Shown: positions 1 through 64,000, numbered from the stretch's first letter. The stretch: DNA of 64,000 nt from Geoalkalibacter halelectricus (GCF_025263685.1 NZ_CP092109.1:1923001-1987000); one strand, 5' to 3'. Translations and numbers: made by a program. Notes: generated by a model from the sequence alone, not told the origin.

Positions 1-86
1 TGCGCCCCGACATCTTCGGGGTCGCGCTGCCAGCGGCGATACAGAACCTCAAGCCAGGCGGGATCGAGATTGTGGATAAAGTCCAT
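1..86 (-). CDS. sucA: Probable 2-oxoglutarate dehydrogenase E1, N-terminus only
   Basis: Only the first 28 codons lie in the window; the gene runs off the left edge. The visible peptide includes DPAWLEVLYRRWQRDPEDV, which resembles the N-terminal segment of the thiamine-diphosphate E1 component of the 2-oxoglutarate dehydrogenase complex, where an aromatic/Leu-rich helix is followed by a DP-x-x-V turn. The ATG at 86 is the only start in this frame before a long unfavourable stretch, and no clear ribosome binding site precedes it. With so little sequence the assignment is a family-level inference; the rest of the gene would settle it. Confidence 0.45.
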   Translation of the reverse strand, partial: MDFIHNLDPAWLEVLYRRWQRDPEDVGA

Positions 87-160
87 GAGTCGGAGCTGTC
101 CGTGAGAAAGAGGATGAAGGAATTTTTGCCCCCGGGCATGGCGCCCAAAGGCCGGAAAAA

Positions 161-188
161 ATTATAACATCCCCTTTTTCACCCGCAA
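161..188 (-). promoter_or_regulatory. Candidate sigma-70 promoter for the left-edge gene
   Basis: On the minus strand a perfect TATAAT (161-166) lies 16 bases downstream of TTGCGG (183-188). It would give a leader of about 70 bases before the ATG at 86. The -35 box is weak, so this rests mainly on the -10 element. Confidence 0.4.
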
Positions 189-219
189 ACCGCCCCGCCT
201 CGGGAACCGGCCGCGCCCC

Positions 220-690
220 TTAGCGCACGATCATCCAGCTGCCGTCGGGCTGGCGGCAGGCGGTGCCGTAGGCCTGCTGGGCCTGTCCGCCGATGTTGAC
301 GGTCTGCATGTATTCGCGACAGTATTGGCCCTCGGCGGTCTGAAAGGTGCGCACCGGCGTCAGAGTGCCCGAATTGCCGCTGTCGGGATTGTGCCAGGTG
401 CTTGCCTGGTGGCTGCGGTTGTATTCCAGGGATTGCTGGGCGTTACGCTCCATCCACATGCGATCGGCGCGGTCGAGACTGCGGCCGACCTCCTGCCCGA
501 TGAGCGCGCCGGCCAGGGTCCCGACCGCCACCCCCACCAGTTGGCCGCGGCCCTTGCCGACCTGGGCGCCGAGCAGGGCGCCGCCGCCGGCACCGATGAG
601 CGTCCCGGCCGTTTCCTTGGGGCCGGTGCTGGTCGCGCAACCGGAGAGAGCCATGGCCACCAGCAGCAAAATGACGAGAATCTTTTTCAT
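220..690 (-). CDS. Glycine-zipper outer-membrane lipoprotein (17 kDa surface antigen-like)
   Basis: The protein has 156 residues. It starts MKKILVILLLVAMALSGCA, a lipoprotein signal with lipobox LSGC, so it is probably lipidated and placed in the envelope. Residues about 30-75 form a glycine-zipper hairpin (GAGGGALLGAQVGKGRGQ... GTLAGALIGQEVG), typical of the Rickettsia 17 kDa antigen / YmgG-type family. The C-terminal half (TFQTAEGQYCREYMQ... GTACRQPDGSWMIV) matches the small surface-antigen domain often found after this zipper. The start is chosen at 690 because it opens the signal peptide and has CAGGAGT nine bases upstream; a longer in-frame start at 747 would bury the signal. Precise role unknown; a structural envelope role is the usual inference. 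Confidence 0.85.
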   Translation of the reverse strand: MKKILVILLLVAMALSGCATSTGPKETAGTLIGAGGGALLGAQVGKGRGQLVGVAVGTLAGALIGQEVGRSLDRADRMWMERNAQQSLEYNRSHQASTWHNPDSGNSGTLTPVRTFQTAEGQYCREYMQTVNIGGQAQQAYGTACRQPDGSWMIVR

Positions 691-810
691 GGATGCCACT
701 CCTGTCTGCAATGGGATGCGATCACGGCCGACGGGTGCAACCTTCATCCCTTGCCTCTAGTTTACCACCATCGCACCCGGTATGGGCCGAGGGGCGCAGC
801 GCCGTCTCTC

Positions 811-1293
811 TCAGACGACGGGCCCGGCCTCGTGGCGCGCCGCGGGCACCTTGCGCGCCTGCAGCGGCTTGACCAGACAAGCGGCGCCCTGCGTGAGGTG
901 ATGACGGAAGAACTCGTTGGCGTGCACCTCGGGGGGCACCTCCGTAGCGGCAAGGGCACGGTAGCCGCGCTCCGCGAAAAAGGCACCGCTCTCCCCGCCG
1001 GCGGCCAGGTAAAATTGGCGCGCGCCCTGCAAAGCCGCAAACCGCTCGATGCGCACCAGCAGCAGGGATCCGATGCCGCGACCGCGAAACGCCGGGGCCA
1101 CCGCCGGCGGGCGCAACAGCGCGGCCTCACCCAACACTTCCATGCCGACTATCCCCGCCAATTGCCCCTCCGCACGGCACATCAGCAGATGTTTGACTTT
1201 TTCGGCATCAAGATCCGCGTGATAGAGGCCGCACTCGGCCGACAAGGCCTTGATGGACGGCAGCAAGGGAGGTTGGGCGAAAATAAAGATCAT
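811..1293 (-). CDS. GNAT-family N-acetyltransferase
   Basis: The 160-residue protein carries the acetyl-CoA binding signature RGRGIGSLLL near residues 70-80, followed by the alternating helix/strand pattern of the GNAT fold (RQFYLAAGGESGAFFAERGYR). The size and the C-terminal FFAERGYRAL segment resemble ArsN2-type or amino-acid N-acetyltransferases, but no substrate can be read from the sequence. The ATG at 1293 has GAGGAG about six bases upstream. It stands alone, with no arsenic or amino-acid genes adjacent. Confidence 0.8.
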   Translation of the reverse strand: MIFIFAQPPLLPSIKALSAECGLYHADLDAEKVKHLLMCRAEGQLAGIVGMEVLGEAALLRPPAVAPAFRGRGIGSLLLVRIERFAALQGARQFYLAAGGESGAFFAERGYRALAATEVPPEVHANEFFRHHLTQGAACLVKPLQARKVPAARHEAGPVV

Positions 1294-1317
1294 GACAACT
1301 CCTCAGAAATAAAAATC

Positions 1318-1367
1318 GTAACTATTCACCCGCCTGTGGGATCGCAACCCCAAGGCTGATCAGTTAC
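1318..1367. repeat. Dispersed 50-bp intergenic repeat, copy 1
   Basis: The unit begins GTAACTATTCACC and ends GATCAGTTAC, so the ends form an inverted GTAACT/AGTTAC pair, with the core GATCGCAACCCC. Related copies lie next to rnpB (about 13845-13885) and before cysK (about 43778-43826), all sharing the core of a GGGG/CCCC hairpin around TGCGA. It sits between the GNAT and VanZ genes and carries no reading frame. Confidence 0.65.
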
Positions 1368-1376
1368 AAAATGTCA

Positions 1377-1790
1377 TCATCGCCAGAAACGGCGCTGGAA
1401 CCAGGAGCAGAACCACAGGGCCAGAACGATGCCGAGGGAATTGAAAGCCACATCGCTCAGGGAGCCGAAGCGGCCGGGAACGGTGGTCTGGTACAACTCG
1501 TCGAGCACGCCATAGGAAAAAGCGATCAGACCCGCCGCGACCAGGCGGGTGCGTCCCGCAACACCCAGGGCCGCCAGCGCCCCGAACCACAGAAAGGCGA
1601 GAAAGCCGTAGAGAGGAATATGGAGAAAGTTCTGCAGCGTGGGCGGCATCCAGCCCAAGGCGCTTTTTTCCGGCGCGGCCAGGTCAAAGGAAATGGAGGA
1701 AAGACCGAATATCGCCACCATGAGCAGCAGCGGCAGGACCACGGCAATGCGTCGCTGCGCGGGAGAAAACCGATCTCGGACTTGGGGCAT
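1377..1790 (-). CDS. VanZ-like membrane protein
   Basis: The protein has 137 residues with about four hydrophobic segments. It carries the family signature YGVLDELYQTTVPGRFGSLSD followed by FNSLGIVLAL; the D-E...Q...PGR...S..D...N..G pattern is diagnostic of VanZ-like proteins. VanZ itself affects teicoplanin resistance, but most members have no known role and there is no glycopeptide-resistance context here. The ATG at 1790 has only a weak upstream ribosome binding site. Confidence 0.85.
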   Translation of the reverse strand: MPQVRDRFSPAQRRIAVVLPLLLMVAIFGLSSISFDLAAPEKSALGWMPPTLQNFLHIPLYGFLAFLWFGALAALGVAGRTRLVAAGLIAFSYGVLDELYQTTVPGRFGSLSDVAFNSLGIVLALWFCSWFQRRFWR

Positions 1791-1813
1791 GGTAAGAATC
1801 CTGATTGGCGGCC

Positions 1814-1982
1814 CTAGGAGGCTGTCGGACTATCCGGGCCGCAGCGAAAGTCTGGATGTTTGAGTCCGGATTTTGGCTCCTTTGAGAGTGCATAGCCGTA
1901 GCTACGTGCCGAAAAGGAGCCGGAATCCGGGCCAAACAGCCGGATTTGCAGCCGGCTCATGGATAGTCCGACAGCCTCCTAG
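1814..1982. mobile_element. Palindromic MITE-like element A, full-length copy
   Basis: This 169-bp non-coding element is bounded by perfect 22-bp terminal inverted repeats (1814-1835 and 1961-1982). The ends read CTAGGAGGCTGTCGGAC inward from the left and its reverse complement on the right. A second internal inverted repeat (GGCTCCTTT / AAAAGGAGCC) surrounds a short central palindrome CGTAGCTACG. A shorter copy lies at 37636-37727. It encodes no transposase, so it would need one supplied in trans. Confidence 0.8.
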
Positions 1983-2006
1983 AGAGCGGCCGCGCCGGCT
2001 AACAAA

Positions 2007-2696
2007 TCAATAGCGTGTGACGCTAAAAAGCATTCCCTGGTAATCAAAAACCGCCCCGCTCGGGGTGATTTCCTCAAGCACCAGATCCTCGGCCAGCGAC
2101 TGCCCCTCGCGCAGGAGCAGCCCGTTGATGCGCACCAGGCGCTGCGCCGGCTCGGCGGTGTAATAGTGCAGGGAGAAGGAGAAATCCGGAAAACCGGCGC
2201 GCTGGGCGCGCGAAAGTTCCTCCAGACGCGGGAGGGGCTGCGCCAGGGTGGCCACGACCTCGTGAGGCCTGGGCGCCTGGAGTTCAGCCAACAGGAAATC
2301 GGCCTGGGGCGCAGGTGTTGCCGGCACCGCGGGGGCTTCCGGCGGCTCAAGCGCCGGGGCTTGCGAAGGCGATTCATCCTGCAGTCCGGCGACCGCGACC
2401 GACGCTGAACCGCCGGGGGACTCCAGGGGTGCCACGGGAGAAATCTCCACCGGCGCGGCGACTTCCGTGCCGGATGCGGCAAGTTGGGGTGCCTCGGGGC
2501 TGGATTGGCGGGGCAGCAGCCACCAGGTCAGCAAGGAGGCATTGAGCAGCAGGGCGACGACCAGCAGCACCAACAGCGGCGAGGCCTTGCGCCGGGACCG
2601 GTGAGCAGCCCTGAGGTGATCGGTCTGCAGATCCGGCACCTGGCCCGTGGGGCGCTTTTTATCGGATTTTCGCAGGGCGTCGAGAATAAACGACAT
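2007..2696 (-). CDS. gspB: Type II secretion GspB-like protein
   Basis: The 229-residue protein starts MSFILDALRKSDKKR, the usual opening of GspB/ExeB proteins. One transmembrane helix lies at about residues 39-60 (LLVLLVVALLLNASLLTWWLL), then a Pro/Ala/Glu-rich periplasmic linker. The C-terminal GspB domain (about 160-229) contains VRINGLLLREGQSLAEDLV and ends GMLFSVTRY. GspB works with the ATPase GspA/ExeA to insert or assemble the secretin through peptidoglycan. The gspA-like gene lies six bases downstream, so they are co-transcribed and probably act as a complex. Confidence 0.88.
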   Translation of the reverse strand: MSFILDALRKSDKKRPTGQVPDLQTDHLRAAHRSRRKASPLLVLLVVALLLNASLLTWWLLPRQSSPEAPQLAASGTEVAAPVEISPVAPLESPGGSASVAVAGLQDESPSQAPALEPPEAPAVPATPAPQADFLLAELQAPRPHEVVATLAQPLPRLEELSRAQRAGFPDFSFSLHYYTAEPAQRLVRINGLLLREGQSLAEDLVLEEITPSGAVFDYQGMLFSVTRY

Positions 2697-2702
2697 GGCC
2701 GC

Positions 2703-4349
2703 TCAGCTCCCCGCCTTGCTCAGGCGCGGCTCGGCGCTGCCGAGGGCGTTGCCGAGCTGAATCAGGGTCTTGCTGCCGACGATGCCGTCGGGCTGCAAAC
2801 CGCGCGAGAGCTGAAAGCGACGCACCTCCTGGACCAGCCGTTCGTCGTAATCCGGCCGGGTACGCGGCTCCCAGTCACGGCCGTCGATTTCGGCCAGGCG
2901 CTGATCGAGCCACAGCACGAAGGGATCGCGCGCGCCGGGGTGCAGATTGCCCGAGTAGTCCGGCGGCTCGCGAAACACCAGGGTGAATTCACCCAGCCAG
3001 TGTGCCTCGATATCGGCCACCGCCACCTGGCGTTCTTCTCCGCCGACCACCAGGGACGCCCGATCGCCGTCAAGACCGACCAGGGCAACCTCATAGCTGT
3101 GCTCGTCGCGGTAGATCCTCAGCAGGGCCGGACGATCGAGCACCTCCAGGGTACGAAAATTGCCACGATCACGCAGGCACCGCAAACCCAACTCCTGGAC
3201 GAAGGCGCAGGGGTCGGCCCCCGCGGACGGCATCACATCCATGTCCCAACGGGCCAACAGGCCCTGTAGAGCCAGGGCGCCGCTCAAATCCGGGGCAACG
3301 CTCCCCGGCCAACTCAGATCATCCAAGGCCCGCGCTTCGCCGGCCTCGTTGGCCTCGCCGGGTGGCGCCTCATCGACCGCTTCGTCGGAGGCGCTCTGCG
3401 CGGCCAGGACCTGCACGCCCTCGCCGCCGCCATCATAAAAATAAACGCCCGCCGCCACCACCGCCGCAACCGCCACCGCCGTTACGCCGACTCCAACCCA
3501 GCGTAGCAGCGCTACGGGACGCGCGGGCCTCTCCCCGAAGACTTCCCGGGCGGCCTGGCGCAGAATAGCCGGGGTGACCCGTCGCTGTTCTTTGGCAAAT
3601 ACCCCGAGCAGGGCACGATCGCAGAGCAAGTTGACCATCCGCGGCACGCCGCCGCTCAGCCCATGGAGTCGACGCAACACGGAGCGCGGAAACAGATCCG
3701 TGCTTGCGGCACGTGCCAGCCCCGCGACCTGCAGGCGGTGATGGACATAGGAAACCATCTCCTCATAAGCCAGGGGACGCAAATGGTAGCGCGCGGTGAT
3801 GCGCTGGGAGAACTGACGCAACTCCTGGCGCGCCAGGATGTCGCGAAACTCGGGCTGGCCGAGCAAAATGATCTGCAGCAACTTTTCGCGGTTGGTTTCC
3901 AGGTTGGTGAGCAGGCGCAACTGCTCAAGGACCGAGACGCTGAGGTTTTGCGCCTCGTCGATGATCACCACGGTGCGCCGCCCGGCGGCGTGATTGGCGA
4001 GCAGGTAGGCGTTGATGCGGTCGACGAACACCTTGACGCTCTGATTGCCCTCGGGATAGGCGATCTCCAGTTCGTCGCAGATGGTGGCCAGCAGTTCGCG
4101 GCTGGTGACCTTGGGATTGAGGACGAAGGCCACCTCGCAGTCGTCCGGCAGTTGTTCGAGCAGACAGCGGCACACGGTGGTCTTGCCGGTACCCACCTCG
4201 CCGGTGAGCAGCACGAAACCACCCTCGCTGCGAATCCCGTACACCAGATGCGCCAGGGCCTCGCGGTGATGTTCGCTCATGAACAAATAGCGGGGATCGG
4301 GCGCGATGGAGAAGGGGGCTTCCTGCAATCCGAAATAGTCGAGGTACAT
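2703..4349 (-). CDS. gspA: ExeA/GspA-like AAA ATPase with peptidoglycan-binding C-terminus
   Basis: The cytoplasmic N-terminal ATPase has Walker A GEVGTGKTT (about residues 51-58), Walker B VVIIDEAQNL and a sensor LLGQPEF. A single transmembrane helix follows (VGVGVTAVAVAAVVAAGVYF). The periplasmic part holds a papain-like/C39-type segment and a C-terminal peptidoglycan-binding domain (VRRFQLSRGLQPDGIVG). This is the standard ExeA plan, coupling ATP use to secretin assembly across the cell wall. The ATG at 4349 (MYLDYFGL) is chosen; a GTG three codons upstream (4358) is also possible, and neither has a strong ribosome binding site. The gene is followed by gspB. Confidence 0.88.
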   Translation of the reverse strand: MYLDYFGLQEAPFSIAPDPRYLFMSEHHREALAHLVYGIRSEGGFVLLTGEVGTGKTTVCRCLLEQLPDDCEVAFVLNPKVTSRELLATICDELEIAYPEGNQSVKVFVDRINAYLLANHAAGRRTVVIIDEAQNLSVSVLEQLRLLTNLETNREKLLQIILLGQPEFRDILARQELRQFSQRITARYHLRPLAYEEMVSYVHHRLQVAGLARAASTDLFPRSVLRRLHGLSGGVPRMVNLLCDRALLGVFAKEQRRVTPAILRQAAREVFGERPARPVALLRWVGVGVTAVAVAAVVAAGVYFYDGGGEGVQVLAAQSASDEAVDEAPPGEANEAGEARALDDLSWPGSVAPDLSGALALQGLLARWDMDVMPSAGADPCAFVQELGLRCLRDRGNFRTLEVLDRPALLRIYRDEHSYEVALVGLDGDRASLVVGGEERQVAVADIEAHWLGEFTLVFREPPDYSGNLHPGARDPFVLWLDQRLAEIDGRDWEPRTRPDYDERLVQEVRRFQLSRGLQPDGIVGSKTLIQLGNALGSAEPRLSKAGS

Positions 4350-4358
4350 GGGGCTCAC

Positions 4359-4751
4359 TAGAGAAAAGCGCGGTGACTTAAAAGGTTAGCGCACATGTTA
4401 GGGGAGTGCGGGAAGGAAAGTCAAGAAGTGACGCCCGCTCATCAGGGATGTCCCACAAGGTTCCGTGATTTGACGACCGTTAAACAGTGTTTTCACCGTG
4501 CCCATTGAGTAGGACCTGTTTTCCTTCAGTTTCCCTAAAAAACCATAAAATAGTTTTTCCTTTTAGGATCCCCCCATTGCCAGTGCTTAATAAAAATATT
4601 TTTTTCCTTTCCGGTTTTTGGTTTTTATTTTGCTGCGTATACGCCATTGCACCGTCCGCCACCACCAAAGGGCGACATGCAGACAATGAATGCTTCACCC
4701 CGAAGTCCATGGGAAATTGCAACCCCGGATCAACGCGGAAGGAGAGATCCA
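4359..4751. other. AT-rich intergenic region between gspA and the hydrogenase locus
   Basis: About 390 bases separate the divergent gspA-like and hydrogenase genes. The right part (4530-4640) is much richer in A/T than its surroundings and holds the sigma-54-like promoter at 4618-4636. In-frame ATG codons at 4677 and 4686 lack good ribosome binding sites, so this stretch is best read as leader rather than coding. No RNA gene was recognised. Confidence 0.5.
4618..4636 (+). promoter_or_regulatory. Candidate sigma-54 (RpoN) promoter of the hydrogenase-chemoreceptor operon
   Basis: The sequence TTGG (4618-4621), then ten bases, then GC (4632-4633) within TTGCTG, follows the -24/-12 spacing of RpoN promoters (TGGCAC-N5-TTGC). 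The -24 box is only partly conserved because CAC is replaced by T residues. RpoN control of hydrogenase and chemotaxis genes is common in this group, so the match is plausible but unproven. Confidence 0.35.
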
Positions 4752-6254
4752 TTGGCCAAGATAGTTCTTGATCCCGTCACGCGCATCGAGGGGCACCTGC
4801 GCATCGAAACCCAGGTCGCCGCCGGGCGGGTCACGGAAGCCTGGAGCAAGGGCGAGATGTTTCGCGGTTTCGAAGCTCTGCTGCAAGGTCGCGACCCTCT
4901 TGACGCTCCGGTCATCACCCAGCGCATCTGCGGCGTGTGCCCCATAAGTCACGCTCTCTCATCTTGCAAGGCCATCGAATCGGCAACCGGCCTCAACGTT
5001 CCGGCCAACGGCCGCTACTTGAGAAATCTCATCCTCGGGGCCAACTATCTGCAAAGTCACATATTGCACTTTTACCACCTGTCGGCCCTCGACTTCGTTC
5101 ACGTCGAGGCATTGCTCGACTATTCGGGACGGGATCCGGTACTGCTCGACCTGAAACATTGGGCGCAGAGCGAACTCAACACCAATCGCGTTTTACCGGT
5201 GGCGCCCTTTCTGCCGAAATTGCCTGGCGACTATGCGCAAAATGCCCAATGGAACCTCGGCGCTCTGAGCAACTATGTCGAAGCCCTGGACATACGCCGC
5301 GAGGCCCATCGCATGGCCGCCCTCGTCGGAGGGAAAATGCCCCATGCCGCGACGCTGGTTCCCGGAGGGGTGACCTGCGCGACCGACGCGGACATGCTTG
5401 AGGATTTCCGCTCCCGCCTGCGGCGCGTAAGGCGCTTTATCGAAAGGTGCTACATTCCCGATGTCCTTCAAGCCGCGCGTCTCTACCCTGAGTATGCCAC
5501 CGTCGGGCGCGGAGTGGCACGTTTTCTGTCCTACGGCGTTTTCGACGAGGAAAGCACCACCTGGATGCCCGCCGGAACCCTCAACGGCCGCGGCCATGAA
5601 CGCCTGGATCTCTCTCTCATTCACGAGGACACCACAACCGGGTTCTATCGCGGCAACCACAAATCCCACCCGCAAAACGCCCCAAGCCCCATTCCTCAAA
5701 CCGACAAACCCAGGGCTTATTCATGGCTCAAGGCACCACGCTATAACGGATTAAGTTATGAAGTCGGACCCCTGGCACGCATTATGGTGGCCGCGGCGGC
5801 CGGCGAGCCGTCCATCGTGGATCCCCTCACGGATTTTCTTCGTGAAGCCCGCCTGGGGCAGGACCAGCTTGCCAGCACCCTGGGGCGCCACGCGGCCCGG
5901 GCCTTTGAGGCCCAGCTCATCGCTGCGCGCATGGAAAACTGGCTGGATGCCGTCACCCCGGGCGCACCGGCGATCTTGCCCTACCAAAACAGCGACGCGG
6001 GCAACGGGGTCGGATTGATCGAGGCGCCGCGAGGCGCGCTCGGCCATTGGATCAGCCTCAAATCAGGGCGCATCGGAAGTTACCAATGCATCGTGCCCAG
6101 CACCTGGAATTTTTCCCCGCGCGACGGCGATCAGAATCCCGGCCCGGTCGAGAGCGCCCTGGTGGGCACCGCGGTCAATCCTGAATTCAAGGGGCTTGAG
6201 GTAGCGCGCGTCGTGCGCTCCTTCGATCCCTGCATCGCTTGCGCCGTGCATTAG
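4752..6254 (+). CDS. [NiFe] hydrogenase large subunit without C-terminal extension
   Basis: This 500-residue catalytic subunit binds the Ni-Fe(CN)2CO centre and interconverts H2 with protons and electrons. The N-terminus MAKIVLDPVTRIEGHL is typical. The L1 motif RICGVCPISH supplies Cys60, Cys63 and His67; the L2 motif DPCIACAVH supplies Cys494 and Cys497. The start is TTG at 4752, because GGAAGGAGAG lies just upstream and the reading begins exactly at the family's usual start; in-frame ATGs further upstream have poor sites. The gene ends TAG directly after His500, so the C-terminal peptide normally cut off by a maturation protease is absent. The small-subunit gene follows 24 bases later, the reverse of the usual order. 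Confidence 0.93.
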   Translation: MAKIVLDPVTRIEGHLRIETQVAAGRVTEAWSKGEMFRGFEALLQGRDPLDAPVITQRICGVCPISHALSSCKAIESATGLNVPANGRYLRNLILGANYLQSHILHFYHLSALDFVHVEALLDYSGRDPVLLDLKHWAQSELNTNRVLPVAPFLPKLPGDYAQNAQWNLGALSNYVEALDIRREAHRMAALVGGKMPHAATLVPGGVTCATDADMLEDFRSRLRRVRRFIERCYIPDVLQAARLYPEYATVGRGVARFLSYGVFDEESTTWMPAGTLNGRGHERLDLSLIHEDTTTGFYRGNHKSHPQNAPSPIPQTDKPRAYSWLKAPRYNGLSYEVGPLARIMVAAAAGEPSIVDPLTDFLREARLGQDQLASTLGRHAARAFEAQLIAARMENWLDAVTPGAPAILPYQNSDAGNGVGLIEAPRGALGHWISLKSGRIGSYQCIVPSTWNFSPRDGDQNPGPVESALVGTAVNPEFKGLEVARVVRSFDPCIACAVH

Positions 6255-6278
6255 TTTTCATCCGAAGGGGTGCCTAGC

Positions 6279-7190
6279 ATGAAAATGACACGCAGAACCT
6301 TTCTCAAGGACGCCGGTATCTTCGTCGCCGCCCTTGGTTTGGAGCCGGTCTGGCTTCCCAAGATGGCCGACGCCCTGGAGGACATGGCCTACGGCCGCGC
6401 GCCGATTCTCTGGCTCCAGGGCCTTTCCTGCTCCGGATGCTCCGTGAGCCTGCTCAATTCGGAAAGCCCCGGTCCCGCCGACCTCATCACCCGCTACCTG
6501 TCCCTGTACTTCCACCAGACCCTCTCGGCGGCTACGGGCCCGGCCGCCAAGGACGCCGTGGAACGGGCCATCGCCAAGGGGGGCTACATTCTGGTCGTGG
6601 AGGGGGCGGTTCCCCTGACGCTGAAGGAAGCCTGCAAATTCGCCGACGAAAACTTCGCCGACCAGTTGCTGCGCGCGGCCCGATCCGCCCAGGCCGTCGT
6701 GTCCACCGGCACCTGCGCGGCCTTCGGCGGGATTCCCGCCGCCCCGCCCAACCTCACGGGAGCCGCCGGAGTCGATGCCGCCCTGAAGCAAGCTGGGCTG
6801 CGCCGACCGTTGATCAACTTGCCGGGTTGTCCCGCCCATCCGGCGTGGATCGTCGGCACGCTGATGCAGGTCCTAAAAGTCGGCATGCCCGATCTCGACG
6901 CGCACCTGCGGCCGAAGATCTTCTACGATCACCTGCTGCATGAGCAATGTCCCCTTTTTGCCCTGTACCAGAAGAAACATTTCGCGGAAAACCTCGGCGA
7001 GGAGGGCTGTCTATTCAAGATGGGCTGCCAGGGCGTCATCACCCAGGCCGACTGCTCGCTCCGTGGGTGGAACGGCGGTGTGAGCTGGTGCATTCGCGGC
7101 CGCAGCAACTGTATCGGCTGCGCGCGTCCGGAATTTGCCCTTGATCCGCGGTTCGCCTTTTTCCGCCTCAATGAGGAAAATCTCTTTTGA
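6279..7190 (+). CDS. [NiFe] hydrogenase small subunit, Tat-exported
   Basis: This 303-residue electron-transfer subunit opens with a twin-arginine signal (MTRRTFLKDAG), so the folded heterodimer is exported. The proximal cluster ligands are in LSCSGCSVS (Cys51, Cys54), STGTC and LPGC. Distal-cluster ligands are His and Cys in HEQC and two Cys in GCLFKMGC. The medial-cluster region reads ADCSLRGW...VSWC...NCIGC; Cys stands where many enzymes have Pro, favouring a [4Fe-4S] medial cluster. No C-terminal membrane anchor is present (it ends FFRLNEENLF). ATG 6279 is preferred over GTG 6270, with AAGGGG eight bases upstream. No cytochrome b, hyp or protease gene is adjacent. Confidence 0.92.
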   Translation: MKMTRRTFLKDAGIFVAALGLEPVWLPKMADALEDMAYGRAPILWLQGLSCSGCSVSLLNSESPGPADLITRYLSLYFHQTLSAATGPAAKDAVERAIAKGGYILVVEGAVPLTLKEACKFADENFADQLLRAARSAQAVVSTGTCAAFGGIPAAPPNLTGAAGVDAALKQAGLRRPLINLPGCPAHPAWIVGTLMQVLKVGMPDLDAHLRPKIFYDHLLHEQCPLFALYQKKHFAENLGEEGCLFKMGCQGVITQADCSLRGWNGGVSWCIRGRSNCIGCARPEFALDPRFAFFRLNEENLF

Positions 7191-7218
7191 AACCTGACTT
7201 ATTTCAGGAGCTCAACCA

Positions 7219-8925
7219 ATGCGCATAAACATTCAGTGGAGAGTCGGCGGACTTCTTGCGCTGGTGTTGGTTATCGCCTTCGGCGCCAGCATACTCATCG
7301 CCACCACGCAGACGCGAGGGCTTCTGCACAACATCTCGGAGCAGGCCCTCGGCGCCTTGGACCGCGCCGGCAATGACAGGGCCCTCAATGTTTTCAACAG
7401 CTTCGAGACAGGCGCGGCGGGATCCATCGAAAGGGGCGAGATGGACATCTTTCGCGAACTGATTCAGGATCTCGGGGCGATCGCCGGCGTCGAGGAAATC
7501 GGCCTGACCGATCCGGAGGGCTTGATCGTCTATACCAATCGCCCGGAGCAGTTAAACCGGCCCCTGAATCCCGCGGATTTCTCCGAGACCGTCGCCTCGG
7601 GCTACGACCTGCTGAAAAAGGAGCAGGGCGATTCCCTGTTTCTGGCCCGCGGCCACTATCTCACCGCGGACTGCCTGCGTTGCCATTTCAACGCGCGCCT
7701 CAACGACCTATCCGGGGTTCTGTACCTACGCTACGACATGAAGGATATCCGCGAAACCGCCGCCCTCATGGCGGCGGCCACCGACCAGGCGGGCCTAAGC
7801 AGCATGCGTACCGGACTGGCGACGGGTCTGGGCGGATTGATCGCGGCGCTCGTCTGCACCCATGTTTTGCTTGGACGGCTGGTAAAAACTCCCGTCGTCC
7901 GGCTGCGGGCGATGATGCAGGGACTTTCCGACGGTCGACTGGTGCAGCGCCTCGGAATGACCCGGCAGGATGAAATCGGCGATACCGCCCGCGCCATGGA
8001 CGCCCTGGCGGATAGTTTGCGCGACGAGGTGGTGCAAACTCTCACGCGCCTGGCTGATGGCGATCTGACCGGCAGCGTGCGGCCTCGCGCCGCGGAGGAC
8101 GTGGTGCGCGGATCCCTGAAGAAGCTCTCGGAAGATCTGCGCAACACCATCACCCAGATTCATCAGTCCGCCGACCAGATCTCCTGCGGGGCCAACCAGG
8201 TCGCATCCGCGAGCCAAAACCTCTCCAAGGGAGCGACGGACCAGGCGGCATCCCTGGAGGAAATTTCAGCGTCCATGAACGAAATCGCGAGCCAAACCCG
8301 CCAGGGAGCGGAAAACGCCTCGGGCGCCGGTGGCCTCATTCACGAAATTCAGGAAGCAGCCGGACAGGGCCAGAAACGAATGGGAGAGATGGTTCAAGCC
8401 ATGACCAATATCAATCAAGCCGGTCACAATATCGAAAAGATCATTAAAACCATCGACGAAATAGCCTTCCAGACCAATCTTCTGGCGCTAAACGCGGCCG
8501 TGGAGGCGGCGCGGGCCGGGCAGCACGGCCGCGGCTTCGCCGTGGTCGCCGAAGAGGTTCGCTCCCTCGCGGGCCGCTGCGCCAACGCCGCGCAGGAAAC
8601 CTCGCTGCTGATCGCCGATGCGGTCGAAAAGGCCGAATCGGGAGCGCAAATCGCCCGCGGCACCCAGGAATCCTTTGCCTCCATCGTCGGCGGGATCGAA
8701 AACATCACCAAACTTGTGGCGGAAATCGCCACATCCACCCAGGATCAGGCCGAGGGAATCTCGCAAGTCAATCTGGGTCTGGGACAGGTCGATCAGGTCA
8801 CCCAGCAAAACACCGCCAACGCCGAGCAAAGCGCGGCCGCCGCGGAGGAGTTGGCCGGCCAGTCCCGTCATCTGCGCGAGCTTATGGGACGTTTCAAACT
8901 TCCCTCAACCCGGCTGCTTGGCTAA
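7219..8925 (+). CDS. Methyl-accepting chemotaxis protein with heme c motif in its sensor domain
   Basis: The 568-residue receptor has a first transmembrane helix at about 10-30 and a second at about 197-220, enclosing a periplasmic domain of about 165 residues. That domain contains [10 protein letters not shown], a CxxCH c-type heme attachment site (Cys152, Cys155, His156), as in the heme-containing PAS-like receptors known from Geobacter. A HAMP domain (about 220-275) and a long cytoplasmic signalling hairpin follow, with the conserved tip [21 protein letters not shown]. No CheR-binding pentapeptide is seen at the C-terminus. It starts 28 bases after the hydrogenase small subunit, so it is probably co-transcribed. 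Sensing of redox state or hydrogenase output is an inference. Confidence 0.9.
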
Positions 8926-8937
8926 TCAGCGCCTACC

Positions 8938-9423
8938 CTACCCCAGGGGCACCACCAGCACCGGCCGCTTGGAACGATGCAGCACTTTCTCCGCGACGCT
9001 GCCGAGAAAGGTATAATGCAGCCGCCCTTTGCCGTGTGAGCCGAGCACGATGAGATCGGCGTCAATTTCATCGGCTTCGGAAAGGATACGCGCCACGGGG
9101 TTGCCGTGACGCACGTGGATTTCACTCACCAGGGTGGCGCCCTCGTTCGGATCGCCGATTTCCTCGCGCGCGAAGGCTTCGAGACGCATGCGGATTTCCT
9201 GCCGCACCTCGTCCTTGTGGTCGAGCTCCATGTCCGCCAGGCGCTCTTCCCCCATCACCGTCGCCACAAAATTGAGCACCGCCGGTTCCACCTCGGGCAA
9301 GACGTGCAAAATATGAATGCGCGCCTCGAACCGTCGCGCCAGGGCCAGGGCGTGACGAAAGGCATGGGCGGCGTTGGATGACAGATCGGTGGCGTAGAGC
9401 AGCGTGCGGTAGACAGGCAGCAT
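8938..9423 (-). CDS. Universal stress protein UspA family
   Basis: The 161-residue protein is a single USP domain. It begins MLPVYRTLLYATDLSSNA and ends with the ATP-binding signature GSHGKGRLHYTFLGSVAEKVL (G-x2-G-x9-GS), suggesting the ATP-binding class. These proteins support survival under stress and often regulate transporters. The gene lies 17 bases upstream of, and in the same direction as, nothing but its own 3' neighbour is convergent with the chemoreceptor gene; on its 5' side the TRAP permease ends 17 bases before it, so it may be the last gene of the TRAP operon. UspA genes next to TRAP transporters are well known. Confidence 0.88.
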   Translation of the reverse strand: MLPVYRTLLYATDLSSNAAHAFRHALALARRFEARIHILHVLPEVEPAVLNFVATVMGEERLADMELDHKDEVRQEIRMRLEAFAREEIGDPNEGATLVSEIHVRHGNPVARILSEADEIDADLIVLGSHGKGRLHYTFLGSVAEKVLHRSKRPVLVVPLG

Positions 9424-9440
9424 GGCAACTCTCCTCGGAA

Positions 9441-11501
9441 TCAGGCGGCTGCGGCCGAAGGCTTGCGGGTACGCAGCTTCTGCAGGGCGAAAATCACCAG
9501 ATACAGGGCCAGACCGACCATATAGCTCAGGTAGTGGTTTTCGATGCCGATGAAGCCGGCGAAAAATCCCGGCCGGAACATGATCAGCGCCACCCCGAGC
9601 AGCATAATAAGCTCATACCAGCGGGTGCGCGTCACGAACCAGCACTGAGTCGCCGAAACGAAGGCAAAGGCGCCGATGCAGGTCATGCCGAAGATGTAGA
9701 AGGGCAGAAAGTAGCCCTCGACCCCCACCAGCAGCATATCCGTATTGAAAATGAACATGAAGGGCAACACCGCCGTACGGATATCGTAGGCGAAGGCCTG
9801 CAACCCCGTGGGAATGGGATCGGAGCGGGCGATGGCGCTGGCCGCGTAGGCCGCCAGCCCCACCGGCGGGGTGTCGTCGGCGAGAATCCCGAAATAGAAA
9901 ACGAACAGATGCGCGGCGATGAGCGGCACCTCGAATCCCTGCCAGCCGGCGATGGTCACCAGGGCCGGTGCTGTCAGCGACGCCATGACGATGTAGTTGG
10001 CGGTGGTCGGCAGGCCCATGCCGAGAATCAGGCTGGCCAGGGCGGTGATGAGCAGCATGAGATAGAGATTGCCGCGACTCAGGGTATTGATGATGTCGGT
10101 GATCAATCCGCCCAGCCCCAGAGTCACCACGCCGACGATGATGCCCGCAGCCGCGGTAGCCACCGCCACCGCCACCATGTTGCGCCCCCCGGAGATCAAC
10201 CCGCTGAGAATATCCATGGCGCCCTGCTTGAGCCCTTGCAGGGGACTGCCGCCGTAAATCAGGGCCTTGACCGGGTGCTGCAGCAGCATGATCACCGCCA
10301 GAACCAGAATCGCGCGGTAGGCGGCGAGGTCGGGAGAATGGCGCGGGATGATGAGTTCGTAAAGCAGCACCAGGATCGGCACAAGATAATAGAAGCCGCT
10401 GCGCAAAATGGCGAAAAATACCGGCATCTCGGCCTTGGTCAGCCCGCGCATGCCGAGTTTGGACGCCTCCAGGTGGGTGAGAAAAAACAGCGCGAAATAA
10501 CTGGCGAAAGCCGGGATGGCCGCGGCCTTGACCACTTCCAGGTAGGAGATGTTGACGTACTCGGCGATGATGAAGGCCGCCGCGCCCATGATCGGCGGCA
10601 TGAGTTGGCCGTTGGTGGACACCGCCACCTCGATGGCGGCGGCCTTTTTGGCCGGATAACCGACCTTTTTCATGAGCGGAATGGTAAAGGTGCCGGTGGT
10701 CACCACGTTGGCGATGGAAGAGCCCGACACCATGCCCGTCATGCCGCTGGCCAGAACCGCCGCCTTTGCCGGGCCGCCCTTGTAGCGCCCGAGCAGGCTC
10801 ATGGCCAGGTCGATGAAGAACTTGCCGGCCCCGGCCTTGTCGAGCAGGGCGCCGAAAAGCACGAAGAGAAACACGATGCGCGCCGACACCCCCAGGGGGA
10901 TGCCGTAGATGCCCTCGGTGGTCAGGCTAATCTGGCTGACGTAGCGCGCCAGACTCACGCCCCTAAAGGCAAGAAAATCGGGCATGTAGGGCCCGAAAAA
11001 GGCGTAGAGAGTGAAAATCAGGGCGATCACCGGAAGGGCCGGACCGATCACCCGGCGCGCCGCTTCGAGCAATACGACCACCAGAAAAATGCCGACCACC
11101 ATATCGAACATGCTGGGTCGGCCGACCCGCATGGCGATACCCTCGTAATCTAAAACGATGTACAGGGCGGCCAGGGCGGCGAGAACCGCCAGAATCATGT
11201 CGGGTATGGGGATTTTGTGCTTCTCGCCCAACCAGCGCAGCCCGGGGATGCGTACGTCGCGGCCCAGGGTGGGATAGGCGAGAAACACGATGAGCAGGGC
11301 AAACGCCAGGTGAATGGCGCGGATGTAGGTGGTGTCGAGCAGCAGCCAACTGGCGATGGAGAGCTGAAACAGCGACCAGCTCAGGGCGATGGCCGCCACG
11401 AGGTAAAGTTGCCACCCTTGGGGGCGGCGCAGGCCGAGCTCCTCTTCCTCCTTGAGTCGCTGCGCGGCCTTAAGGCCCTCGCCCTGGTTCATTTTCGCCA
11501 T
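9441..11501 (-). CDS. TRAP transporter fused permease (4TM/12TM, DctQM-type)
   Basis: This 686-residue, highly hydrophobic protein fuses the small (DctQ-like) and large (DctM-like) TRAP membrane subunits, as in TAXI-type systems. The DctM part shows GMTGMVSGSSIANVVTTGTFTIP and GLPTTANYIVMASL, the conserved loops of the fused family. It would drive ion-coupled uptake of an organic acid delivered by the binding protein encoded just upstream (12588-11584). Substrate cannot be read from the sequence; members of this group carry dicarboxylates, glutamate or related compounds. The final C-terminal segment (KLRTRKPSAAAA) is cytoplasmic and charged. Confidence 0.92.
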   Translation of the reverse strand: MAKMNQGEGLKAAQRLKEEEELGLRRPQGWQLYLVAAIALSWSLFQLSIASWLLLDTTYIRAIHLAFALLIVFLAYPTLGRDVRIPGLRWLGEKHKIPIPDMILAVLAALAALYIVLDYEGIAMRVGRPSMFDMVVGIFLVVVLLEAARRVIGPALPVIALIFTLYAFFGPYMPDFLAFRGVSLARYVSQISLTTEGIYGIPLGVSARIVFLFVLFGALLDKAGAGKFFIDLAMSLLGRYKGGPAKAAVLASGMTGMVSGSSIANVVTTGTFTIPLMKKVGYPAKKAAAIEVAVSTNGQLMPPIMGAAAFIIAEYVNISYLEVVKAAAIPAFASYFALFFLTHLEASKLGMRGLTKAEMPVFFAILRSGFYYLVPILVLLYELIIPRHSPDLAAYRAILVLAVIMLLQHPVKALIYGGSPLQGLKQGAMDILSGLISGGRNMVAVAVATAAAGIIVGVVTLGLGGLITDIINTLSRGNLYLMLLITALASLILGMGLPTTANYIVMASLTAPALVTIAGWQGFEVPLIAAHLFVFYFGILADDTPPVGLAAYAASAIARSDPIPTGLQAFAYDIRTAVLPFMFIFNTDMLLVGVEGYFLPFYIFGMTCIGAFAFVSATQCWFVTRTRWYELIMLLGVALIMFRPGFFAGFIGIENHYLSYMVGLALYLVIFALQKLRTRKPSAAAA

Positions 11502-11539
11502 CCAATTCCCCTCCGCCCCACACCCACGTCAGCTAAGAC

Positions 11540-11572
11540 AAAAACCCGGAGGCGCTAAAACGCCCCCGGGTT
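11540..11572 (-). terminator. Intercistronic intrinsic terminator between TAXI receptor and permease
   Basis: On the minus strand a GC-rich hairpin (AACCCGGGGGCG / CGCCTCCGGGTT, loop TTTTAG) is followed by TTTTTG. It lies between the stop of the binding-protein gene and the start of the permease gene. A partial terminator here would make binding protein in excess of permease, a common pattern for such transporters. Confidence 0.7.
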
Positions 11573-11583
11573 CCAGGCTCCGG

Positions 11584-12588
11584 TTACAGCATTCCCTTTT
11601 CACGGAAATACCTCTCCGCGCCGGCATGCAGAGGCGCCGAGAGACCTTCGAGCATATTCTGGGGGGTGAGAACCTCCAGGGCGGGATGCAGGTTCCTGAG
11701 GCTTTCGAGGTTTTCGAACACGACCCTGGTGAGAGTGTAGACCACGTCCTCGGGCACGTCGGAGGAGGTGCAGATGGTGGCCTTGACACCGAAGGTCGGA
11801 ACCGGCTCGGTGTTGACCACGCCGGGATAAGGCTCGATGGGAATCGTCGCCGGTGCGTAGAAGGGCTGACGATTCACGAGTATTTCCACCAGGTCGGCGT
11901 CCACCGGCACGAAGCGCACCCTGCGGGTTCCGGCCACCGCTTCCTTGACCGAGCCGTTGGGATGTCCGACGGTGTAGAAGAAGGCATCGATGCGTCCGTC
12001 CTGCAGCATGCTCGCCGATTCGGCCGGGCGGATGCCCTCGGCGCGCAGATCGGCGTTGGGGTCGATGCCCGCGGCGTCGAAGAGATCCAGGGCATTGACG
12101 CGCTGCCCCGTGCCGGGGGCGCCGATATTGACGATCTTGCCCACCAGGTCGGCGACGCTCTCGATGTTCGAGTCGGCCGCGGAGAGAATCGTCACTGCCT
12201 CGGGATGCAGGGCGAACATGGAGCGCAGCTTGGTCTGGGGACGCCCGGCCCATTCTCCCTGGCCGTGATAGGCCTGGTGCTGCAGATCGGATTGCACCAC
12301 GCCGAGTTCGAGATCGCCGCTCATCAGAGCGTTGATGTTGAACACCGAACCGCCCGTCGATTCCACCGTGGTGCGTAGATTGAATTCATTGCGCCGCTCG
12401 TTGATCAGGCGACTGATGGCGCCTCCCACCGGGTAATAGACGCCGGTGACGCCGCCGGTGCCGATGGTGACGAAGCGCATGGCGCCGGGCCGGGTGGTTT
12501 CCTGGGTGCCTTCGGGGGCCGCACCCCGGTCGCTTTGGCAGCCGGCCAACAACAACAGGGACAAGACCGCGACAACGAATCTCTTCAT
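11584..12588 (-). CDS. TAXI-family TRAP transporter solute receptor (lipoprotein)
   Basis: The 334-residue protein has the lipoprotein signal MKRFVVAVLSLLLLAGCQS, so it is anchored by lipid in the periplasm. The mature part begins with RFVTIGTGGVTGVYYPVGGAIS, the hallmark of the TAXI (TRAP-associated extracytoplasmic immunogenic) receptors, and includes VGKIVNIGAPGTGQR. It captures the substrate and hands it to the fused permease encoded downstream. The ATG at 12588 has AGGAGG about eight bases upstream; a longer reading frame to 12717 would hide the signal peptide and is not used. Confidence 0.92.
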   Translation of the reverse strand: MKRFVVAVLSLLLLAGCQSDRGAAPEGTQETTRPGAMRFVTIGTGGVTGVYYPVGGAISRLINERRNEFNLRTTVESTGGSVFNINALMSGDLELGVVQSDLQHQAYHGQGEWAGRPQTKLRSMFALHPEAVTILSAADSNIESVADLVGKIVNIGAPGTGQRVNALDLFDAAGIDPNADLRAEGIRPAESASMLQDGRIDAFFYTVGHPNGSVKEAVAGTRRVRFVPVDADLVEILVNRQPFYAPATIPIEPYPGVVNTEPVPTFGVKATICTSSDVPEDVVYTLTRVVFENLESLRNLHPALEVLTPQNMLEGLSAPLHAGAERYFREKGML

Positions 12589-12745
12589 GATGGATCCTCC
12601 TGGGTTTCTCCGAACGTTTCCCAACCGTGACGAAGGGGAAAAAATGCACCTGACTGAACCGGGATGCAAAGGTATACGCCGATTTGCTAACGCTAGCAAA
12701 ACATTCAAGGGTGTCAAGAAGCGTGGGAGAATTGGGAGGGTGAAC

Positions 12746-12774
12746 CACGGGCCGCTTCCCTGAAGCGGCCCGTG
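12746..12774. terminator. Strong hairpin between the TAXI and LOG genes
   Basis: CACGGGCCGCTTC pairs with GAAGCGGCCCGTG around a three-base loop. It lies five bases past the stop of the LOG-family gene. It lacks a clear T-run, so it may end transcription with help or act as an mRNA 3' stabiliser. Confidence 0.5.
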
Positions 12775-12778
12775 CGGA

Positions 12779-13807
12779 TCAGAAGCTGTTGATGCGCCGG
12801 ATAAAGGCCATGAGCAGGCCGAAATTGCGCCGATTGAACTTGAGAATCAGGCGGGGCAGATGCAGCAGGTCGGGCTGGTCGCGCTCCACGGGAAAGGCGC
12901 CGTCTTGCTTGATGCGTGTTCCCGCGACCAGAATCTGGCTGAACTCCTTCTCGAGGATTTCGATCTGCTCGGGGCTGAGCGGCTTGTTCAGGCGCATGAC
13001 CAGATTCTCGCCGACGAAGCGGCTGGAATGGTAGACCTGATAGAAATCGTCGATGAGCTGCACCGCCTCCGCGGGGTCGCGAGTAATGGTGAACAGCCCG
13101 AAATCCTCGCCGCTGATCAGGCCCTTCCTGAGCAAAATCTTCTTGATGAAATCGAACCAGATCTCCCAGTAATCACCCTGGTCGTCATCGATGAGCACCA
13201 GGGGAATGGGCGGGTTCTTGCCGGTCTGCATGAGGGTGAGGGTTTCCATGGCTTCATCCAGGGTGCCGAAGCCGCCGGGAAACAAGGCCACGGCGTGGGC
13301 CTCCTTGAGAAACGCCACCTTGCGGTTGAAGAAATATTTGTAGATCAGGACCTTGTCGTCCTGGGACATGACCGGATTGGTTTCCTGCTCGAAGGGCAGG
13401 TGGATATTGACCGCGAAGGAATTGTCCGCCCCGGCGCCTTCGTTGCCGGCCTGCATGATGCCCCCGCCGCCGCCGGTGATGGCCATGTAGCCGCGCTCGG
13501 CCAGCATGCGCGAGAAATCCACGCATTTCTGGTAGATGGGGTCGGCAGCCTCGGTGCGCGCCGAGCCGAAGATGGTCACCTTGCGCCGCTGCCGATAGGG
13601 GCCGAAAACCTTGCTGGTGTAGCGCATCTCCTTCATGGTGGTGCGCATGAGCTTGAGATCGGCGGGATAGTCGATTTCCTGCCCGGCCTTGAGGGCGCTC
13701 AGGATCATCTCACGCACCAGCCGGGGGTGATGAACCTCGACCATGCCCATGAGTTGATCGATCAGATCGTCCACCGGACCGTTATTGCGGTTGAAACTCA
13801 ATTCCAT
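12779..13807 (-). CDS. LOG-family protein (TIGR00730-type nucleotide phosphoribohydrolase)
   Basis: The 342-residue protein contains the LOG signature PGGFGTLDEAMETLTLMQTGK and the upstream GGGGGIMQAGNEGA loop of the Rossmann-like fold, in residues about 90-240. LOG proteins split nucleoside 5'-monophosphates such as cytokinin ribotides to base plus ribose phosphate, and related proteins act on AMP/GMP/CMP (PpnN). Compared with short LOG proteins (about 190 residues), this one has extra N- and C-terminal segments, the long form common in Geobacter relatives. The ATG at 13807 begins MELSFNRNNGPVDDL; the gene appears monocistronic, upstream of the LOG-TAXI hairpin. Confidence 0.85.
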   Translation of the reverse strand: MELSFNRNNGPVDDLIDQLMGMVEVHHPRLVREMILSALKAGQEIDYPADLKLMRTTMKEMRYTSKVFGPYRQRRKVTIFGSARTEAADPIYQKCVDFSRMLAERGYMAITGGGGGIMQAGNEGAGADNSFAVNIHLPFEQETNPVMSQDDKVLIYKYFFNRKVAFLKEAHAVALFPGGFGTLDEAMETLTLMQTGKNPPIPLVLIDDDQGDYWEIWFDFIKKILLRKGLISGEDFGLFTITRDPAEAVQLIDDFYQVYHSSRFVGENLVMRLNKPLSPEQIEILEKEFSQILVAGTRIKQDGAFPVERDQPDLLHLPRLILKFNRRNFGLLMAFIRRINSF

Positions 13808-13844
13808 GATTCATTTCTCCCCAAAAAAATCCCGCGCGTCCACG

Positions 13845-13885
13845 CCCCTTGCCCTGGGGCTGCGACCCCATACTGAACAGTTAAA
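13845..13885. repeat. Dispersed intergenic repeat, copy 2 (rnpB 3' end)
   Basis: This copy reads GGGGCTGCGACCCCATACTGAACAG around 13856-13880 (given here in part), matching the core of copies at 1318-1367 and 43778-43826. It directly abuts the T-run (on the minus strand) that follows RNase P RNA. Confidence 0.55.
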
Positions 13886-13890
13886 AAAAC

Positions 13891-14294
13891 GAGGATGGCC
13901 GAAGAAGGCCGTAAGCCGGGTTCTGTTCCCCACGGCGGTTACCCCCCGCGGGGCGGTGATCATTCCTCTAGGGCCGCCGTCGCCGACGGCCTCAAGCAGC
14001 CTAACCCGGGAGCTTCGGACGGGCCGCCCTCAAACGCTCCTCTATTCGGCCTTGCTCCGGATGGGGTTTACCGAGCTGCCGATGTCGCCACCGGCACTGG
14101 TGAGCTCTTACCTCACCCTTTCACCCTTACCCACCTAAGCCGAAGCCTGGGTGGGCGGTCTGCTCTCTGTGGCACTATCCCTAGGGTTGCCCCCGGTTCC
14201 CGTTAGGAACCATCCTGCCCTGCGGAGCCCGGACTTTCCTCCCCCCGCCCCTAACGGGCGGGCGGCGATCACCTGTCCTTCTCCGACCATCCTC
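13891..14294 (-). ncRNA. rnpB: RNase P RNA (bacterial type A)
   Basis: The RNA component of RNase P cuts the 5' leader from precursor tRNAs. The 5' strand GAGGATGGTC (14294-14285) pairs with the 3' strand GGCCATCCTC (13900-13891) to form helix P1. The conserved CR-I segment GGAAAGTCCGGGCTCC appears on the minus strand at about 14225-14241, and the 3' conserved ACAGAACCCGGCTTAC is at about 13911-13926. A T-run follows immediately (13883-13889 on the minus strand), giving an intrinsic stop. The length of about 404 nt fits type A RNAs. Confidence 0.93.
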
Positions 14295-14316
14295 GCGGAT
14301 AAACCCGCTTGGCGCC

Positions 14317-15048
14317 TTAAGCCCGCTCAGGCCCCGAAAGGAAAATCAGCCGGTGGCAATGCGGGCAGGTCATGACCTCTTCCTGGCGGTAGAGGCTGTT
14401 GAACACCTGGGGCGGCAACTGCATGTTGCAACCCTGGCAGGCGCCCTGCCGCGCCTCGACGACGGCCAGGCCGCCGCGACGTTCGAGCAGCATCTGGTAG
14501 CGCTTGCGCGTGGGTACCGGAATTTGCTCGAAAATCGTGCCGCGCTCGGACTCGCGACTGCTGAGCACGGCATCCATCTCGGCCAAACGCGCCTCGATTT
14601 CGCCGCGCCGTTGAGCCGCCTTTTCCTCCTGGGCGGCAAGCTCCTGATCCTTCTCCTGCTTCTCCCCTTCCAGAGCGGCGATCTCGCCATCCTTGGCCTT
14701 GATGCGCTCCTCGATATCGCGGTTCATCTTCTTGGCCGTGTCGACCTCCTTGAGCACCGCGACATACTCCTTCTGGGTCTTGATGGAAGGCAGGCGGCCT
14801 TCGGCGCGCGCCACATTGTCGCGCTCCTGGATCAAAGCCTGCTCGAATTCCCGGCGCTCGGCCTGCAGGCTTTCCAGGCTCTCCTGCAAACCGGCCACCA
14901 TGGCACGGACCCGCTCGACCTCGGCATCCAGGGTTCCGAGTTCCTGCTGCAACTGCTGCCGGTCCTGGCGCACGCGCCCCACCACTGAATCGATGTCCTG
15001 AAGTTCCTTAAGCAAGTGCATCTGTTCCTGAACGTTTTTTGCTTCCAT
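14317..15048 (-). CDS. Coiled-coil protein with C-terminal C4 zinc ribbon (DUF164/zf-RING_7)
   Basis: The 243-residue protein is almost all charged coiled coil (residues about 5-180). It ends in a zinc ribbon with CQGCNMQLP and CPHCHRLIFL (two CxxC pairs). This is the conserved family often placed next to nif3-like genes and rnpB in Geobacter relatives. The function is not established; nucleic-acid or ribosome-related binding has been suggested for the family. It lies about 100 bases downstream of the Nif3-like gene and just upstream of rnpB, and is probably the second gene of that operon. Confidence 0.85.
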   Translation of the reverse strand: MEAKNVQEQMHLLKELQDIDSVVGRVRQDRQQLQQELGTLDAEVERVRAMVAGLQESLESLQAERREFEQALIQERDNVARAEGRLPSIKTQKEYVAVLKEVDTAKKMNRDIEERIKAKDGEIAALEGEKQEKDQELAAQEEKAAQRRGEIEARLAEMDAVLSSRESERGTIFEQIPVPTRKRYQMLLERRGGLAVVEARQGACQGCNMQLPPQVFNSLYRQEEVMTCPHCHRLIFLSGPERA

Positions 15049-15145
15049 TCCTGTCCTTCCCGTGAGCTGGGGTTGCGCCGGGCCGCCGAGGGGATTGCCC
15101 CGGGCGATCCGGCCGAAAAAGGGCGCATAAAAATGAAGGGGGAAA

Positions 15146-16276
15146 TCAGACCATCCGAAATGGATCGATTTCCCCCCTTGCCTGCATGATTTCCGTTGCC
15201 CACCCGCGTTCCTCGAACCGCTGGCCCAGCCACTCGGCCAGGCGTGGCACCAGGATGCGCTCGGTGGCGAAATGGCCGGCGTCGATGAGCGCCAGCCCTT
15301 GACTCAAAGCATTTTGGGCTTCGTGGTATTTGACGTCGCCGGTGACCAAGACATCCACCCCCTGGCGCGCCGCCTCACCAATCAGGGACGCACCGCTGCC
15401 CGCGCAAACGGCCACCTTGCGCACCGTGCACTCGGCGTCGCCGACCACCCGCGGGGCCGCGCAGCCCAGGGCCGTGCGTACCCGCGCGGCAAAGGCATCC
15501 AGGGACTGTGCCGTCGCAAGTCGCCCGATGCGTCCCAACCCAACGTCGAGGCGGCGGTTGTGCAGCGGGATCAGGTCGTAGGCAACCTCTTCGTAGGGGT
15601 GGGCCTTGACCATGCGCTGCACGGCGCGCGCCAGATGCTCACGCGGCACCACCGTCTCCAGGCGCAGTTCGCGCACGGTTTCGCGGCCGCCGCCGACCTG
15701 GCCGATGAAGGGATTGCTGTGGACGCCAGGACGAAAGGTGCCGCTGCCGACCGTGCGAAAGGAGCACTGGTCGTACTCGCCGATGTGACCGGCTCCACCC
15801 TCGAACAGGGCCGAAGCCACGGCGTTTTCATAACCGCAGGGGACAAACACCACCAGCTTGAACAGATCACCGCCGGCCGTTTGCAGCACGGTGCATTGCT
15901 CCAGGCCGAGAGTTTCGGCCAGCCAGTCGTTAAGGCCGAAGCGGGCACGATCGAGGTTGGTGTGGGCACAGAGCACCGCCAACTCGGAGCGGGCGGCCTG
16001 CAACAGGACCCGCCCCGCATCGTCCGTCGGGGTGAGATTCTTGAGGGGGCGAAAAATCAGGGGATGGTGGGTGAGCAGCAACTGGGCCTCGGCGGCGACC
16101 GCTTCAGCGACGACCGCGCTGGAGGGATCCAGGGCGACACAGAGGCGGCGCACCTCGGCGGCGGGATCTCCCACCTGCAGCCCGACGTTGTCCCATTCCT
16201 CGGCCAGGGCGGCGGGCGCCAGGGCATGAATCTGGCCAACGACATCTTGAACGCGCGGAAATTTCTTTTTTTGCAT
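15146..16276 (-). CDS. Nif3-like dinuclear metal centre protein
   Basis: The 376-residue protein shows the Nif3/YbgI/YqfO pattern: LALTHHPLIF-like LLLTHHPLIFRPLK and AHTNLDRARFGLNDWL in the N-terminal half, an inserted PII-like middle domain (about 135-240; LVVFVPCGYENAV...AGHIGEYDQCSF), and VLVTGDVKYHEAQNAL...DAGHFATE at the C-terminus. His and Asp/Glu residues in these motifs hold two metal ions. Annotated in databases as GTP cyclohydrolase 1 type 2, though the physiological role is uncertain. The three-part plan matches the long (YqfO-like) form. Confidence 0.9.
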   Translation of the reverse strand: MQKKKFPRVQDVVGQIHALAPAALAEEWDNVGLQVGDPAAEVRRLCVALDPSSAVVAEAVAAEAQLLLTHHPLIFRPLKNLTPTDDAGRVLLQAARSELAVLCAHTNLDRARFGLNDWLAETLGLEQCTVLQTAGGDLFKLVVFVPCGYENAVASALFEGGAGHIGEYDQCSFRTVGSGTFRPGVHSNPFIGQVGGGRETVRELRLETVVPREHLARAVQRMVKAHPYEEVAYDLIPLHNRRLDVGLGRIGRLATAQSLDAFAARVRTALGCAAPRVVGDAECTVRKVAVCAGSGASLIGEAARQGVDVLVTGDVKYHEAQNALSQGLALIDAGHFATERILVPRLAEWLGQRFEERGWATEIMQARGEIDPFRMV

Positions 16277-16389
16277 CCGTTCCTTGTCCGGAAAAAAAAA
16301 GAGTGCACCACCACCCCGCGTGTTGCACTCTTCGCAAGCTCTTGGCCTGCCCTATGTTTGAATGAGATCTGGACTCATGTTCTTCCGGT

Positions 16390-16464
16390 GGTGGGCCCAC
16401 CAGGATTCGAACCTGGGACTAACCGGTTATGAGCCGGTGGCTCTAACCGCTGAGCTATAGGCCC
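16390..16464 (-). tRNA. tRNA with CAU anticodon, probably tRNA-Ile2 (lysidine-modified)
   Basis: The minus strand folds as a 75-nt tRNA including an encoded CCA. The acceptor stem is GGGCCTA/TGGGCCC, the D arm has AGCTCAGCGGTTAGAGC, and the T arm has GGTTCGAATCC. The anticodon loop CTCATAA (CAT anticodon) sits on an ACCGG/CCGGT stem. This loop and stem resemble bacterial tRNA-Ile2, whose C34 is changed to lysidine by TilS so it reads AUA, more than elongator tRNA-Met. Identity between the two cannot be fully settled by eye. It lies between the Nif3-like gene and rpoD. Confidence 0.85.
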
Positions 16465-16572
16465 TTAAAGACTCAAGCCTTTAGGCTACGGCTAAGCCTT
16501 TGGATTGTCAAGGCATTTTTATCGACTTTTGGCGCAAGGGGAAAAACTTGCCGGCGCCGCCGCGATGCCGTC

Positions 16573-18327
<1,755 letters not shown>

Positions 18328-18396
18328 GTGCTGACTGTCTCCCCTTACGTCCGTGAATGGCTTCTATCTTCAATTCTAGCAGGCTGTGCGTAATTT

Positions 18397-20256
18397 TTAT
18401 TCGAGCTTGCCGCCTTGGAGGCGACGCATTTCTTGCAATTCGCGGGTGTAGCGCGCCCAGGCATCGAAATCACCGGCGGCCTGCGCGTCGTGAATGCGCT
18501 GCAGCAGCTCGCGCCGCCGCCGCCGCGCCGCGCCGCGCGCCACATCGGCACGGCACTCGGCGAACAGGCTGTCGAGATCGTCGCCGAAAAGCTGCGCGGC
18601 CGGCAGCCGGATGGTGGCCAGCAGCTGAGCCTCATCAGCATCCAGAATCTCGCTCAGCCCGGCGCGCGGGATCTCTCCGGAAACCCCGGGAACACTGAGG
18701 ATTTTTTCCGCCAAACGGCGCAGCAAATGATCGCCCAGAACCTCGTCCAGCCCCTCGCGCCGTGCCCGCTCACGCGCCTCGCCGCGCTCCAGCAGATAAC
18801 GGATAAGAGCCTGGGGCGCGGGCGACACGCGCTCGGCCTGGGCCGCACGGGCGCGGGCGCGCGGCGCCGGCGCGCCGAAACCCTGCGTCGGCCCCTCGTC
18901 GGGCGGCTCCGGCAGAGGGATGGCTTCCTCGTCGCTGCGGGTTCCGGCAGAGGCGCCGGCGCCCCCGGAGCGCCCTTGCAGGAGGGCGGGATCAAGGCCG
19001 GTTTTTTGGGCCAGCGCCTGCAAGTACAGGCTGCGTTCGATCTCACCCGGGATCAGTCGCAACTTTTCCAGCACCGCTTCGGCGGCGCGCGCCCGGCCCT
19101 CGACGCTATCGCCGTGGGCGGCGAGGGTTTCGTCGAGGAACACCTCGAACACCGGGCGCGCCGCTTCCAGGCACTGGCGCAAGGCGGCGGCGCCGTGCTT
19201 GGCCATGTAGGAATCCGGATCCTCGCCGGCCTCCAGGGAGGTGACCGCCACGGCCAAACCTTCCGGCAGCAGCGCTTCCATGGCGCGAAAGGTCGCTTGA
19301 CGCCCGGCCTGGTCTTGATCGAACAACAGCACCACCCGCGCGGTGTAGCGCTTGAGCAGCCGCGCATGCTCGGCGGTCAACGCGGTGCCGCAGGTGGCCA
19401 CCGCCTGGGAGAAGCCGCCGCGATGCAGGGCCAGCACGTCGAAATACCCCTCCACCAGAATCGCCTCCTCACCGCGGCGCATGGCCTCACGCGCCTGATG
19501 CAGGCCGTAGAGGGTCGCGCTTTTGTGATACACCGGCGACTCGGGCGAATTGATGTATTTGGGCAGGCTTTGGTCCAGAACCCGCCCGCCGAAGGCAACG
19601 ACTTCTCCGCGCGCGGAGTAAATCGGGAAAATCAGCCGCTTGCGAAACAGATCGTAATCGCCGCGGCCTTCCTTGCCGGGCCGTACCAGGCCGACCTGGC
19701 GGATCAGATCGGTTTCAAAGCCCTTTTCGGCCAAATGCCGCGTCAGGGACTCCCAGCCTTCGGGCGCATACCCCAGGCAGAACTTCTCGGCCGTGTCGCG
19801 TCCGTAACCACGCTGCTTGAGATAAGCGCGCGCGGTGCGGCCGCGCGGCTCCTCCGCGGCCATGAGGATGCGGTGGTAGAACTGCGCCGCGACCTCGTTG
19901 ATGCGCACCAGTTGCGCGCGGCGCTGACGCGCCAGTTCCTGCTCGGGACTGCGCTGCTCCTCGGCGATGTCGATGCCGTAGCGTTCGGCCAGGCGCCGCA
20001 CCGCCTCGGGAAAACTCAACCCCTCCATGCGTTGCACGAAGGAGATGGCGTCGCCGCCCACGCCGCAGCCGAAGCAGTGGTAAATCTGGCGTGGCGGGTT
20101 GACGTTAAAAGACGGCGTTTTTTCGGCATGGAACGGACACAGCCCGACATGATTGGCACCCGAGCGCTTGAGTGCCACATAGGAGGAAACCACATCGAGG
20201 ATGTCGGCACGCTCCTGCACCTCGCGAATCTTGTCGTCGGGAATCCGTCCGCTCAT
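18397..20256 (-). CDS. dnaG: DNA primase DnaG
   Basis: The 619-residue enzyme makes RNA primers for replication. The N-terminal CHC2 zinc finger is CPFHAEKTPSF...YHCFGCGVGGD (residues about 40-65). The catalytic core has the TOPRIM motif ILVEGYFDVLALH and later LLFDQDQAGRQA. The C-terminal part beyond about residue 440 is the poorly conserved helicase-interaction region. The gene overlaps the end of mutS2 by four bases (ATGA), so translation is probably coupled, and it is followed by rpoD. Confidence 0.97.
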   Translation of the reverse strand: MSGRIPDDKIREVQERADILDVVSSYVALKRSGANHVGLCPFHAEKTPSFNVNPPRQIYHCFGCGVGGDAISFVQRMEGLSFPEAVRRLAERYGIDIAEEQRSPEQELARQRRAQLVRINEVAAQFYHRILMAAEEPRGRTARAYLKQRGYGRDTAEKFCLGYAPEGWESLTRHLAEKGFETDLIRQVGLVRPGKEGRGDYDLFRKRLIFPIYSARGEVVAFGGRVLDQSLPKYINSPESPVYHKSATLYGLHQAREAMRRGEEAILVEGYFDVLALHRGGFSQAVATCGTALTAEHARLLKRYTARVVLLFDQDQAGRQATFRAMEALLPEGLAVAVTSLEAGEDPDSYMAKHGAAALRQCLEAARPVFEVFLDETLAAHGDSVEGRARAAEAVLEKLRLIPGEIERSLYLQALAQKTGLDPALLQGRSGGAGASAGTRSDEEAIPLPEPPDEGPTQGFGAPAPRARARAAQAERVSPAPQALIRYLLERGEARERARREGLDEVLGDHLLRRLAEKILSVPGVSGEIPRAGLSEILDADEAQLLATIRLPAAQLFGDDLDSLFAECRADVARGAARRRRRELLQRIHDAQAAGDFDAWARYTRELQEMRRLQGGKLE

Positions 20257-22625
20257 GCCCCCCGCAGTCGCACGATAGTGACGTTGTCGCCGCCGCGCGC
20301 AAGCTCGGCGGCGTGAAAGGATTCGACCTCCGCTTGGGCGGCGAGAAATTCTCGCACCGAACGGCGCAGTGCCCCACTGCCGGCGCCGTGAACCACCTCG
20401 ACCTCGCGCAGTCCCTGCAGCAGGGCGTCATCGAGAAACCGCTCGAGAAGCGCCAGGGCCTCTTCGACCCGCTCGCCGACCAGTTTGAGGCGCGGCTCGA
20501 AGCTGCTGCGCTCCACGCGACTGCGTACTCCGCCGACGCCGCTGCGGCGCTTGGCGAAACGCGGCGGCTGGAACTGCTCGACCTCCGCGAGGGGCAGGCG
20601 CAGTTTTTTTCCATGCAAGGAAAGTTCCACGCCTTCGGCGACCACCCGCACCACCTCGGCCTCCGCGCCCAGGGCGGGAATGCGCAGCAGCTCCCCGGCG
20701 CGCACCTGGCGGGGCACCCGTTCGGGGCGGGGCTGGGGTCTGGCCGCCGCGCCCAGATCCTCACGCACCTGACGCACCTCGCGGGTCAGACGCGCCGCTT
20801 CCGCGGTACTGCCGCCGGAGAGGGTCTGAGCATCCTTCAGCAACCGCTTGACCCGCGCTTCGGCCTGTCGCACCACCTCGTCGCCGCGGCGCACGGCCTT
20901 GTCCAAAATGGCCTGCTTGCGCGCTTCAATCTCTTCCAGCAAGCGGCGGCGATTGTCCCGATCCGCTTGCGCCTGACCACGCAGGCGCTGCGCCTCGGCA
21001 AGATCTTCCTCCAGGCTGCGCGAGCGGCGGTTGAGTTCGTCGAGCACCGCCGCACCCTCGCGCTCCTCGGCGCTCAGGTAAGAAGCGGCGCGCCCCAGAA
21101 CCTCCGGATCGAAACCGAGGGTGCGCGCAATGGTAAAGGCGTTGCTGGCCCCCGGAGCACCGTAATGAAGCCGGTAGGTCGGGCGCAGGGTTTCATGATC
21201 GAAACTCACGGCGGCGTTCTCCACCCCGAGATTGAGCAAGGCATAACCCTTGACCAGATTGAGATGGGTGGTCACCACCGTTTTGGCGCCGCGCTCGCGC
21301 AGGGTATCGAGAACCGCCATGGCCAGGGCGCCGCCCTCGGCCGGGTCGGTGCCGGTACCGAGTTCGTCCAGCAGCACCAGCGAGTCGTTGTCGGCCTGCT
21401 CCAGCACGGCGCGGATGCGCAGCAGATGCCCGGAGAAGGTCGAAAGGCTGGCCTCGATGCTCTGCTCATCGCCGATATCGGCAAAGATCTTGCCGAACAG
21501 ATGCAGACGGCTGTCGGGATGGCAGGGAATCGGCAATCCACAGCGAACCATCAGGGTCAGCAGGCCCAGGGTCTTGAGGGCGACGGTTTTGCCGCCGGTG
21601 TTGGGGCCGCTGATGATCAAGGTATCGCCGCCTTCGCCGAGCAGAAGATCGACCGGCACGGCCTGGATCTCGCGCGCAAGACCGTCGGCACCGAGCAAAA
21701 GCAAAGGGTGGCGGGCCTCGCGCAGGGCGATGAGCGCTCTGGCTTCGAGACGCGGGGCGACCGCTGCGGTGGCCAGGGCAAAGCGGGCCGCGGCGGCGCA
21801 CAGGTCAAAGACCGCCAGCAGCGCCTGATTGGCGCGCAGGACCGCCTCGGCCGCATGCACCTGCGCCGACAAGCGCCGCAGGATGCGCTCCTCCTCGCGC
21901 TTTTCCTCGCGCAGCAGGGCCTGCAAGGCGTTGTTGTCGGCCAAAGTCTGGGCCGGTTCGACGTAGAGCGTCTGGCCGCTGGCCGATTCGTCGTGGACAA
22001 ATCCCTTGACCTGGCCGCGGTGATCGGCGCGCACCGGCACCACGTAGCGCCCGTTGCGTTCGGTGATGAGCCGCTCTTGAAACGCGCTCGCCAGACGCTC
22101 GTCGCTGAACAGCGCCTCCAGGGTTCGCCGGATGCGCTCGCGCGTGGCGCGCAGACTGCGGCGGACATCGGCCAGGGGAAAGGAGGCGCCGTCGAGAATC
22201 TCACCGCGCGGGCCGATACTCTCGCGCAGCAGGCGCCGCAAGGTTTCGGGAACCTCGAGGCCGCGTGACTTTTCAAAGAGCCGCGGCGCCGCCTCCGGCG
22301 CCGTCAGATAACGGCGGCACTCGGCCGCCGCATCAATACTCGAGAGCACATCGAGCAGATCCTGCGCGGCCAGGAACACCCCTTCCAGGCCGAGTCGCTG
22401 CAAATGCGGGCCGAGATCACGCGTCCCGCCCAGGGAGGGGCGCCCGCGCTGCGCATGCAGGGTCTGCATTTCCTCGACCTGCGCCAACTGCTCCGCGACC
22501 TCCTCGGCCCGCGCCAGGGGCGTCAGACCCCGGGCCAGGGCGCTGCCGGGAAGGGTTTGGGTAAAACCGGCAATGAGACTGCGAATTTTGTCGAACTCCA
22601 GAATCCGCAGGGTTGCATCATCCAT
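20253..22625 (-). CDS. mutS2: Endonuclease/recombination suppressor MutS2
   Basis: The 790-residue protein has the MutS core and ATPase with Walker A ISGPNTGGKTVALKTLG, Walker B LVLLDELGTGTDPAEGGAL, a long coiled coil (about 510-640), and a C-terminal Smr nuclease domain (VVHGAGSGALRRSVREFL). It lacks the mismatch-recognition domain of MutS1, as expected for MutS2. MutS2 proteins suppress homologous recombination or help rescue collided ribosomes, depending on the species. It starts 26 bases after cvpA and overlaps dnaG. Confidence 0.95.
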   Translation of the reverse strand: MDDATLRILEFDKIRSLIAGFTQTLPGSALARGLTPLARAEEVAEQLAQVEEMQTLHAQRGRPSLGGTRDLGPHLQRLGLEGVFLAAQDLLDVLSSIDAAAECRRYLTAPEAAPRLFEKSRGLEVPETLRRLLRESIGPRGEILDGASFPLADVRRSLRATRERIRRTLEALFSDERLASAFQERLITERNGRYVVPVRADHRGQVKGFVHDESASGQTLYVEPAQTLADNNALQALLREEKREEERILRRLSAQVHAAEAVLRANQALLAVFDLCAAAARFALATAAVAPRLEARALIALREARHPLLLLGADGLAREIQAVPVDLLLGEGGDTLIISGPNTGGKTVALKTLGLLTLMVRCGLPIPCHPDSRLHLFGKIFADIGDEQSIEASLSTFSGHLLRIRAVLEQADNDSLVLLDELGTGTDPAEGGALAMAVLDTLRERGAKTVVTTHLNLVKGYALLNLGVENAAVSFDHETLRPTYRLHYGAPGASNAFTIARTLGFDPEVLGRAASYLSAEEREGAAVLDELNRRSRSLEEDLAEAQRLRGQAQADRDNRRRLLEEIEARKQAILDKAVRRGDEVVRQAEARVKRLLKDAQTLSGGSTAEAARLTREVRQVREDLGAAARPQPRPERVPRQVRAGELLRIPALGAEAEVVRVVAEGVELSLHGKKLRLPLAEVEQFQPPRFAKRRSGVGGVRSRVERSSFEPRLKLVGERVEEALALLERFLDDALLQGLREVEVVHGAGSGALRRSVREFLAAQAEVESFHAAELARGGDNVTIVRLRGA

Positions 22626-22651
22626 CTTAGCGCCATCCGCGCCGCACCGCT

Positions 22652-23143
22652 TCAGCGGTCGGCGAGAAAATCACGTCCGCCGTGAAAGAGCCCTTCTCCC
22701 AATTCGACAAAGGGTGCGGCCAACTGGGAGCCGGCTATCCCCTTTTCCAGAAACTCCGGCAGGGAACCGAGACTCAGGGCAAACAGCACCACGGCCAGCA
22801 GTACCACCGCCTGGCCGCAGCCAAAAAGCGCGCCCAGCAGGCGGTTGAAGCCGCCGAGAAAAATCAGCCGGACAAACTTCGAGAGCAGATATCCGAGGGC
22901 CGCGAAAAAAACAACGGAGATCAGAAACAGCGCCAGAAACGCCGCCACCACCGCCATCTGCGAAGGCAAACCCAGGTCATCGAGAAGCCATTGGGCCAGG
23001 GGCGCATGATAGCGAAAGGCCACCAGGGCACCCACCAGCAATCCGGCCAACGAGCAGATCTCCTTGAGAAACCCTCGCAGCAACCCCTTGAGGGTGAAGC
23101 CGGCGAGAATCACCAAGATGGCAATATCGAGATAATTCATCAT
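22652..23143 (-). CDS. CvpA-family membrane protein
   Basis: The 163-residue protein has four hydrophobic segments. It begins with the family opening NYLDIAILVILAGFTLKGLLRGFLKEICSL (quoted in part: NYLDIAILVILAGF and GLLRGFLKE). CvpA homologues are linked to colicin V production and envelope homeostasis in other bacteria; the exact role is unknown. It lies between yqeY and mutS2 in the same direction. The start may be the first or second Met. Confidence 0.87.
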   Translation of the reverse strand: MMNYLDIAILVILAGFTLKGLLRGFLKEICSLAGLLVGALVAFRYHAPLAQWLLDDLGLPSQMAVVAAFLALFLISVVFFAALGYLLSKFVRLIFLGGFNRLLGALFGCGQAVVLLAVVLFALSLGSLPEFLEKGIAGSQLAAPFVELGEGLFHGGRDFLADR

Positions 23144-23181
23144 CGCCTGCCCGGCCTCACCACGGATGCGGCACGCCCCAT

Positions 23182-23628
23182 TCAGCCGCCAAGGCGCGTC
23201 TTGACCCGCTCGCTGACCAGGCGCCCATCGGCGCGCCCCTTGGTTTCAGCACTGACGATTTTCATGACCTTGCCCATGTCCCGCGGTCCGGCGGCGCCGG
23301 TTTGCGCCACGGCCTGGTCGATGATCGCCGCAATTTCTTCCTCGCTCAACGGGCGCGGCAGAAATTCCTGGATCACCGCCAGTTCCTTTTCCTCTTTTTC
23401 GGCCAGATCCTCGCGGCCGCTCTGCCGATAGGCCTCGACAGAATCGCGCCGCTGCTTGGCGAGGGTGGAGAGCACGGCAATGATGCCCTCATCGTCGAGT
23501 GGTCGGCGCTCTTCGATTTCGCGGTTCTTGATGGCGGAGCGAATCAGGCGAATGGCGCTCAGGCGCAGGCTGTCCTTGGCCTTCATCGCCTCTTTCATGG
23601 CGGTGTTGAGATTCTCGTTTAGACTCAT
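23182..23628 (-). CDS. GatB/YqeY-domain protein
   Basis: The 148-residue protein matches YqeY throughout: KDSLRLSAIRLIRSAIKNREIE near the start, EFLPRPLSEEEIAAIID in the middle and GPRDMGKVMKIV...GRADGRLVSERVK at the end. The domain is shared with the tRNA-binding tail of GatB, which suggests tRNA contact, but no firm function is known. In many relatives rpsU precedes yqeY; no rpsU is seen here. This gene heads the yqeY-cvpA-mutS2-dnaG-rpoD block. Confidence 0.93.
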   Translation of the reverse strand: MSLNENLNTAMKEAMKAKDSLRLSAIRLIRSAIKNREIEERRPLDDEGIIAVLSTLAKQRRDSVEAYRQSGREDLAEKEEKELAVIQEFLPRPLSEEEIAAIIDQAVAQTGAAGPRDMGKVMKIVSAETKGRADGRLVSERVKTRLGG

Positions 23629-23711
23629 CTTGGATACTCCGGGGCGGAGAAAACGGAAAAGGGGGCGGCCGCATCAGCGGCGCCCCACGGGAAAACCTGT
23701 CTAGTGTCGCC

Positions 23712-24404
23712 CTACTGGGCGCGGCTTGCCTTCTCGGCGATGCCGGAGAGGCCGAAACGGCGCCGCAGTTCGGCGTAGATGCGCTCCGGGGGCAGATCGT
23801 AGTAGCCCAGCAGCACCAGGGTGTGGAAAAACAGGTCGGCAGCCTCGTACACCACCTGCTCGGGATCACCGCCCTTGCCCGCCACCGCCGTCTCCGTCGC
23901 TTCCTCGCCGATCTTGCCGAGAATCTTGTCGAGGCCCTTGGCGTACAGGGAAGCGACGTAGGATTTTTCCGAAGGATTCTGGCGGCGCTCCTGAATGACG
24001 TGGTACAGGGCATCAAGAATATCCTGGCGCGCATAGGCGGCCAGAGGGTCGCTGGTTTTCTCCCCTTGCACCTGCGCCCCGGTTTCTTCCCAGGTGCGGT
24101 AGAAACAGGAATGATGACCGGTGTGACAGGCCGCCCCCTGCTGCGCGACGCTGATCAGCAGGCAATCGGCGTCACAGTCGAAGCGGATTTCACGTACCAG
24201 CTGCACATGGCCGGAAGTTTCGCCCTTCATCCACAGCTTGCGCCGCGAGCGCGAATAGTAATGGACCCTGCCCGTCGCCAGGGTCTGCTCCACCGCCGCG
24301 GCGTTCATAAACGCCATCATCAACACCTCGCCGGTCGCGGCATCGCGGGTGATGGCGGGAATCAGGCCGTTGGTGTCGAATTTGAGTTGCTCGATGAGAG
24401 ACAT
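23712..24404 (-). CDS. hisIE: Bifunctional phosphoribosyl-AMP cyclohydrolase / phosphoribosyl-ATP pyrophosphatase
   Basis: This 230-residue fusion does steps two and three of histidine synthesis. The HisI part (residues about 1-125) has [39 protein letters not shown] and [12 protein letters not shown], holding the zinc/magnesium ligands. The HisE part (about 135-225) has [24 protein letters not shown] (quoted in part: [12 protein letters not shown]) and [13 protein letters not shown]. The ATG at 24404 has GGAGAACGC directly upstream; longer frames extend into an intergenic repeat and hisF and are rejected. It is the last gene of the his cluster. Confidence 0.95.
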
Positions 24405-24424
24405 GCGTTCTCCAGAGAGAATAC

Positions 24425-24475
24425 GTAGGGGCGACCCGCTGGATCGCCCTGGGCGAGGCACCGCCTCGTCCCTAC
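24425..24475. repeat. REP-like palindromic repeat, GTAGGGGCG family, copy 1
   Basis: The unit starts GTAGGGGCGACCCG and ends CCTCGTCCCTAC, so the ends pair, with CGCCCTGGGCG at the centre. It fills the gap between hisF and hisIE. Related copies: 26051-26095, 27335-27382, 39627-39674, 42315-42365, 42387-42414. Confidence 0.75.
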
Positions 24476-24478
24476 AAA

Positions 24479-25246
24479 TCATAAGCGCACCGGCACCCCG
24501 TGCTCGCGCAGATACTCCTTGCATTCGCCGATGCTGTGTTCGCGAAAATGAAAAATGCTTGCCGCCAGGGCGGCGCTGGCGCCCCCTTCCACCAACCCTT
24601 CGCGAATGTGTTCGAGGGTGCCGACCCCCCCCGAGGCGATCACCGGAATGCGCACCCGGTCGCTCACCGCGCGGGTCAGGGCGATGTCGTACCCGTCCTT
24701 GGTGCCGTCCTTGTCCATGGAGGTCAGCAGAATCTCGCCGGCGCCGTAGCTTTCCATGCGCGCCGCCCACTCCAGGGCGTCGATCCCGGTGGGATTGCGA
24801 CCCCCATGGGTGTAGACCTCCCAGGCCAGGGGATCGCGGCCCGGGACGCGGCGCGCGTCGATGGCCACCACGATGCACTGCGAACCGAAGCGCTCGGCCG
24901 CCTCGCGGACGAACTCGGGGCGATGCACGGCGGCCGTGTTGATGGAGACCTTGTCGGCACCGGCGTTGAGCAGATTGCGGATGTCGGCGATTTCGCGCAC
25001 CCCGCCGCCCACGGTCAGCGGCATGAAGACGCGCTCGGCGGTGCGCGCCACCACGTCGAGAATGATGCCGCGCTTGTCGCTGGAGGCGGTGATGTCGAGA
25101 AAGGTCAGCTCGTCGGCGCCCTGCGCGTCGTAGGCCTGGGCGGCCTCCACCGGGTCGCCGGCGTCGCGCAGTTCAACAAACTGCACGCCCTTGACCACGC
25201 GGCCGTCCTTGACGTCGAGACAGGGAATGATGCGTTTGGTCAGCAT
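24479..25246 (-). CDS. hisF: Imidazole glycerol phosphate synthase cyclase subunit HisF
   Basis: The 255-residue (beta/alpha)8 protein starts [20 protein letters not shown]; Asp11 in IPCLDVK is a catalytic acid. [45 protein letters not shown] and [12 protein letters not shown] are the expected phosphate-binding and catalytic loops. It takes ammonia from HisH and forms imidazole glycerol phosphate and AICAR. It lies downstream of hisA. Confidence 0.97.
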
Positions 25247-25301
25247 GATCGCCTCAAGTTAGTCACGCCCTGCTGCCTGCGCAAGGGTGGGAACGGATTT
25301 T

Positions 25302-26033
25302 TCACGCGCCGCCGCGCGCCACGCGGATCGCTTCACGCAGATCGAGGGCGCCGCTGTAGATGGCCTTGCCGGTAATGGCGCCGGCCACTCCCAGGGGCTC
25401 GAGCGCGCGCAGGTTGCGGATATCCTGGATGCTCGACACCCCACCCGAGGCGATCACCGGAATCGCGATGGCGCGAGCCAGATCGCCGGTGGTCTGGAGA
25501 TTGGGTCCCTGCATCATGCCGTCGCGGGCGATATCGGTATAAATAATCGCCTCCACCCCGTAACCCTCGAGCTCCCTGGCCAGTTCATCGGCTTTTTTCC
25601 GCGTCACTTCGGCCCAGCCGCGCACGGCGACAAAACCGTCCCGGGCGTCAATGCCGACCACGATGGCCCCGGGAAACAGCCGACAGGCCTCCTTGACCAG
25701 GGCCGGATTTTCCTTGGCCACGGTGCCGAGAATCACCCGCTTGATGCCGAGTTGCAGATAGCCCTCGATGGTTGGCAGGTCGCGGATGCCGCCGCCGATC
25801 TGTGCCGGGATGTCGAGGGCGGCGACGATGGCCTGGATTGCCGCGCGGTTCCTCGGCACTCCGGCGAACGCCCCATCGAGATCGACGATATGCAACAGTT
25901 CGGCGCCCTGCTCCTGCCAGATGCGTGCCTGGGCGGCCGGGTCGTCGTTGTAAACGGTGTCCTTGTCCATGAGGCCCTGCTCCAAACGCACGCAGCGGCC
26001 TTCCTTGAGATCGATGGCGGGAATAACGAGCAT
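25302..26033 (-). CDS. hisA: ProFAR isomerase HisA
   Basis: The 243-residue (beta/alpha)8 isomerase starts [17 protein letters not shown], with the catalytic Asp in [41 protein letters not shown] and VIASGGVSS are diagnostic, with the second acid in TDIARDG. It converts ProFAR to PRFAR for HisHF. A short palindromic repeat fills the space to hisH. Confidence 0.97.
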
Positions 26034-26050
26034 AAAAAAGAGATCCTTCC

Positions 26051-26095
26051 GTAGGGGCGGACCGCGTCCGCCCGGGGCGCATACTATGCGCCCCT
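26051..26095. repeat. REP-like palindromic repeat, copy 2
   Basis: The unit starts GTAGGGGCGGACCGCGTCCG and closes with the palindrome GGGGCGCATACTATGCGCCCC-type end (26075-26095). It occupies the hisH-hisA gap and could form a hairpin in the polycistronic mRNA. Confidence 0.7.
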
Positions 26096-26098
26096 TGT

Positions 26099-26725
26099 TT
26101 ACATGGCTGCGAAGTTTTGCAGAATCCGCAAGCCGACCTGCTGGCTTTTCTCCGGATGGAACTGGGTGGCCATGACATTGTCGCGCCAGATGCTGGAGCA
26201 GAAATCCATGCCGTAGTCGGTGGTGGTCGCCACCACGGCCGAATCCGCGGGCACCACGTGGTAAGAGTGCACGAAATAGACGAAGGCGCCGTCCTCGATG
26301 CCCTGGTAGATGGGCGCGTGGCGCTTGATGGCGATGCGGTTCCAGCCCATGTGCGGCACCTTGAGTTCCTCGTCGCCGGCCCGCATGCCGGCGGGAAAGC
26401 GCACCACCCGCCCGGGAATGAGGCCGAGGCCCTGGTGACGACCAAACTCCTCGCTCTCGCTGAACAGCAGCTGCAAGCCCAGGCAGATGCCGAGAAAGGG
26501 ACGGCCGGATTCCACATGGCGCCTGATGGGTTCGATGAAGCCGCCCGTGCGCAGATGATCCATGCAGTCCTTGAAGGCGCCCACCCCGGGCAACACCAGA
26601 TGATCGGCCCGCGCCGCCACGGCCGGGTCGTCCGTCACCAGCGCGCTGAAGCCGAGCTGCTCGAAGGCCTTATGCACCGAGCGCAGGTTGCCCATGCCGT
26701 AATCGATGATGGTGATGCGGCTCAC
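26099..26725 (-). CDS. hisH: Imidazole glycerol phosphate synthase glutaminase subunit HisH
   Basis: The 208-residue class I glutaminase starts [17 protein letters not shown]. The nucleophile Cys lies in [12 protein letters not shown], and the His/Glu of the triad are in [22 protein letters not shown] is the oxyanion-side loop. It feeds ammonia to HisF. It overlaps hisB by four bases, suggesting coupled translation. Confidence 0.97.
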
Positions 26726-27312
26726 TCCAGAGTCCCTTTGCTCGACAGCACGCCTTCGATGCGCGGGTCGATCTGCGTCGCCTCGTCCAGGGCGCGGGCG
26801 AAGGCCTTGAACACCGCCTCGATGATGTGGTGCAGGTTGTCGCCGTAGGCCAGGTTGACGTGGAGGTTGGCGCCGCTGTGGTTGCAGAAGGCGGTGAAGA
26901 ATTCCTCCACCAGTTCCACCTCGAAATTGCCCACCTGCGCCTTGGGCAGAGCGACGTTGTACACCAGAAAGGGCCGCCCGGAGAAATCCAGGATCACCGA
27001 GGCCAGCGCCTCGTGCATGGGCGCGGTGCCACGCCCGTAGCGGCGGATGCCGCGCTTGTCGCCGAGGGCCTTCTTGAAGGCCTCGCCAAGACAGATGCCG
27101 ACGTCCTCCACGGTGTGATGGGCGTCGATCTCAATGTCGCCCTGGGCGGCGATCTCCAGGTCGAAAAAGCCGTGGCGCGCGATCTGGGTGAGCATGTGAT
27201 CGAAAAAGGGCACCGGGCTCCGGATCTCGCTCGTGCCACGCCCGTCGAGTTCGAGGCGGACGCGAATGTCGGTTTCTTGGGTCTTGCGTTCGATGGTGGC
27301 GCTACGTGCCAT
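26722..27312 (-). CDS. hisB: Imidazoleglycerol-phosphate dehydratase HisB
   Basis: The 196-residue monofunctional enzyme has the metal-binding motifs [27 protein letters not shown], and [12 protein letters not shown] with [12 protein letters not shown]. It has no HisB phosphatase domain, so histidinol phosphatase must be encoded elsewhere. It overlaps hisH at its 3' end; hisC, often beside it, is absent. Confidence 0.97.
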
Positions 27313-27334
27313 GCGAACCTCCGATAAATCAATC

Positions 27335-27382
27335 GTAGGGGCGCACCGACGTGCGCCCAGGGCGGACGCAGTCCGCCCCTAC
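27335..27382. repeat. REP-like palindromic repeat, copy 3
   Basis: The unit starts GTAGGGGCGCACCGACGTGC and ends GTCCGCCCCTAC. It sits between hisD and hisB, the place where hisC is found in many relatives. Confidence 0.75.
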
Positions 27383-27388
27383 ATCCGG

Positions 27389-28678
27389 TTATTTCCCCAA
27401 CCGAAGCGACACCGAGCGGGCGTGGGCCTCAAGACCCTCCAACTCGGCGATGTGCACGATGTCCCTGCCCAACCTTTCCAGACCCCGGCGGGAGAAGGAC
27501 ACGATGCTCGACTTCTTGACGAAATCGTTGGTCGAGAGCGGCGAGAAAAAGCGCGCCGTGCCGCCGGTGGGCAGGGTGTGATTGGGGCCGGCCAGATAAT
27601 CGCCGGCCGCTTCGGGAGTGTGATGCCCGAGAAAGATCGCCCCGGCATGCTGGATGCGCGGCAGAAGTTCGAAGGGATTATCCACCGCCAATTCCAGATG
27701 CTCGGGCGCGATGCGGTTGGAAAAAGCGATGGCCTCGTCGAGATCGCGGGCGATGAGAATTGCCCCGAACTGCTCGATGGCCTGCCGGGCGATACTCTCA
27801 CGCGCGAGCTGGCCGAGTTGCCGCTCCACCTCCTTGGCCACCTTCTTGGCCATCTTCTCGTCGGTGGTGATGAGGATCGCCGAAGCCAACTCATCATGCT
27901 CAGCCTGCCCGAGCAGATCGGCGGCAAGATGCGCCGGCTCTCCGCTGCCGTCGTTGATGATGAGGATCTCGCTGGGGCCGGCGATCATGTCGATGTCCAC
28001 CTGACCGAAAACCTGTTGCTTGGCGGTGGCCACGTAGATGTTGCCCGGGCCGGTGATCTTGTCGACGCGCGGCACGCTCTGGGTGCCGAAGGCCAGGGCG
28101 GCGACCGCCTGGGCGCCGCCGACTTTGAAGATGCGATCGACCCCGGCCAGGTGCGCCGCCGCCAGGACATGGGGATTGACCTCGCCGCCGGGCATGGGCA
28201 CCACCATGATGATCTCGGCCACCCCCGCCACTTTGGCTGGAATGGCGTTCATCAGCACCGAGGAGGGGTAGGCGGCCTTGCCGCCGGGCACGTAGATGCC
28301 CACGCGCTCCAGGGGCCGCACCATCTGGCCGAGGAGCACGTCCTCTTCCTCCGTGCACAGCCAGGTCTGCTCTTTCTGCTTGGCGTGAAACGCGGCGATG
28401 CGTTCGGCCGCCAGGCGCAGGGCGGCGAGGGATTCCTCGCTCACCGCGGCCAAAGCCTGTTCGATTTCCTCGCCGCTGACCTCCAGGGTTGCCGCGGTCA
28501 GACTCAGGCGATCGAATTTTTCGGTGTACTCGATGAGGGCCGAATCGCCACGCCGGCGCACGTCGTCGATGATTTCCTGAACGGTAAAAGACACGTCGCC
28601 CTCGGCGGCCGCTGCGCGATGAACAATCTTGTGCAGGGTCGGCTCGAAGGCGGCGTCGCTGAAACGAAGAATCCGCAT
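27389..28678 (-). CDS. hisD: Histidinol dehydrogenase HisD
   Basis: The 429-residue zinc enzyme does the last two oxidations of histidine synthesis using NAD. Diagnostic segments are YVPGGKAAYPSSVLMNAIPA, KITGPGNIYVATAKQ, DMIAGPSEILI and the C-terminal GPNHTLPTGGTARFFSPLS. Conserved Glu/His ligands lie in QAEHDELA and APEHLELA. It starts ten bases after hisG ends. Confidence 0.97.
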   Translation of the reverse strand: MRILRFSDAAFEPTLHKIVHRAAAAEGDVSFTVQEIIDDVRRRGDSALIEYTEKFDRLSLTAATLEVSGEEIEQALAAVSEESLAALRLAAERIAAFHAKQKEQTWLCTEEEDVLLGQMVRPLERVGIYVPGGKAAYPSSVLMNAIPAKVAGVAEIIMVVPMPGGEVNPHVLAAAHLAGVDRIFKVGGAQAVAALAFGTQSVPRVDKITGPGNIYVATAKQQVFGQVDIDMIAGPSEILIINDGSGEPAHLAADLLGQAEHDELASAILITTDEKMAKKVAKEVERQLGQLARESIARQAIEQFGAILIARDLDEAIAFSNRIAPEHLELAVDNPFELLPRIQHAGAIFLGHHTPEAAGDYLAGPNHTLPTGGTARFFSPLSTNDFVKKSSIVSFSRRGLERLGRDIVHIAELEGLEAHARSVSLRLGK

Positions 28679-28687
28679 GACTGGTCC

Positions 28688-29350
28688 TCAGCCTGAAATA
28701 CGCACCGTCTCGCCCACCACCTGTTCCAACCCCTCGATGATCTTGCGGATGCGCTGGTGCTTGGTCTTGAGGCTGGCGCGGTTGACGATGAGGCGCGTGG
28801 TGATTTCGGCGATGGTATCGACCTCGACCATGCCGTTTTCACGCAGAGTCGCCCCCGTGGACACCAGGTCGACGATGCGCTCGGAAAGTCCCACCAGGGG
28901 CGCCAGTTCGATGGAGCCGTAGAGTTTGATCAGCTCCACCTGCACGCCGCGCGCGGCGAAATAGCGCTCGGTGATATTGGGGTACTTGGTGGCGACGCGG
29001 ATGTTGGACCAGTTGGCCGGATCATCATTGCGCTGCAATTCCTTGGGTTCGGCGACCACCAGGCGGCAGTAGCCGAAGCGCAGATCCAGGGGCTCGTAGA
29101 GATCCTTGCCCTGCTCAAGCAGGGTGTCCTTGCCCACCACGCCAATGTCGGCGCAGCCGTATTCCACATAGGTCGGCACGTCGGTGGCGCGCACCGCCAT
29201 GAAGCGCAGGCGATCCTCGCGGTTCTCGAACACCAGCTTGCGGCTGTCGTCGCTCATCTCGGGGCAGGTGATGCCGATGCGCGCGAACAGCTCCATGGAA
29301 TCCTTCATGATGCGCCCCTTGGGCAGGGCAAACGTCAGAGTGTCGCTCAT
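28688..29350 (-). CDS. hisG: ATP phosphoribosyltransferase HisG, short form
   Basis: The 220-residue enzyme does the first, committed step of histidine synthesis. TFALPKGRIMKDSMELF opens the protein; CADIGVVGKDTL and DLVSTGATLRENG are the substrate and PRPP-binding loops. At this length it lacks the C-terminal regulatory domain of long HisG, so it should need HisZ as a partner; no hisZ is in the window. The ATG at 29350 (MSDTLTFALPK) has AAGGA upstream; a longer frame reads into low-complexity spacer. Confidence 0.95.
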   Translation of the reverse strand: MSDTLTFALPKGRIMKDSMELFARIGITCPEMSDDSRKLVFENREDRLRFMAVRATDVPTYVEYGCADIGVVGKDTLLEQGKDLYEPLDLRFGYCRLVVAEPKELQRNDDPANWSNIRVATKYPNITERYFAARGVQVELIKLYGSIELAPLVGLSERIVDLVSTGATLRENGMVEVDTIAEITTRLIVNRASLKTKHQRIRKIIEGLEQVVGETVRISG

Positions 29351-29432
29351 AAAATTTGTCCTTTGTCCTTTGTCCCTTGTCCTTGGAAAGGCATTAAAAC
29401 CAATGACCAATGACAAGTGACCAATGACGGTT
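29351..29432. repeat. Short tandem-like spacer repeats between murA and hisG
   Basis: The 82-base gap holds a string of TTGTCCTTTGTCC-type units followed by CCAATGACCAATGAC units. The second type reappears in reverse at 30711-30735 on the other side of murA (TTGTCATTGGTCATTGG). Such short direct repeats flanking a gene suggest slippage-prone spacer sequence. Confidence 0.5.
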
Positions 29433-30686
29433 TTATCCCTTGACCCGCTCGATGTCGGCGCCCAATCCTTTGAGCTTCTCCTCGATGCGCTCGTAGCCGC
29501 GGTCGAGGTGATAGATGCGCGAGACCTCGGTGGTGTTGTCGGCGGCCAGGCCCGCCAGGATCAGCGAGGCGCTGGCGCGCAGGTCGGTGGCCATGACCGG
29601 GGCGCCCAACAGCTTCTTCACGCCGCGCACCACGGCGGTGTGGCCGTCGATGGCGATGTCGGCGCCCATGCGCTGCAATTCGCACACGTGCATGAAGCGG
29701 TTTTCGAAGACGTTCTCGCTGATGACGCTGGCGCCGTCGGCCAGGGTCATCAGCGCCATGAACTGGGCCTGCATGTCCGTCGGAAAGCCCGGATAGGGGC
29801 AGGTGCGGATGTCCACCGGCTGAATCCGGCGCGGCCCCCGGACCCTCAGTTCGCCGTCGGCGCCGCTGATCTCGGCACCGGCTTCGCGCAACTTGAGAAC
29901 CAGCGCCTCCTGATGGGGGATGCTCAAGCCGCGCACGCGCACGTCGCCGCGCGTCATGGCGGCGGCGACCAGAAAGGTTCCGGCCTCGATGCGATCGGGC
30001 ATCACCGCGTGCTCGAAGGGGTTAAGTTCGCGCACCCCTTCGATGGACAGGGTGTCGCTGCCCGCCCCCTTGATGCGCGCGCCCATTTTCACCAGGGCCT
30101 CGGCCAGATCGACGATTTCAGGTTCGCAGGCGGCGTTTTCAATGACCGTGGTGCCCTTGGCCAGCACGGCGGCCATCATCAGGTTTTCCGTGCCACCCAC
30201 GGTGGGGATGTCGAAGCGGATTCGCGCGCCGTGCAGACTGCGGGCGCGCGCTTCGACATAGCCGTGGTCGAGGGTGATTTTCGCCCCCAGCGCCTCCAAA
30301 CCCTTAAGATGCAGATTAATGGGCCGCGCACCGATGGCGCAGCCGCCCGGCAGGCTGACCCGCGCATGGCCGCAGCGCGCCAGAAGTGGTCCCAACACCA
30401 GCACCGAGGCGCGCATGGTACGCACCAGATCGTAGGGCGCCTCGACGCTCTGGATGGAGCCGGCATCGACGGCAAAGGTACCGTTCTCGCGCTCCACCCG
30501 CGCGCCGAGAATCTTGAGCAGCTTCTCGGCCGTGTCGATGTCGCGCAGATGCGGCACGTTGCTGACGCGGTGCACGCCCGGGGCGAGCAGGGTGGCGAAC
30601 AGCAGGGGCAGCGCCGAATTTTTGGCGCCGCTGACCTGAACCTCGCCCTTGAGCCGCTTGCCGCCGTGAATGACGATTTTATCCAA
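29433..30686 (-). CDS. murA: UDP-N-acetylglucosamine 1-carboxyvinyltransferase MurA
   Basis: The 417-residue enzyme adds enolpyruvate to UDP-GlcNAc, the first step of peptidoglycan synthesis. It starts [29 protein letters not shown] (quoted in part: [15 protein letters not shown]), with the substrate-binding Lys-Asn pair. The active-site loop reads [16 protein letters not shown], where Cys in GGCAIG is the residue attacked by fosfomycin. [16 protein letters not shown] is the second signature. It lies between prmC and hisG. Confidence 0.96.
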
Positions 30687-30751
30687 GAAATGACTCCGTC
30701 AGTTTTACTTTGTCATTGGTCATTGGTTGTTGGCAAAAACCAATAATCTAA

Positions 30752-31600
30752 TCATTTTCGTGTGGCGCCTACCACGCGGATGATTCCGGCGTAATCGGCG
30801 CGGCTGAACGGCCCCTGGAGACCGGCTTGGGTGAAAAGCTCTTGTACGGCTGGCTCCTGGCCCTGGCCGATTTCGACCAGCAGGCGCCCCTCGGGACTCA
30901 GACAACGCGGCGCCTGGGCGGCCAGGGCGCGATAGGCGGCGAGGCCATCGGGGCCGCCGTCAAGAGCCAGGTGCGGCTCATAGTCGCGCACGTCGGGCAT
31001 CAGTCCGGCCAGATCGGCGCTGGGGATATAGGGAGGATTGGCGACGATCAGATCGAATTTTTCGTCCGGCAACCTGGCCAGATCCCCCTGGAGAAAGCGC
31101 ATGCGCTCAGCCACCTGGTGGCGACGGGCGTTGTCTTGCGCCACTGCGAGGGCGGCGGGCGACACATCCAGCGCCGTCACCTGCCAGGTGGGCCGTTCCA
31201 CGGCCAGGCACACGGCAATGGCGCCGCTGCCGGTGCCCACATCCAGAACCCGCGCCCCTTCGGGCCCGCGCGCCAGGGCTTCTTCCACCAGCACTTCGGT
31301 GTCGGGGCGCGGAATCAATACGTCCGGGGTCAGGCCAAAGGCCAGCGACCAGAACTCCACCTCGCCGAGAATGTAGGCCAGGGGCTCATGGCGCGCGCGC
31401 CGCGCGACCCAGGCGCGAAAACTGTTCAACTCCTCGGGGTTCAGCGGCTGGTCGTAGCGTAGATAAAGCCCCACCCGATCCACGCCGAGAGTCTTGGCCA
31501 GGAGCAGGTCGGCATCAAGTCGCGCCGATTCGATGCCGCGCTCGCGAAAATAACCGGCGGTCCATTCCAGCACCCGCAGGACCGTCCAGACCTCGCCCAC
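30752..31600 (-). CDS. prmC: Release factor glutamine methyltransferase PrmC
   Basis: The 282-residue SAM-dependent enzyme methylates the Gln of the GGQ motif in release factors. It has the SAM loop VLDVGTGSGAIAVCLA and the catalytic NPPYIPSADL. The N-terminal helical domain (about 1-90) includes RLDADLLLAKTLGVDR. It starts with GTG at 31600, one base after the prfA stop, with AGGAGG inside the end of prfA, so translation is coupled to its own substrate's gene. Confidence 0.95.
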   Translation of the reverse strand: MGEVWTVLRVLEWTAGYFRERGIESARLDADLLLAKTLGVDRVGLYLRYDQPLNPEELNSFRAWVARRARHEPLAYILGEVEFWSLAFGLTPDVLIPRPDTEVLVEEALARGPEGARVLDVGTGSGAIAVCLAVERPTWQVTALDVSPAALAVAQDNARRHQVAERMRFLQGDLARLPDEKFDLIVANPPYIPSADLAGLMPDVRDYEPHLALDGGPDGLAAYRALAAQAPRCLSPEGRLLVEIGQGQEPAVQELFTQAGLQGPFSRADYAGIIRVVGATRK

Positions 31601-31601
31601 C

Positions 31602-32669
31602 TCAGCCCTCCTGGCCGCTCAGGGCCTCACTCTGGGTGTGGGTGGTCAGGGCATCGACGATCTCGTCGATATCGCCCTGCATGATGGCATCGAGGCGATA
31701 GAGGGTCAGGCCGATGCGGTGATCGGTGCAGCGCCCCTGGGGAAAGTTGTAGGTGCGGATGCGCTCGCTACGGTCGCCGCTGCCCACCTGGCTCTTGCGG
31801 TCGGCGGCCATTTTCGCGTCCTGCGCCGCGCGCATGCTCTCCAGAATCCGCGAGCTCAGGATCTTCATGGCCTTGGCCTTGTTCTTGTGCTGGGATTTCT
31901 CGTCCTGGCAGGCCACCACCACCCCGGTGGGTATGTGGGTGATGCGCACCGCCGACTCGGTCTTGTTGACGTGCTGGCCACCGGCGCCCGATGCCCGGTA
32001 CACGTCGATGCGCAGATCGCCGGGGTCGATGTCCACGTCCACCTCGTCGGCCTCGGGCAGCACCGCCACGGTGCAGGCCGAGGTGTGAATGCGGCCCTGG
32101 GCTTCGGTTGCCGGCACACGCTGAACGCGGTGCGTGCCGCTTTCGAATTTAAGCCGCGAATAGACGCGGTTGCCGCTGATCAGGGCGATGACTTCCTTGA
32201 TCCCGCCGGCGTCGGCCTCGGAGAGGCTCATGATCTCGACCTTCCAGCCCTTGGTATCGGCGTAGCGCGAATACATGCGAAACAGGTCGGCGGCGAACAG
32301 GGCCGCCTCCTCACCGCCGGTTCCGGCACGGATTTCGAGGATGATGTTCTTGTCGTCGTTGGGATCGCGGGGCAGCAGCAGGAGATGCAACTCCTTTTCC
32401 AGCTGCTCCTTGACCTCCTCCAACTCGGGCAGTTCGGACCGCGCCATCTCCTTGACCTCGGGGTCGGGATCGCGCAGCAACTCGCGATTGCCGGCGATGG
32501 CCTCGCAGGTCTTGCGATAGCGCTGATAAACCTCGACGATTTCGGAAAGATCCGAGTGCTCCTTGGTCAGCGCACGGTACTTGTCCTGATTGGACATCAC
32601 CGCCGGATCCGACAGCAACCCCTCGACCTCGCGGAAACGATCGACAACTTCTTCAAGCTTGTTGAACAT
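31602..32669 (-). CDS. prfA: Peptide chain release factor 1
   Basis: The 355-residue RF1 ends translation at UAA and UAG. The stop-codon recognition motif is PAT within [12 protein letters not shown], and the catalytic GGQ is in [15 protein letters not shown]. The start [12 protein letters not shown] at 32669 fits the family; a longer frame from 32699 adds ten residues that overlap a repeat-like sequence and is less likely. Confidence 0.95.
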
Positions 32670-32738
32670 GTCTTTAAATTCTCTGCAGAGGCGATCCATG
32701 AATTGCCCCTACTTCCAGGGGCAGGGATCGCCCTTTGG

Positions 32739-33425
32739 TCACAATTTGGAAAATTCCTCGCGCACCTGGGCCATTTCCCCGCAGCTCATGGGCCCTTCCG
32801 GGCAGTGCCCGGCGAGGCAGCCGGGCCCGGCATCGGCAAACAGCAGGGGCGCGGCCTGGCGGCACAGGCGCAGCATCTCCACCGCCATTTCGCGAATCTC
32901 CCACTGCGCGCGGCGACAGCAGCGCAAGGCGAAGAAATGCCGCAATTCACGCGCATTCATGGTCATCACCAGTTGCGTGGCGGCGGCATTGGGCAACACG
33001 AAGCGCGCGTCCTCGGCGGCGATGCCGGCGTCGAGAAACTCTTGATAGGCTTGGTGAATGCTCCCCAGAAGGGCCTCGTAACGGGCCAGCAGTTCGGGTC
33101 GCTGGGCGATGCTCGGCGGCGTCACCGCGGCAAAGCGCTCGCGGTGCGAGACGTAGCGCTGGCTTTGCTGGGAAAAGGAGGCGATGCGGTGACGAACCAA
33201 CTGGTGGGAGCAGGCGCGGCTGATGCCTTCGATGCCGAAGGTAAAGCTGGCATGTTCCAGCACCGAAAGGTGTCCGAGGGAGAGAATCTTGCGCAGAAAC
33301 GCCGCGCGCTCGGCAACGGCCCGCTCCATCAGCTCACCGATGGTGGCGTCAGAGTAGCACAGCCGCGCGGCGGCGGCGACGCAGCGCTCCGGATCGGGGG
33401 TATGAGTAAGCAGCGAAACGCGCAT
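32739..33425 (-). CDS. thyX: FAD-dependent thymidylate synthase ThyX
   Basis: The 228-residue enzyme methylates dUMP using methylene-THF, FAD and NADPH. The ThyX signature RHRIASFSQQSQRY is near residue 80 (RHRxxSxxxxSxR pattern). LEHASFTFGIEGISR and AATQLVMTMNARELRHF are further family blocks. It lies between rpmE and prfA on the same strand. A ThyX gene in this translation-related cluster is typical of Geobacter relatives. Confidence 0.95.
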   Translation of the reverse strand: MRVSLLTHTPDPERCVAAAARLCYSDATIGELMERAVAERAAFLRKILSLGHLSVLEHASFTFGIEGISRACSHQLVRHRIASFSQQSQRYVSHRERFAAVTPPSIAQRPELLARYEALLGSIHQAYQEFLDAGIAAEDARFVLPNAAATQLVMTMNARELRHFFALRCCRRAQWEIREMAVEMLRLCRQAAPLLFADAGPGCLAGHCPEGPMSCGEMAQVREEFSKL

Positions 33426-33475
33426 GGAGAACCACGGGCGAAGTCCGGGCCGGGCCCGGGCGGAAAAGATCAGCC

Positions 33476-33514
33476 TGAAAAAACTGCACGCCTGCCTCCC
33501 CCGGGGAGACAGGC
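33476..33514 (-). terminator. Intrinsic terminator downstream of rpmE
   Basis: On the minus strand GCCTGTCTCCCC pairs with GGGGGAGGCAGGC, followed a few bases later by TTTTTT. It lies between rpmE (stop at 33558) and thyX (start at 33425), so thyX likely has its own promoter or depends on read-through. Confidence 0.7.
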
Positions 33515-33557
33515 GCAGAACTTCAGGAAGGCGAATAAATCCCGATGGTTGATCGGT

Positions 33558-33770
33558 CTATTTTTTCTCGCCCTGACCGTACTTGCGACGGAAGCGCTCG
33601 ACGCGGCCGGCGGTGTCGATGAGCTTCTGCTTGCCGGTGAAGAAGGGGTGGCAAGCGGAGCAAATCTCGGTGAAAAAGTCGCTCTTAAGCGTCGAGCGGG
33701 TTTCGAGTACGTTGCCGCAACCGCATTTGATCTGGACGGCCTGGTACGCGGGATGAATGTCTTTTTTCAT
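33558..33770 (-). CDS. rpmE: 50S ribosomal protein L31 (zinc-binding form)
   Basis: The 70-residue protein starts [20 protein letters not shown] and has CGCG and CSACHPF, the four-Cys zinc site of the C+ L31 form. It ends [11 protein letters not shown]. The ATG at 33770 has AAGGAG upstream; an in-frame extension to 33866 is not needed. It lies downstream of rho, a conserved pair. Confidence 0.96.
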
Positions 33771-33874
33771 GTCGATTTCTCCTTGGAGCCTGGCGGGTAC
33801 AGGCAGTGGTGTCTGTGTCTTATAGCACAAGAGGTGCCTTGTATCATTTTCGCGAGCAAAAAGCAAGGCCCGCC

Positions 33875-35122
33875 CTACTGATTCATGGACTCCAAAAACT
33901 CGCGGTTGGTCTTGGCTTCGGAGAGTTTTTCCAGAAGAAACTCCATGCTGTCGACCACGTTCATGGTCGAGAGAACCTTGCGCAGCAGCCAGATGCGCTG
34001 CAGGGAGGTCCGGTCCACCAGCAACTCCTCGCGCCGGGTGCCCGATTTGTTGATGTCGACGGCCGGAAAGGTGCGCTTGTCGACCAGGCGCCGGTCGAGG
34101 AGCAGTTCCATGTTGCCGGTGCCCTTGAATTCCTCAAAGATGACTTCATCCATCTTGCTGCCCGTATCGACCAGGGCGGTGGCGATGATGGTGAGGCTGC
34201 CGCCCTCCTCGATGTTGCGCGCGGCGCCGAAAAAACGCTTCGGCTTGTGTAGGGCGTTGGAGTCGACACCACCGGAGAGGATCTTGCCCGAGGGCGGCAC
34301 CACGGTATTGTAGGCGCGCGCCAGGCGGGTGATGGAATCAAGCAGGATCACTACGTCGCGCTTGTGCTCGACCAGCCGCTTGGCCTTCTCGATGACCATC
34401 TCGGCGACCTGCACGTGACGCGTGGCCGGCTCGTCGAAGGTCGAGGAAATCACCTCGCCCTTGACGTTGCGCTGCATGTCGGTGACTTCCTCGGGGCGCT
34501 CGTCGATGAGCAGAACGATGAGATAGGCATCGGGGTGGTTGGCGGTGATGGAATTGGCGATGTTTTGTAGCAACATGGTCTTGCCGGTGCGCGGCGGCGC
34601 GACGATCAGGGCGCGCTGGCCCATGCCGACCGGGGTGACCAGATCGATGACGCGCATGGGCAGGTTGTCCGGAGCGGTCTCCAGAACCAGGCGCGATTCG
34701 GGGTACAGGGGGGTGAGGTTGTCGAACAACACCTTTTCCCGCGCCACCGAGGGGTTCTCGAAGTTGACCTCGGCCACTTTGAGCAGCGCGAAATAGCGCT
34801 CGCCCTCCTTAGGCGGACGAATCTGCCCGGAAACCGTGTCGCCGGTGCGCAGATTGAAGCGCCGGATTTGCGAGGGCGAGACGTAGATATCGTCGGGACC
34901 GGGCAGGTAATTGGCGTCAGGGGCGCGCAGAAAACCGAACCCATCCGGAAGGATCTCCAGAACACCCTCGCCGAAAATCGCGCCGTTTTTTTCCGAGGCG
35001 GCATTGAGGATGGAGAAAATCAGGTCCTGCTTGCGCATCCCCGCGGCGCCCTCCACACCGAGATCCTTGGCAATGGCAGTGAGATCCTGAATTTTCTTCT
35101 CTTTGAGGTCTTTCAGGTTCAT
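33875..35122 (-). CDS. rho: Transcription termination factor Rho
   Basis: The 415-residue hexameric RNA helicase has the N-terminal helix bundle ([21 protein letters not shown]), the cold-shock-like RNA-binding domain ([13 protein letters not shown]), Walker [14 protein letters not shown], Walker [17 protein letters not shown], and the Q-loop/R-loop region ([20 protein letters not shown] quoted in part). It lies upstream of rpmE, and its mRNA starts in the long AT-rich gap 35123-35632, where autoregulation of rho usually acts. Confidence 0.97.
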
Positions 35123-35516
35123 GGGTTCTCTTCACGCTCCTCTTGATAAGCTTTTGGGCCGCCGGGATCAGCGCCCTGGACCGCGCCCACGCGCGCAGGC
35201 GCCGCGGCCGATGCCGTCCCGGATGGTCTCAACTGGGTCGATATTTATGCTGCAAAAACAGGGAATATGGGCGGGTTTTCCTCAGGCACGGTTGCACCAG
35301 CCCGCAAGGCGACACCGGGCAACGCTGCGCAAAAGACTCTTCAATGGCGATGAGATGCCGAACTCGTCGAGTCGTTTAATCGAAAAATCACTCTATGATC
35401 GCTATTAAAAACCAAGATTTTTTTCGGATTTTTATTTTCGAGTTGAATGGAAAGGAAAGTAATTCTAGCAGATTGCAGTTTGACGAGTGGGTGTTGCCTG
35501 CAACAACACGTTCAAA

Positions 35517-35545
35517 TACATAATCGCTTTCAAGCTGAAAGTCAA
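35517..35545 (-). promoter_or_regulatory. Candidate rho promoter
   Basis: On the minus strand TTGACT (35545-35540) is followed 17 bases later by TATGTA (35522-35517). It would give a leader of nearly 400 bases before rho. The -10 box is a weak match. Confidence 0.35.
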
Positions 35546-35582
35546 CCAATAATTTCCACAAGCCCCCGTTTTTTCGGGCCAA

Positions 35583-35625
35583 GGGCGCCGTCGGACACTT
35601 AGATCAAACGCCGACGACGCCCCGC
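35583..35625 (-). terminator. Hairpin after the lipoprotein gene
   Basis: GGGCG-C-CGTCGG (left) and CCGACG-A-CGCCC (right) form a stem with one mismatch. It lies just past the lipoprotein stop codon at 35633. There is no clean T-run, so it may be a weak or Rho-assisted terminator. Confidence 0.4.
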
Positions 35626-35632
35626 GACGATT

Positions 35633-36433
35633 TTACTGCTGGGCGGCGCCCGTCCGCCAGGAACGGATCAGGCTCGGCTTGAGGCTGCGCCCGATACGAT
35701 CGAAAAACTCACCGTACACCTTGGGGTAGGTGCTGCGCGTGAGCAGCCCCCCGGGCGGCTCTTCCAAGGTGCGCTCGAGGCCCTCGAGGGTCAGAAATTT
35801 CAGGCGCACGGCATCCGCCTTGTTGTAAAAAGCCTCGTCGAAGTCGGCGTACTGCAAGGCGAGAAACTTCTCGCCCGCGCTCTCGTCGAGCCGCCACAGC
35901 ACCTGTCCGTCGCGATCAATCACCACGGCGGCGGCAAGAATGTTGTTGTAGGGCGCTTCCAAAAAGCTCAAGCGGGTACGGTCACGGTCCCAGCGCTTCT
36001 CGACCACTTCGCGCCCATGCAGGATTACCACCAGCAGGGCATCCACCACCACCTCCTCGGCCAACTGCCGGGTCATCGAAGCAGAGAACCCGTAGGGCAA
36101 GCCCCCTTCGCCGACCTCCGCGGCCGGAACCAGCAACCGCTGCGCGAGGCGGCGCGGATCCTGATTGACGTGGCGCACGTCGAAAAATCCGCCGCCGTCA
36201 CGCAGGATCTGAATCAAGCGCTCCTCGCGCGCGGCGCTCTGGCGCCACAGAAGGTTCAGCACCTCCTGGCGTTCGGGATGCAAGATCCGCGAATCCTCGT
36301 CGACCAGAATGGGCAGCACCCCGAGGGTGCGCACCTGCTGGGTGAACTCCTCACGGGGAATCTTGTAGGTGCCGCTTTGACACCCCGCCAACACCAGCAG
36401 CAAAACCATCAGACCCAGAGCAACGCAACGCAT
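35633..36433 (-). CDS. Predicted lipoprotein of unknown function
   Basis: The 266-residue protein has the lipoprotein signal MRCVALGLMVLLLVLAGCQS. The mature part mixes strands and helices without a domain I recognise: VRTLGVLPILVDEDSRILHP near the start, a Rossmann-like stretch VDALLVVILHGREVVEKRWDRDRTR, and AAAVVIDRDGQVLWRLDES, which recalls domains of GNA1162-like or LPP20-like lipoproteins. The ATG at 36433 has AAGGAGGAG about nine bases upstream. It is a single-gene unit upstream of rho; nothing in the context gives a role. Confidence 0.75.
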   Translation of the reverse strand: MRCVALGLMVLLLVLAGCQSGTYKIPREEFTQQVRTLGVLPILVDEDSRILHPERQEVLNLLWRQSAAREERLIQILRDGGGFFDVRHVNQDPRRLAQRLLVPAAEVGEGGLPYGFSASMTRQLAEEVVVDALLVVILHGREVVEKRWDRDRTRLSFLEAPYNNILAAAVVIDRDGQVLWRLDESAGEKFLALQYADFDEAFYNKADAVRLKFLTLEGLERTLEEPPGGLLTRSTYPKVYGEFFDRIGRSLKPSLIRSWRTGAAQQ

Positions 36434-36525
36434 AACTCGACTCCTCCTTGTTGATCCATCAATGAGACGCCATCTTAGCGCCAACCGAAAAGCCAGGCGA
36501 GACAAATCGCCACCCTAAATGCGTC

Positions 36526-36707
36526 TTAGCCCGGATTATTCATGAAGACTTCTGCTGCAACCGTCCATTGCCCGCCATCTCAAGCCGTGCTCGCTCCTTG
36601 CGCTTCGACGTACTGCAAGTACGTCTGTAGGGCAACTCACTGCGCTTGGCTTGATTTGACGAGCACTGGTCGGTTTCGCGACAAAGCCTCATGAATAATC
36701 CGGGTTA
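36526..36707. mobile_element. Palindromic MITE-like element B at the 3' end of gluQ
   Basis: The 182-bp element has terminal inverted repeats of 19 bases with one mismatch: TAGCCCGGATTATTCATGA (36527-36545) and the complement of TAACCCGGATTATTCATGA (36689-36707). An internal palindrome GACGTACTGCAAGTACGTC sits in its middle. It has no reading frame. Its right end supplies the TAA stop codon of gluQ, so it inserted at, or truncated, that gene. Confidence 0.75.
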
Positions 36708-37616
36708 GGAAAAATGCCGGGGCGCGGCCGGGATGCAGGCCGGGTCGAAATTACTCACCGCCCACGTCAGGACTTCGGCGGGAGGCTCATCGGCCAGGGC
36801 GCGCGGCGGGTTCTGCCCGAGAAACTCCAACACCCGGCAGAGCAGTTGCGCGGGCCGCGCGAGGCCGGCGACGGAAGCCGGACCGTGGCGCTTGCTGATC
36901 TTTTCCCCGTCGGCCCCCAGGGCCAGGGGTAGGTGGTAATAACGCGGCGGCGCCTGGCCGAGACACTCGTAGAGATAGATCTGGCGCGGGGTCGAGCCGA
37001 GCAGGTCGGCGCCCCGCACCACCTGGTTGACGCCGGATGCGAGATCATCCACCACCACCGCGAACTGGTAGGCAAAAACCCCATCGGCGCGCCGCAGCAC
37101 GAAATCGCCCACCGCTGTGGCCAAATGCTGCTCCTGAGGGCCGCTGACCTGGTCGACGAAACACATCAGGGCCTGGGGCACACGCAGGCGCAGGGCACGC
37201 GGTCGTCGCCCCGGAGGCAAACCGGCACGGCAGGTGCCGGGATAAACCGCGCCTTCCTCGCCGACATGGGGGGCGCTGGCAAGGATTTCCTTGCGCGAGC
37301 AGCCACAGTCGAACACCAGACCCTTGGTACGCAACTCCGCCAGCGCCTCCTCGTAGACGTGCGCGCGCCGACTCTGCCAGAGGATTTCGCCGTCCCAGTG
37401 CAGACCGAAGGCTTCGAGGGTTTTGAGGATATCCGCGGCGGCGCCCGGCACCACCCGTGGTGCATCGAGATCTTCCATGCGCACCAACCAGCGCCCGCCG
37501 GCGCGGCGCGCCAGGCAGTAGCTGCCCACCGCCGCCACCAGCGAACCCACATGCAGTGGTCCGGTCGGACTGGGCGCGAAGCGGCCGACGACAGATGCTG
37601 CGGAAGCAGGATTCAT
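36705..37616 (-). CDS. gluQ: Glutamyl-Q tRNA(Asp) synthetase
   Basis: The 303-residue GluRS-like enzyme adds glutamate to queuosine of tRNA-Asp. It has only the catalytic half of GluRS: GRFAPSPTGPLHVGSLVAA holds the HIGH-like motif HVGS, and KISKRHGPAS is the KMSKS-like loop. A zinc site is made of CGCSRKE and a later Y...TCR. The anticodon-binding domain is absent, as expected. The reading frame ends at a TAA lying inside the terminal repeat of element B, so the last residues (IPAAPRHFS) may not be the original C-terminus. The ATG at 37616 has GAGGAACC upstream. Confidence 0.92.
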   Translation of the reverse strand: MNPASAASVVGRFAPSPTGPLHVGSLVAAVGSYCLARRAGGRWLVRMEDLDAPRVVPGAAADILKTLEAFGLHWDGEILWQSRRAHVYEEALAELRTKGLVFDCGCSRKEILASAPHVGEEGAVYPGTCRAGLPPGRRPRALRLRVPQALMCFVDQVSGPQEQHLATAVGDFVLRRADGVFAYQFAVVVDDLASGVNQVVRGADLLGSTPRQIYLYECLGQAPPRYYHLPLALGADGEKISKRHGPASVAGLARPAQLLCRVLEFLGQNPPRALADEPPAEVLTWAVSNFDPACIPAAPRHFS

Positions 37617-37635
37617 GGTTCCTCGGGTCTCTTCA

Positions 37636-37727
37636 AGGAGGCTGTCGGACGATCCGGGCCGCAGCGAAAATTTGGATGTTTGGTCCGGATTTGCAGCCGG
37701 CTCATGGATAGCCTGCCAGCCTCCTAG
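37636..37727. mobile_element. MITE-like element A, internally deleted copy
   Basis: The copy is about 92 bp. Its left end AGGAGGCTGTCGGAC and right end GGATAGCCTGCCAGCCTCCTAG match element A at 1814-1982 with a few changes (right end 37706-37727, given in part). The middle lacks about 77 bp, and the junction falls at the repeated word CCGGATT that flanks the missing part in the full copy, so the deletion probably arose by recombination or slippage between those words. Confidence 0.75.
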
Positions 37728-37890
37728 TGCCCCGTGAGGTTAGTCGTGTCGAATAATTCTGAGATATTTTTGGTGCTGGCAAGGCGTCGCCAACGCAGGC
37801 CTAGCCGTGCGCTAAGTCAAGTTGGCGCAACGCAGGCAGCGCCAAAAATAGCCGGAATTAGAAGACAGGACTAGCCGCACGGGGCACTAG
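37724..37890. mobile_element. MITE-like element C, abutting element A
   Basis: The 167-bp element has imperfect terminal inverted repeats of about 24 bases: CTAGTGCCCCGTGAGGTTAG on the left and the complement of CTAGTGCCCCGTGCGGCTAG on the right. A second inverted pair, TATTTTTGGTGCTG and CAGCGCCAAAAATA, lies inside. It shares the CTAG at its left end with the right end of element A. No reading frame is present. Confidence 0.7.
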
Positions 37891-37971
37891 GTACCGACAA
37901 CACCGGCATCTTGCCGCCGCGCCAAGATCCTGTCAAGCCCCCCTGCCACCCGGACCTAAACCTTGAAAAAC

Positions 37972-38000
37972 TTGACAAAATCAGCCGGGGCGGGTATCCA
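37972..38000 (+). promoter_or_regulatory. Candidate sigma-70 promoter of the Rrf2 gene
   Basis: TTGACA (37972-37977), a 17-base spacer, and TATCCA (37995-38000) precede the GTG start by 38 bases. Confidence 0.5.
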
Positions 38001-38037
38001 TAACCCAAGCGGTTAACAATCCAGGGAGAAAGCTAAG

Positions 38038-38499
38038 GTGCTTATTACGCGCGCGACCGAATACGCCATCCGGGCGGTCCTTTACTTGGCCAAGCAACCC
38101 GCGGGTGAAATTGTCCTGAAGAAAGACATCTGCCAGACCCAGGACATCACTCCGGCGTTTCTCACCAAAATCCTGCAACCGCTCATCAAGGCGGGCATCG
38201 TCGGCTCGCAACGCGGGGTCGGCGGCGGCTTTTACCTGGCTCGCTCCCCCGAGCGCATCACCCTGCTCGATGTGGTCGAAGCCGAGGAGGGCCCGATCTA
38301 CATCAACCAGTGCCTGATGGGTGAAGGCTCGTGCGCGCGCGATGTCTTCTGTCCGGTGCATGGTGCCTGGCGCCACATCCGCGACGAGATGACGCGCGTA
38401 CTTGCCGAATATACTTTCGCGCGCCTGTCGGCCATGGAGAGCGAAAACCTCGGCGCGCGCCTGCCCCTGCAAAACCTCTCTCCGCCACCGGCGCCCTGA
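38038..38499 (+). CDS. Rrf2-family transcriptional regulator, probable regulator of sulfur assimilation
   Basis: The 153-residue regulator starts with GTG (MLITRATEYAIRAVLYLA), preceded by GGGAGAAAG. The winged helix (about 1-80) includes TPAFLTKILQPLIKAGIV and GSQRGVGGGFYLAR, the DNA-binding wing. After it come three cysteines, QCLMGEGSCARDVFCPVH, in the place where IscR/NsrR-type proteins bind an Fe-S cluster. It is the first gene before the assimilatory sulfate genes on the same strand, though a terminator separates them. Control of those genes in response to Fe-S or cysteine status is inferred from position. Confidence 0.88.
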   Translation: MLITRATEYAIRAVLYLAKQPAGEIVLKKDICQTQDITPAFLTKILQPLIKAGIVGSQRGVGGGFYLARSPERITLLDVVEAEEGPIYINQCLMGEGSCARDVFCPVHGAWRHIRDEMTRVLAEYTFARLSAMESENLGARLPLQNLSPPPAP

Positions 38500-38527
38500 T
38501 CCCCCTCCCCAGCCGATAAAGTCTTTG

Positions 38528-38562
38528 ATGGCCGCGCCCAACGAGGGGTGCGGCCATTTTTA
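38528..38562 (+). terminator. Intrinsic terminator of the Rrf2 gene
   Basis: ATGGCCGCGCCC pairs with GGGTGCGGCCAT around a short loop and is followed by TTTTTA. It ends the Rrf2 transcript before the cys promoter. Confidence 0.8.
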
Positions 38563-38819
38563 TGCCCGCAAAAAAACCCCGGACACTAGGAGGGAAAGCT
38601 GTCCAGGGCAAAGGAAGGCCGCATGTGGCCTTCACCAATGTTCTTTGTTTGTATCTGTATTATACTCCAACCCGACCTCGGGTCAAACGCCCGCGCGTCG
38701 CTTTTTCCGCACCCAGAACCCGCCGCTGCGCACCCCTCAAATAAATCCCCCGCCGCTTACTGCACAAATTTTATAAACTTCCAAAAAACAATTTCCCGAT
38801 TTTTGTGTAAGTTTTTTTC

Positions 38820-38848
38820 TTGACAATTCCTCAGCTGCTCAATATGAT
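38820..38848 (+). promoter_or_regulatory. Strong sigma-70 promoter of the sulfate-assimilation operon
   Basis: TTGACA (38820-38825) and TATGAT (38843-38848) are separated by exactly 17 bases, about 50 bases before the cysH start. This is the best sigma-70 match in the window. Confidence 0.75.
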
Positions 38849-38899
38849 TTAGCAGAAATCCGGTCAACTTTAAAAACAGGCTTTACCAAGGAGACGCTT

Positions 38900-39604
38900 G
38901 TGAATCAAAGCACCGCCAGCCTTCCCCAGCTCAGCGACCAGCACTCGCCCCAGGCGATCCTGCGCGCCGGCCTGCAAGCCGCGGGCGGCCCCGTCGCCCT
39001 GGCCTGCTCCTTCAGCGTGGAGGACGTGGTGATCATCGATCTGCTGCAGGAGGTGGCCCCCGCCACGCCCATCTTCGCCCTGGATACCGGACGCCTCAAC
39101 GAGGAAACCTACGAGACCGCCGAGGCGGTGCGCGAGCGCTACGGGGTGCACATCGACTGGTACTTTCCTGAGCGCGCGGCCGTGGAACAACTGGAACGCG
39201 ACAAGGGGCTGTTTTCCTTCCGCGAGAGCCTGGAGAACCGCAAGGAATGCTGTCGCATCCGCAAGGTCGAACCCCTGGGGCGCGCCCTGGCCGGGCTCTC
39301 CGGCTGGATCACCGGCCTGCGCCGCGAGCAGAGCGTTACCCGTGATGCCCTTGAACCCCTGGAGATTGACGCCGCCCACGGCGGCATCCTCAAGATCAAC
39401 CCCCTGGCCTTCTGGAGCAGCGCCCAGGTGTGGGAGTACGCCGAGCGCCGGCGCATCCCGGTCAACCGCCTGCACCGCCAGGGCTACCCCTCCATCGGCT
39501 GCGCCCCCTGCACCCGCGCCGTGCAACCCGGCGAGGACGAGCGCGCCGGGCGTTGGTGGTGGGAAAACCCCGAACACAAGGAATGCGGCCTGCACCGCCG
39601 GTGA
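38900..39604 (+). CDS. cysH: Assimilatory adenylylsulfate (APS) reductase, CysH family
   Basis: The 234-residue enzyme reduces APS to sulfite. It carries the paired cysteines ENRKECCRIRK (Cys117, Cys118) and CAPC (Cys201, Cys204) that bind a [4Fe-4S] cluster, marking the APS-type rather than the PAPS-type enzyme. The redox-active Cys is in KECGLH near the C-terminus (Cys229). The PP-loop nucleotide site is ACSFSVEDVVI. It starts with GTG at 38900 after AAGGAG. It is the first gene of cysH-cysD-cysN-sir-cysK. Confidence 0.95.
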   Translation: MNQSTASLPQLSDQHSPQAILRAGLQAAGGPVALACSFSVEDVVIIDLLQEVAPATPIFALDTGRLNEETYETAEAVRERYGVHIDWYFPERAAVEQLERDKGLFSFRESLENRKECCRIRKVEPLGRALAGLSGWITGLRREQSVTRDALEPLEIDAAHGGILKINPLAFWSSAQVWEYAERRRIPVNRLHRQGYPSIGCAPCTRAVQPGEDERAGRWWWENPEHKECGLHRR

Positions 39605-39626
39605 CGAAAACGCCGCCGGGCATGGC

Positions 39627-39674
39627 GTAGGGGCGAGGCGCGTCCGCCCAGGGCGCACGTCGGTGCGCCCCTAC
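39627..39674. repeat. REP-like palindromic repeat, copy 4
   Basis: The unit runs from GTAGGGGCGAGGCGCG to CGGTGCGCCCCTAC and lies between cysH and cysD. Confidence 0.75.
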
Positions 39675-39694
39675 GGAACCCATCTGGAGGATTC

Positions 39695-40591
39695 ATGCTG
39701 ACCCATTTGAAACAGCTCGAAGCCGAGAGCATCCATATCATGCGCGAGGTCGCCGCCGAGTTCGAAAACCCGGTGATGCTCTACTCCATCGGCAAGGATT
39801 CGGCGGTCATGCTGCACCTGGCGCGCAAGGCTTTTTTCCCCGCGCGCCCGCCCTTTCCCCTGCTGCATGTGGACACCACCTGGAAATTCCGCGAGATGAT
39901 CGAATTTCGCGACCGCATGGCCCACGAGGGCGGCTTTGACCTGCTGGTGCACATCAACGAGGAAGGCGTGCGCCAGGGCATCGGCCCTTTCAGCCACGGC
40001 TCGGCGGTGCATACCGATGTGATGAAAACCGAAGCCCTCAAGCAGGCCCTCGATAAATACAAGTTCGACGCGGCCTTCGGCGGCGCGCGCCGCGACGAGG
40101 AGAAATCCCGCGCCAAGGAGCGCATCTTCTCGTTCCGCAGCGCCAGCCACCGCTGGGATCCCAAGAGCCAGCGCCCCGAGCTGTGGAACATCTATAATGC
40201 CCGCGTCAACCCGGGCGAGAGCATCCGCGCCTTCCCCTTGTCCAACTGGACGGAGCTCGACATCTGGCAGTACATCTACCTGGAGAACATCCCCATCGTG
40301 CCCCTCTACTACGCCAAGGAGCGCCCGGTGGTGGAGCGCGACGGCATGCTCCTGCTGGTCGACGACGAGCGCCTGGAACTCAGGCCCGGCGAAAAGATCG
40401 AGATGAAATCGGTACGCTTCCGCACCCTGGGCTGCTATCCCCTGACCGCCGCGGTGGAATCCACCGCCGCCACCCTGCCCGAGATCATCCAGGAGATGCT
40501 GCTGACCCGCACCTCCGAACGCCAGGGCCGCGTCATCGACCACGACTCGGCCGGGTCCATGGAAAAGAAAAAGCAGGAGGGATATTTCTGA
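39695..40591 (+). CDS. cysD: Sulfate adenylyltransferase subunit 2 CysD
   Basis: The 298-residue catalytic subunit of ATP sulfurylase makes APS from sulfate and ATP. It has the PP-loop [18 protein letters not shown], the [17 protein letters not shown] block and [11 protein letters not shown]. It overlaps the cysN start codon by one base (TGATG), so the two subunits are made together. ATG 39695 has TCTGGAGGA upstream. Confidence 0.97.
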
Positions 40592-42318
40592 TGGCTCACC
40601 AATCCGATCTCATCGCCAACGACATCCTCGCCTACCTCAAGCAACAGGAGGAAAAGGGCCTGCTGCGCTTCATCACCTGCGGCAGCGTCGACGACGGCAA
40701 GAGCACCCTCATCGGCCGGCTGCTGTGGGATTCGAAGATGGTCTTCGAGGATCAGCTCGCCTCCCTGGAGGCCGACAGCCGCAAGGTCGGCACCCAGGGG
40801 GAAAACATCGACTACGCCCTACTCCTCGACGGCCTGCAGGCCGAACGCGAGCAGGGCATCACCATCGATGTGGCCTACCGCTTCTTCTCCACCGACAAGC
40901 GTAAATTCATCGTCGCCGACACCCCCGGCCACGAGCAGTACACGCGCAACATGGTGACCGGCGCCTCCACCGCTCAGGTGGCGATCATTCTCATCGACGC
41001 GCGCAAGGGCGTGCTCACCCAGACGCGGCGCCACAGCTACCTGGCCTCCCTGGTGGGCATCCGCCACGTGGTGTTGGCCATCAACAAGATGGACCTGGTC
41101 GATTACCGCGAGGAGCGCTTCAACGAGATTCTCGACGACTACCGCAAATTCGCCGCCTCCCTGGGCTTCGCGGAGATCCGCCCGATTCCCATCTCGGCGC
41201 TCAACGGCGACAACGTCATTACGCCGAGCAGCGCCACCCCCTGGTATCAGGGCCCGCCGCTGCTCGAATACCTGGAAACCGTGCAGGTGCCCGACAATGC
41301 CCAGGGCAAACCGTTTCGCATGCGCGTGCAGTGGGTCAATCGCCCCAACCTCGATTTTCGCGGGTTCTGCGGTACAATTGCCGCGGGCGCCATTCATCCT
41401 GGCGATGAAGTGGAAGTCACCTCGTCGGGACAAAAAAGCCGCGTGGCGCGTATCGTCACCTTTGACGGCGATCTGCCGCGTGCCCTGGCCGGCCAGGCCG
41501 TGACCCTGACCCTGGAGGACGAAATCGACATCAGCCGCGGCGACACTCTGGCCACGCCCGAGGATCGCCCGCACCACGCCGACCATTTCGAGGCCAAGCT
41601 GGTGTGGCTGCATGAAGAGCCACTGTTGCCGGGGCGCAGCTATCTGCTCAAGGCCGGCTCTTCCACCGCTCCCGCACAGGTCGTCGACCTCAAGTTCAAG
41701 GTCAACGTCAACACCCTGCAGCAGGAAAGCGGCGGCAAACTCGCCCTCAACGAAATCGGCGTGTGCGGTCTAAGTACCGCCAAACCCATCTCCTTTGATT
41801 CCTATCGGGAGAATCGCGCCACCGGCAGCTTCATTCTCATCGACCGGCTGACCAACGCCACCGTCGGCGCGGGCATGATCCACCAGCCCCTGCTGGATTC
41901 ACGCAGCCACTGGCAGACCATCGAAGTCAGCCGGGAGAGCCGCGCCGCACTCAAAGGCCAGACGGCCCGGGTGCTGTGGTTCAGCGGCGCTCAGGCAAGC
42001 GGCCTTGCCGTCTTCACGGAGAAGAAGCTGCACAGCATCGGGCGCCACGCTATGCGCCTAAGCGTGCAGCATTTGGAAGGCGAGGCCCTTGGCGCCACCA
42101 TCCAGGTGCTCCTCGACGCCGGATTGATCGTGCTGATCGATGGAACCGCCGCCGCTGCCGCGCAAATTCGCGACCGCTTCGCGGACGATGAATTCTTCCA
42201 GATCCACCTCGCCGCCGGACAAGAGCCGGCGCCGGAACAGGCCGCGCTGATTCTGAGCGAGGAACTGGGCGCGCCGACGGAACTGGCCGAGCGCCTGGTG
42301 CGGGAATTGGATCTGTAG
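40591..42318 (+). CDS. cysN: Sulfate adenylyltransferase subunit 1 CysN with degenerate APS-kinase-like C-terminus
   Basis: Residues 1 to about 455 form the EF-Tu-like GTPase that drives APS synthesis: P-loop [10 protein letters not shown], switch [11 protein letters not shown] and NKMD. After it comes a 115-residue tail (about 461-575) that begins [10 protein letters not shown] and includes [10 protein letters not shown] and [12 protein letters not shown]. These are the landmarks of an APS kinase (CysC) domain as in CysNC fusions (VLWFTGLSGAGKST, EKKLHxxGxH, DAGLIVLxx), but the P-loop lysine and serine/threonine are gone and the middle is shortened. The tail is therefore probably not a kinase. 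The TAG stop lies inside an intergenic repeat. GTP hydrolysis coupled to CysD is expected to be normal. Confidence 0.93.
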
Positions 42319-42365
42319 GGGCGTGGCCATGCCTCGCCCAGGGCGACCCAGCGGGTCGCCCCTAC
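42315..42365. repeat. REP-like palindromic repeat, copy 5 (contains the cysN stop)
   Basis: The unit runs from GTAGGGGCGTGGCCATGCC to GGGTCGCCCCTAC. The cysN stop codon TAG is the second to fourth base of the unit. Confidence 0.75.
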
Positions 42366-42386
42366 GACGCCGTGCCAAATGAACAT

Positions 42387-42414
42387 GCAAGGGCGCAGCA
42401 TGCTGCGCCCCTAC
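42387..42414. repeat. REP-like palindromic half unit, copy 6
   Basis: GGGCGCAGCATGCTGCGCCC is a perfect palindrome followed by CTAC, the end of the same family. It lies just before the sulfite reductase start. Confidence 0.65.
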
Positions 42415-42444
42415 CCCAGGATAATCATTCAAGGATTTCTTTTC

Positions 42445-43764
42445 ATGGCTGAAGATACAACTTCGCAACCCGCCGTCGACTTTCACCAACTGCGCCTCGA
42501 CGGCGTCTACCGCATGAACGACGCCGATGAGCTGATGCTGCGCATCAAGGTGCCCGCCGGGGTGCTGTCCGTGGAGCAGGCCCTCAAGGCGGCCGAGCTG
42601 GCCGAGCGTTATGCCGGAGCACGCCTGCATCTGACCACGCGCGGCAGCATCGAGCTGCACCGCGTGCGCCACAGCGATCTGGCCGCCATCGGCCGTGGTC
42701 TTGCGGCGGTGGGGCTGACCAGCCGCGGGGCGTGCGGCGGCGCGGTGCGCGGCATTGCCTGCAGCACCAGCTTCTCCCCCAACTTCGCGCTCACGCAATC
42801 CCTCGCGCGGCGTCTGCACCGGCACTTCGCCGGCAACCCCCACTTCGAGGGCCTGCCGAAAAAATTCAAGATCGCCGTGGAAGACGGCTACAGGGGTGCG
42901 CGCCACCTGATTCAAGATGTCGGCCTGGTGCTCGTCGCCGTCACGGAAGGTGAAGCCCGCTACGATGTGTGGGTCGGCGGTGGTCTCGGCCGTGAGCCCC
43001 AAGCCGCGCTCAAGCTTGAGGAACAGGTGGCCGAGGCGCATTTGCTGCCCCTGGTGGAGGCGGTGGTGCGCACCTACGCCCGTCACACCCCGGCGGGCAA
43101 GCGCCTCAAGCACCTGCTGCGCCTGGTCGGCGAAGAGACTTTTTGCCGGCTGCTGCAAGACGAACTCGCCACCCGCCCCCGCACCCTGGCGCCCGGCGGC
43201 CTCGATGCCGCACCGGCGCCACCCGCCGCCACGCCCCCCGTCACCGCGGGGATTTTCGCCGGCGACCTGGATGCCGCCCTGTTGCGCAAACTGGCGGGAT
43301 TGGCGCGCAGCTACGCCGGCGGCTACCTGGCCATCACCGCGGATCAAAATCTGGCTTTCTCGCCCTTCAACACCGAGGACCGCGTTGCGCTCCTGGAAAA
43401 GCTCGCCGCCGCCGGCCTGCGCGGCGACACGCCGCAGGAGCAAACCACCCTGCGGGTGTGCGTCGGCAATCACGCCTGCCGCATGGGGCTTTCGCCGACC
43501 CGCGAAGTGGCGCAGGGGATGCTCAAGGCCATGCCGGACCAGGCACGCACCCTGAGTTGGGCCATCTCCGGCTGCCCCAACAGTTGCAGTCAGGCGCAAC
43601 TGGCCGATTTCGGGGTCGTCACCAGCCGCTTGGTCAAGGAGGAGGATGGCGAGCGCCGGCCGCGCTTTGACCTCTATCAACGCCAGGGCGCCCAATTGGG
43701 CGAGAAGATTCGGGAAGGGTTGACTCAGGCGGAACTCATGGAAGCCGTTTCGCAATCAGCTTAA
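42445..43764 (+). CDS. Siroheme sulfite/nitrite reductase-family protein, probable assimilatory sulfite reductase
   Basis: The 439-residue protein has two ferredoxin-like half domains. The first contains LHLTTRGSIELHRV and SRGACGGAVRGIACS. The second contains the siroheme/[4Fe-4S] ligands CVGNHACRMG and SGCPNSCSQAQ (C-x5-C and C-x3-C). Its place between cysN and cysK, and the lack of any nitrite-reductase partner, point to reduction of sulfite to sulfide. It is shorter than CysI (about 570 residues), as in single-subunit proteins of this group. ATG 42445 has AAGGA upstream. Confidence 0.87.
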   Translation: MAEDTTSQPAVDFHQLRLDGVYRMNDADELMLRIKVPAGVLSVEQALKAAELAERYAGARLHLTTRGSIELHRVRHSDLAAIGRGLAAVGLTSRGACGGAVRGIACSTSFSPNFALTQSLARRLHRHFAGNPHFEGLPKKFKIAVEDGYRGARHLIQDVGLVLVAVTEGEARYDVWVGGGLGREPQAALKLEEQVAEAHLLPLVEAVVRTYARHTPAGKRLKHLLRLVGEETFCRLLQDELATRPRTLAPGGLDAAPAPPAATPPVTAGIFAGDLDAALLRKLAGLARSYAGGYLAITADQNLAFSPFNTEDRVALLEKLAAAGLRGDTPQEQTTLRVCVGNHACRMGLSPTREVAQGMLKAMPDQARTLSWAISGCPNSCSQAQLADFGVVTSRLVKEEDGERRPRFDLYQRQGAQLGEKIREGLTQAELMEAVSQSA

Positions 43765-43777
43765 ATCGAAAAGATCG

Positions 43778-43826
43778 GTATCTATTTACCCGGTGGGGGG
43801 TTGCGACCCCATGCTGAACAGCTACG
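43778..43826. repeat. Dispersed intergenic repeat, copy 3 (before cysK)
   Basis: This copy reads TATTTACCCGGTGGGGGGTT then GCGACCCCATGCTGAACAG and CTAC, matching copies at 1318-1367 and 13845-13885. It leads directly into the cysK leader. Confidence 0.6.
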
Positions 43827-43866
43827 AAGATCGGCCCTTGCCGATCCCAGCCAAGGAGATGACAAC

Positions 43867-44820
43867 ATGGCCAAAATTTACGACGACAATTCCCTCAGCA
43901 TCGGCCGCACTCCCCTGGTGCGCCTCAACCACATCGTCCCGGGCGGCGCCAGAGTTCTCGGCAAGATCGAGGGGCGCAACCCCGCCTATTCGGTCAAGTG
44001 CCGCATCGGCGCTTCCATGATCTGGGACGCCGAGCAGAAAGGCCTGCTCGGGCCGGGCAAGGAAATCGTCGAGCCGACCAGTGGCAACACCGGCATCGCC
44101 CTGGCCTTTGTCGCCGCCGCGCGCGGTATTCCCATCACCCTGACCATGCCCGAAACCATGAGTATCGAACGGCGCAAGGTGCTCAAGGCCTTCGGCGCCA
44201 ACCTGATCCTCACCCCCGGCGCCAAGGGCATGAGCGGTGCCGTGGCGGCCGCCGAGGAGCTGGCGGCCTCCGACCCCAACCGCTACGTGCTGCTGCATCA
44301 GTTCAAGAATCCCGCCAATCCGGCGATTCACGAGCAGACCACCGGCCCGGAAATCTGGGAGGATACCGAGGGCGCCATCGACGTCCTGGTCTCCGGGGTC
44401 GGCACCGGCGGCACCATCACCGGGGTGTCGCGCTACATCAAGAACACCAAGGGCAAAAAAATCCTCTCGGTGGCGGTGGAGCCCGTCGACAGCCCGGTGA
44501 TCAGTCAAAAAGTCTCCGGCGCCGAACTCAAGCCCGGCCCCCACAAGATTCAAGGCATCGGCGCGGGCTTCATCCCCGACACCCTGGATCTGTCCATGGT
44601 CGATCAAGTGGAGCAGGTGAGCAACGATGAGGCCATCGACTATGCCCGGCGCCTGGCCAAGGAAGAAGGCATCCTCGCCGGCATCTCCTGCGGCGCGGCC
44701 GTGGCCGCTGCGGCGCGCCTGGCGGTGAAACCTGAATTCAAGGACAAGACCATCGTCGTGGTGTTGCCCGACTCGGGCGAGCGCTACCTGACCAGCGTGC
44801 TGTTCGAAGGCCTGGTGTAA
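43867..44820 (+). CDS. cysK: Cysteine synthase A
   Basis: The 317-residue PLP enzyme makes cysteine from O-acetylserine and sulfide. The PLP lysine is in [11 protein letters not shown], the substrate loop is [13 protein letters not shown], and the phosphate cradle is [16 protein letters not shown]. It is the last gene of the sulfate operon. ATG 43867 has AAGGAG nine bases upstream; an upstream in-frame start at 43801 lies in the repeat and is not used. A strong terminator follows. Confidence 0.97.
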
Positions 44821-44827
44821 GACTCCC

Positions 44828-44868
44828 TAAGGCGGCGGAGAGGAACTGCGCTCCTCTCCGCCGCTTAC
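44828..44868. terminator. Strong hairpin terminator after cysK
   Basis: TAAGGCGGCGGAGAGGA pairs with TCCTCTCCGCCGCTTA around a short loop. It ends the cys operon and lies close to the 3' end of the convergent fusion gene, so it may serve both strands. Confidence 0.65.
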
Positions 44869-44901
44869 ACAAACCCTTCTCTACCTGCGCTCCTCGCCCT
44901 T

Positions 44902-47763
44902 TTACGAATCGTTCTCCGCAGGCCTTCCCCCGCTGTTTTCCGCTTCGCCTTCCCGACCCAGGTCGGGTTCTCCGCAGTGCCCCAGGATAAAACGCCGCGC
45001 CGCATCACGCAGTTTCAAGGCTTGGTCCCATGAATCCTTGCCCGGATCATCTGCAACGCGAATCGGTTCGCCGATCTGCACGCTGATGGGCCCGTGCCGG
45101 GGAAACCAGGAACCGTCACGCAGCACGTAGCGCGTGCCGCGAATGGCGACGGGCACCACCGGCAGCTTGCCTTCCGCCGCGGTTACAAAGGCGCCCAGGC
45201 GAAACGGGCGCAGCCCCGCCACGCGGCTGAAGGTGCCCTCGGCGAAATACAGCAGATTGCCGCCGCGCCGCGCCCGATCGCTGATGCGCCGGGCATCCGC
45301 GGCGCCACGACGGGGATCGAAGCGTTCGACGAACTCAGTGCCGAAACGCCGCAGGAGAAAACCGAGCACCGGGCGCTGATTGAGCTCGGCTTTGGCGACG
45401 AAACTCAGGCGCACCGGCAAGGCCGCGACCAGCACATAGGCATCGAGGTAGCTGGCATGATTGGCCACCAACACGCAAGGCTCTTGCGGCAGGTGCTCCA
45501 GCCCTTCGACCTTGAGGGACAGCCCCGAGAGCCGCTGCGCGACCCGCACGATGGCGCGCAGCGGCATCCAGTTCCAGGCATGGCGCGGCAACAGCAGAAT
45601 CACCAGGGTCGCCACCGCCGCCGCCAGATAAAAAAGCGCCCACAAATACCCCGCATAGAGCAGGCTTAAAGCACCGGGAGCGCTTCTGCGCGCCCAGGAG
45701 GAAAGGGTCGAGACGGCCAGGCGCAGGGTCTGGAGCCACATCTTTTCTCCCTTGCCCATTTGCCCCTGTTCATAGAGATCGCGGCAGGCCGAACGGCGAA
45801 TCTTGCCGCTGGAGGTTTTGAGCACCGAATGGGGCGGCACCAGCAGCAGATCATCGGGTGGAGTTTCGAGAAGATCCACCGCCAGGTTCTTGATCGCGCC
45901 GCGCAGCTTGTCGAGCACCCGTGGATCGGATTCGCGGGTCTCGGCCACGACCACCAGCCGTTCGCTGCCCGTGGCGGGATCGGGGCTGCCGAACACCACC
46001 ACGTTGCCCTTGCGGATGCCGGAGAGCGCGCCCACGGCTTCTTCGAGTTCCTGGGGATAGATGTTGCGGCCGCCGATGATGATCAGGTCCTTGCTGCGGC
46101 CGGTGAGATAGATATCGCCCTCGGCCAGATAACCGAGATCTCCGGTATTGAGCCACTCGCCGTCGAACAGACGGCGGGTCTCCTCGGGATTGCGGTAGTA
46201 GCCACTGGTGGCCGAAGGACCGCGAAACTGCACCCGCCCTTCACGCCGGTCCGGCAACTCGCGCCCGCTGCCGTCGACGATGCGGATCTCATGGCCCTCC
46301 AGTGGGCGGCCGCAGGCGACGATGCGCAGCGCATGCTCATCCTCCTCCCTGGCCGGGGTCGCCTTGCCCGAGCGGGCCAACGCCTCGCGCTCCACCCGGT
46401 CGATGAGGGGCCCGCGGCCAAGAGGCGGAAAGGCCAGGCCCACGGTATTCTCCGCCAACCCGTAGACCGGCGCCACCGCGTCCCTGCGCAGGCCATAGGC
46501 GGAAAAACGCTCGCAGAAACGCTCCAGAGTGACGGCGCTGACCGGTTCGGCGCCGTTGAAGGCTCCGCGCCAGGAACTCAGATCCAGCCCCTCGAGATCC
46601 TCATCCTTGAGTTTGGTCAGGCAGATTTCATAGGCGAAATTGGGCGCCGGCGAGAGCGTGCCCTGATAACGATGAACGGCCCACAGCCAGCGCTTGGGGC
46701 GGCCGAGGAAATCCAGGGGCGAGAGCAGCACCACGGGCACGGCGAAATACAGCCCGGCCAGCCAGGTGCCGATGAGACCCATGTCGTGGTAGAGGGGCAG
46801 CCAACTGATGATCACATCGTCCGGCCGCACCTTGACCGCCTGGCCCAGGGCGCGAATGTTGGCGAGCAAATTGGCGTGAGAGAGCACCACGCCCTTGGGA
46901 TTGCCGGTGCTGCCCGAGGTGTATTGCAGAAAGGCGGTGTCCCCGGCGGCAATGGCCGGCCGCGCATAGTCGCCGCCGCGTTCAGCAAGTTCCTCCACCG
47001 TGACCAGGCTTTTCAGGGAGGATAGCTGCGCCTTGAGCAGCCGCGCAAAGGGGAGAGCTTCGGGCAGGGTGATCAGGGTCACCGCCTCGCAATTGCTCAG
47101 GATCGCCTGCTGGCGGCGCAGATGGCTTTCCAGTTGGGTGCGCCGCACCGGCGGATAGAGGGGCACGGGAATGCCCCCGGCCAGCAGGATGCCGAGAAAA
47201 GCAAACAGATAATCGGCGCTGGTGGGCAGCATGATCGCCACCGGCGAGCCGGCCTCAAGACCGCGCCACTGCAAGCCCGCGGCAACGGCCCGCGCGCCTT
47301 CCCCCAGACGCTGGTAGGAAAGCACCTCCCCTTCACCCTCATCGGCGTAGAAGCGCACCTGGGGATGATCGGGATGGTTCTCCAAGTGCCACTCCAGAAC
47401 CTCGACCAGAGTGCGCGCTTGCTCGGGCGCACCGCTCCGCCCTTCGGCCTCGCCGGCCGCGATGCGCGCGCGGCTTTCGACCTCGGCGGCTTGCGCGCCG
47501 CCCAGCACCGCCCTGAGCAGATCGCGCGGCGTGTCCGCTTCGGCTACGACCTGTTCGTCCAGGCGCAGGGCGAAACGCTTCTCCAGGCGGCTGAGCAGTT
47601 CCATGCGCGCCATGCTGTCGAGGCCGAGATCGCGATCGAGGGAGCTGTCCAGCTCCACCTTGGGCGTCTGCCCGGGGTGCAGCTCCGCCACCACCTCTTG
47701 CAGCACCTGAAACAGTTGGTCCTTAGTTTTCCGGGGCTTGTCTGAAGTTTCGGATGCAGCCAT
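44902..47763 (-). CDS. Fused acyl carrier protein / acyl-AMP ligase / PlsC acyltransferase
   Basis: This 953-residue protein joins three enzymes. Residues about 15-90 are an acyl carrier domain with the phosphopantetheine Ser in LGLDSMARME (Ser50). Residues about 115-660 are an AMP-forming ligase: QYTSGSTGNPKGVVLSHANL, GAEPVSAVTLERF, and LNTGDLGYLAEGDIYLTGRSKDLI. Residues about 690-900 are a PlsC-type acyltransferase with transmembrane segments, the HxxxxD motif NHASYLDAYV and YFAEGTFSR. The likely reaction is activation of a fatty acid, loading to ACP and transfer to a phospholipid or other acceptor. It is a single gene on the minus strand, and its acceptor is unknown. Confidence 0.88.
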   Translation of the reverse strand: MAASETSDKPRKTKDQLFQVLQEVVAELHPGQTPKVELDSSLDRDLGLDSMARMELLSRLEKRFALRLDEQVVAEADTPRDLLRAVLGGAQAAEVESRARIAAGEAEGRSGAPEQARTLVEVLEWHLENHPDHPQVRFYADEGEGEVLSYQRLGEGARAVAAGLQWRGLEAGSPVAIMLPTSADYLFAFLGILLAGGIPVPLYPPVRRTQLESHLRRQQAILSNCEAVTLITLPEALPFARLLKAQLSSLKSLVTVEELAERGGDYARPAIAAGDTAFLQYTSGSTGNPKGVVLSHANLLANIRALGQAVKVRPDDVIISWLPLYHDMGLIGTWLAGLYFAVPVVLLSPLDFLGRPKRWLWAVHRYQGTLSPAPNFAYEICLTKLKDEDLEGLDLSSWRGAFNGAEPVSAVTLERFCERFSAYGLRRDAVAPVYGLAENTVGLAFPPLGRGPLIDRVEREALARSGKATPAREEDEHALRIVACGRPLEGHEIRIVDGSGRELPDRREGRVQFRGPSATSGYYRNPEETRRLFDGEWLNTGDLGYLAEGDIYLTGRSKDLIIIGGRNIYPQELEEAVGALSGIRKGNVVVFGSPDPATGSERLVVVAETRESDPRVLDKLRGAIKNLAVDLLETPPDDLLLVPPHSVLKTSSGKIRRSACRDLYEQGQMGKGEKMWLQTLRLAVSTLSSWARRSAPGALSLLYAGYLWALFYLAAAVATLVILLLPRHAWNWMPLRAIVRVAQRLSGLSLKVEGLEHLPQEPCVLVANHASYLDAYVLVAALPVRLSFVAKAELNQRPVLGFLLRRFGTEFVERFDPRRGAADARRISDRARRGGNLLYFAEGTFSRVAGLRPFRLGAFVTAAEGKLPVVPVAIRGTRYVLRDGSWFPRHGPISVQIGEPIRVADDPGKDSWDQALKLRDAARRFILGHCGEPDLGREGEAENSGGRPAENDS

Positions 47764-47845
47764 CGGATTTCCTCGGCATGGGTTGGAATAATCCTTTCCT
47801 CACCCCGATTATACCAAAGAGACCCACCGCGCTGCCGGGGGAGGG

Positions 47846-48673
47846 TTAGCCGCCGACCCGCGACGCCCCGCCGTTGCGCGGGTGCTGACCCGGCTGGAAA
47901 AAACGCAGGGGCGCGAGCAGCACCAGCACCGCCACCAGCACCGGCCCGAAGGGCTGATCGAGGAGAATCGCCGCGACAAAGGCCACCAGGTAGGCTCCGA
48001 GGGCCAGCAGGCCGCTCAGCCAGAGAGTGGTGCGCCAACTCGGCGCAAGACGAAATGCGATCCACGAGGGAATGAATACCAGGGCAAAGGCTGCCATGAC
48101 TCCCACTGCGGTAGCGGTGACCGCCAAGGTCGTCACCACCAGCAAATCAAAGATCAGGTGGTAGCGCCAGCCGGGAAGATCGTTGGCCGTGAAGTGATCG
48201 GGGAAAAGACGCGCCAGCAGCAGGCGCGGCGACAGCCAAGGCAGAATAGCCAGAAGCGTCACGGCCAGCAACAGGCCCGAGACACCATGGCTCCAGCCGG
48301 TGAAATAGAGCTGTCCGTCCATCAACGCCTTGCCCAGCATTTCGCCATGGGGGCTATTGGCGGCGATGAGCAGAGCAACACTCCAACCCAGCAGAATCAA
48401 AATGGCGTAATTGTCATTGCCCGCCCGTTGCAGCAGTCCCTTGCCGATACCGGCCAGCATGGCGGTGACGACCGCGGCCAGGAGCATGGGCACATGGAAA
48501 AGCACAGAGAGAATACCGCCGGCCGCAGCCACCTGCGCATAGGCCAGAGATGCCAGCCACTCTTCGCGCAGACGCAGATAGGCACCGAGCAGTGCCGCCA
48601 GGGGCACCAGCAGCAGACCGTTAATGAAGGGCAGGTGGAAAAGGGGATCGAATATCAGGGCAAGATGACTCAT
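47846..48673 (-). CDS. Metal ABC transporter permease, ZnuB-like
   Basis: The 275-residue protein has about eight hydrophobic helices and the ABC-3 family pattern: FINGLLLVPLAALLGAYLRLRE at the N-terminus and LVVTTLAVTATAVGVMAAFALVFIPSWIAF (in part: AVGVMAAFALVFIPS) in the coupling region. It forms the membrane channel for the ATPase and binding protein encoded just upstream. The three genes overlap by four bases each. Zinc or manganese is likely, with zinc favoured by the His-rich neighbours. Confidence 0.88.
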   Translation of the reverse strand: MSHLALIFDPLFHLPFINGLLLVPLAALLGAYLRLREEWLASLAYAQVAAAGGILSVLFHVPMLLAAVVTAMLAGIGKGLLQRAGNDNYAILILLGWSVALLIAANSPHGEMLGKALMDGQLYFTGWSHGVSGLLLAVTLLAILPWLSPRLLLARLFPDHFTANDLPGWRYHLIFDLLVVTTLAVTATAVGVMAAFALVFIPSWIAFRLAPSWRTTLWLSGLLALGAYLVAFVAAILLDQPFGPVLVAVLVLLAPLRFFQPGQHPRNGGASRVGG

Positions 48674-49245
48674 GGTGTCAACCGAATCACGCGGTCGCAG
48701 GCCGCGTTGAGAAATTCGCCTTCATGACTGACCAGCAGCACCGCGCGCCGCGCGGCATCGCGCTTAAGCATGGCGGCCAGGGTCTGCATGGCGGCGGGAT
48801 CAAGATTGTTGGTCGGCTCGTCGAGCAGCACCAGACGAGCCTGGCTGCCCAGACAGGACCAGGTCTGCATCAATTGCAACTGACCTCCGCTGAGGCGATC
48901 GAGGCGCACCGGCAGCAGGCTTTGCAAAAATCCCGGGGCCTGTGCGGCAGGGGCGCCGGTGAGGCGCAGCAGTTCCCTGCCGGTCAGAGGCAGTTCGCCG
49001 ACGCGCACCGGGCGCTGCCGGTGGTGGGCGACGCGCACGTCGGGGCGGCGGCGCACTTCGCCTGAAAAAATCCGGCTGGCGCCGGTAATGGCCCCAAGCA
49101 AGGTCGATTTTCCCGCGCCGTTGCTGCCATAAAGACCGACCACCTCGCCGGCGCGCAGGGAAAAAGACACGGGGCCGATAACCGGCCCCGCGTAACCTGC
49201 AACCAGATCCCGGCATTCCAACAGCGGGAGCTGATCCGTCATCAC
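48670..49245 (-). CDS. Metal ABC transporter ATPase, ZnuC-like (short)
   Basis: The 191-residue ATPase has Walker A GSNGAGKSTLLG (residues 40-48), signature LSGGQLQLMQ (118-122), Walker B RLVLLDEPTNNLD and the switch His in LLVSHEGEF. It is shorter than usual (about 230-250), having lost loops between Walker A and the signature but no catalytic motif. It overlaps znuA-like and znuB-like genes by four bases, giving translational coupling. Confidence 0.9.
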   Translation of the reverse strand: MMTDQLPLLECRDLVAGYAGPVIGPVSFSLRAGEVVGLYGSNGAGKSTLLGAITGASRIFSGEVRRRPDVRVAHHRQRPVRVGELPLTGRELLRLTGAPAAQAPGFLQSLLPVRLDRLSGGQLQLMQTWSCLGSQARLVLLDEPTNNLDPAAMQTLAAMLKRDAARRAVLLVSHEGEFLNAACDRVIRLTP

Positions 49246-50156
49246 TTACCCTTTCCGCGGGCAATGGCCTCGACCCATTGGTCGATTAGGACCAGATACT
49301 GTTGCGCATCAGCATCCAGGGGCGGGTCCAGGGGCAGGGCTTCCACCGGCCAACCCAAGGTGCGCGCCACGAACTGCGGACCCTGAGCAGGCTGGTGGTT
49401 GACATAGAGCACGACTCCCTGATGGCCGCGCAGTTGACTCACCAAAGATTCCAGATGGCGCGCCGTCGGCGGGATACCGGGCAGTGGCTCGATGTAGCCC
49501 AGTACCGGTACCTCGAGCAACTCCATCAGGTAATTGGCATCCTTGTGAAACAACACCACGCCGGGTGCGCCCCTGACCTTGGACTGCCAGCGCGGCAGTT
49601 GCTCCTGGACCTGACGGGCGAATGCCTCGGCATTGGCCTGGAAGGTATCGGCAGCCGCCGGCTGCATTTTTCCCAGGCGGCCGGCCAGCGCCCTGCCAAC
49701 CTCGGCCATGCGCACCGGATCCATATTGACATGGGGATTGCCCGCCGGATGCACGTCGCCCATAGCGCGGTCGGCGGCTTCACCGACTTCGATGAGCGGC
49801 ACCTGCGCCGCCGCCTCGAAATAACCGGAGCGACCGGGAAGAACAGCAGGATTGGCCGCGCCCTGCAGGGCCGGCGGCAACCAGCCGACTTCGAGTTCGG
49901 CGCCGACGGCGACCACCAGGTCGGCGCGGCGCAGGGCCACCATCATGCTCGGGCGGGCCTGGAGGTAATGCGCGTCGCGATCAGGCGGCGCGAGCACGGT
50001 GACGCGCACGGCATCACCTCCTACGGTACGTGCCAGCATGCCCATGGCCGAGGTGGTCGCGACCACCTCGGTCTTTGCCAGGGCGGCGCCGGCACTCAGC
50101 AGCAGTACCGCCACCGTCATCAGGAACCAACCGAAAATGCGTGATTTTGACATCAT
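49242..50156 (-). CDS. Metal-binding periplasmic protein, ZnuA-like
   Basis: The 304-residue protein has a signal peptide (FGWFLMTVAVLLLSAGAALA). Metal-site regions of cluster A-I binding proteins are present: RDAHYLQARPS (first His), GNPHVNMDPVRM (second His), FHKDANYLMELL (third His) and a C-terminal Asp in LPLDPPLDAD. It has no His-rich loop, unlike E. coli ZnuA. It delivers the metal to the permease encoded downstream and starts 16 bases after the porin gene. Confidence 0.9.
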   Translation of the reverse strand: MMSKSRIFGWFLMTVAVLLLSAGAALAKTEVVATTSAMGMLARTVGGDAVRVTVLAPPDRDAHYLQARPSMMVALRRADLVVAVGAELEVGWLPPALQGAANPAVLPGRSGYFEAAAQVPLIEVGEAADRAMGDVHPAGNPHVNMDPVRMAEVGRALAGRLGKMQPAAADTFQANAEAFARQVQEQLPRWQSKVRGAPGVVLFHKDANYLMELLEVPVLGYIEPLPGIPPTARHLESLVSQLRGHQGVVLYVNHQPAQGPQFVARTLGWPVEALPLDPPLDADAQQYLVLIDQWVEAIARGKGK

Positions 50157-50171
50157 AATCTTTCTCCCCGG

Positions 50172-51473
50172 TTAAAACTTATGCGCGCCATGCACGCCCA
50201 AAGCGATCTGGTATTGCACGAAGAACTGGTTGTAGTTTTCGCGCCCGCCGCCTTCCTGGGCGATGTCGCCGCGATTGAACTGCATGCGCAGACGCGAAAA
50301 CTCCGTGGGGTTGAATGTCACATTGGCACTGTAGCGGCGCGAATCATCGAATTTCTCGGTCCGCTCGTCCTTTTCGATGCGATTGTAAAGACCGACCATA
50401 TCAAGGCGCAGCGCCGCCGTCCAACGCGGCGCAAAGCCGTATTTGGCCTGCACGTAGAAACCGTCCTGCTTGAACTTCTCTTTTTCGCCGATTTCGTCCA
50501 GATCATCGGCGGCGGCAACGCGCAGATCCTTGACGCGATAGAGGTATTCGCCCTGCAGAGTCAGATTGCCGTGGCCGTAGCTGCGGCCCGCGTCATACTT
50601 GTACACCGCGTCGAAGCCGGCAAACCAGGTGTCGCCCTGGAGAATCTCATCCTCATGATCCTCCTGATGCAGGCGCGCGCCGCCGCCGAACAGGCCGAGT
50701 TGCAGGGCATGATCGAAGCCCAGATCGGGGGCTACCTTGACGAAGCCAGTGAACAAACGCGGCCCGGAGCGGTCACGCAGACTGCCCTCCAGCCCCCCGG
50801 GTATCCCGTCGATGGTGTTGGCGATGCCCTCGTTGCGGCCCTGCAACGCCTCAATGCCAAACAGGGTATAGACAGGCAGCTTGGGCAGCCAGGTCAATTG
50901 CACACCGATGTCGTTGAGGCCTTCCTCGCCGAACATCAAATCGTAGACCAGAGTCTGATCGGCGAAATCCCAGTCGTGGGGATGCTGCTGGTTGATGTAG
51001 CCGATACCGCTGAGAAACTTGCCGAACTTGAGGGTCAGGCCGGCGGGCAGACTGCGCGTGACGCCGTAGGCTTCTTCCACCTCGATGCCGTCTTCTTCCA
51101 CGGCCAGGTTGAGCATGGCGTCGAAATAGTTGTCCACCGTCGCGGAGAAAACGATCTCGGTTTCATCGAGATTAAAGCCGCGGGACAGCTCACCGTGGTC
51201 ATGATCGCCGTGGTGGCCGTCGAAGCCGGCGGCGTGCTCGGCAATTTCACCGGCTTCCCCTCGGCGATTGTCGGTGTAGTACTTGCCGTCGAGAATGACG
51301 GAAATGGCCGGGTTGAAGGCGGTTCCCGAGGTGATCTGGCGGGAGCTGCCGAACAGGGGAAAGGGCTGCAGCCCTTCAGGTTGAACAGGACCCGCCGGCT
51401 GGGCAAAAACGGGCGTCACAGAGGCAAGACACAGCGCCGCCAGGGCGCCGGTGAAAAATTGAGTTGAACGCAT
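50172..51473 (-). CDS. Outer-membrane beta-barrel protein with His-rich loop
   Basis: The 433-residue protein has a signal peptide (RSTQFFTGALAALCLASVTPVFA), a C-terminal Phe (GAHKF) and amphipathic strands throughout, typical of a porin. An early loop contains HHGDHDHG, a likely Zn/metal-binding patch. It lacks a TonB-dependent plug. Position as the gene before znuA suggests a metal-regulated outer-membrane route for zinc. ATG 51473 has AAGGAGAT upstream; an in-frame start at 51515 is less good. It is the second gene of the operon 52010-47846. Confidence 0.8.
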   Translation of the reverse strand: MRSTQFFTGALAALCLASVTPVFAQPAGPVQPEGLQPFPLFGSSRQITSGTAFNPAISVILDGKYYTDNRRGEAGEIAEHAAGFDGHHGDHDHGELSRGFNLDETEIVFSATVDNYFDAMLNLAVEEDGIEVEEAYGVTRSLPAGLTLKFGKFLSGIGYINQQHPHDWDFADQTLVYDLMFGEEGLNDIGVQLTWLPKLPVYTLFGIEALQGRNEGIANTIDGIPGGLEGSLRDRSGPRLFTGFVKVAPDLGFDHALQLGLFGGGARLHQEDHEDEILQGDTWFAGFDAVYKYDAGRSYGHGNLTLQGEYLYRVKDLRVAAADDLDEIGEKEKFKQDGFYVQAKYGFAPRWTAALRLDMVGLYNRIEKDERTEKFDDSRRYSANVTFNPTEFSRLRMQFNRGDIAQEGGGRENYNQFFVQYQIALGVHGAHKF

Positions 51474-51590
51474 TGCGCATATCTCCTTACAAGCAGCGGT
51501 GCAGACACACCACAACTGCTCTTCCTAAAATCAAATCGGGCAGTAGATCTGGAGCCGCCAAAAGCGCCACCAGGACAATTCAAGGGGATA

Positions 51591-52010
51591 TTATGCGAGG
51601 CAAACAGGAGGCGCGCGCAAACGCGGCAAAAGGTAGGAAGCTAAGGTGGCATGTGCAACGCGCCCCGGTGCCGCCAGAACGGCAGAGGGCAGCACAATCG
51701 GCGCCGCAAGGGCGATGGCCGGCAGCACGGCCACCGGCAGGTGTCCGGCTACATGGCACTGCGGACACGCAGAGGCTGGGTCCTGCGAGACCGGGCCGCC
51801 GGAACAGGGTGGGTCGGCACAGGCCTGGTGTTCGCCGTGATCGTGGGGAACGGCGGCCAGGGAATAAAGTCCAAGAAAACAGCAGACCGTCAGCAGTGCC
51901 AGCCAGCGCGCCACCCAGTGCCGCGCCTTGGGCGACGGATGGCGAGCCTCACCCCGGGATTTATTCGGAGGCGGATGCACTGATGAGCCGGAGCTGACGG
52001 ACATTGACAT
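51591..52010 (-). CDS. Small His/Cys-rich membrane protein (DUF2946-like)
   Basis: The 139-residue protein has one central membrane segment (WLALLTVCCFLGLYSLAAV) followed by PHDHGEHQACADPPCSGG and ACPQCHVAGH, a clear set of possible metal ligands. A second hydrophobic stretch lies near the C-terminus. The pattern resembles DUF2946-type proteins found near metal-transport genes. It is the first gene of the operon leading to the porin and Znu-like transporter. ATG 52010 is chosen because the promoter lies just upstream; a longer frame to 52076 would overlap it. Confidence 0.65.
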   Translation of the reverse strand: MSMSVSSGSSVHPPPNKSRGEARHPSPKARHWVARWLALLTVCCFLGLYSLAAVPHDHGEHQACADPPCSGGPVSQDPASACPQCHVAGHLPVAVLPAIALAAPIVLPSAVLAAPGRVAHATLASYLLPRLRAPPVCLA

Positions 52011-52033
52011 AAACCTGAAGCTGAAAGAGGGAA

Positions 52034-52052
52034 ATTGATAGTCCCTATCAAT
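52034..52052. promoter_or_regulatory. Fur-like operator over the metal-operon promoter
   Basis: ATTGATAGTCCCTATCAAT is a perfect 8-3-8 inverted repeat, and its core TGATAGTCCCTATCA closely follows the Fur 7-1-7 pattern TGATAAT-n-ATTATCA. It covers the -10 box (52048-52053) of the minus-strand promoter. Metal-dependent repression of the 52010-47846 operon is inferred. Confidence 0.6.
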
Positions 52053-52076
52053 AAGAGAGACAGCGGCGCCTGTCAA
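52048..52076 (-). promoter_or_regulatory. Promoter of the His/Cys-rich protein-porin-Znu operon
   Basis: TTGACA (52076-52071), 17 bases, and TATTGA (52053-52048) on the minus strand. Start of transcription would fall about 30 bases before the ATG at 52010. Confidence 0.55.
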
Positions 52077-52080
52077 GACA

Positions 52081-52099
52081 TATTATGTAATAACATTAC
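52081..52099. promoter_or_regulatory. Zur-like palindrome upstream of the metal operon
   Basis: On the minus strand GTAATGTTATTAC (52099-52087) is a 5-3-5 inverted repeat and the flanks give AATGTTATTACATAAT, similar to Zur boxes built on TGTTAT/ATAACA. It lies just upstream of the -35 box at 52071-52076. Confidence 0.4.
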
Positions 52100-52111
52100 G
52101 CGAAATGTGTT

Positions 52112-53359
52112 TCAGCTCCCCGTTGCTTCTTCGCTCTGTGCCAGATACGCCAGCCAGTTGTCCGCCTGGCGCCGCACCCCGGCGTGCTCGCGTGCCTGAG
52201 TGAAGGCGCTGCGCGCCTCCCCGGGCCGACCTTCGTGGTAGGCCGCCATGCCCAGCAACAGCAGGGCTTCACCGCGGGTGCGCTCCTCAGCGGCCGCGGC
52301 GGCCCGTTGCAGATGCGCGATCGCCTCGCCCCAGCGCTCCTCCTGCACCAGCAGACGGCCGAGTTTGAGGCGCGCGGCCGCGTCGCCGCCGGCGGCCAGC
52401 GCCTTCTCCAGGGCGCTGACGGCGGCCGCCGCCTCCCGCGCCTGCATCCAGGCGTCGGCGAGCAGTTCGAGGTTGGCGGCCGAAGTCGCGAGGTGCTCCT
52501 GATCCAAGGCCTCCTGCAGGGTGCGTGCGGCCTTGTGGGGAACGCCGGCGTAGAGAAAGAGTCGCGCCATGTGCAGCAAATCCTGGCTCTCGGTCAACAG
52601 CCCGTTGTGGTAGGCCGCCGCAAGGGTCGCCACGGCGCGGCGGTCCTCCTGCTCGTGCAGATACGTGGAAGAGAGCAGCTGCCAGTAGTTTTTGTTGTTC
52701 GGATGGGCCGCGATGACCCGCGGCAGCCACCTTTTGAGGGCGGCATGGTTGCCGGCGTTCTGATAGGTAGCCAGCAGCATTTGGTACCAGGATTCGGGCG
52801 GCGCGCTCGTTTCCTGCAGGGCCTGTTCGAGATGCAGCGCGGCTTGCTCGTAAGCCTGGGCGCCGAAATAGATCCAGGCGGCCTGGACCCGCTGCGCCGG
52901 AGAGATTTCGGCGGCTGCGCCCACCCAGGCATCGATATGCGCGATGGCCTCGGCGTAACGCTCCAGGGTCATGAGCAACTGGGCGCTGTTGTAGCGCGCC
53001 TGCTGCCGCATGGCCGCATCGTCGCCGGCGAGTTCCAGAACCCGCTCGTAAGCGCGCAGCGCCTCGCGCGGCTGATCCATTTCGCTGCGCAAATAGCCGC
53101 GCATCTGCCAGGCGATGGCCAGGGCGTAAGGTTCGTCGGCGAACCGCGCGACGATCTCGGCCAGGGCCTCCTCGGCCGGGCGCCACTGCCCCTCCTGCAA
53201 GAGATTCTGTGCTTTGCTCAGCGCCTCATGAGCCCGGGCCGACACCGTGGGGCCAGCCCCTGCAGCCGGCACCGCCAGCACCAGTGCGAGCAGGACCGCC
53301 ACCAGGGCCAAGGCCGCCCGGCGTCGCGGATTGGGGAAGAACCGAAAGAACATCGCCAT
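52112..53359 (-). CDS. TPR-repeat protein of the TonB operon
   Basis: The 415-residue protein has an N-terminal signal or anchor (RRRAALALVAVLLALVLAVPAAGAG) and about eight tetratricopeptide repeats (for example ALRAYERVLELAGDDAAMRQQARY and AVSALEKALAAGGDAAARLKLGRL, quoted in part). A TPR protein ending a DUF3450-ExbB-ExbB-ExbD-TonB operon is known from marine gammaproteobacteria, where the pair TtpC/TonB works with it. It is probably periplasmic and scaffolds the TonB complex. The start is uncertain: TTG 53365 overlaps the tonB stop, and ATG 53359 or 53353 follow. Confidence 0.78.
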   Translation of the reverse strand: MAMFFRFFPNPRRRAALALVAVLLALVLAVPAAGAGPTVSARAHEALSKAQNLLQEGQWRPAEEALAEIVARFADEPYALAIAWQMRGYLRSEMDQPREALRAYERVLELAGDDAAMRQQARYNSAQLLMTLERYAEAIAHIDAWVGAAAEISPAQRVQAAWIYFGAQAYEQAALHLEQALQETSAPPESWYQMLLATYQNAGNHAALKRWLPRVIAAHPNNKNYWQLLSSTYLHEQEDRRAVATLAAAYHNGLLTESQDLLHMARLFLYAGVPHKAARTLQEALDQEHLATSAANLELLADAWMQAREAAAAVSALEKALAAGGDAAARLKLGRLLVQEERWGEAIAHLQRAAAAAEERTRGEALLLLGMAAYHEGRPGEARSAFTQAREHAGVRRQADNWLAYLAQSEEATGS

Positions 53360-53361
53360 AC

Positions 53362-54015
53362 TCAATTTTCCAGGTTGAAATTGATGGTGATGGTGGCATA
53401 GGCCGCTACCGGCCGACCGTCGACGGTCTGCGGGTTGAAGCGCCAGCGGCTCAGGGCGCGCACCGCCTCATGATCGAAGACGCCGCGCCGCGGACTCGCC
53501 TCGACCACCTCGACATCGCCCACCGAGCCGTCCTCGTTGATGATGAAGGTCAGCTTTACCCAGCCCGACAGCCCCTGCATCAGGGCGCGACGCGGATACA
53601 CGGGCGGCACCTGGGAAACCGGGGTGAGAGGCTGGGAATAGGCCACCGGACCGGCGGGACCACTGGGGGCGGCCGGGGCCGCCGCGGGCACGCCGCTCAA
53701 GGCCAGATCGGGGCGAAATTGCGGCAGGGGCACATCGAGGCGCGGAGCTTGGGGCTCGGGGCTGCGGGCGGTCGGCACCGCCGGCAGCGGCGGCACGGCC
53801 TGGGGTTCCTCGGGCGGTTTGGGCCGTTCGCGGCGGCGCTCCTCGACCGGACGGGGCGCATCGTCCATGCGGATGAAGTTCATCAGGGGCTGGCGGGGCG
53901 CGCGGTCGAACTCGCGGCCCTCACCGCCGACCAGGCTGGTCATGATCCAGAACAGGCCCAGGGCCACGGCCGTGGCCGGCCCCAGGGCCGCGAGAAAACG
54001 CCAGGAAGCGGTCAT
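53362..54015 (-). CDS. tonB: TonB energy transducer
   Basis: The 217-residue protein has an N-terminal membrane anchor (LAALGPATAVALGLFWIMTSLV), a Pro-rich periplasmic linker (ERRRERPKPPEEPQAVPPLP) and a C-terminal TonB domain with SGWVKLTFIINEDGSVGDVEV and ALSRWRFNPQTVDGRPV. It carries energy from ExbB/ExbD to outer-membrane receptors such as the FecA-like protein encoded nearby. It overlaps exbD by four bases. Confidence 0.93.
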   Translation of the reverse strand: MTASWRFLAALGPATAVALGLFWIMTSLVGGEGREFDRAPRQPLMNFIRMDDAPRPVEERRRERPKPPEEPQAVPPLPAVPTARSPEPQAPRLDVPLPQFRPDLALSGVPAAAPAAPSGPAGPVAYSQPLTPVSQVPPVYPRRALMQGLSGWVKLTFIINEDGSVGDVEVVEASPRRGVFDHEAVRALSRWRFNPQTVDGRPVAAYATITINFNLEN

Positions 54016-54416
54016 GGCTGCGTCGCGGCGATGGAGACGTTCATCACCCCGGCCAACCGCACCTGATCCATGACCTGGACCAGAATGCCGGTGCGCGACG
54101 CCTCGTCGGCCTGAATGACCACCGCCCCTTCGGGATTCTCGGCGCGCAACCGCTCGACGTTGGCGCGCACGGCGCGCAGGTCCACCTGACGCTGATCGAT
54201 CCAGATGGCGCCGGTGTCCGAAACGGCGATCATGATGTTGCCGCGCTCCTGGCGCTCGGCGGTCGCCGCCGTGGGGCGGTTGATTTCAATGCCGGCCTCC
54301 TTGACGAAGGAGGTGGTGACGATGAAAAAAATCAGCATGATGAACACCACGTCCATCATCGACGTGAGGTCGATTTCCGCTGTTTCCCGTTCACTGCGAT
54401 GCCGTCTGCGTCTCAT
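54012..54416 (-). CDS. exbD: ExbD biopolymer transport protein
   Basis: The 134-residue protein starts MRRRRHRSERETAEIDLTSM (positive N-terminus) and has one transmembrane helix MMDVVFIMLIFFIVTTSFV with the catalytic Asp in LTSMMDVVFI, then a periplasmic domain (IWIDQRQVDLRAVRANVERL). It forms the proton channel with ExbB. The ATG at 54416 lies 26 bases inside the end of the exbB gene. Confidence 0.92.
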   Translation of the reverse strand: MRRRRHRSERETAEIDLTSMMDVVFIMLIFFIVTTSFVKEAGIEINRPTAATAERQERGNIMIAVSDTGAIWIDQRQVDLRAVRANVERLRAENPEGAVVIQADEASRTGILVQVMDQVRLAGVMNVSIAATQP

Positions 54417-54948
54417 GTTTTCCAGCCTTGACAAGGATTTGCGAAAGCACATCGGCGGCAACGCGCGCCTTGGCGCTGCCGCGCCGCTGCAGATCGATGC
54501 TGAAGTACAACCCGGAGAGCGCCACCACCAGCCCCGACATGGTGGGGATGGTGGCCATGGAGACCCCCGAGGCCATGGCGCGCGGATTGCCCGTGCCGTG
54601 GAAGCCGAGCACGTCGAATACCTGGATCATGCCGGTGACCGTGCCGAGCAGACCCAGCAGCGGGCACAGGGTGATGAAGGTGCGGATGAGAAACACCGAG
54701 CCGACCAGCTGACGGCGCAACTGGGACACCTCCTGCGCCTGGATTTTGCGCGCCTGCCACAAGGCGTCGTTGCTGGAGTCCTCCCAGCGCGCCTTGAGGC
54801 GGGCGAATTCCCGGGGATAGACAAACCAGTGGTACCAGTAGCGCTCGAGGATGAGCGTCCACAGGGCGATGGCGACCAGCAGAATCGCCCACATGACCGG
54901 GCCGCCGGCGGCGAAGAAATGGCGAACGGCGTAAGCCTGCTCAAACAT
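54391..54948 (-). CDS. exbB: ExbB/TolQ-family proton channel protein (short)
   Basis: The 185-residue protein has three membrane helices: VMWAILLVAIALWTLILERYW, ITLCPLLGLLGTVTGMIQVF and TIPTMSGLVVALSGLYFSIDL. The conserved LLGLLGTVTGMI loop is diagnostic. It has the size of classic ExbB and is paired with a much longer ExbB encoded just upstream. It overlaps that gene by eight bases. Confidence 0.92.
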   Translation of the reverse strand: MFEQAYAVRHFFAAGGPVMWAILLVAIALWTLILERYWYHWFVYPREFARLKARWEDSSNDALWQARKIQAQEVSQLRRQLVGSVFLIRTFITLCPLLGLLGTVTGMIQVFDVLGFHGTGNPRAMASGVSMATIPTMSGLVVALSGLYFSIDLQRRGSAKARVAADVLSQILVKAGKHETQTASQ

Positions 54949-56305
54949 GCTCGGGATCGTTCCTCAGCTTTTCCATGTGGCGCGCCAACAACCCGGCGCC
55001 CTGCTCTTCCATGATGTTGACCAGGTAGCGGCTCTTGGCCGAGGCGACATTGTGCAAAAACAGCAGCGGGATGGCCACGGTCAGCCCCAGAGCGGTGGTC
55101 ACCAGGGCCTGGGAGATGCCCCCGGCCATGAGCTGCGGATCGCCGGTGCCGAACAGGGTGATGGACTGAAAGGTCTCGATCATGCCGACCACGGTGCCCA
55201 ACAGCCCCAGCAAAGGAGCCACCGCGGCGAGGATCTTGATGGTGGTCAATCCCCATTCGAGACGCGGAATCTCGCGCAGCACCGCCTCGTCGAGCTTGAC
55301 CTCGAGGGTTTCCGGATCCAGGGCGCGATTTCCCTGGTAGAGTGCCAGAATGCGGCCGAGGGGATTGCCGGCGTCGGCCCGGTCGCTGCGCAATTGCGCA
55401 CGTACGCGGCGCGCGACGAGTTGCAGATAGGTGTAGCGGGCGGCGAACATGCCGATGCCGAGCACCCCCAGACCGAGGATGATCAGGCCGATTTCACGGC
55501 CCTGGCGCACCCGCTCCAGCAGCGAGGGCGACTGAACCAGCTGGGAGAGAATCGCGCCGCGCGAGGGATCCAGGGCAAAAGGGCGCACCTCGCCGGGGAC
55601 GGCGCTTTCCAGGTCGCGGGCAAAGCGCAGATAGCGGCCCTGGGGCTGACGGGGCAATTCGAGAAACTGATTGCGCCCCTCCACATGGGCCAGATAAGTG
55701 CCGGCGGCGACGGCGTTGAAGGCGCCCACGCGCAGGATGCTGCCGGTCTGTTTATGGCCGTCGGGGCCGACCACCTCGCCCGAGAACTTCGTCACAACGC
55801 CTGCATTCACCATGTCCTCAAGCACCACCAGCCACAGCCGCTCCAACTCCTCGATGCCGGGCAGGGTGCGCGCGCCGCTCAGCTCGGCGAGAAACGCGAG
55901 GGCCTCGGGCCGCTCGGCCATGGCCAGGGACCCTATCATCTGGGCGTGAAAATCGCCGGCGCTCTGGCGCACCACGCCGAACACCTCGCCCAGTCCGCCC
56001 TGCTGCTCGCGCAGTTCGGTTTCAAGCTTGGTCAGGGCGGCCTCGTTGGCATCAAAGGCGGCGGAGAGAGTGCTTTGGCGCTGCTGCTCCCGGCGCAACT
56101 CCTGCTGCGCGGCGCGCAACTGAGCGCGGGCCGCCTCGAGATCGGCGGCGAATTCACGCTCGCGCGCTTCGCTGATGCGTCGCTCGGTACCGGCCTGGCG
56201 CTGCACTTCCTGGAGAAACTCCTGCAGGCTGGTTGCAGCCATTGCGCCCTGAACAATCCAGAGCGATACAAAAAGGGAGCAGAAAATCGTCGTCAAACAC
56301 TTCAT
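54941..56305 (-). CDS. ExbB-like protein with long periplasmic coiled coil (TtpC type)
   Basis: The 454-residue protein has a signal-like N-terminus (SLWIVQGAMAATSLQEFLQE), a coiled coil of about 80 residues (REREFAADLEAARAQLRAAQ), a long soluble region, and a C-terminal ExbB/TolQ channel domain with LGVLGIGMFAARYTYLQLV, AAVAPLLGLLGTVVGMIETF and ALVTTALGLTVAIPLLFLHN. This is the TtpC plan of TonB2 systems. Its periplasmic part probably couples the motor to DUF3450 and TonB. Confidence 0.9.
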   Translation of the reverse strand: MKCLTTIFCSLFVSLWIVQGAMAATSLQEFLQEVQRQAGTERRISEAREREFAADLEAARAQLRAAQQELRREQQRQSTLSAAFDANEAALTKLETELREQQGGLGEVFGVVRQSAGDFHAQMIGSLAMAERPEALAFLAELSGARTLPGIEELERLWLVVLEDMVNAGVVTKFSGEVVGPDGHKQTGSILRVGAFNAVAAGTYLAHVEGRNQFLELPRQPQGRYLRFARDLESAVPGEVRPFALDPSRGAILSQLVQSPSLLERVRQGREIGLIILGLGVLGIGMFAARYTYLQLVARRVRAQLRSDRADAGNPLGRILALYQGNRALDPETLEVKLDEAVLREIPRLEWGLTTIKILAAVAPLLGLLGTVVGMIETFQSITLFGTGDPQLMAGGISQALVTTALGLTVAIPLLFLHNVASAKSRYLVNIMEEQGAGLLARHMEKLRNDPEHV

Positions 56306-57123
56306 CGCGCCACCTCCGACATGACCACCGGCACCTGAATGAGGTCCGGCGCCACCTGACGGTTGGCGATGCGAATTCCCTGGCGGATGGCGCCGTGGTA
56401 GCTCCTGTCGAGGGGCTCCCAGGAACGCAGGTGCGGGTGCCAGAAGCCGCTCTCGCGCCGATCCAGGGTCTGATAGACCAGGGCCAGACGACCGATGCGC
56501 AAAAACTCGACGCTGCGCACCTCGCCGCCGAGGGTCAGCTCGCCCTGAAAGGTCTCGATGGTGCGGCCGAAATCGGCTTCGTTCTGGTAGGCCTCCATGA
56601 TCTGGCGGAATTTTTCCGAAACGGCCACGTCGGCGCGCTCCATCAAAGCGTGCAGTCCCTCGATGCGCGCCTTGCGCTCGTCATAAAGAAAGGGAACGTC
56701 GCGATCGACGAAGGCGTCCAGGGCGGCGAGCATGCGCAGCATAAACGGCACGATTTCGCGCTGGGTGACCTGGATGTTTTCAATCTGGCGCTGCAACGAG
56801 ACCTTCTCCTGCTCCTGCGAGCGGATCATCTTTTCCAGATTGTCGTTGTAGACCTCCAGGCTCTCGCGCTGCCGCTGGACCTGCTGGTACTCGCGCAGCA
56901 GCTTGGCGGCCTCTTCGGCCAGAGCATCCACACGTCCCTGGGAGGCCTGACCCTGCCGCAAAGTCGATTCCTCCACCTGGATGACCTGCTCCGCGGCCGG
57001 TGCCGACAGGGCCGCGACCACTACTAGACACAGAGCAGCGCCCAGAGCCCGAAAACGACGAAAGCCGCGACGACCGAGCCGACGCAGCGCACTTGCTGAT
57101 CCTGTTCGAAAAAATCTCACCAA
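56302..57123 (-). CDS. DUF3450 periplasmic protein of the TonB operon
   Basis: The 273-residue protein has an N-terminal signal (FRRFRALGAALCLVVVAALSAPA), a long coiled coil (residues about 50-130: AEEAAKLLREYQQVQRQRESLEVY in part) and the C-terminal DUF3450 domain (EKFRQIMEAYQNEADFGRTIETF in part; LRIGRLALVYQTLDRRESGFW in part). It is the first gene of the DUF3450-ExbB-ExbB-ExbD-TonB-TPR operon and overlaps the next gene by four bases. The role is unknown; a link between motor and TonB is likely. Confidence 0.88.
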   Translation of the reverse strand: MVRFFRTGSASALRRLGRRGFRRFRALGAALCLVVVAALSAPAAEQVIQVEESTLRQGQASQGRVDALAEEAAKLLREYQQVQRQRESLEVYNDNLEKMIRSQEQEKVSLQRQIENIQVTQREIVPFMLRMLAALDAFVDRDVPFLYDERKARIEGLHALMERADVAVSEKFRQIMEAYQNEADFGRTIETFQGELTLGGEVRSVEFLRIGRLALVYQTLDRRESGFWHPHLRSWEPLDRSYHGAIRQGIRIANRQVAPDLIQVPVVMSEVAR

Positions 57124-57378
57124 GAAACTCCTTATTGCTGCTCAGCGACGCCAGCGGGCCAAACCCACCGCTCACCGCAACTCCCCAGGAGGCCAATCCA
57201 ATAAAAAAAGAGATGCAGTGAGCGGTGGGATTCTTTCACCCGATCTGGGCGCTAAGGTTGTATAAAAGGCACGGTAGCATTTTTTTTTATTTCGTATCCA
57301 CCAAAAAAAAGATAAGTGGGAACTCCACCTGACATCCTTAGAAAAATTCCGGCATGATCGCGCCAATGCCAAACTGAA

Positions 57379-57397
57379 GTTGAAAACGAATTTCAAC
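57379..57397. promoter_or_regulatory. Fur-like operator at the TonB operon promoter
   Basis: GTTGAAAACGAATTTCAAC has 7-base perfect inverted ends; its core TGAAAACGAATTTCA fits the Fur 7-1-7 pattern. It overlaps the -10 box of the minus-strand promoter TTGACA (57424-57419), 16 bases, TATATG (57402-57397). Confidence 0.6.
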
Positions 57398-57424
57398 ATA
57401 TAAGGGAAAGTCAACGCCTGTCAA
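57397..57424 (-). promoter_or_regulatory. Promoter of the DUF3450-ExbB-TonB operon
   Basis: TTGACA and TATATG with a 16-base spacer on the minus strand. The Fur-like operator abuts its -10 box. Confidence 0.5.
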
Positions 57425-57519
57425 GACAAAACCGTAGAAAACTTTTTTGTTGACAACGGCTTTCAATTTCATAAGAATCACTCAACGCAGAGCCCTTAGG
57501 GGCCCCGTCTATCCTGCCG

Positions 57520-57536
57520 CTGAAAACGAAATTCAC
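57520..57536. promoter_or_regulatory. Second Fur-like operator, receptor side
   Basis: CTGAAAACGAAATTCAC repeats the word at 57379-57397 with a single internal change and lies 66 bases before the DUF2325 start. Confidence 0.5.
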
Positions 57537-57601
57537 TTCCTGAAATGGTTTGCGGCCGAATTACCGCTCAGCGTTGCATTTTTCACTCAAGGAGAAATCT
57601 T

Positions 57602-57895
57602 ATGAGCATCGCCGTTGTCGGAGGAATGAAACGACTGGAAGGACGTTACCGCGAGGAAGCCGAAAAACTAGGGTTAAAACTCAAGGTATTCAATGACCAG
57701 GCCCTCGACATGGAACGCAAGCTGCGCCGCTTCGATGCGGTGGTGCTGTTTACCAACCGTGTCTCGCACAACGCCCGACGCGATGCGGTGCAGGCCGCGC
57801 GCAATAGCAACATCCCCCTGCTCCAGATTCATTCCTGCGGGCTCTGCTCGCTGCGCGACTGTTTGCAGTGTTTGCTGGAACAAAAGCCCCAATGA
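57602..57895 (+). CDS. DUF2325 protein
   Basis: The 97-residue protein has the DUF2325 pattern: MSIAVVGGMKRLEGRYREEA at the start, FDAVVLFTNRVSHNARRDAV in the middle, and the Cys-rich end IHSCGLCSLRDCLQCLL. The four cysteines could bind a metal. It starts after AAGGAGAAATCTT. It precedes the TonB-dependent receptor in the same direction under the Fur-like box, so a link to metal supply is likely; the molecular role is unknown. Confidence 0.85.
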   Translation: MSIAVVGGMKRLEGRYREEAEKLGLKLKVFNDQALDMERKLRRFDAVVLFTNRVSHNARRDAVQAARNSNIPLLQIHSCGLCSLRDCLQCLLEQKPQ

Positions 57896-58034
57896 CCCAA
57901 GCCCGGCTCTTCATGAGCTATTGTCCGGAGAGGTGCCGACAGCCGCTTCTCTTATCCGTAATTTCGGCCGACAACCAGAATCCGGTATCGGCCCCTGCTA
58001 CCGGCAGGATTTTTCCATCCAGGAGGAAAATGTT

Positions 58035-60122
58035 GTGAGATTTACCCGCACCCGAAAAGCCCTGATTATGCCCATATTGTTCGGCACCAGCCTGCTGGCG
58101 GGCGCCGGCTCCGCAGCGGGCGAGGAAACCATCGCCAAGCTGCCCACCATCGAGGTCATCGGCACCACGGCCGAGGCCCTCGACACCACCCCCGGATCCG
58201 CCATCATCATTTCCGCGGAAAAGCTCGAAGCCACCCGTCCCCTCAGCACCCAGGACGCGCTGCGCCGCGAACCCGGCATTCATGCCGTTGAAACCGAAGG
58301 CTACGGCTTTTTTCCCCGCATCGGCATCCGCGGCCTCAACCCCGACATGAGCAAGAAAGTCATGCTGCTGGAAGACGGCGCGCCCATCGCCCTGGGGCCT
58401 TATACTGACCCGGCCGCCTATTACCACCCGCCCATCGAGCGCATGGAGCGCATTGAAGTGCTCAAGGGCAGCGGCTCGCTGCGCTACGGCCCCTCGACCA
58501 TCGGCGGCGCCATCAACTATGTCACCAAGAATCCGCCTTATGAGCCCGGCGGCTCCGTCACCCTGAGCGGCGGCAACCAGGGATATCGCTCGCTGCTGTT
58601 TGATTACGGCGGCACCTGGGACAACGCCACCGCCGGCATCAGCTATCTCAAGAAAGTCGGCGACGGCTCGCGCCGCAACAGCGAGTTCGATGTGGATGAT
58701 CTGGTGCTCAAAACCGGCTTCGGCATCGGCGCAAACCAGCACCTCGGTGTCAAGCTGACCTATTACAACAACGACAGTCAATCGACCTACCTCGGCCTGA
58801 CACAGCGCGAATTCAGCGAAGATCCCCGCCAGAACAAGGCAGAGCATGACCGGATCGATGTCGAGCGCTATTCGGTGGATCTCAACCATGAACTGCACAT
58901 CACGCCTGATCTGACCTGGCGCACCCTGGTTTACTTCAACAACGCCAAGCGTGACTGGTGGCGCGAGGATTTCGATTTCAACGCCGCGACCGGCCTCAAC
59001 GAAATGCGCGGCACCAACGGTGGGCGCCTGCGTGAATTCACCGTCGCCGGCATCGACACGCGCCTGGAACTCGATCATCAGACTCTGGGCATCCATAACG
59101 AAACCGAACTGGGCGTGCGCCTGCACACCGAGGAAATGGACAATCAACGCGTCAACGGCGCCACGGCCACGGCGCGCTCGGGCGTCATTCGCGAGGACGA
59201 TCTGCGCGAAGCCGACGCCTTGGCGGTGTTTCTGCAGAATCGCTTTCACTTCACAGACCGCCTGACGGTAACGCCCGGCTTGCGCGTGGAACACTACCGC
59301 CAGAAACGCACCATCCATCGCTGGAACAACGCGGATGTCAACCTCACCAACAAAGCCCGCAATACCGAATATGTTCCCGGTATCGGCGCCACTTACCGCG
59401 CCCATGAAGCCCTGGTGCTGTTCGGCGGAGTTCATCGCGGTTTCGCGCCGCCGCGCGTCGCCGATGCCATCGCCAATGACGGCGCGGCCATCGACCTCAA
59501 GGCCGAGCGCAGCAACAATTATGAAATCGGCGCACGCGGCGCACTGCCGCGCCTGAGCTACGAAATTGCCGCCTTTCGCTACGATTTCAGCAACCAGATC
59601 ATCCAGGCCAGCCAAGCCGGCGGCGCCACATCGGAGTTGACCAATGCCGGCGAGACCCTTAATCAAGGCTTTGAAGTGGGTCTCGGCGCCGATCTCGGTT
59701 GGGGCTTCGGCTTTGATGCCAACTGGACCCACGTGGCCACCGCCAAACTCGACAGCACCCGCATCATCGGCGGCATCGACCGCAAGGGCAACCGTCTGCC
59801 CTACGCGCCGAAAAATCTGGTCAACGCGACCCTCTCCTATCGTCAGGATCGCTGGGGCACCGGCTTGAGCTACCAGTTCGTCGACGAGCAGTTCGCCGAT
59901 TTCGAAAACACCCGCGAAGGCTCGGCCAACGGCATGACCGGGCTGATCCCCAGTTACAGCCTGTGGCATCTCAACGGCGACTACCAGTTGACGGAGCGCG
60001 TCAAGATGTTCGCATCGGTCAAAAACCTTTTTGACAAGAAATATATTGCCTCTCGTGCACCTCAAGGAATTTTTCCCGGCCTGGAGCGCCTGATCACTGC
60101 CGGCGTCAAGATGGATTTTTAA
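58035..60122 (+). CDS. TonB-dependent outer-membrane receptor, FecA-like
   Basis: The 695-residue receptor has a signal peptide (ALIMPILFGTSLLAGAGSAA), a TonB box-like LPTIEVIG, a plug domain with RIGIRGLNPDMSKKVMLLED (20 residues) and RYGPSTIGGAINYVT, and a barrel ending VKMDF with C-terminal Phe. The plug resembles the ferric-dicitrate FecA group, but no FecR/FecI genes lie nearby and there is no long N-terminal signalling domain. Substrate is unknown; iron or zinc chelates are likely. GTG 58035 is chosen because AGGAGG lies at 58021-58026; an ATG five bases earlier is out of frame and stops at once. Confidence 0.92.
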   Translation: MRFTRTRKALIMPILFGTSLLAGAGSAAGEETIAKLPTIEVIGTTAEALDTTPGSAIIISAEKLEATRPLSTQDALRREPGIHAVETEGYGFFPRIGIRGLNPDMSKKVMLLEDGAPIALGPYTDPAAYYHPPIERMERIEVLKGSGSLRYGPSTIGGAINYVTKNPPYEPGGSVTLSGGNQGYRSLLFDYGGTWDNATAGISYLKKVGDGSRRNSEFDVDDLVLKTGFGIGANQHLGVKLTYYNNDSQSTYLGLTQREFSEDPRQNKAEHDRIDVERYSVDLNHELHITPDLTWRTLVYFNNAKRDWWREDFDFNAATGLNEMRGTNGGRLREFTVAGIDTRLELDHQTLGIHNETELGVRLHTEEMDNQRVNGATATARSGVIREDDLREADALAVFLQNRFHFTDRLTVTPGLRVEHYRQKRTIHRWNNADVNLTNKARNTEYVPGIGATYRAHEALVLFGGVHRGFAPPRVADAIANDGAAIDLKAERSNNYEIGARGALPRLSYEIAAFRYDFSNQIIQASQAGGATSELTNAGETLNQGFEVGLGADLGWGFGFDANWTHVATAKLDSTRIIGGIDRKGNRLPYAPKNLVNATLSYRQDRWGTGLSYQFVDEQFADFENTREGSANGMTGLIPSYSLWHLNGDYQLTERVKMFASVKNLFDKKYIASRAPQGIFPGLERLITAGVKMDF

Positions 60123-60145
60123 TTCGGCGAATCCCGGAGACAGAC

Positions 60146-60187
60146 GACGGGCACCTGGACAACTTCACCCAGGTGCCCGTCACTTTT
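60146..60187 (+). terminator. Intrinsic terminator after the receptor gene
   Basis: GACGGGCACCTGG pairs with CCAGGTGCCCGTC around a 10-base loop, followed by ACTTTT. Confidence 0.75.
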
Positions 60188-60248
60188 CCGCCTCCACCCA
60201 AAAAACCAGTCCTAGGGGTTCAACCCTCACCTTGCCCATGAAAAATTA

Positions 60249-60262
60249 AACACCCGGGTGTT
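60249..60262. promoter_or_regulatory. Palindromic operator candidate upstream of the P-type ATPase operon
   Basis: AACACCCGGGTGTT is a perfect 14-base palindrome located four bases before the -35 box of the next promoter. Such a site would suit an activator. Its binding protein is unknown. Confidence 0.45.
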
Positions 60263-60265
60263 ATT

Positions 60266-60294
60266 TTGCGCTAGAGAAATTATGCGAGTAAAAT
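60266..60294 (+). promoter_or_regulatory. Promoter of the P-type ATPase operon
   Basis: TTGCGC (60266-60271), 17 bases, and TAAAAT (60289-60294), about 30 bases before the first ATG. Confidence 0.5.
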
Positions 60295-60322
60295 ATAGCA
60301 AGGGGAAAGAGAGGAAATACCC

Positions 60323-60730
60323 ATGAGCGAGTCCAACGGAAAACATCAGGAACACGGCGGGGCAACCGGCCCGGCCAAAGGAGGAAAAAGCATGTCAGGG
60401 ATTTTTTTATCGAGTCGCAACCTCTACCTGATGCTCGGCGGCGCGGCAGGCACCCTGGCGCTCAAGGCCTTGGCCAAGAAATCCGACCTCTGGCGGCCGG
60501 CAGCGGTGGGAGCGGTCAAAGAGGGCATCGCCTTCAAGGAATGGGTGGCAACGCGCCTGGAAACCTTCAAGGAAGACGTCGAGGACCTGGTGGCGGAAGC
60601 GGCTGTCGCCTATCAGACCGAAGAAGCCGCGGATTCGGACTTCGCCGAGAAGGAACGCGAAATCCTGGAAAAAATGGCTAAATTCATCGATGAACGCCTC
60701 GCCGAAGTCGGCGGCAAAAAAGGAGCCTGA
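60323..60730 (+). CDS. Small membrane protein (DUF5132/PacL-like) of the P-type ATPase operon
   Basis: The 135-residue protein has a hydrophilic, His-containing N-terminus (GKHQEHGG), a Gly/Ala-rich membrane segment (YLMLGGAAGTLALKAL) and a charged helix with GIAFKEWVATRLETFKEDVE and DLVAEA. This plan resembles DUF5132 and the mycobacterial PacL chaperones encoded beside CtpC-type ATPases, though the C-terminal metal motif of PacL1 is not seen. Two starts are possible: ATG 60323 with a modest site, or ATG 60392 with a strong AAAGGAGG eight bases upstream. It is the first gene of a four-gene operon. Confidence 0.65.
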   Translation: MSESNGKHQEHGGATGPAKGGKSMSGIFLSSRNLYLMLGGAAGTLALKALAKKSDLWRPAAVGAVKEGIAFKEWVATRLETFKEDVEDLVAEAAVAYQTEEAADSDFAEKEREILEKMAKFIDERLAEVGGKKGA

Positions 60731-60732
60731 CC

Positions 60733-60975
60733 ATGACCCACCCTGTAAGCAGCATGTTTTATCTGCGCTCGGCCCTGAGTCTGGCCATCGGTATCGGCTC
60801 GGCCGTCACCGGCTCCTATCTGGTGTCGCGCATCAAGGATAAGCAGGAGCTTGATGCACGCCTCGAGCGCATGGAGCAGATCGTCGAGAAACTGGCCGCC
60901 TTCCCGGAGCAGGCGGACGCGGCCCCATCCACCGCACCCAAACCGCAGCGGACGGCCAAAACCGCCAAGAAGTAG
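60733..60975 (+). CDS. Small membrane protein of the P-type ATPase operon
   Basis: The 80-residue protein has one membrane helix (FYLRSALSLAIGIGSAVTGSYLV in part) then a short charged helix (KDKQELDARLERMEQIVEKL), likely coiled coil, and a Lys/Ala/Pro-rich end (KPQRTAKTAKK). It starts two bases after the previous gene and ends six bases before the ATPase gene. I do not recognise a family; a regulatory or scaffold subunit of the ATPase is plausible. Confidence 0.6.
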   Translation: MTHPVSSMFYLRSALSLAIGIGSAVTGSYLVSRIKDKQELDARLERMEQIVEKLAAFPEQADAAPSTAPKPQRTAKTAKK

Positions 60976-60981
60976 TTCGTC

Positions 60982-63090
60982 ATGCGCTTCCGCATTGAGC
61001 ATGAACTCCCCGGCCGACTGCGCTTGCGTTTGCAGTTGCCGCGTTATCCCGAGGTAGACGAAGCGGCCGTGGAAGCCCACTTTCACGACATTGCCGGGCT
61101 CTACAAGGTGTCTTTCAGCCGCCGGACCGCAGGAGTTCTGCTGCGCTTCGACGGACGCCCCGCCACTCGGGCCGCCTTGTTGCGCTGTGCCGAGGGCATG
61201 GGGCCGCACTTGCCTCTGCGCCCGGCGGAACGCAGCGAGTTGGAGAAGAAGCGCCGGATTGTGATGCGGGCCGGTACTCTTTTTCTGCTGCGACCTTTCA
61301 TCCCCATTCCCCTGCGCCCCCTGTTGGCCGTTTACGGCGCCCTGCCGGTCCTGCGCCGGGGGTTCAATGCGGTTGCCGCGCGCCGCTTTAATGTCGACGT
61401 TCTCGACGGCGCCGCCGTCACCGCCGCCATTGCGACCCGCGACTTCCTCACCGTTTCAACCATCACCCTGCTGCTCAAACTCGGTGAATATCTCGAGGAG
61501 TGGACCACGGGCCAATCACGCAAACTCTTGGCGGAAATGTTTCACACCGAAGAGGAATTCGCCTGGGTTTTGCGTAACGGAGCGGAGGAACGCATTCCTG
61601 CAAGCGAGGTGGTCTGCGGTGATACGGTCGTGGTGCGCACCGGCGGACTGATCCCCGTCGACGGCAAGGTGTTGCAGGGCAACGCCCTGGTCAATCAGTC
61701 GAGCATGACCGGCGAACCCCTGGCCGTGGCCAAACGCCCCGGGATCAGTGTTTATGCCGGAACCGCGGTGGAAGAGGGCGAACTTCAGATCCTCGCGGAA
61801 AAGGTCGGGGCGCAAACGCGTGCGGCACGCGTTATCCACATCATCGAAGAAGCCGAACGGCTCAAGTCCCCGACCCAGAGCCGCGGCGAGCGACTCGCCG
61901 ACCGGGTGGTGCCCTTCACTTTCGGCCTGAGCGGTTTCACCTATCTGGCTACGGGCGACGCCCGGCGCGCGGCTTCGGTACTGCTGGTCGATTATTCCTG
62001 CGCCATCAAGCTCGCCACCCCCCTGGCCATCGTGTCTTCTCTGGCCCAGGCTGCGCAGCGCCGGGTGCTGATCAAGGGCGGCCGCTACCTCGAAGCCCTC
62101 GCCGAAGCCGATGCCATTATTCTTGACAAGACCGGCACCCTCACCGAGGCCCTGCCTGAAGTCATCGAGGTGCTGCCCTTCGGCAACTACACCCGCGATT
62201 TCATCCTGCGCCAGGCAGCTTGCGTCGAAGAGCATTTCCTCCATCCCGTCGCCCACGCCGTGGTGCAGAAGGCCGCCGCCGAAGGTCTAAGCCATGCCGA
62301 GGAGCACGCCGCCGTCGAATACGTGGTGGCCCACGGCATCGTCTCGCGCCTGCACGGCGAACGCATTCTGGTAGGCAGCCGTCATTTCGTGCACGAGGAC
62401 GAAAAGGTCGACGTGGCGCCGGCCGACGAGCGGGTCGCGGCTTTCGCCGCAAAGGGCTACTCCATCCTCTATGTGGCCATCGGCGGCAAACTGGCCGGCG
62501 TCATCGCCATCCACGACCCTCTGCGCGGTGAGGCGCCGGAATTCATCCGCGCCCTGCCCGGGGCAGGCTTCAAACGGGTGATTCTGCTGACCGGCGACAA
62601 CGAGGCCACCGCCGCGACCGTCGCCAGGAGCCTGGGCATCAGCGAGTATTACGCCCGCGCCTTCCCCGATCGCAAGGTCGAAATCGTGACGCAATTGCAG
62701 CAGCAAGGGTTCAAGGTGGCCATGGTCGGCGACGGCATCAATGATTCACCGGCCCTGGCCCAGGCCGACGTCGGCATTTCCATGCGTCACGGTGCGGACA
62801 TCGCCAAGGAGGCCGCCGACGTGGTCCTCATGGAGGGCACCCTGCACGACATTCTGGCGGCGCGCGCAATCGCCCGCTCGGGGCTCGAACTGATCCGCCG
62901 CAACTACCGGACCATCGTCGGCGTCAACACCGCCGCCATCCTTCTCGCCATCACCGGGCTCACCCCCCCGCTGTTCTCGGCCATGCTGCACAACGCCAGC
63001 ACGGTGGGCGTGGCCTTCAACGCACTACAACCCTTGCGTCGCGCCCGAGCCGCCCAAACCCCGGGCCCTGAGCGATCAACACCACGCTAA
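60982..63090 (+). CDS. P-type metal ATPase with N-terminal HMA_2-like domain
   Basis: The 702-residue ATPase starts with a small domain containing HELPGRLRLRLQLPR, like the HMA_2 domain encoded two genes later. It has about six to eight membrane helices, with TM6-type metal motif DYSCAIKLATP in place of the classic CPC/CPx. Catalytic motifs are SSMTGEP (dephosphorylation), DKTGTLTE (phosphorylated Asp), HP in FLHPVAHAVV, and GDGINDSPALAQADV. The exported or imported metal cannot be read directly; the SCA motif marks a distinct P1B branch, with CtpC-type Mn/Zn ATPases as the nearest guess. Confidence 0.88.
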   Translation: MRFRIEHELPGRLRLRLQLPRYPEVDEAAVEAHFHDIAGLYKVSFSRRTAGVLLRFDGRPATRAALLRCAEGMGPHLPLRPAERSELEKKRRIVMRAGTLFLLRPFIPIPLRPLLAVYGALPVLRRGFNAVAARRFNVDVLDGAAVTAAIATRDFLTVSTITLLLKLGEYLEEWTTGQSRKLLAEMFHTEEEFAWVLRNGAEERIPASEVVCGDTVVVRTGGLIPVDGKVLQGNALVNQSSMTGEPLAVAKRPGISVYAGTAVEEGELQILAEKVGAQTRAARVIHIIEEAERLKSPTQSRGERLADRVVPFTFGLSGFTYLATGDARRAASVLLVDYSCAIKLATPLAIVSSLAQAAQRRVLIKGGRYLEALAEADAIILDKTGTLTEALPEVIEVLPFGNYTRDFILRQAACVEEHFLHPVAHAVVQKAAAEGLSHAEEHAAVEYVVAHGIVSRLHGERILVGSRHFVHEDEKVDVAPADERVAAFAAKGYSILYVAIGGKLAGVIAIHDPLRGEAPEFIRALPGAGFKRVILLTGDNEATAATVARSLGISEYYARAFPDRKVEIVTQLQQQGFKVAMVGDGINDSPALAQADVGISMRHGADIAKEAADVVLMEGTLHDILAARAIARSGLELIRRNYRTIVGVNTAAILLAITGLTPPLFSAMLHNASTVGVAFNALQPLRRARAAQTPGPERSTPR

Positions 63091-63104
63091 AAGGGAGAGT
63101 CATC

Positions 63105-63542
63105 ATGACCATCCATTCCATCCCGGGTCGTTTACGCCTGCGCCATATGACCCTGCGCAACTCAGAGGTGCGGGAGCAGTTGCGCCGACACGCCGGCCGC
63201 CTTTCCGGCATTCAAGAACTGGACATCAACCCCCGCACGGCGAGCCTTCTGGTACGCTACGATCCGCAAGTGCTCGATTCAGCGACCCTGCATGCCACAC
63301 TTGAGCAACTGGTGCCCGGCGCCGCTCGACCGGCCTCATCCGCCGGCCATACCCACAGCCTCTCTCGGCAACTTTCGCGTGACGAGCGCAAAAAACTCGC
63401 CTATGCCATGCTCACATCCCTGGGAACCAGCCTGCTGGCCCTGCTGGTTCACGGCAAGAAGGCCCATGTCATTGCCGGATGTGTGTTTCTTGCCGGGCTT
63501 GGCCTCCATCTGAGCGACAAGAAAAAATTTCTGTGCTCCTGA
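63105..63542 (+). CDS. HMA_2-like domain protein with C-terminal membrane helix
   Basis: The 145-residue protein repeats the ATPase N-terminal plan: HSIPGRLRLRHMTLRNSEV, then ELDINPRTASLLVRYDPQVL. The classic CxxC of HMA metal-chaperone domains is absent, as in HMA_2. A C-terminal hydrophobic pair (LTSLGTSLLALLVHGKKAHV and IAGCVFLAGLGLHLS) anchors it in the membrane. It starts 14 bases after the ATPase and is the last gene of the operon. It may regulate or load the ATPase. Confidence 0.78.
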   Translation: MTIHSIPGRLRLRHMTLRNSEVREQLRRHAGRLSGIQELDINPRTASLLVRYDPQVLDSATLHATLEQLVPGAARPASSAGHTHSLSRQLSRDERKKLAYAMLTSLGTSLLALLVHGKKAHVIAGCVFLAGLGLHLSDKKKFLCS

Positions 63543-63600
63543 AGTCGCGGCAGTTGCGCGTTTTTTTGACTGGCGGCAAATGCTGGACGCCCTCTTCTTC

Positions 63601-63613
63601 GTTATGATATAAC
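63601..63613. promoter_or_regulatory. Zur-box-like palindrome upstream of the ZrgA-like gene
   Basis: GTTATGATATAAC, extended by CATTT, is close to the Zur consensus built on GTTATnnTATAAC. It lies 64 bases before the start of the ZrgA-like gene and overlaps a -10-like TATGAT. Confidence 0.6.
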
Positions 63614-63676
63614 ATTTACGCCTGCCGCCCAGACCAGATTGGCCCCTCGACCTTTTTTCACCCAGGAGAACAGCCC

Positions 63677-64000
63677 ATGACTCGACTGTTGGTATTCCTT
63701 CTCGCCCTCATTTTTGTTTTACCGCTTACCGCTGCGGCCCACCCAACCCACGGCGTTCACGAGCATGGCGTGGCCGATCTGCGGGTGGCCGTGGACGGCG
63801 AGGAGGTGCTCATCGAGATGGAGAGCCCCCTGGACAATTTGGTCGGCTTCGAGCACCGGCCGCGCACCGACGCGCAACGCGCCGCCCTGGAGGAGGCCAT
63901 GGCGCGCCTGGCGCGCTTTGAGCAACTGTTCGGCTTGCCCGCGGCGGCTGCCTGCGCGGTCAAGGAACATCGCCTGCAATCGCCCTGGCCGACAGAGACC
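63677..64000 (+). CDS. ZrgA-like zinc-binding periplasmic protein (DUF2796), 5' part
   Basis: The window holds the first 108 codons; the gene runs off the right edge. A signal peptide (LLVFLLALIFVLPLTAAA) is followed by HPTHGVHEHGVADLRVAVDG, the start pattern of DUF2796/ZrgA proteins, with several His near the mature N-terminus. ZrgA in Vibrio binds zinc and supports zinc uptake. The Zur-like box upstream fits zinc-starvation control. ATG 63677 has AGGAGAA upstream. Confidence 0.85.
   Translation, partial: MTRLLVFLLALIFVLPLTAAAHPTHGVHEHGVADLRVAVDGEEVLIEMESPLDNLVGFEHRPRTDAQRAALEEAMARLARFEQLFGLPAAAACAVKEHRLQSPWPTET

Follow-up and report, generated by a model that had tools for sequence, protein, structure and literature searches.

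A four-gene P1B-6 ATPase operon of Geoalkalibacter halelectricus that probably represents a distinct sub-type of fez (ferrosome) gene cluster

The window analysed here is a 64,000-nucleotide stretch of the Geoalkalibacter halelectricus genome (GCF_025263685.1, NZ_CP092109.1:1923001-1987000). At 60323–63542 on the + strand it contains four open reading frames, encoding protein A (60323–60730, 135 aa), protein B (60733–60975, 80 aa), protein C (60982–63090, 702 aa) and protein D (63105–63542, 145 aa), with gaps of 2, 6 and 14 bases between neighbours. These lie where a preliminary description of the window, made from its sequence, had placed a four-gene operon comprising an ATPase, two small proteins and an HMA_2-like last protein. 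The neighbouring genes are also as it described them, with a TonB receptor gene (PF00593, 5.1e-57) upstream and a ZrgA zinc-uptake gene (PF10986, 7.6e-49) 134 bp 3′ of the operon; a DUF2325 gene is found upstream as well. The genes are genuine, closely spaced and conserved. We read them as a single transcription unit, based on the tight gaps, on a likely terminator at 60147–60180 (+ strand), where a perfect inverted repeat of 12 bp, followed by a short T-rich tail, separates A from the TonB receptor gene, and on a hairpin with a T-run 3′ of D. The loop of the inverted repeat exceeds the limit of the terminator scanner used, and the repeat is absent from the scanner's list; matches like the hairpin after D occur there at chance frequency only; and the promoter and terminator scan of the region gave no signal above chance. 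Before A lies a 14-bp perfect palindrome, AACACCCGGGTGTT (60249–60262, unstranded), a possible operator. It is the single such site genome-wide, even with one mismatch permitted, and hence gives no regulon.

By its match to TIGR01525 (2.1e-154), protein C is a P-type ATPase of the heavy-metal group. Its metal-site motif in M4, DYSCAIK (61990–62010, + strand; within DYSCAIKLATP), was initially taken to be unusual. In fact, this motif or a close variant is a signature of the 118 distinct relatives that were fetched by ATPase similarity and selected with a relaxed motif pattern (DYSCAIK in 29, DYSCALK in 24, DFSCALK in 22, DYSCAIR in 11, close variants in the rest). None of the 118 has CPC, CPH, SPC or TPC at the M4 position, and C likewise lacks them. 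Near the C-terminus, C carries an LHN motif in M6 (residues 669–671; 62986–62994, + strand), and HN is present in 117 of the 118 relatives. The HN of TM6 has been described as a hallmark of P1B6 ATPases; CtpC of M. tuberculosis has HN as well, yet also CPC in TM4, and is termed P1B6-like (PMC9374683). A search of the PDB returned no close P1B-6 structure, the top matches being copper, cadmium and zinc ATPases.

The company that this pump keeps was surveyed in loci collected purely on ATPase similarity, from the order, the phylum and a set of named genomes; their flanks were searched with small-protein profiles. The survey set comprises the 75 loci whose flanks reach 3 kb or more on each side; 14 other P-type ATPase loci served as controls. 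The A family occurs at 50 of the 75 loci and F6, a protein of six-gene loci, at 22. The two are never found together (0/75), an exclusion that is partly definitional, given the rule by which c3, a related protein of six-gene loci, is told apart from A. A FezC-like protein is encoded near 44 of the 75 relatives, and FeoA or FeoB within 4 kb of 37; at the controls, the counts for A, F6, FezC-like proteins and FeoA/FeoB are all zero. With A or F6 at 72/75 relatives versus 0/14 controls, conservation of the partner proteins far exceeds chance, the counts being drawn from loci that share descent rather than from independent lineages. Among 41 named loci outside profile training, A is seen at 30, F6 at 10, and one or the other at 40, in a set that is not fully independent because a few loci are duplicated under two identifiers (for example L078/L142 and L027/L106). 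The six-gene loci agree in gene number with the published fez layout of six genes (PMC12016538).

Phylogeny separates these types. In a careful tree of 42 pumps, with which a larger quick tree is concordant, the SCA-K pumps form one clade apart from the CPC pumps (support 100/99), in which six-gene-type pumps (100/100) stand apart from A-type pumps (99/97). Also inside it, the clade of the window's pump (100/100) is marked by protein B, and its members come from genomes of the window's own order (Desulfuromonadales-type, as we infer the order name), Geobacter, a Thermodesulfovibrionales bacterium (Nitrospirota), Candidatus Methanoperedens and Brocadiaceae (Jettenia). The sole member without B, L024, sits on a contig that stops just before the missing genes. 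Based on DYSCAIK in M4, His-Asn in M6, the lack of CPC and the separate clade, we assign C to the P1B-6 pumps and regard it as FezB-like. The ferrosome pump FezB was reportedly placed in class P1B-6 by Grant et al. in 2022. The pump class of C is thus already known, and it is widespread.

Protein A on its own matches no Pfam family, including DUF6110 (PF19605) and DUF1490 (PF07371). An alignment of 30 members of its family includes 14 with a match to DUF6110 (best 1.9e-41) and 5 with one to DUF1490, the family of PacL (best 5e-6). Judged by these family-level matches, A probably belongs to a DUF6110 family, related to DUF1490/PacL. Of the earlier label "DUF5132/PacL-like", the PacL part therefore stands for the family; DUF5132 matches neither A nor appears among the families listed for the 30-member alignment. 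The protein is laid out as one weakly hydrophobic helix with a GxxxG motif (G39, G43), followed by a charged helix of 77 residues; an AlphaFold model (mean pLDDT 79.7) places the helices at 31–51 and 58–134. G39 and G43, four apart in the membrane helix, are conserved across the A family. Clustering of PacL proteins depends on a conserved glycine pair, three apart, in the membrane helix (PMC13043812). A has no Cys, no His-rich tail and no C-terminal metal-binding motif; its C-terminus reads EVGGKKGA, and its only two His residues are both near the N-terminus.

In most A-type loci, A lies directly upstream of the pump, and many clostridial loci have a DUF6110 protein directly before a P1B-6 ATPase and no further recognisable fez-type gene next to the pair. 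DUF6110 proteins have been reported beside P1B6 ATPases (PMC9374683) and have been called PacL-like (PMC13043812). In C. difficile, fezA and fezB are two adjacent genes (PMC11651100), which encode a membrane protein and a transporter; ferrosomes need both, and Fur represses them (PMC12574912). Since the clostridial DUF6110-pump pairs occupy this same fezA-fezB layout, A is probably the counterpart of FezA, a correspondence of layout and not of alignment with FezA itself. With A and C in one operon, a P1B-6 pump gene stands beside the gene of a small membrane protein, a pairing of the fezA-fezB type. Relative to the published DUF6110 and P1B6 gene pairs (PMC9374683, PMC13043812), which form the wider set containing A and C, the window's branch differs in that A itself falls below DUF6110 detection and in the addition of B and D.

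Protein B consists of one hydrophobic helix and a charged, coiled-coil-like stretch, and alone it matches no Pfam family. It is found in 15 loci, with A present in every one. A scan of 390 genomes from the phylum gave four strong matches to B, each accompanied by a window-type pump in the same genome; by this distribution, B is specific to the window-type pump clade and marks it. Similarly, 134 genomes from the order contain five strong matches to A (E below 1e-26), and every genome concerned has this ATPase branch. The preliminary description had made its proposal depend on the small proteins accompanying this branch in other genomes, and the co-occurrence holds in both directions.

Protein D is an HMA_2 protein (PF19991, 3.9e-12; 46.8 bits against a gathering cut-off of 30). 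Its model (mean pLDDT 84.8) has a ferredoxin-like fold and two long helices, 92–114 and 118–138; in Foldseek, HMA domains rank best, though no match reaches E ≤ 0.001. The shared PGRLRLR domain that had been noted in the ATPase and the last protein is borne out, as residues 7–82 of C resemble D (36%, E 1.7e-4). This N-terminal GRLRLR, HMA_2-like domain of C (60982–61227, + strand) scores 15.8 bits against HMA_2, below the cut-off of 30. CxxC is absent both from D and from the N-terminus of C, which makes it more likely that the twin domains bind the two proteins together than that they carry a copper-type metal.

The two long helices of D form a module (63378–63518, + strand) with two histidines, H121-x13-H135. 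The same pair and spacing are found in proteins of about 75 residues encoded directly before the pump in most six-gene operons. H-x13-H is the spacing of haem ligands in the helices of cytochrome b, and a D dimer could therefore hold two haems across the membrane. A profile comparison of the D set with these FezC-like proteins gave a probability of 96% and an E of 4.8e-9, a single-comparison value for a D set chosen by its His pair. Both histidines are kept in 63/63 loci with such a protein, as found with a profile trained on His-bearing members. The Pfam signal of the 75-residue proteins, where there is any, is weak and mostly of DUF4405, below cut-off; in the window's own genome, a DUF4405 search gave eight sub-threshold matches, none within the operon. 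FezC, which has been modelled as a homodimer, is described as a haem b-binding, DUF4405-like cytochrome (PMC11334425). Given the profile match, the DUF4405 signal of the family and this description of FezC, D is probably an HMA_2-FezC fusion and probably a b-haem cytochrome. It shares with the FezC/DUF4405 cytochromes its membrane helices with paired His; unlike them, it has an N-terminal HMA_2 domain, and its likeness to DUF4405 is indirect, by way of the 75-residue family. The preliminary description missed this haem-type module, and it did not consider the fez (ferrosome) system.

By gene context, iron is the likeliest metal of the pump. FeoA or FeoB recurs near the relatives, and another species of the genus has FeoA-FeoB, DUF2325 and TonB receptor genes ahead of the operon, whereas zrgA adjoins the pump in this genome only. 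Fur-like inverted repeats point the same way. In the window, TGAAAACGAATTTCA (57381–57395, + strand) lies in a divergent promoter region and TGAAAACGAAATTCA (57521–57535, + strand) before the DUF2325 and TonB receptor genes. These are the two genome sites of the repeat TGAAAAYGANWTTCA, both before the DUF2325-TonB genes. With at most one mismatch, TGAAAACGANNTTCA precedes the related operons of L021 and L022, and L130 has it four times. A Fur box or Fur-like repeat was looked for and not found before the window operon itself, which carries its unique palindrome rather than the repeat.

Taken together, the P1B-6 signature without CPC, the partner counts, the family of A and its FezA-like place, the FezC-like module and the tree suggest, with a probability of about 0.7, that the operon represents a distinct sub-type of fez (ferrosome) cluster and would move Fe2+ into membrane compartments. 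Three points count against this: the lack of a Fur-like repeat at the operon, the zinc-uptake gene downstream, and four ferritin-family genes in the same genome, with which another iron store may exist. It is also conceivable, if rather improbable, that the operon encodes an iron-efflux platform at the plasma membrane, in which A clusters C in flat patches, as with PacL1-CtpC, and Fe2+ passes to the periplasm with no vesicle involved. The relationship of the A family to DUF1490/PacL would fit such a platform, as would the finding that PacL proteins and P-type ATPases form membrane patches (PMC9374683, PMC13043812), and the topology of the pump is identical for export and for vesicle loading. 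In contrast, an A without Cys or a His-rich metal-binding tail and a C without CPC speak against it, and the FezC-like proteins near so many relatives are a better fit for a redox compartment than for plain export. The original suggestion of a zinc efflux operon akin to PacL-CtpC we consider very unlikely, as we do an efflux operon for cobalt, nickel or manganese. The zinc reading draws on the adjacent ZrgA gene and on the fact that some PacL-partner pumps export zinc (PMC9374683). However, ZrgA is found beside none of the other loci and iron genes recur instead, no relative has the CPC in TM4 that CtpC carries, and A lacks the His-rich motif of the PacL type.

A separate question concerns the two-helix module of D, which might serve as a membrane anchor only and bind no haem. 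We think this rather unlikely. Conservation of both histidines, their cytochrome b-like spacing and the profile match to the FezC-like family all argue for a haem site. On the other hand, some related operons have an HMA_2 partner without the module, which is thus dispensable for some pumps, and haem binding has been shown only for the FezC of Desulfurispirillum indicum and one DUF4405 protein (PMC11334425).

Returning to the ferrosome reading, the window operon shares with known fez operons (C. difficile fezAB, the six-gene fez of R. palustris, D. magneticus Fez) a P1B-6 pump, a small membrane protein in the place of FezA, a module with paired His that is probably FezC-like, iron genes near relatives, and anaerobic hosts. 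It differs in the addition of B and in the fusion of the module to HMA_2, the module being free-standing in the six-gene loci examined. F6, c3 and the adjacent FeoA-domain gene of the six-gene loci are absent from it, in a comparison by description and not with proven Fez sequences. One caveat is that the likeness to FezA, FezB and FezC is one of layout, class and published descriptions rather than of alignment with proven Fez sequences; the proven ferrosome makers D. magneticus, R. palustris, S. putrefaciens and C. difficile were compared by description, and the named genome in our survey nearest to them is that of Solidesulfovibrio alcoholivorans. The mycobacterial PacL-CtpC effluxosome is similar in having a DUF1490-related small protein with a glycine pair in its membrane helix, beside a pump whose M6 carries HN and whose N-terminus is of the HMA_2 type. 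Unlike it, the window operon adds a cytochrome-like partner, and the neighbours of its relatives are iron genes, not zinc genes.

From the gene anatomy, family memberships, co-occurrence, phylogeny and FezC-like module, we infer how such a system might work. C would take Fe2+ out of the cytoplasm; the likeliest destination is the lumen of an inner-membrane-derived vesicle, where the iron would be stored as mineral. A may cluster the pump through its GxxxG helix, with the long charged helix organising or bending the membrane into a patch or vesicle, and B, similar to A in layout, could be a clade-specific accessory scaffold. D would dock on C by way of the GRLRLR ferredoxin-like domain that both proteins have; paired two-helix H-x13-H modules of D would hold b haems, which could pass electrons across the compartment membrane, so that iron is oxidised for storage or reduced for release.

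What is new here is the B-bearing branch, the probable HMA_2-FezC fusion, the occurrence of the branch in iron-cycling bacteria, anammox bacteria and a methane-consuming archaeon, and the proposed link from PacL-like scaffolds to ferrosomes. In the literature searched, we found no report of iron compartments in metal-reducing bacteria, anammox bacteria or Methanoperedens. The link between PacL-like scaffolds and FezA is absent from the ferrosome and DUF6110 papers examined (PMC11334425, PMC12574912, PMC9374683, PMC11651100, PMC13043812), though part of it may be known. More tentatively, and with somewhat less than even confidence, we suggest that ferrosomes and PacL effluxosomes are branches of one machine, built from a glycine-paired scaffold and a P1B-6-type pump, of which the window type would be a further form, with B and an HMA_2-cytochrome, and would give metal-reducing bacteria, anammox bacteria and the archaeon Methanoperedens their iron compartments. 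Two separate literatures, on PacL-like scaffolds of metal efflux and on FezA in ferrosomes, would then be connected, and a common clustering helix becomes testable. The compact four-gene set, with its likely haem subunit, also offers a handle on the passage of electrons and Fe2+ across the compartment membrane. If the ferrosome reading is true, Desulfuromonadales, Geobacter, Methanoperedens and anammox bacteria would carry a lipid-bounded iron store.

Immediately surrounding the four-gene pump operon, two features were noted. Upstream, at 60249–60262 of the window, lies a 14-bp perfect palindrome, AACACCCGGGTGTT, for which no second site was found in the 4.1-Mb genome, even with one mismatch allowed. 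Downstream, a ZrgA zinc-uptake gene starts 134 bp beyond gene D, followed by genes for an ABC-type ATPase and a permease-like protein (63677–64000 of the window; 10677–13833 of L020, a locus fetched by ATPase similarity). Only in the genome of the window does a ZrgA gene adjoin the pump.

The P1B-6 pump loci of six-gene layout have neighbors of their own. Directly 3′ of the pump is a gene whose ~250-aa product contains a FeoA domain (L026–L030, L062–L070, L096–L106; PF04023, 2.9e-10 in L027); no description of this protein was found in the literature searched. In many genomes, the six-gene operon has an additional P-type ATPase gene a few kb away, whose product bears the M4 motif ACPCAT and in most cases a PGRLRLR-type N-terminus (noted in L026, L027, L029, L030, L062, L064, L067, L068, L096, L100 and L106).

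Pumps of the window type, marked by protein B, can also occur in tandem: two genomes, both from one family, have a single operon with two such P1B-6 ATPases (L077, L078). Finally, P1B-6 pumps of several phyla repeatedly have a DUF2325 gene in their vicinity (57545–57895 in the window; also L021, L022, L130, L143, L159, L160 and L164). In the window, a Fur-like repeat precedes this gene and the TonB receptor gene.
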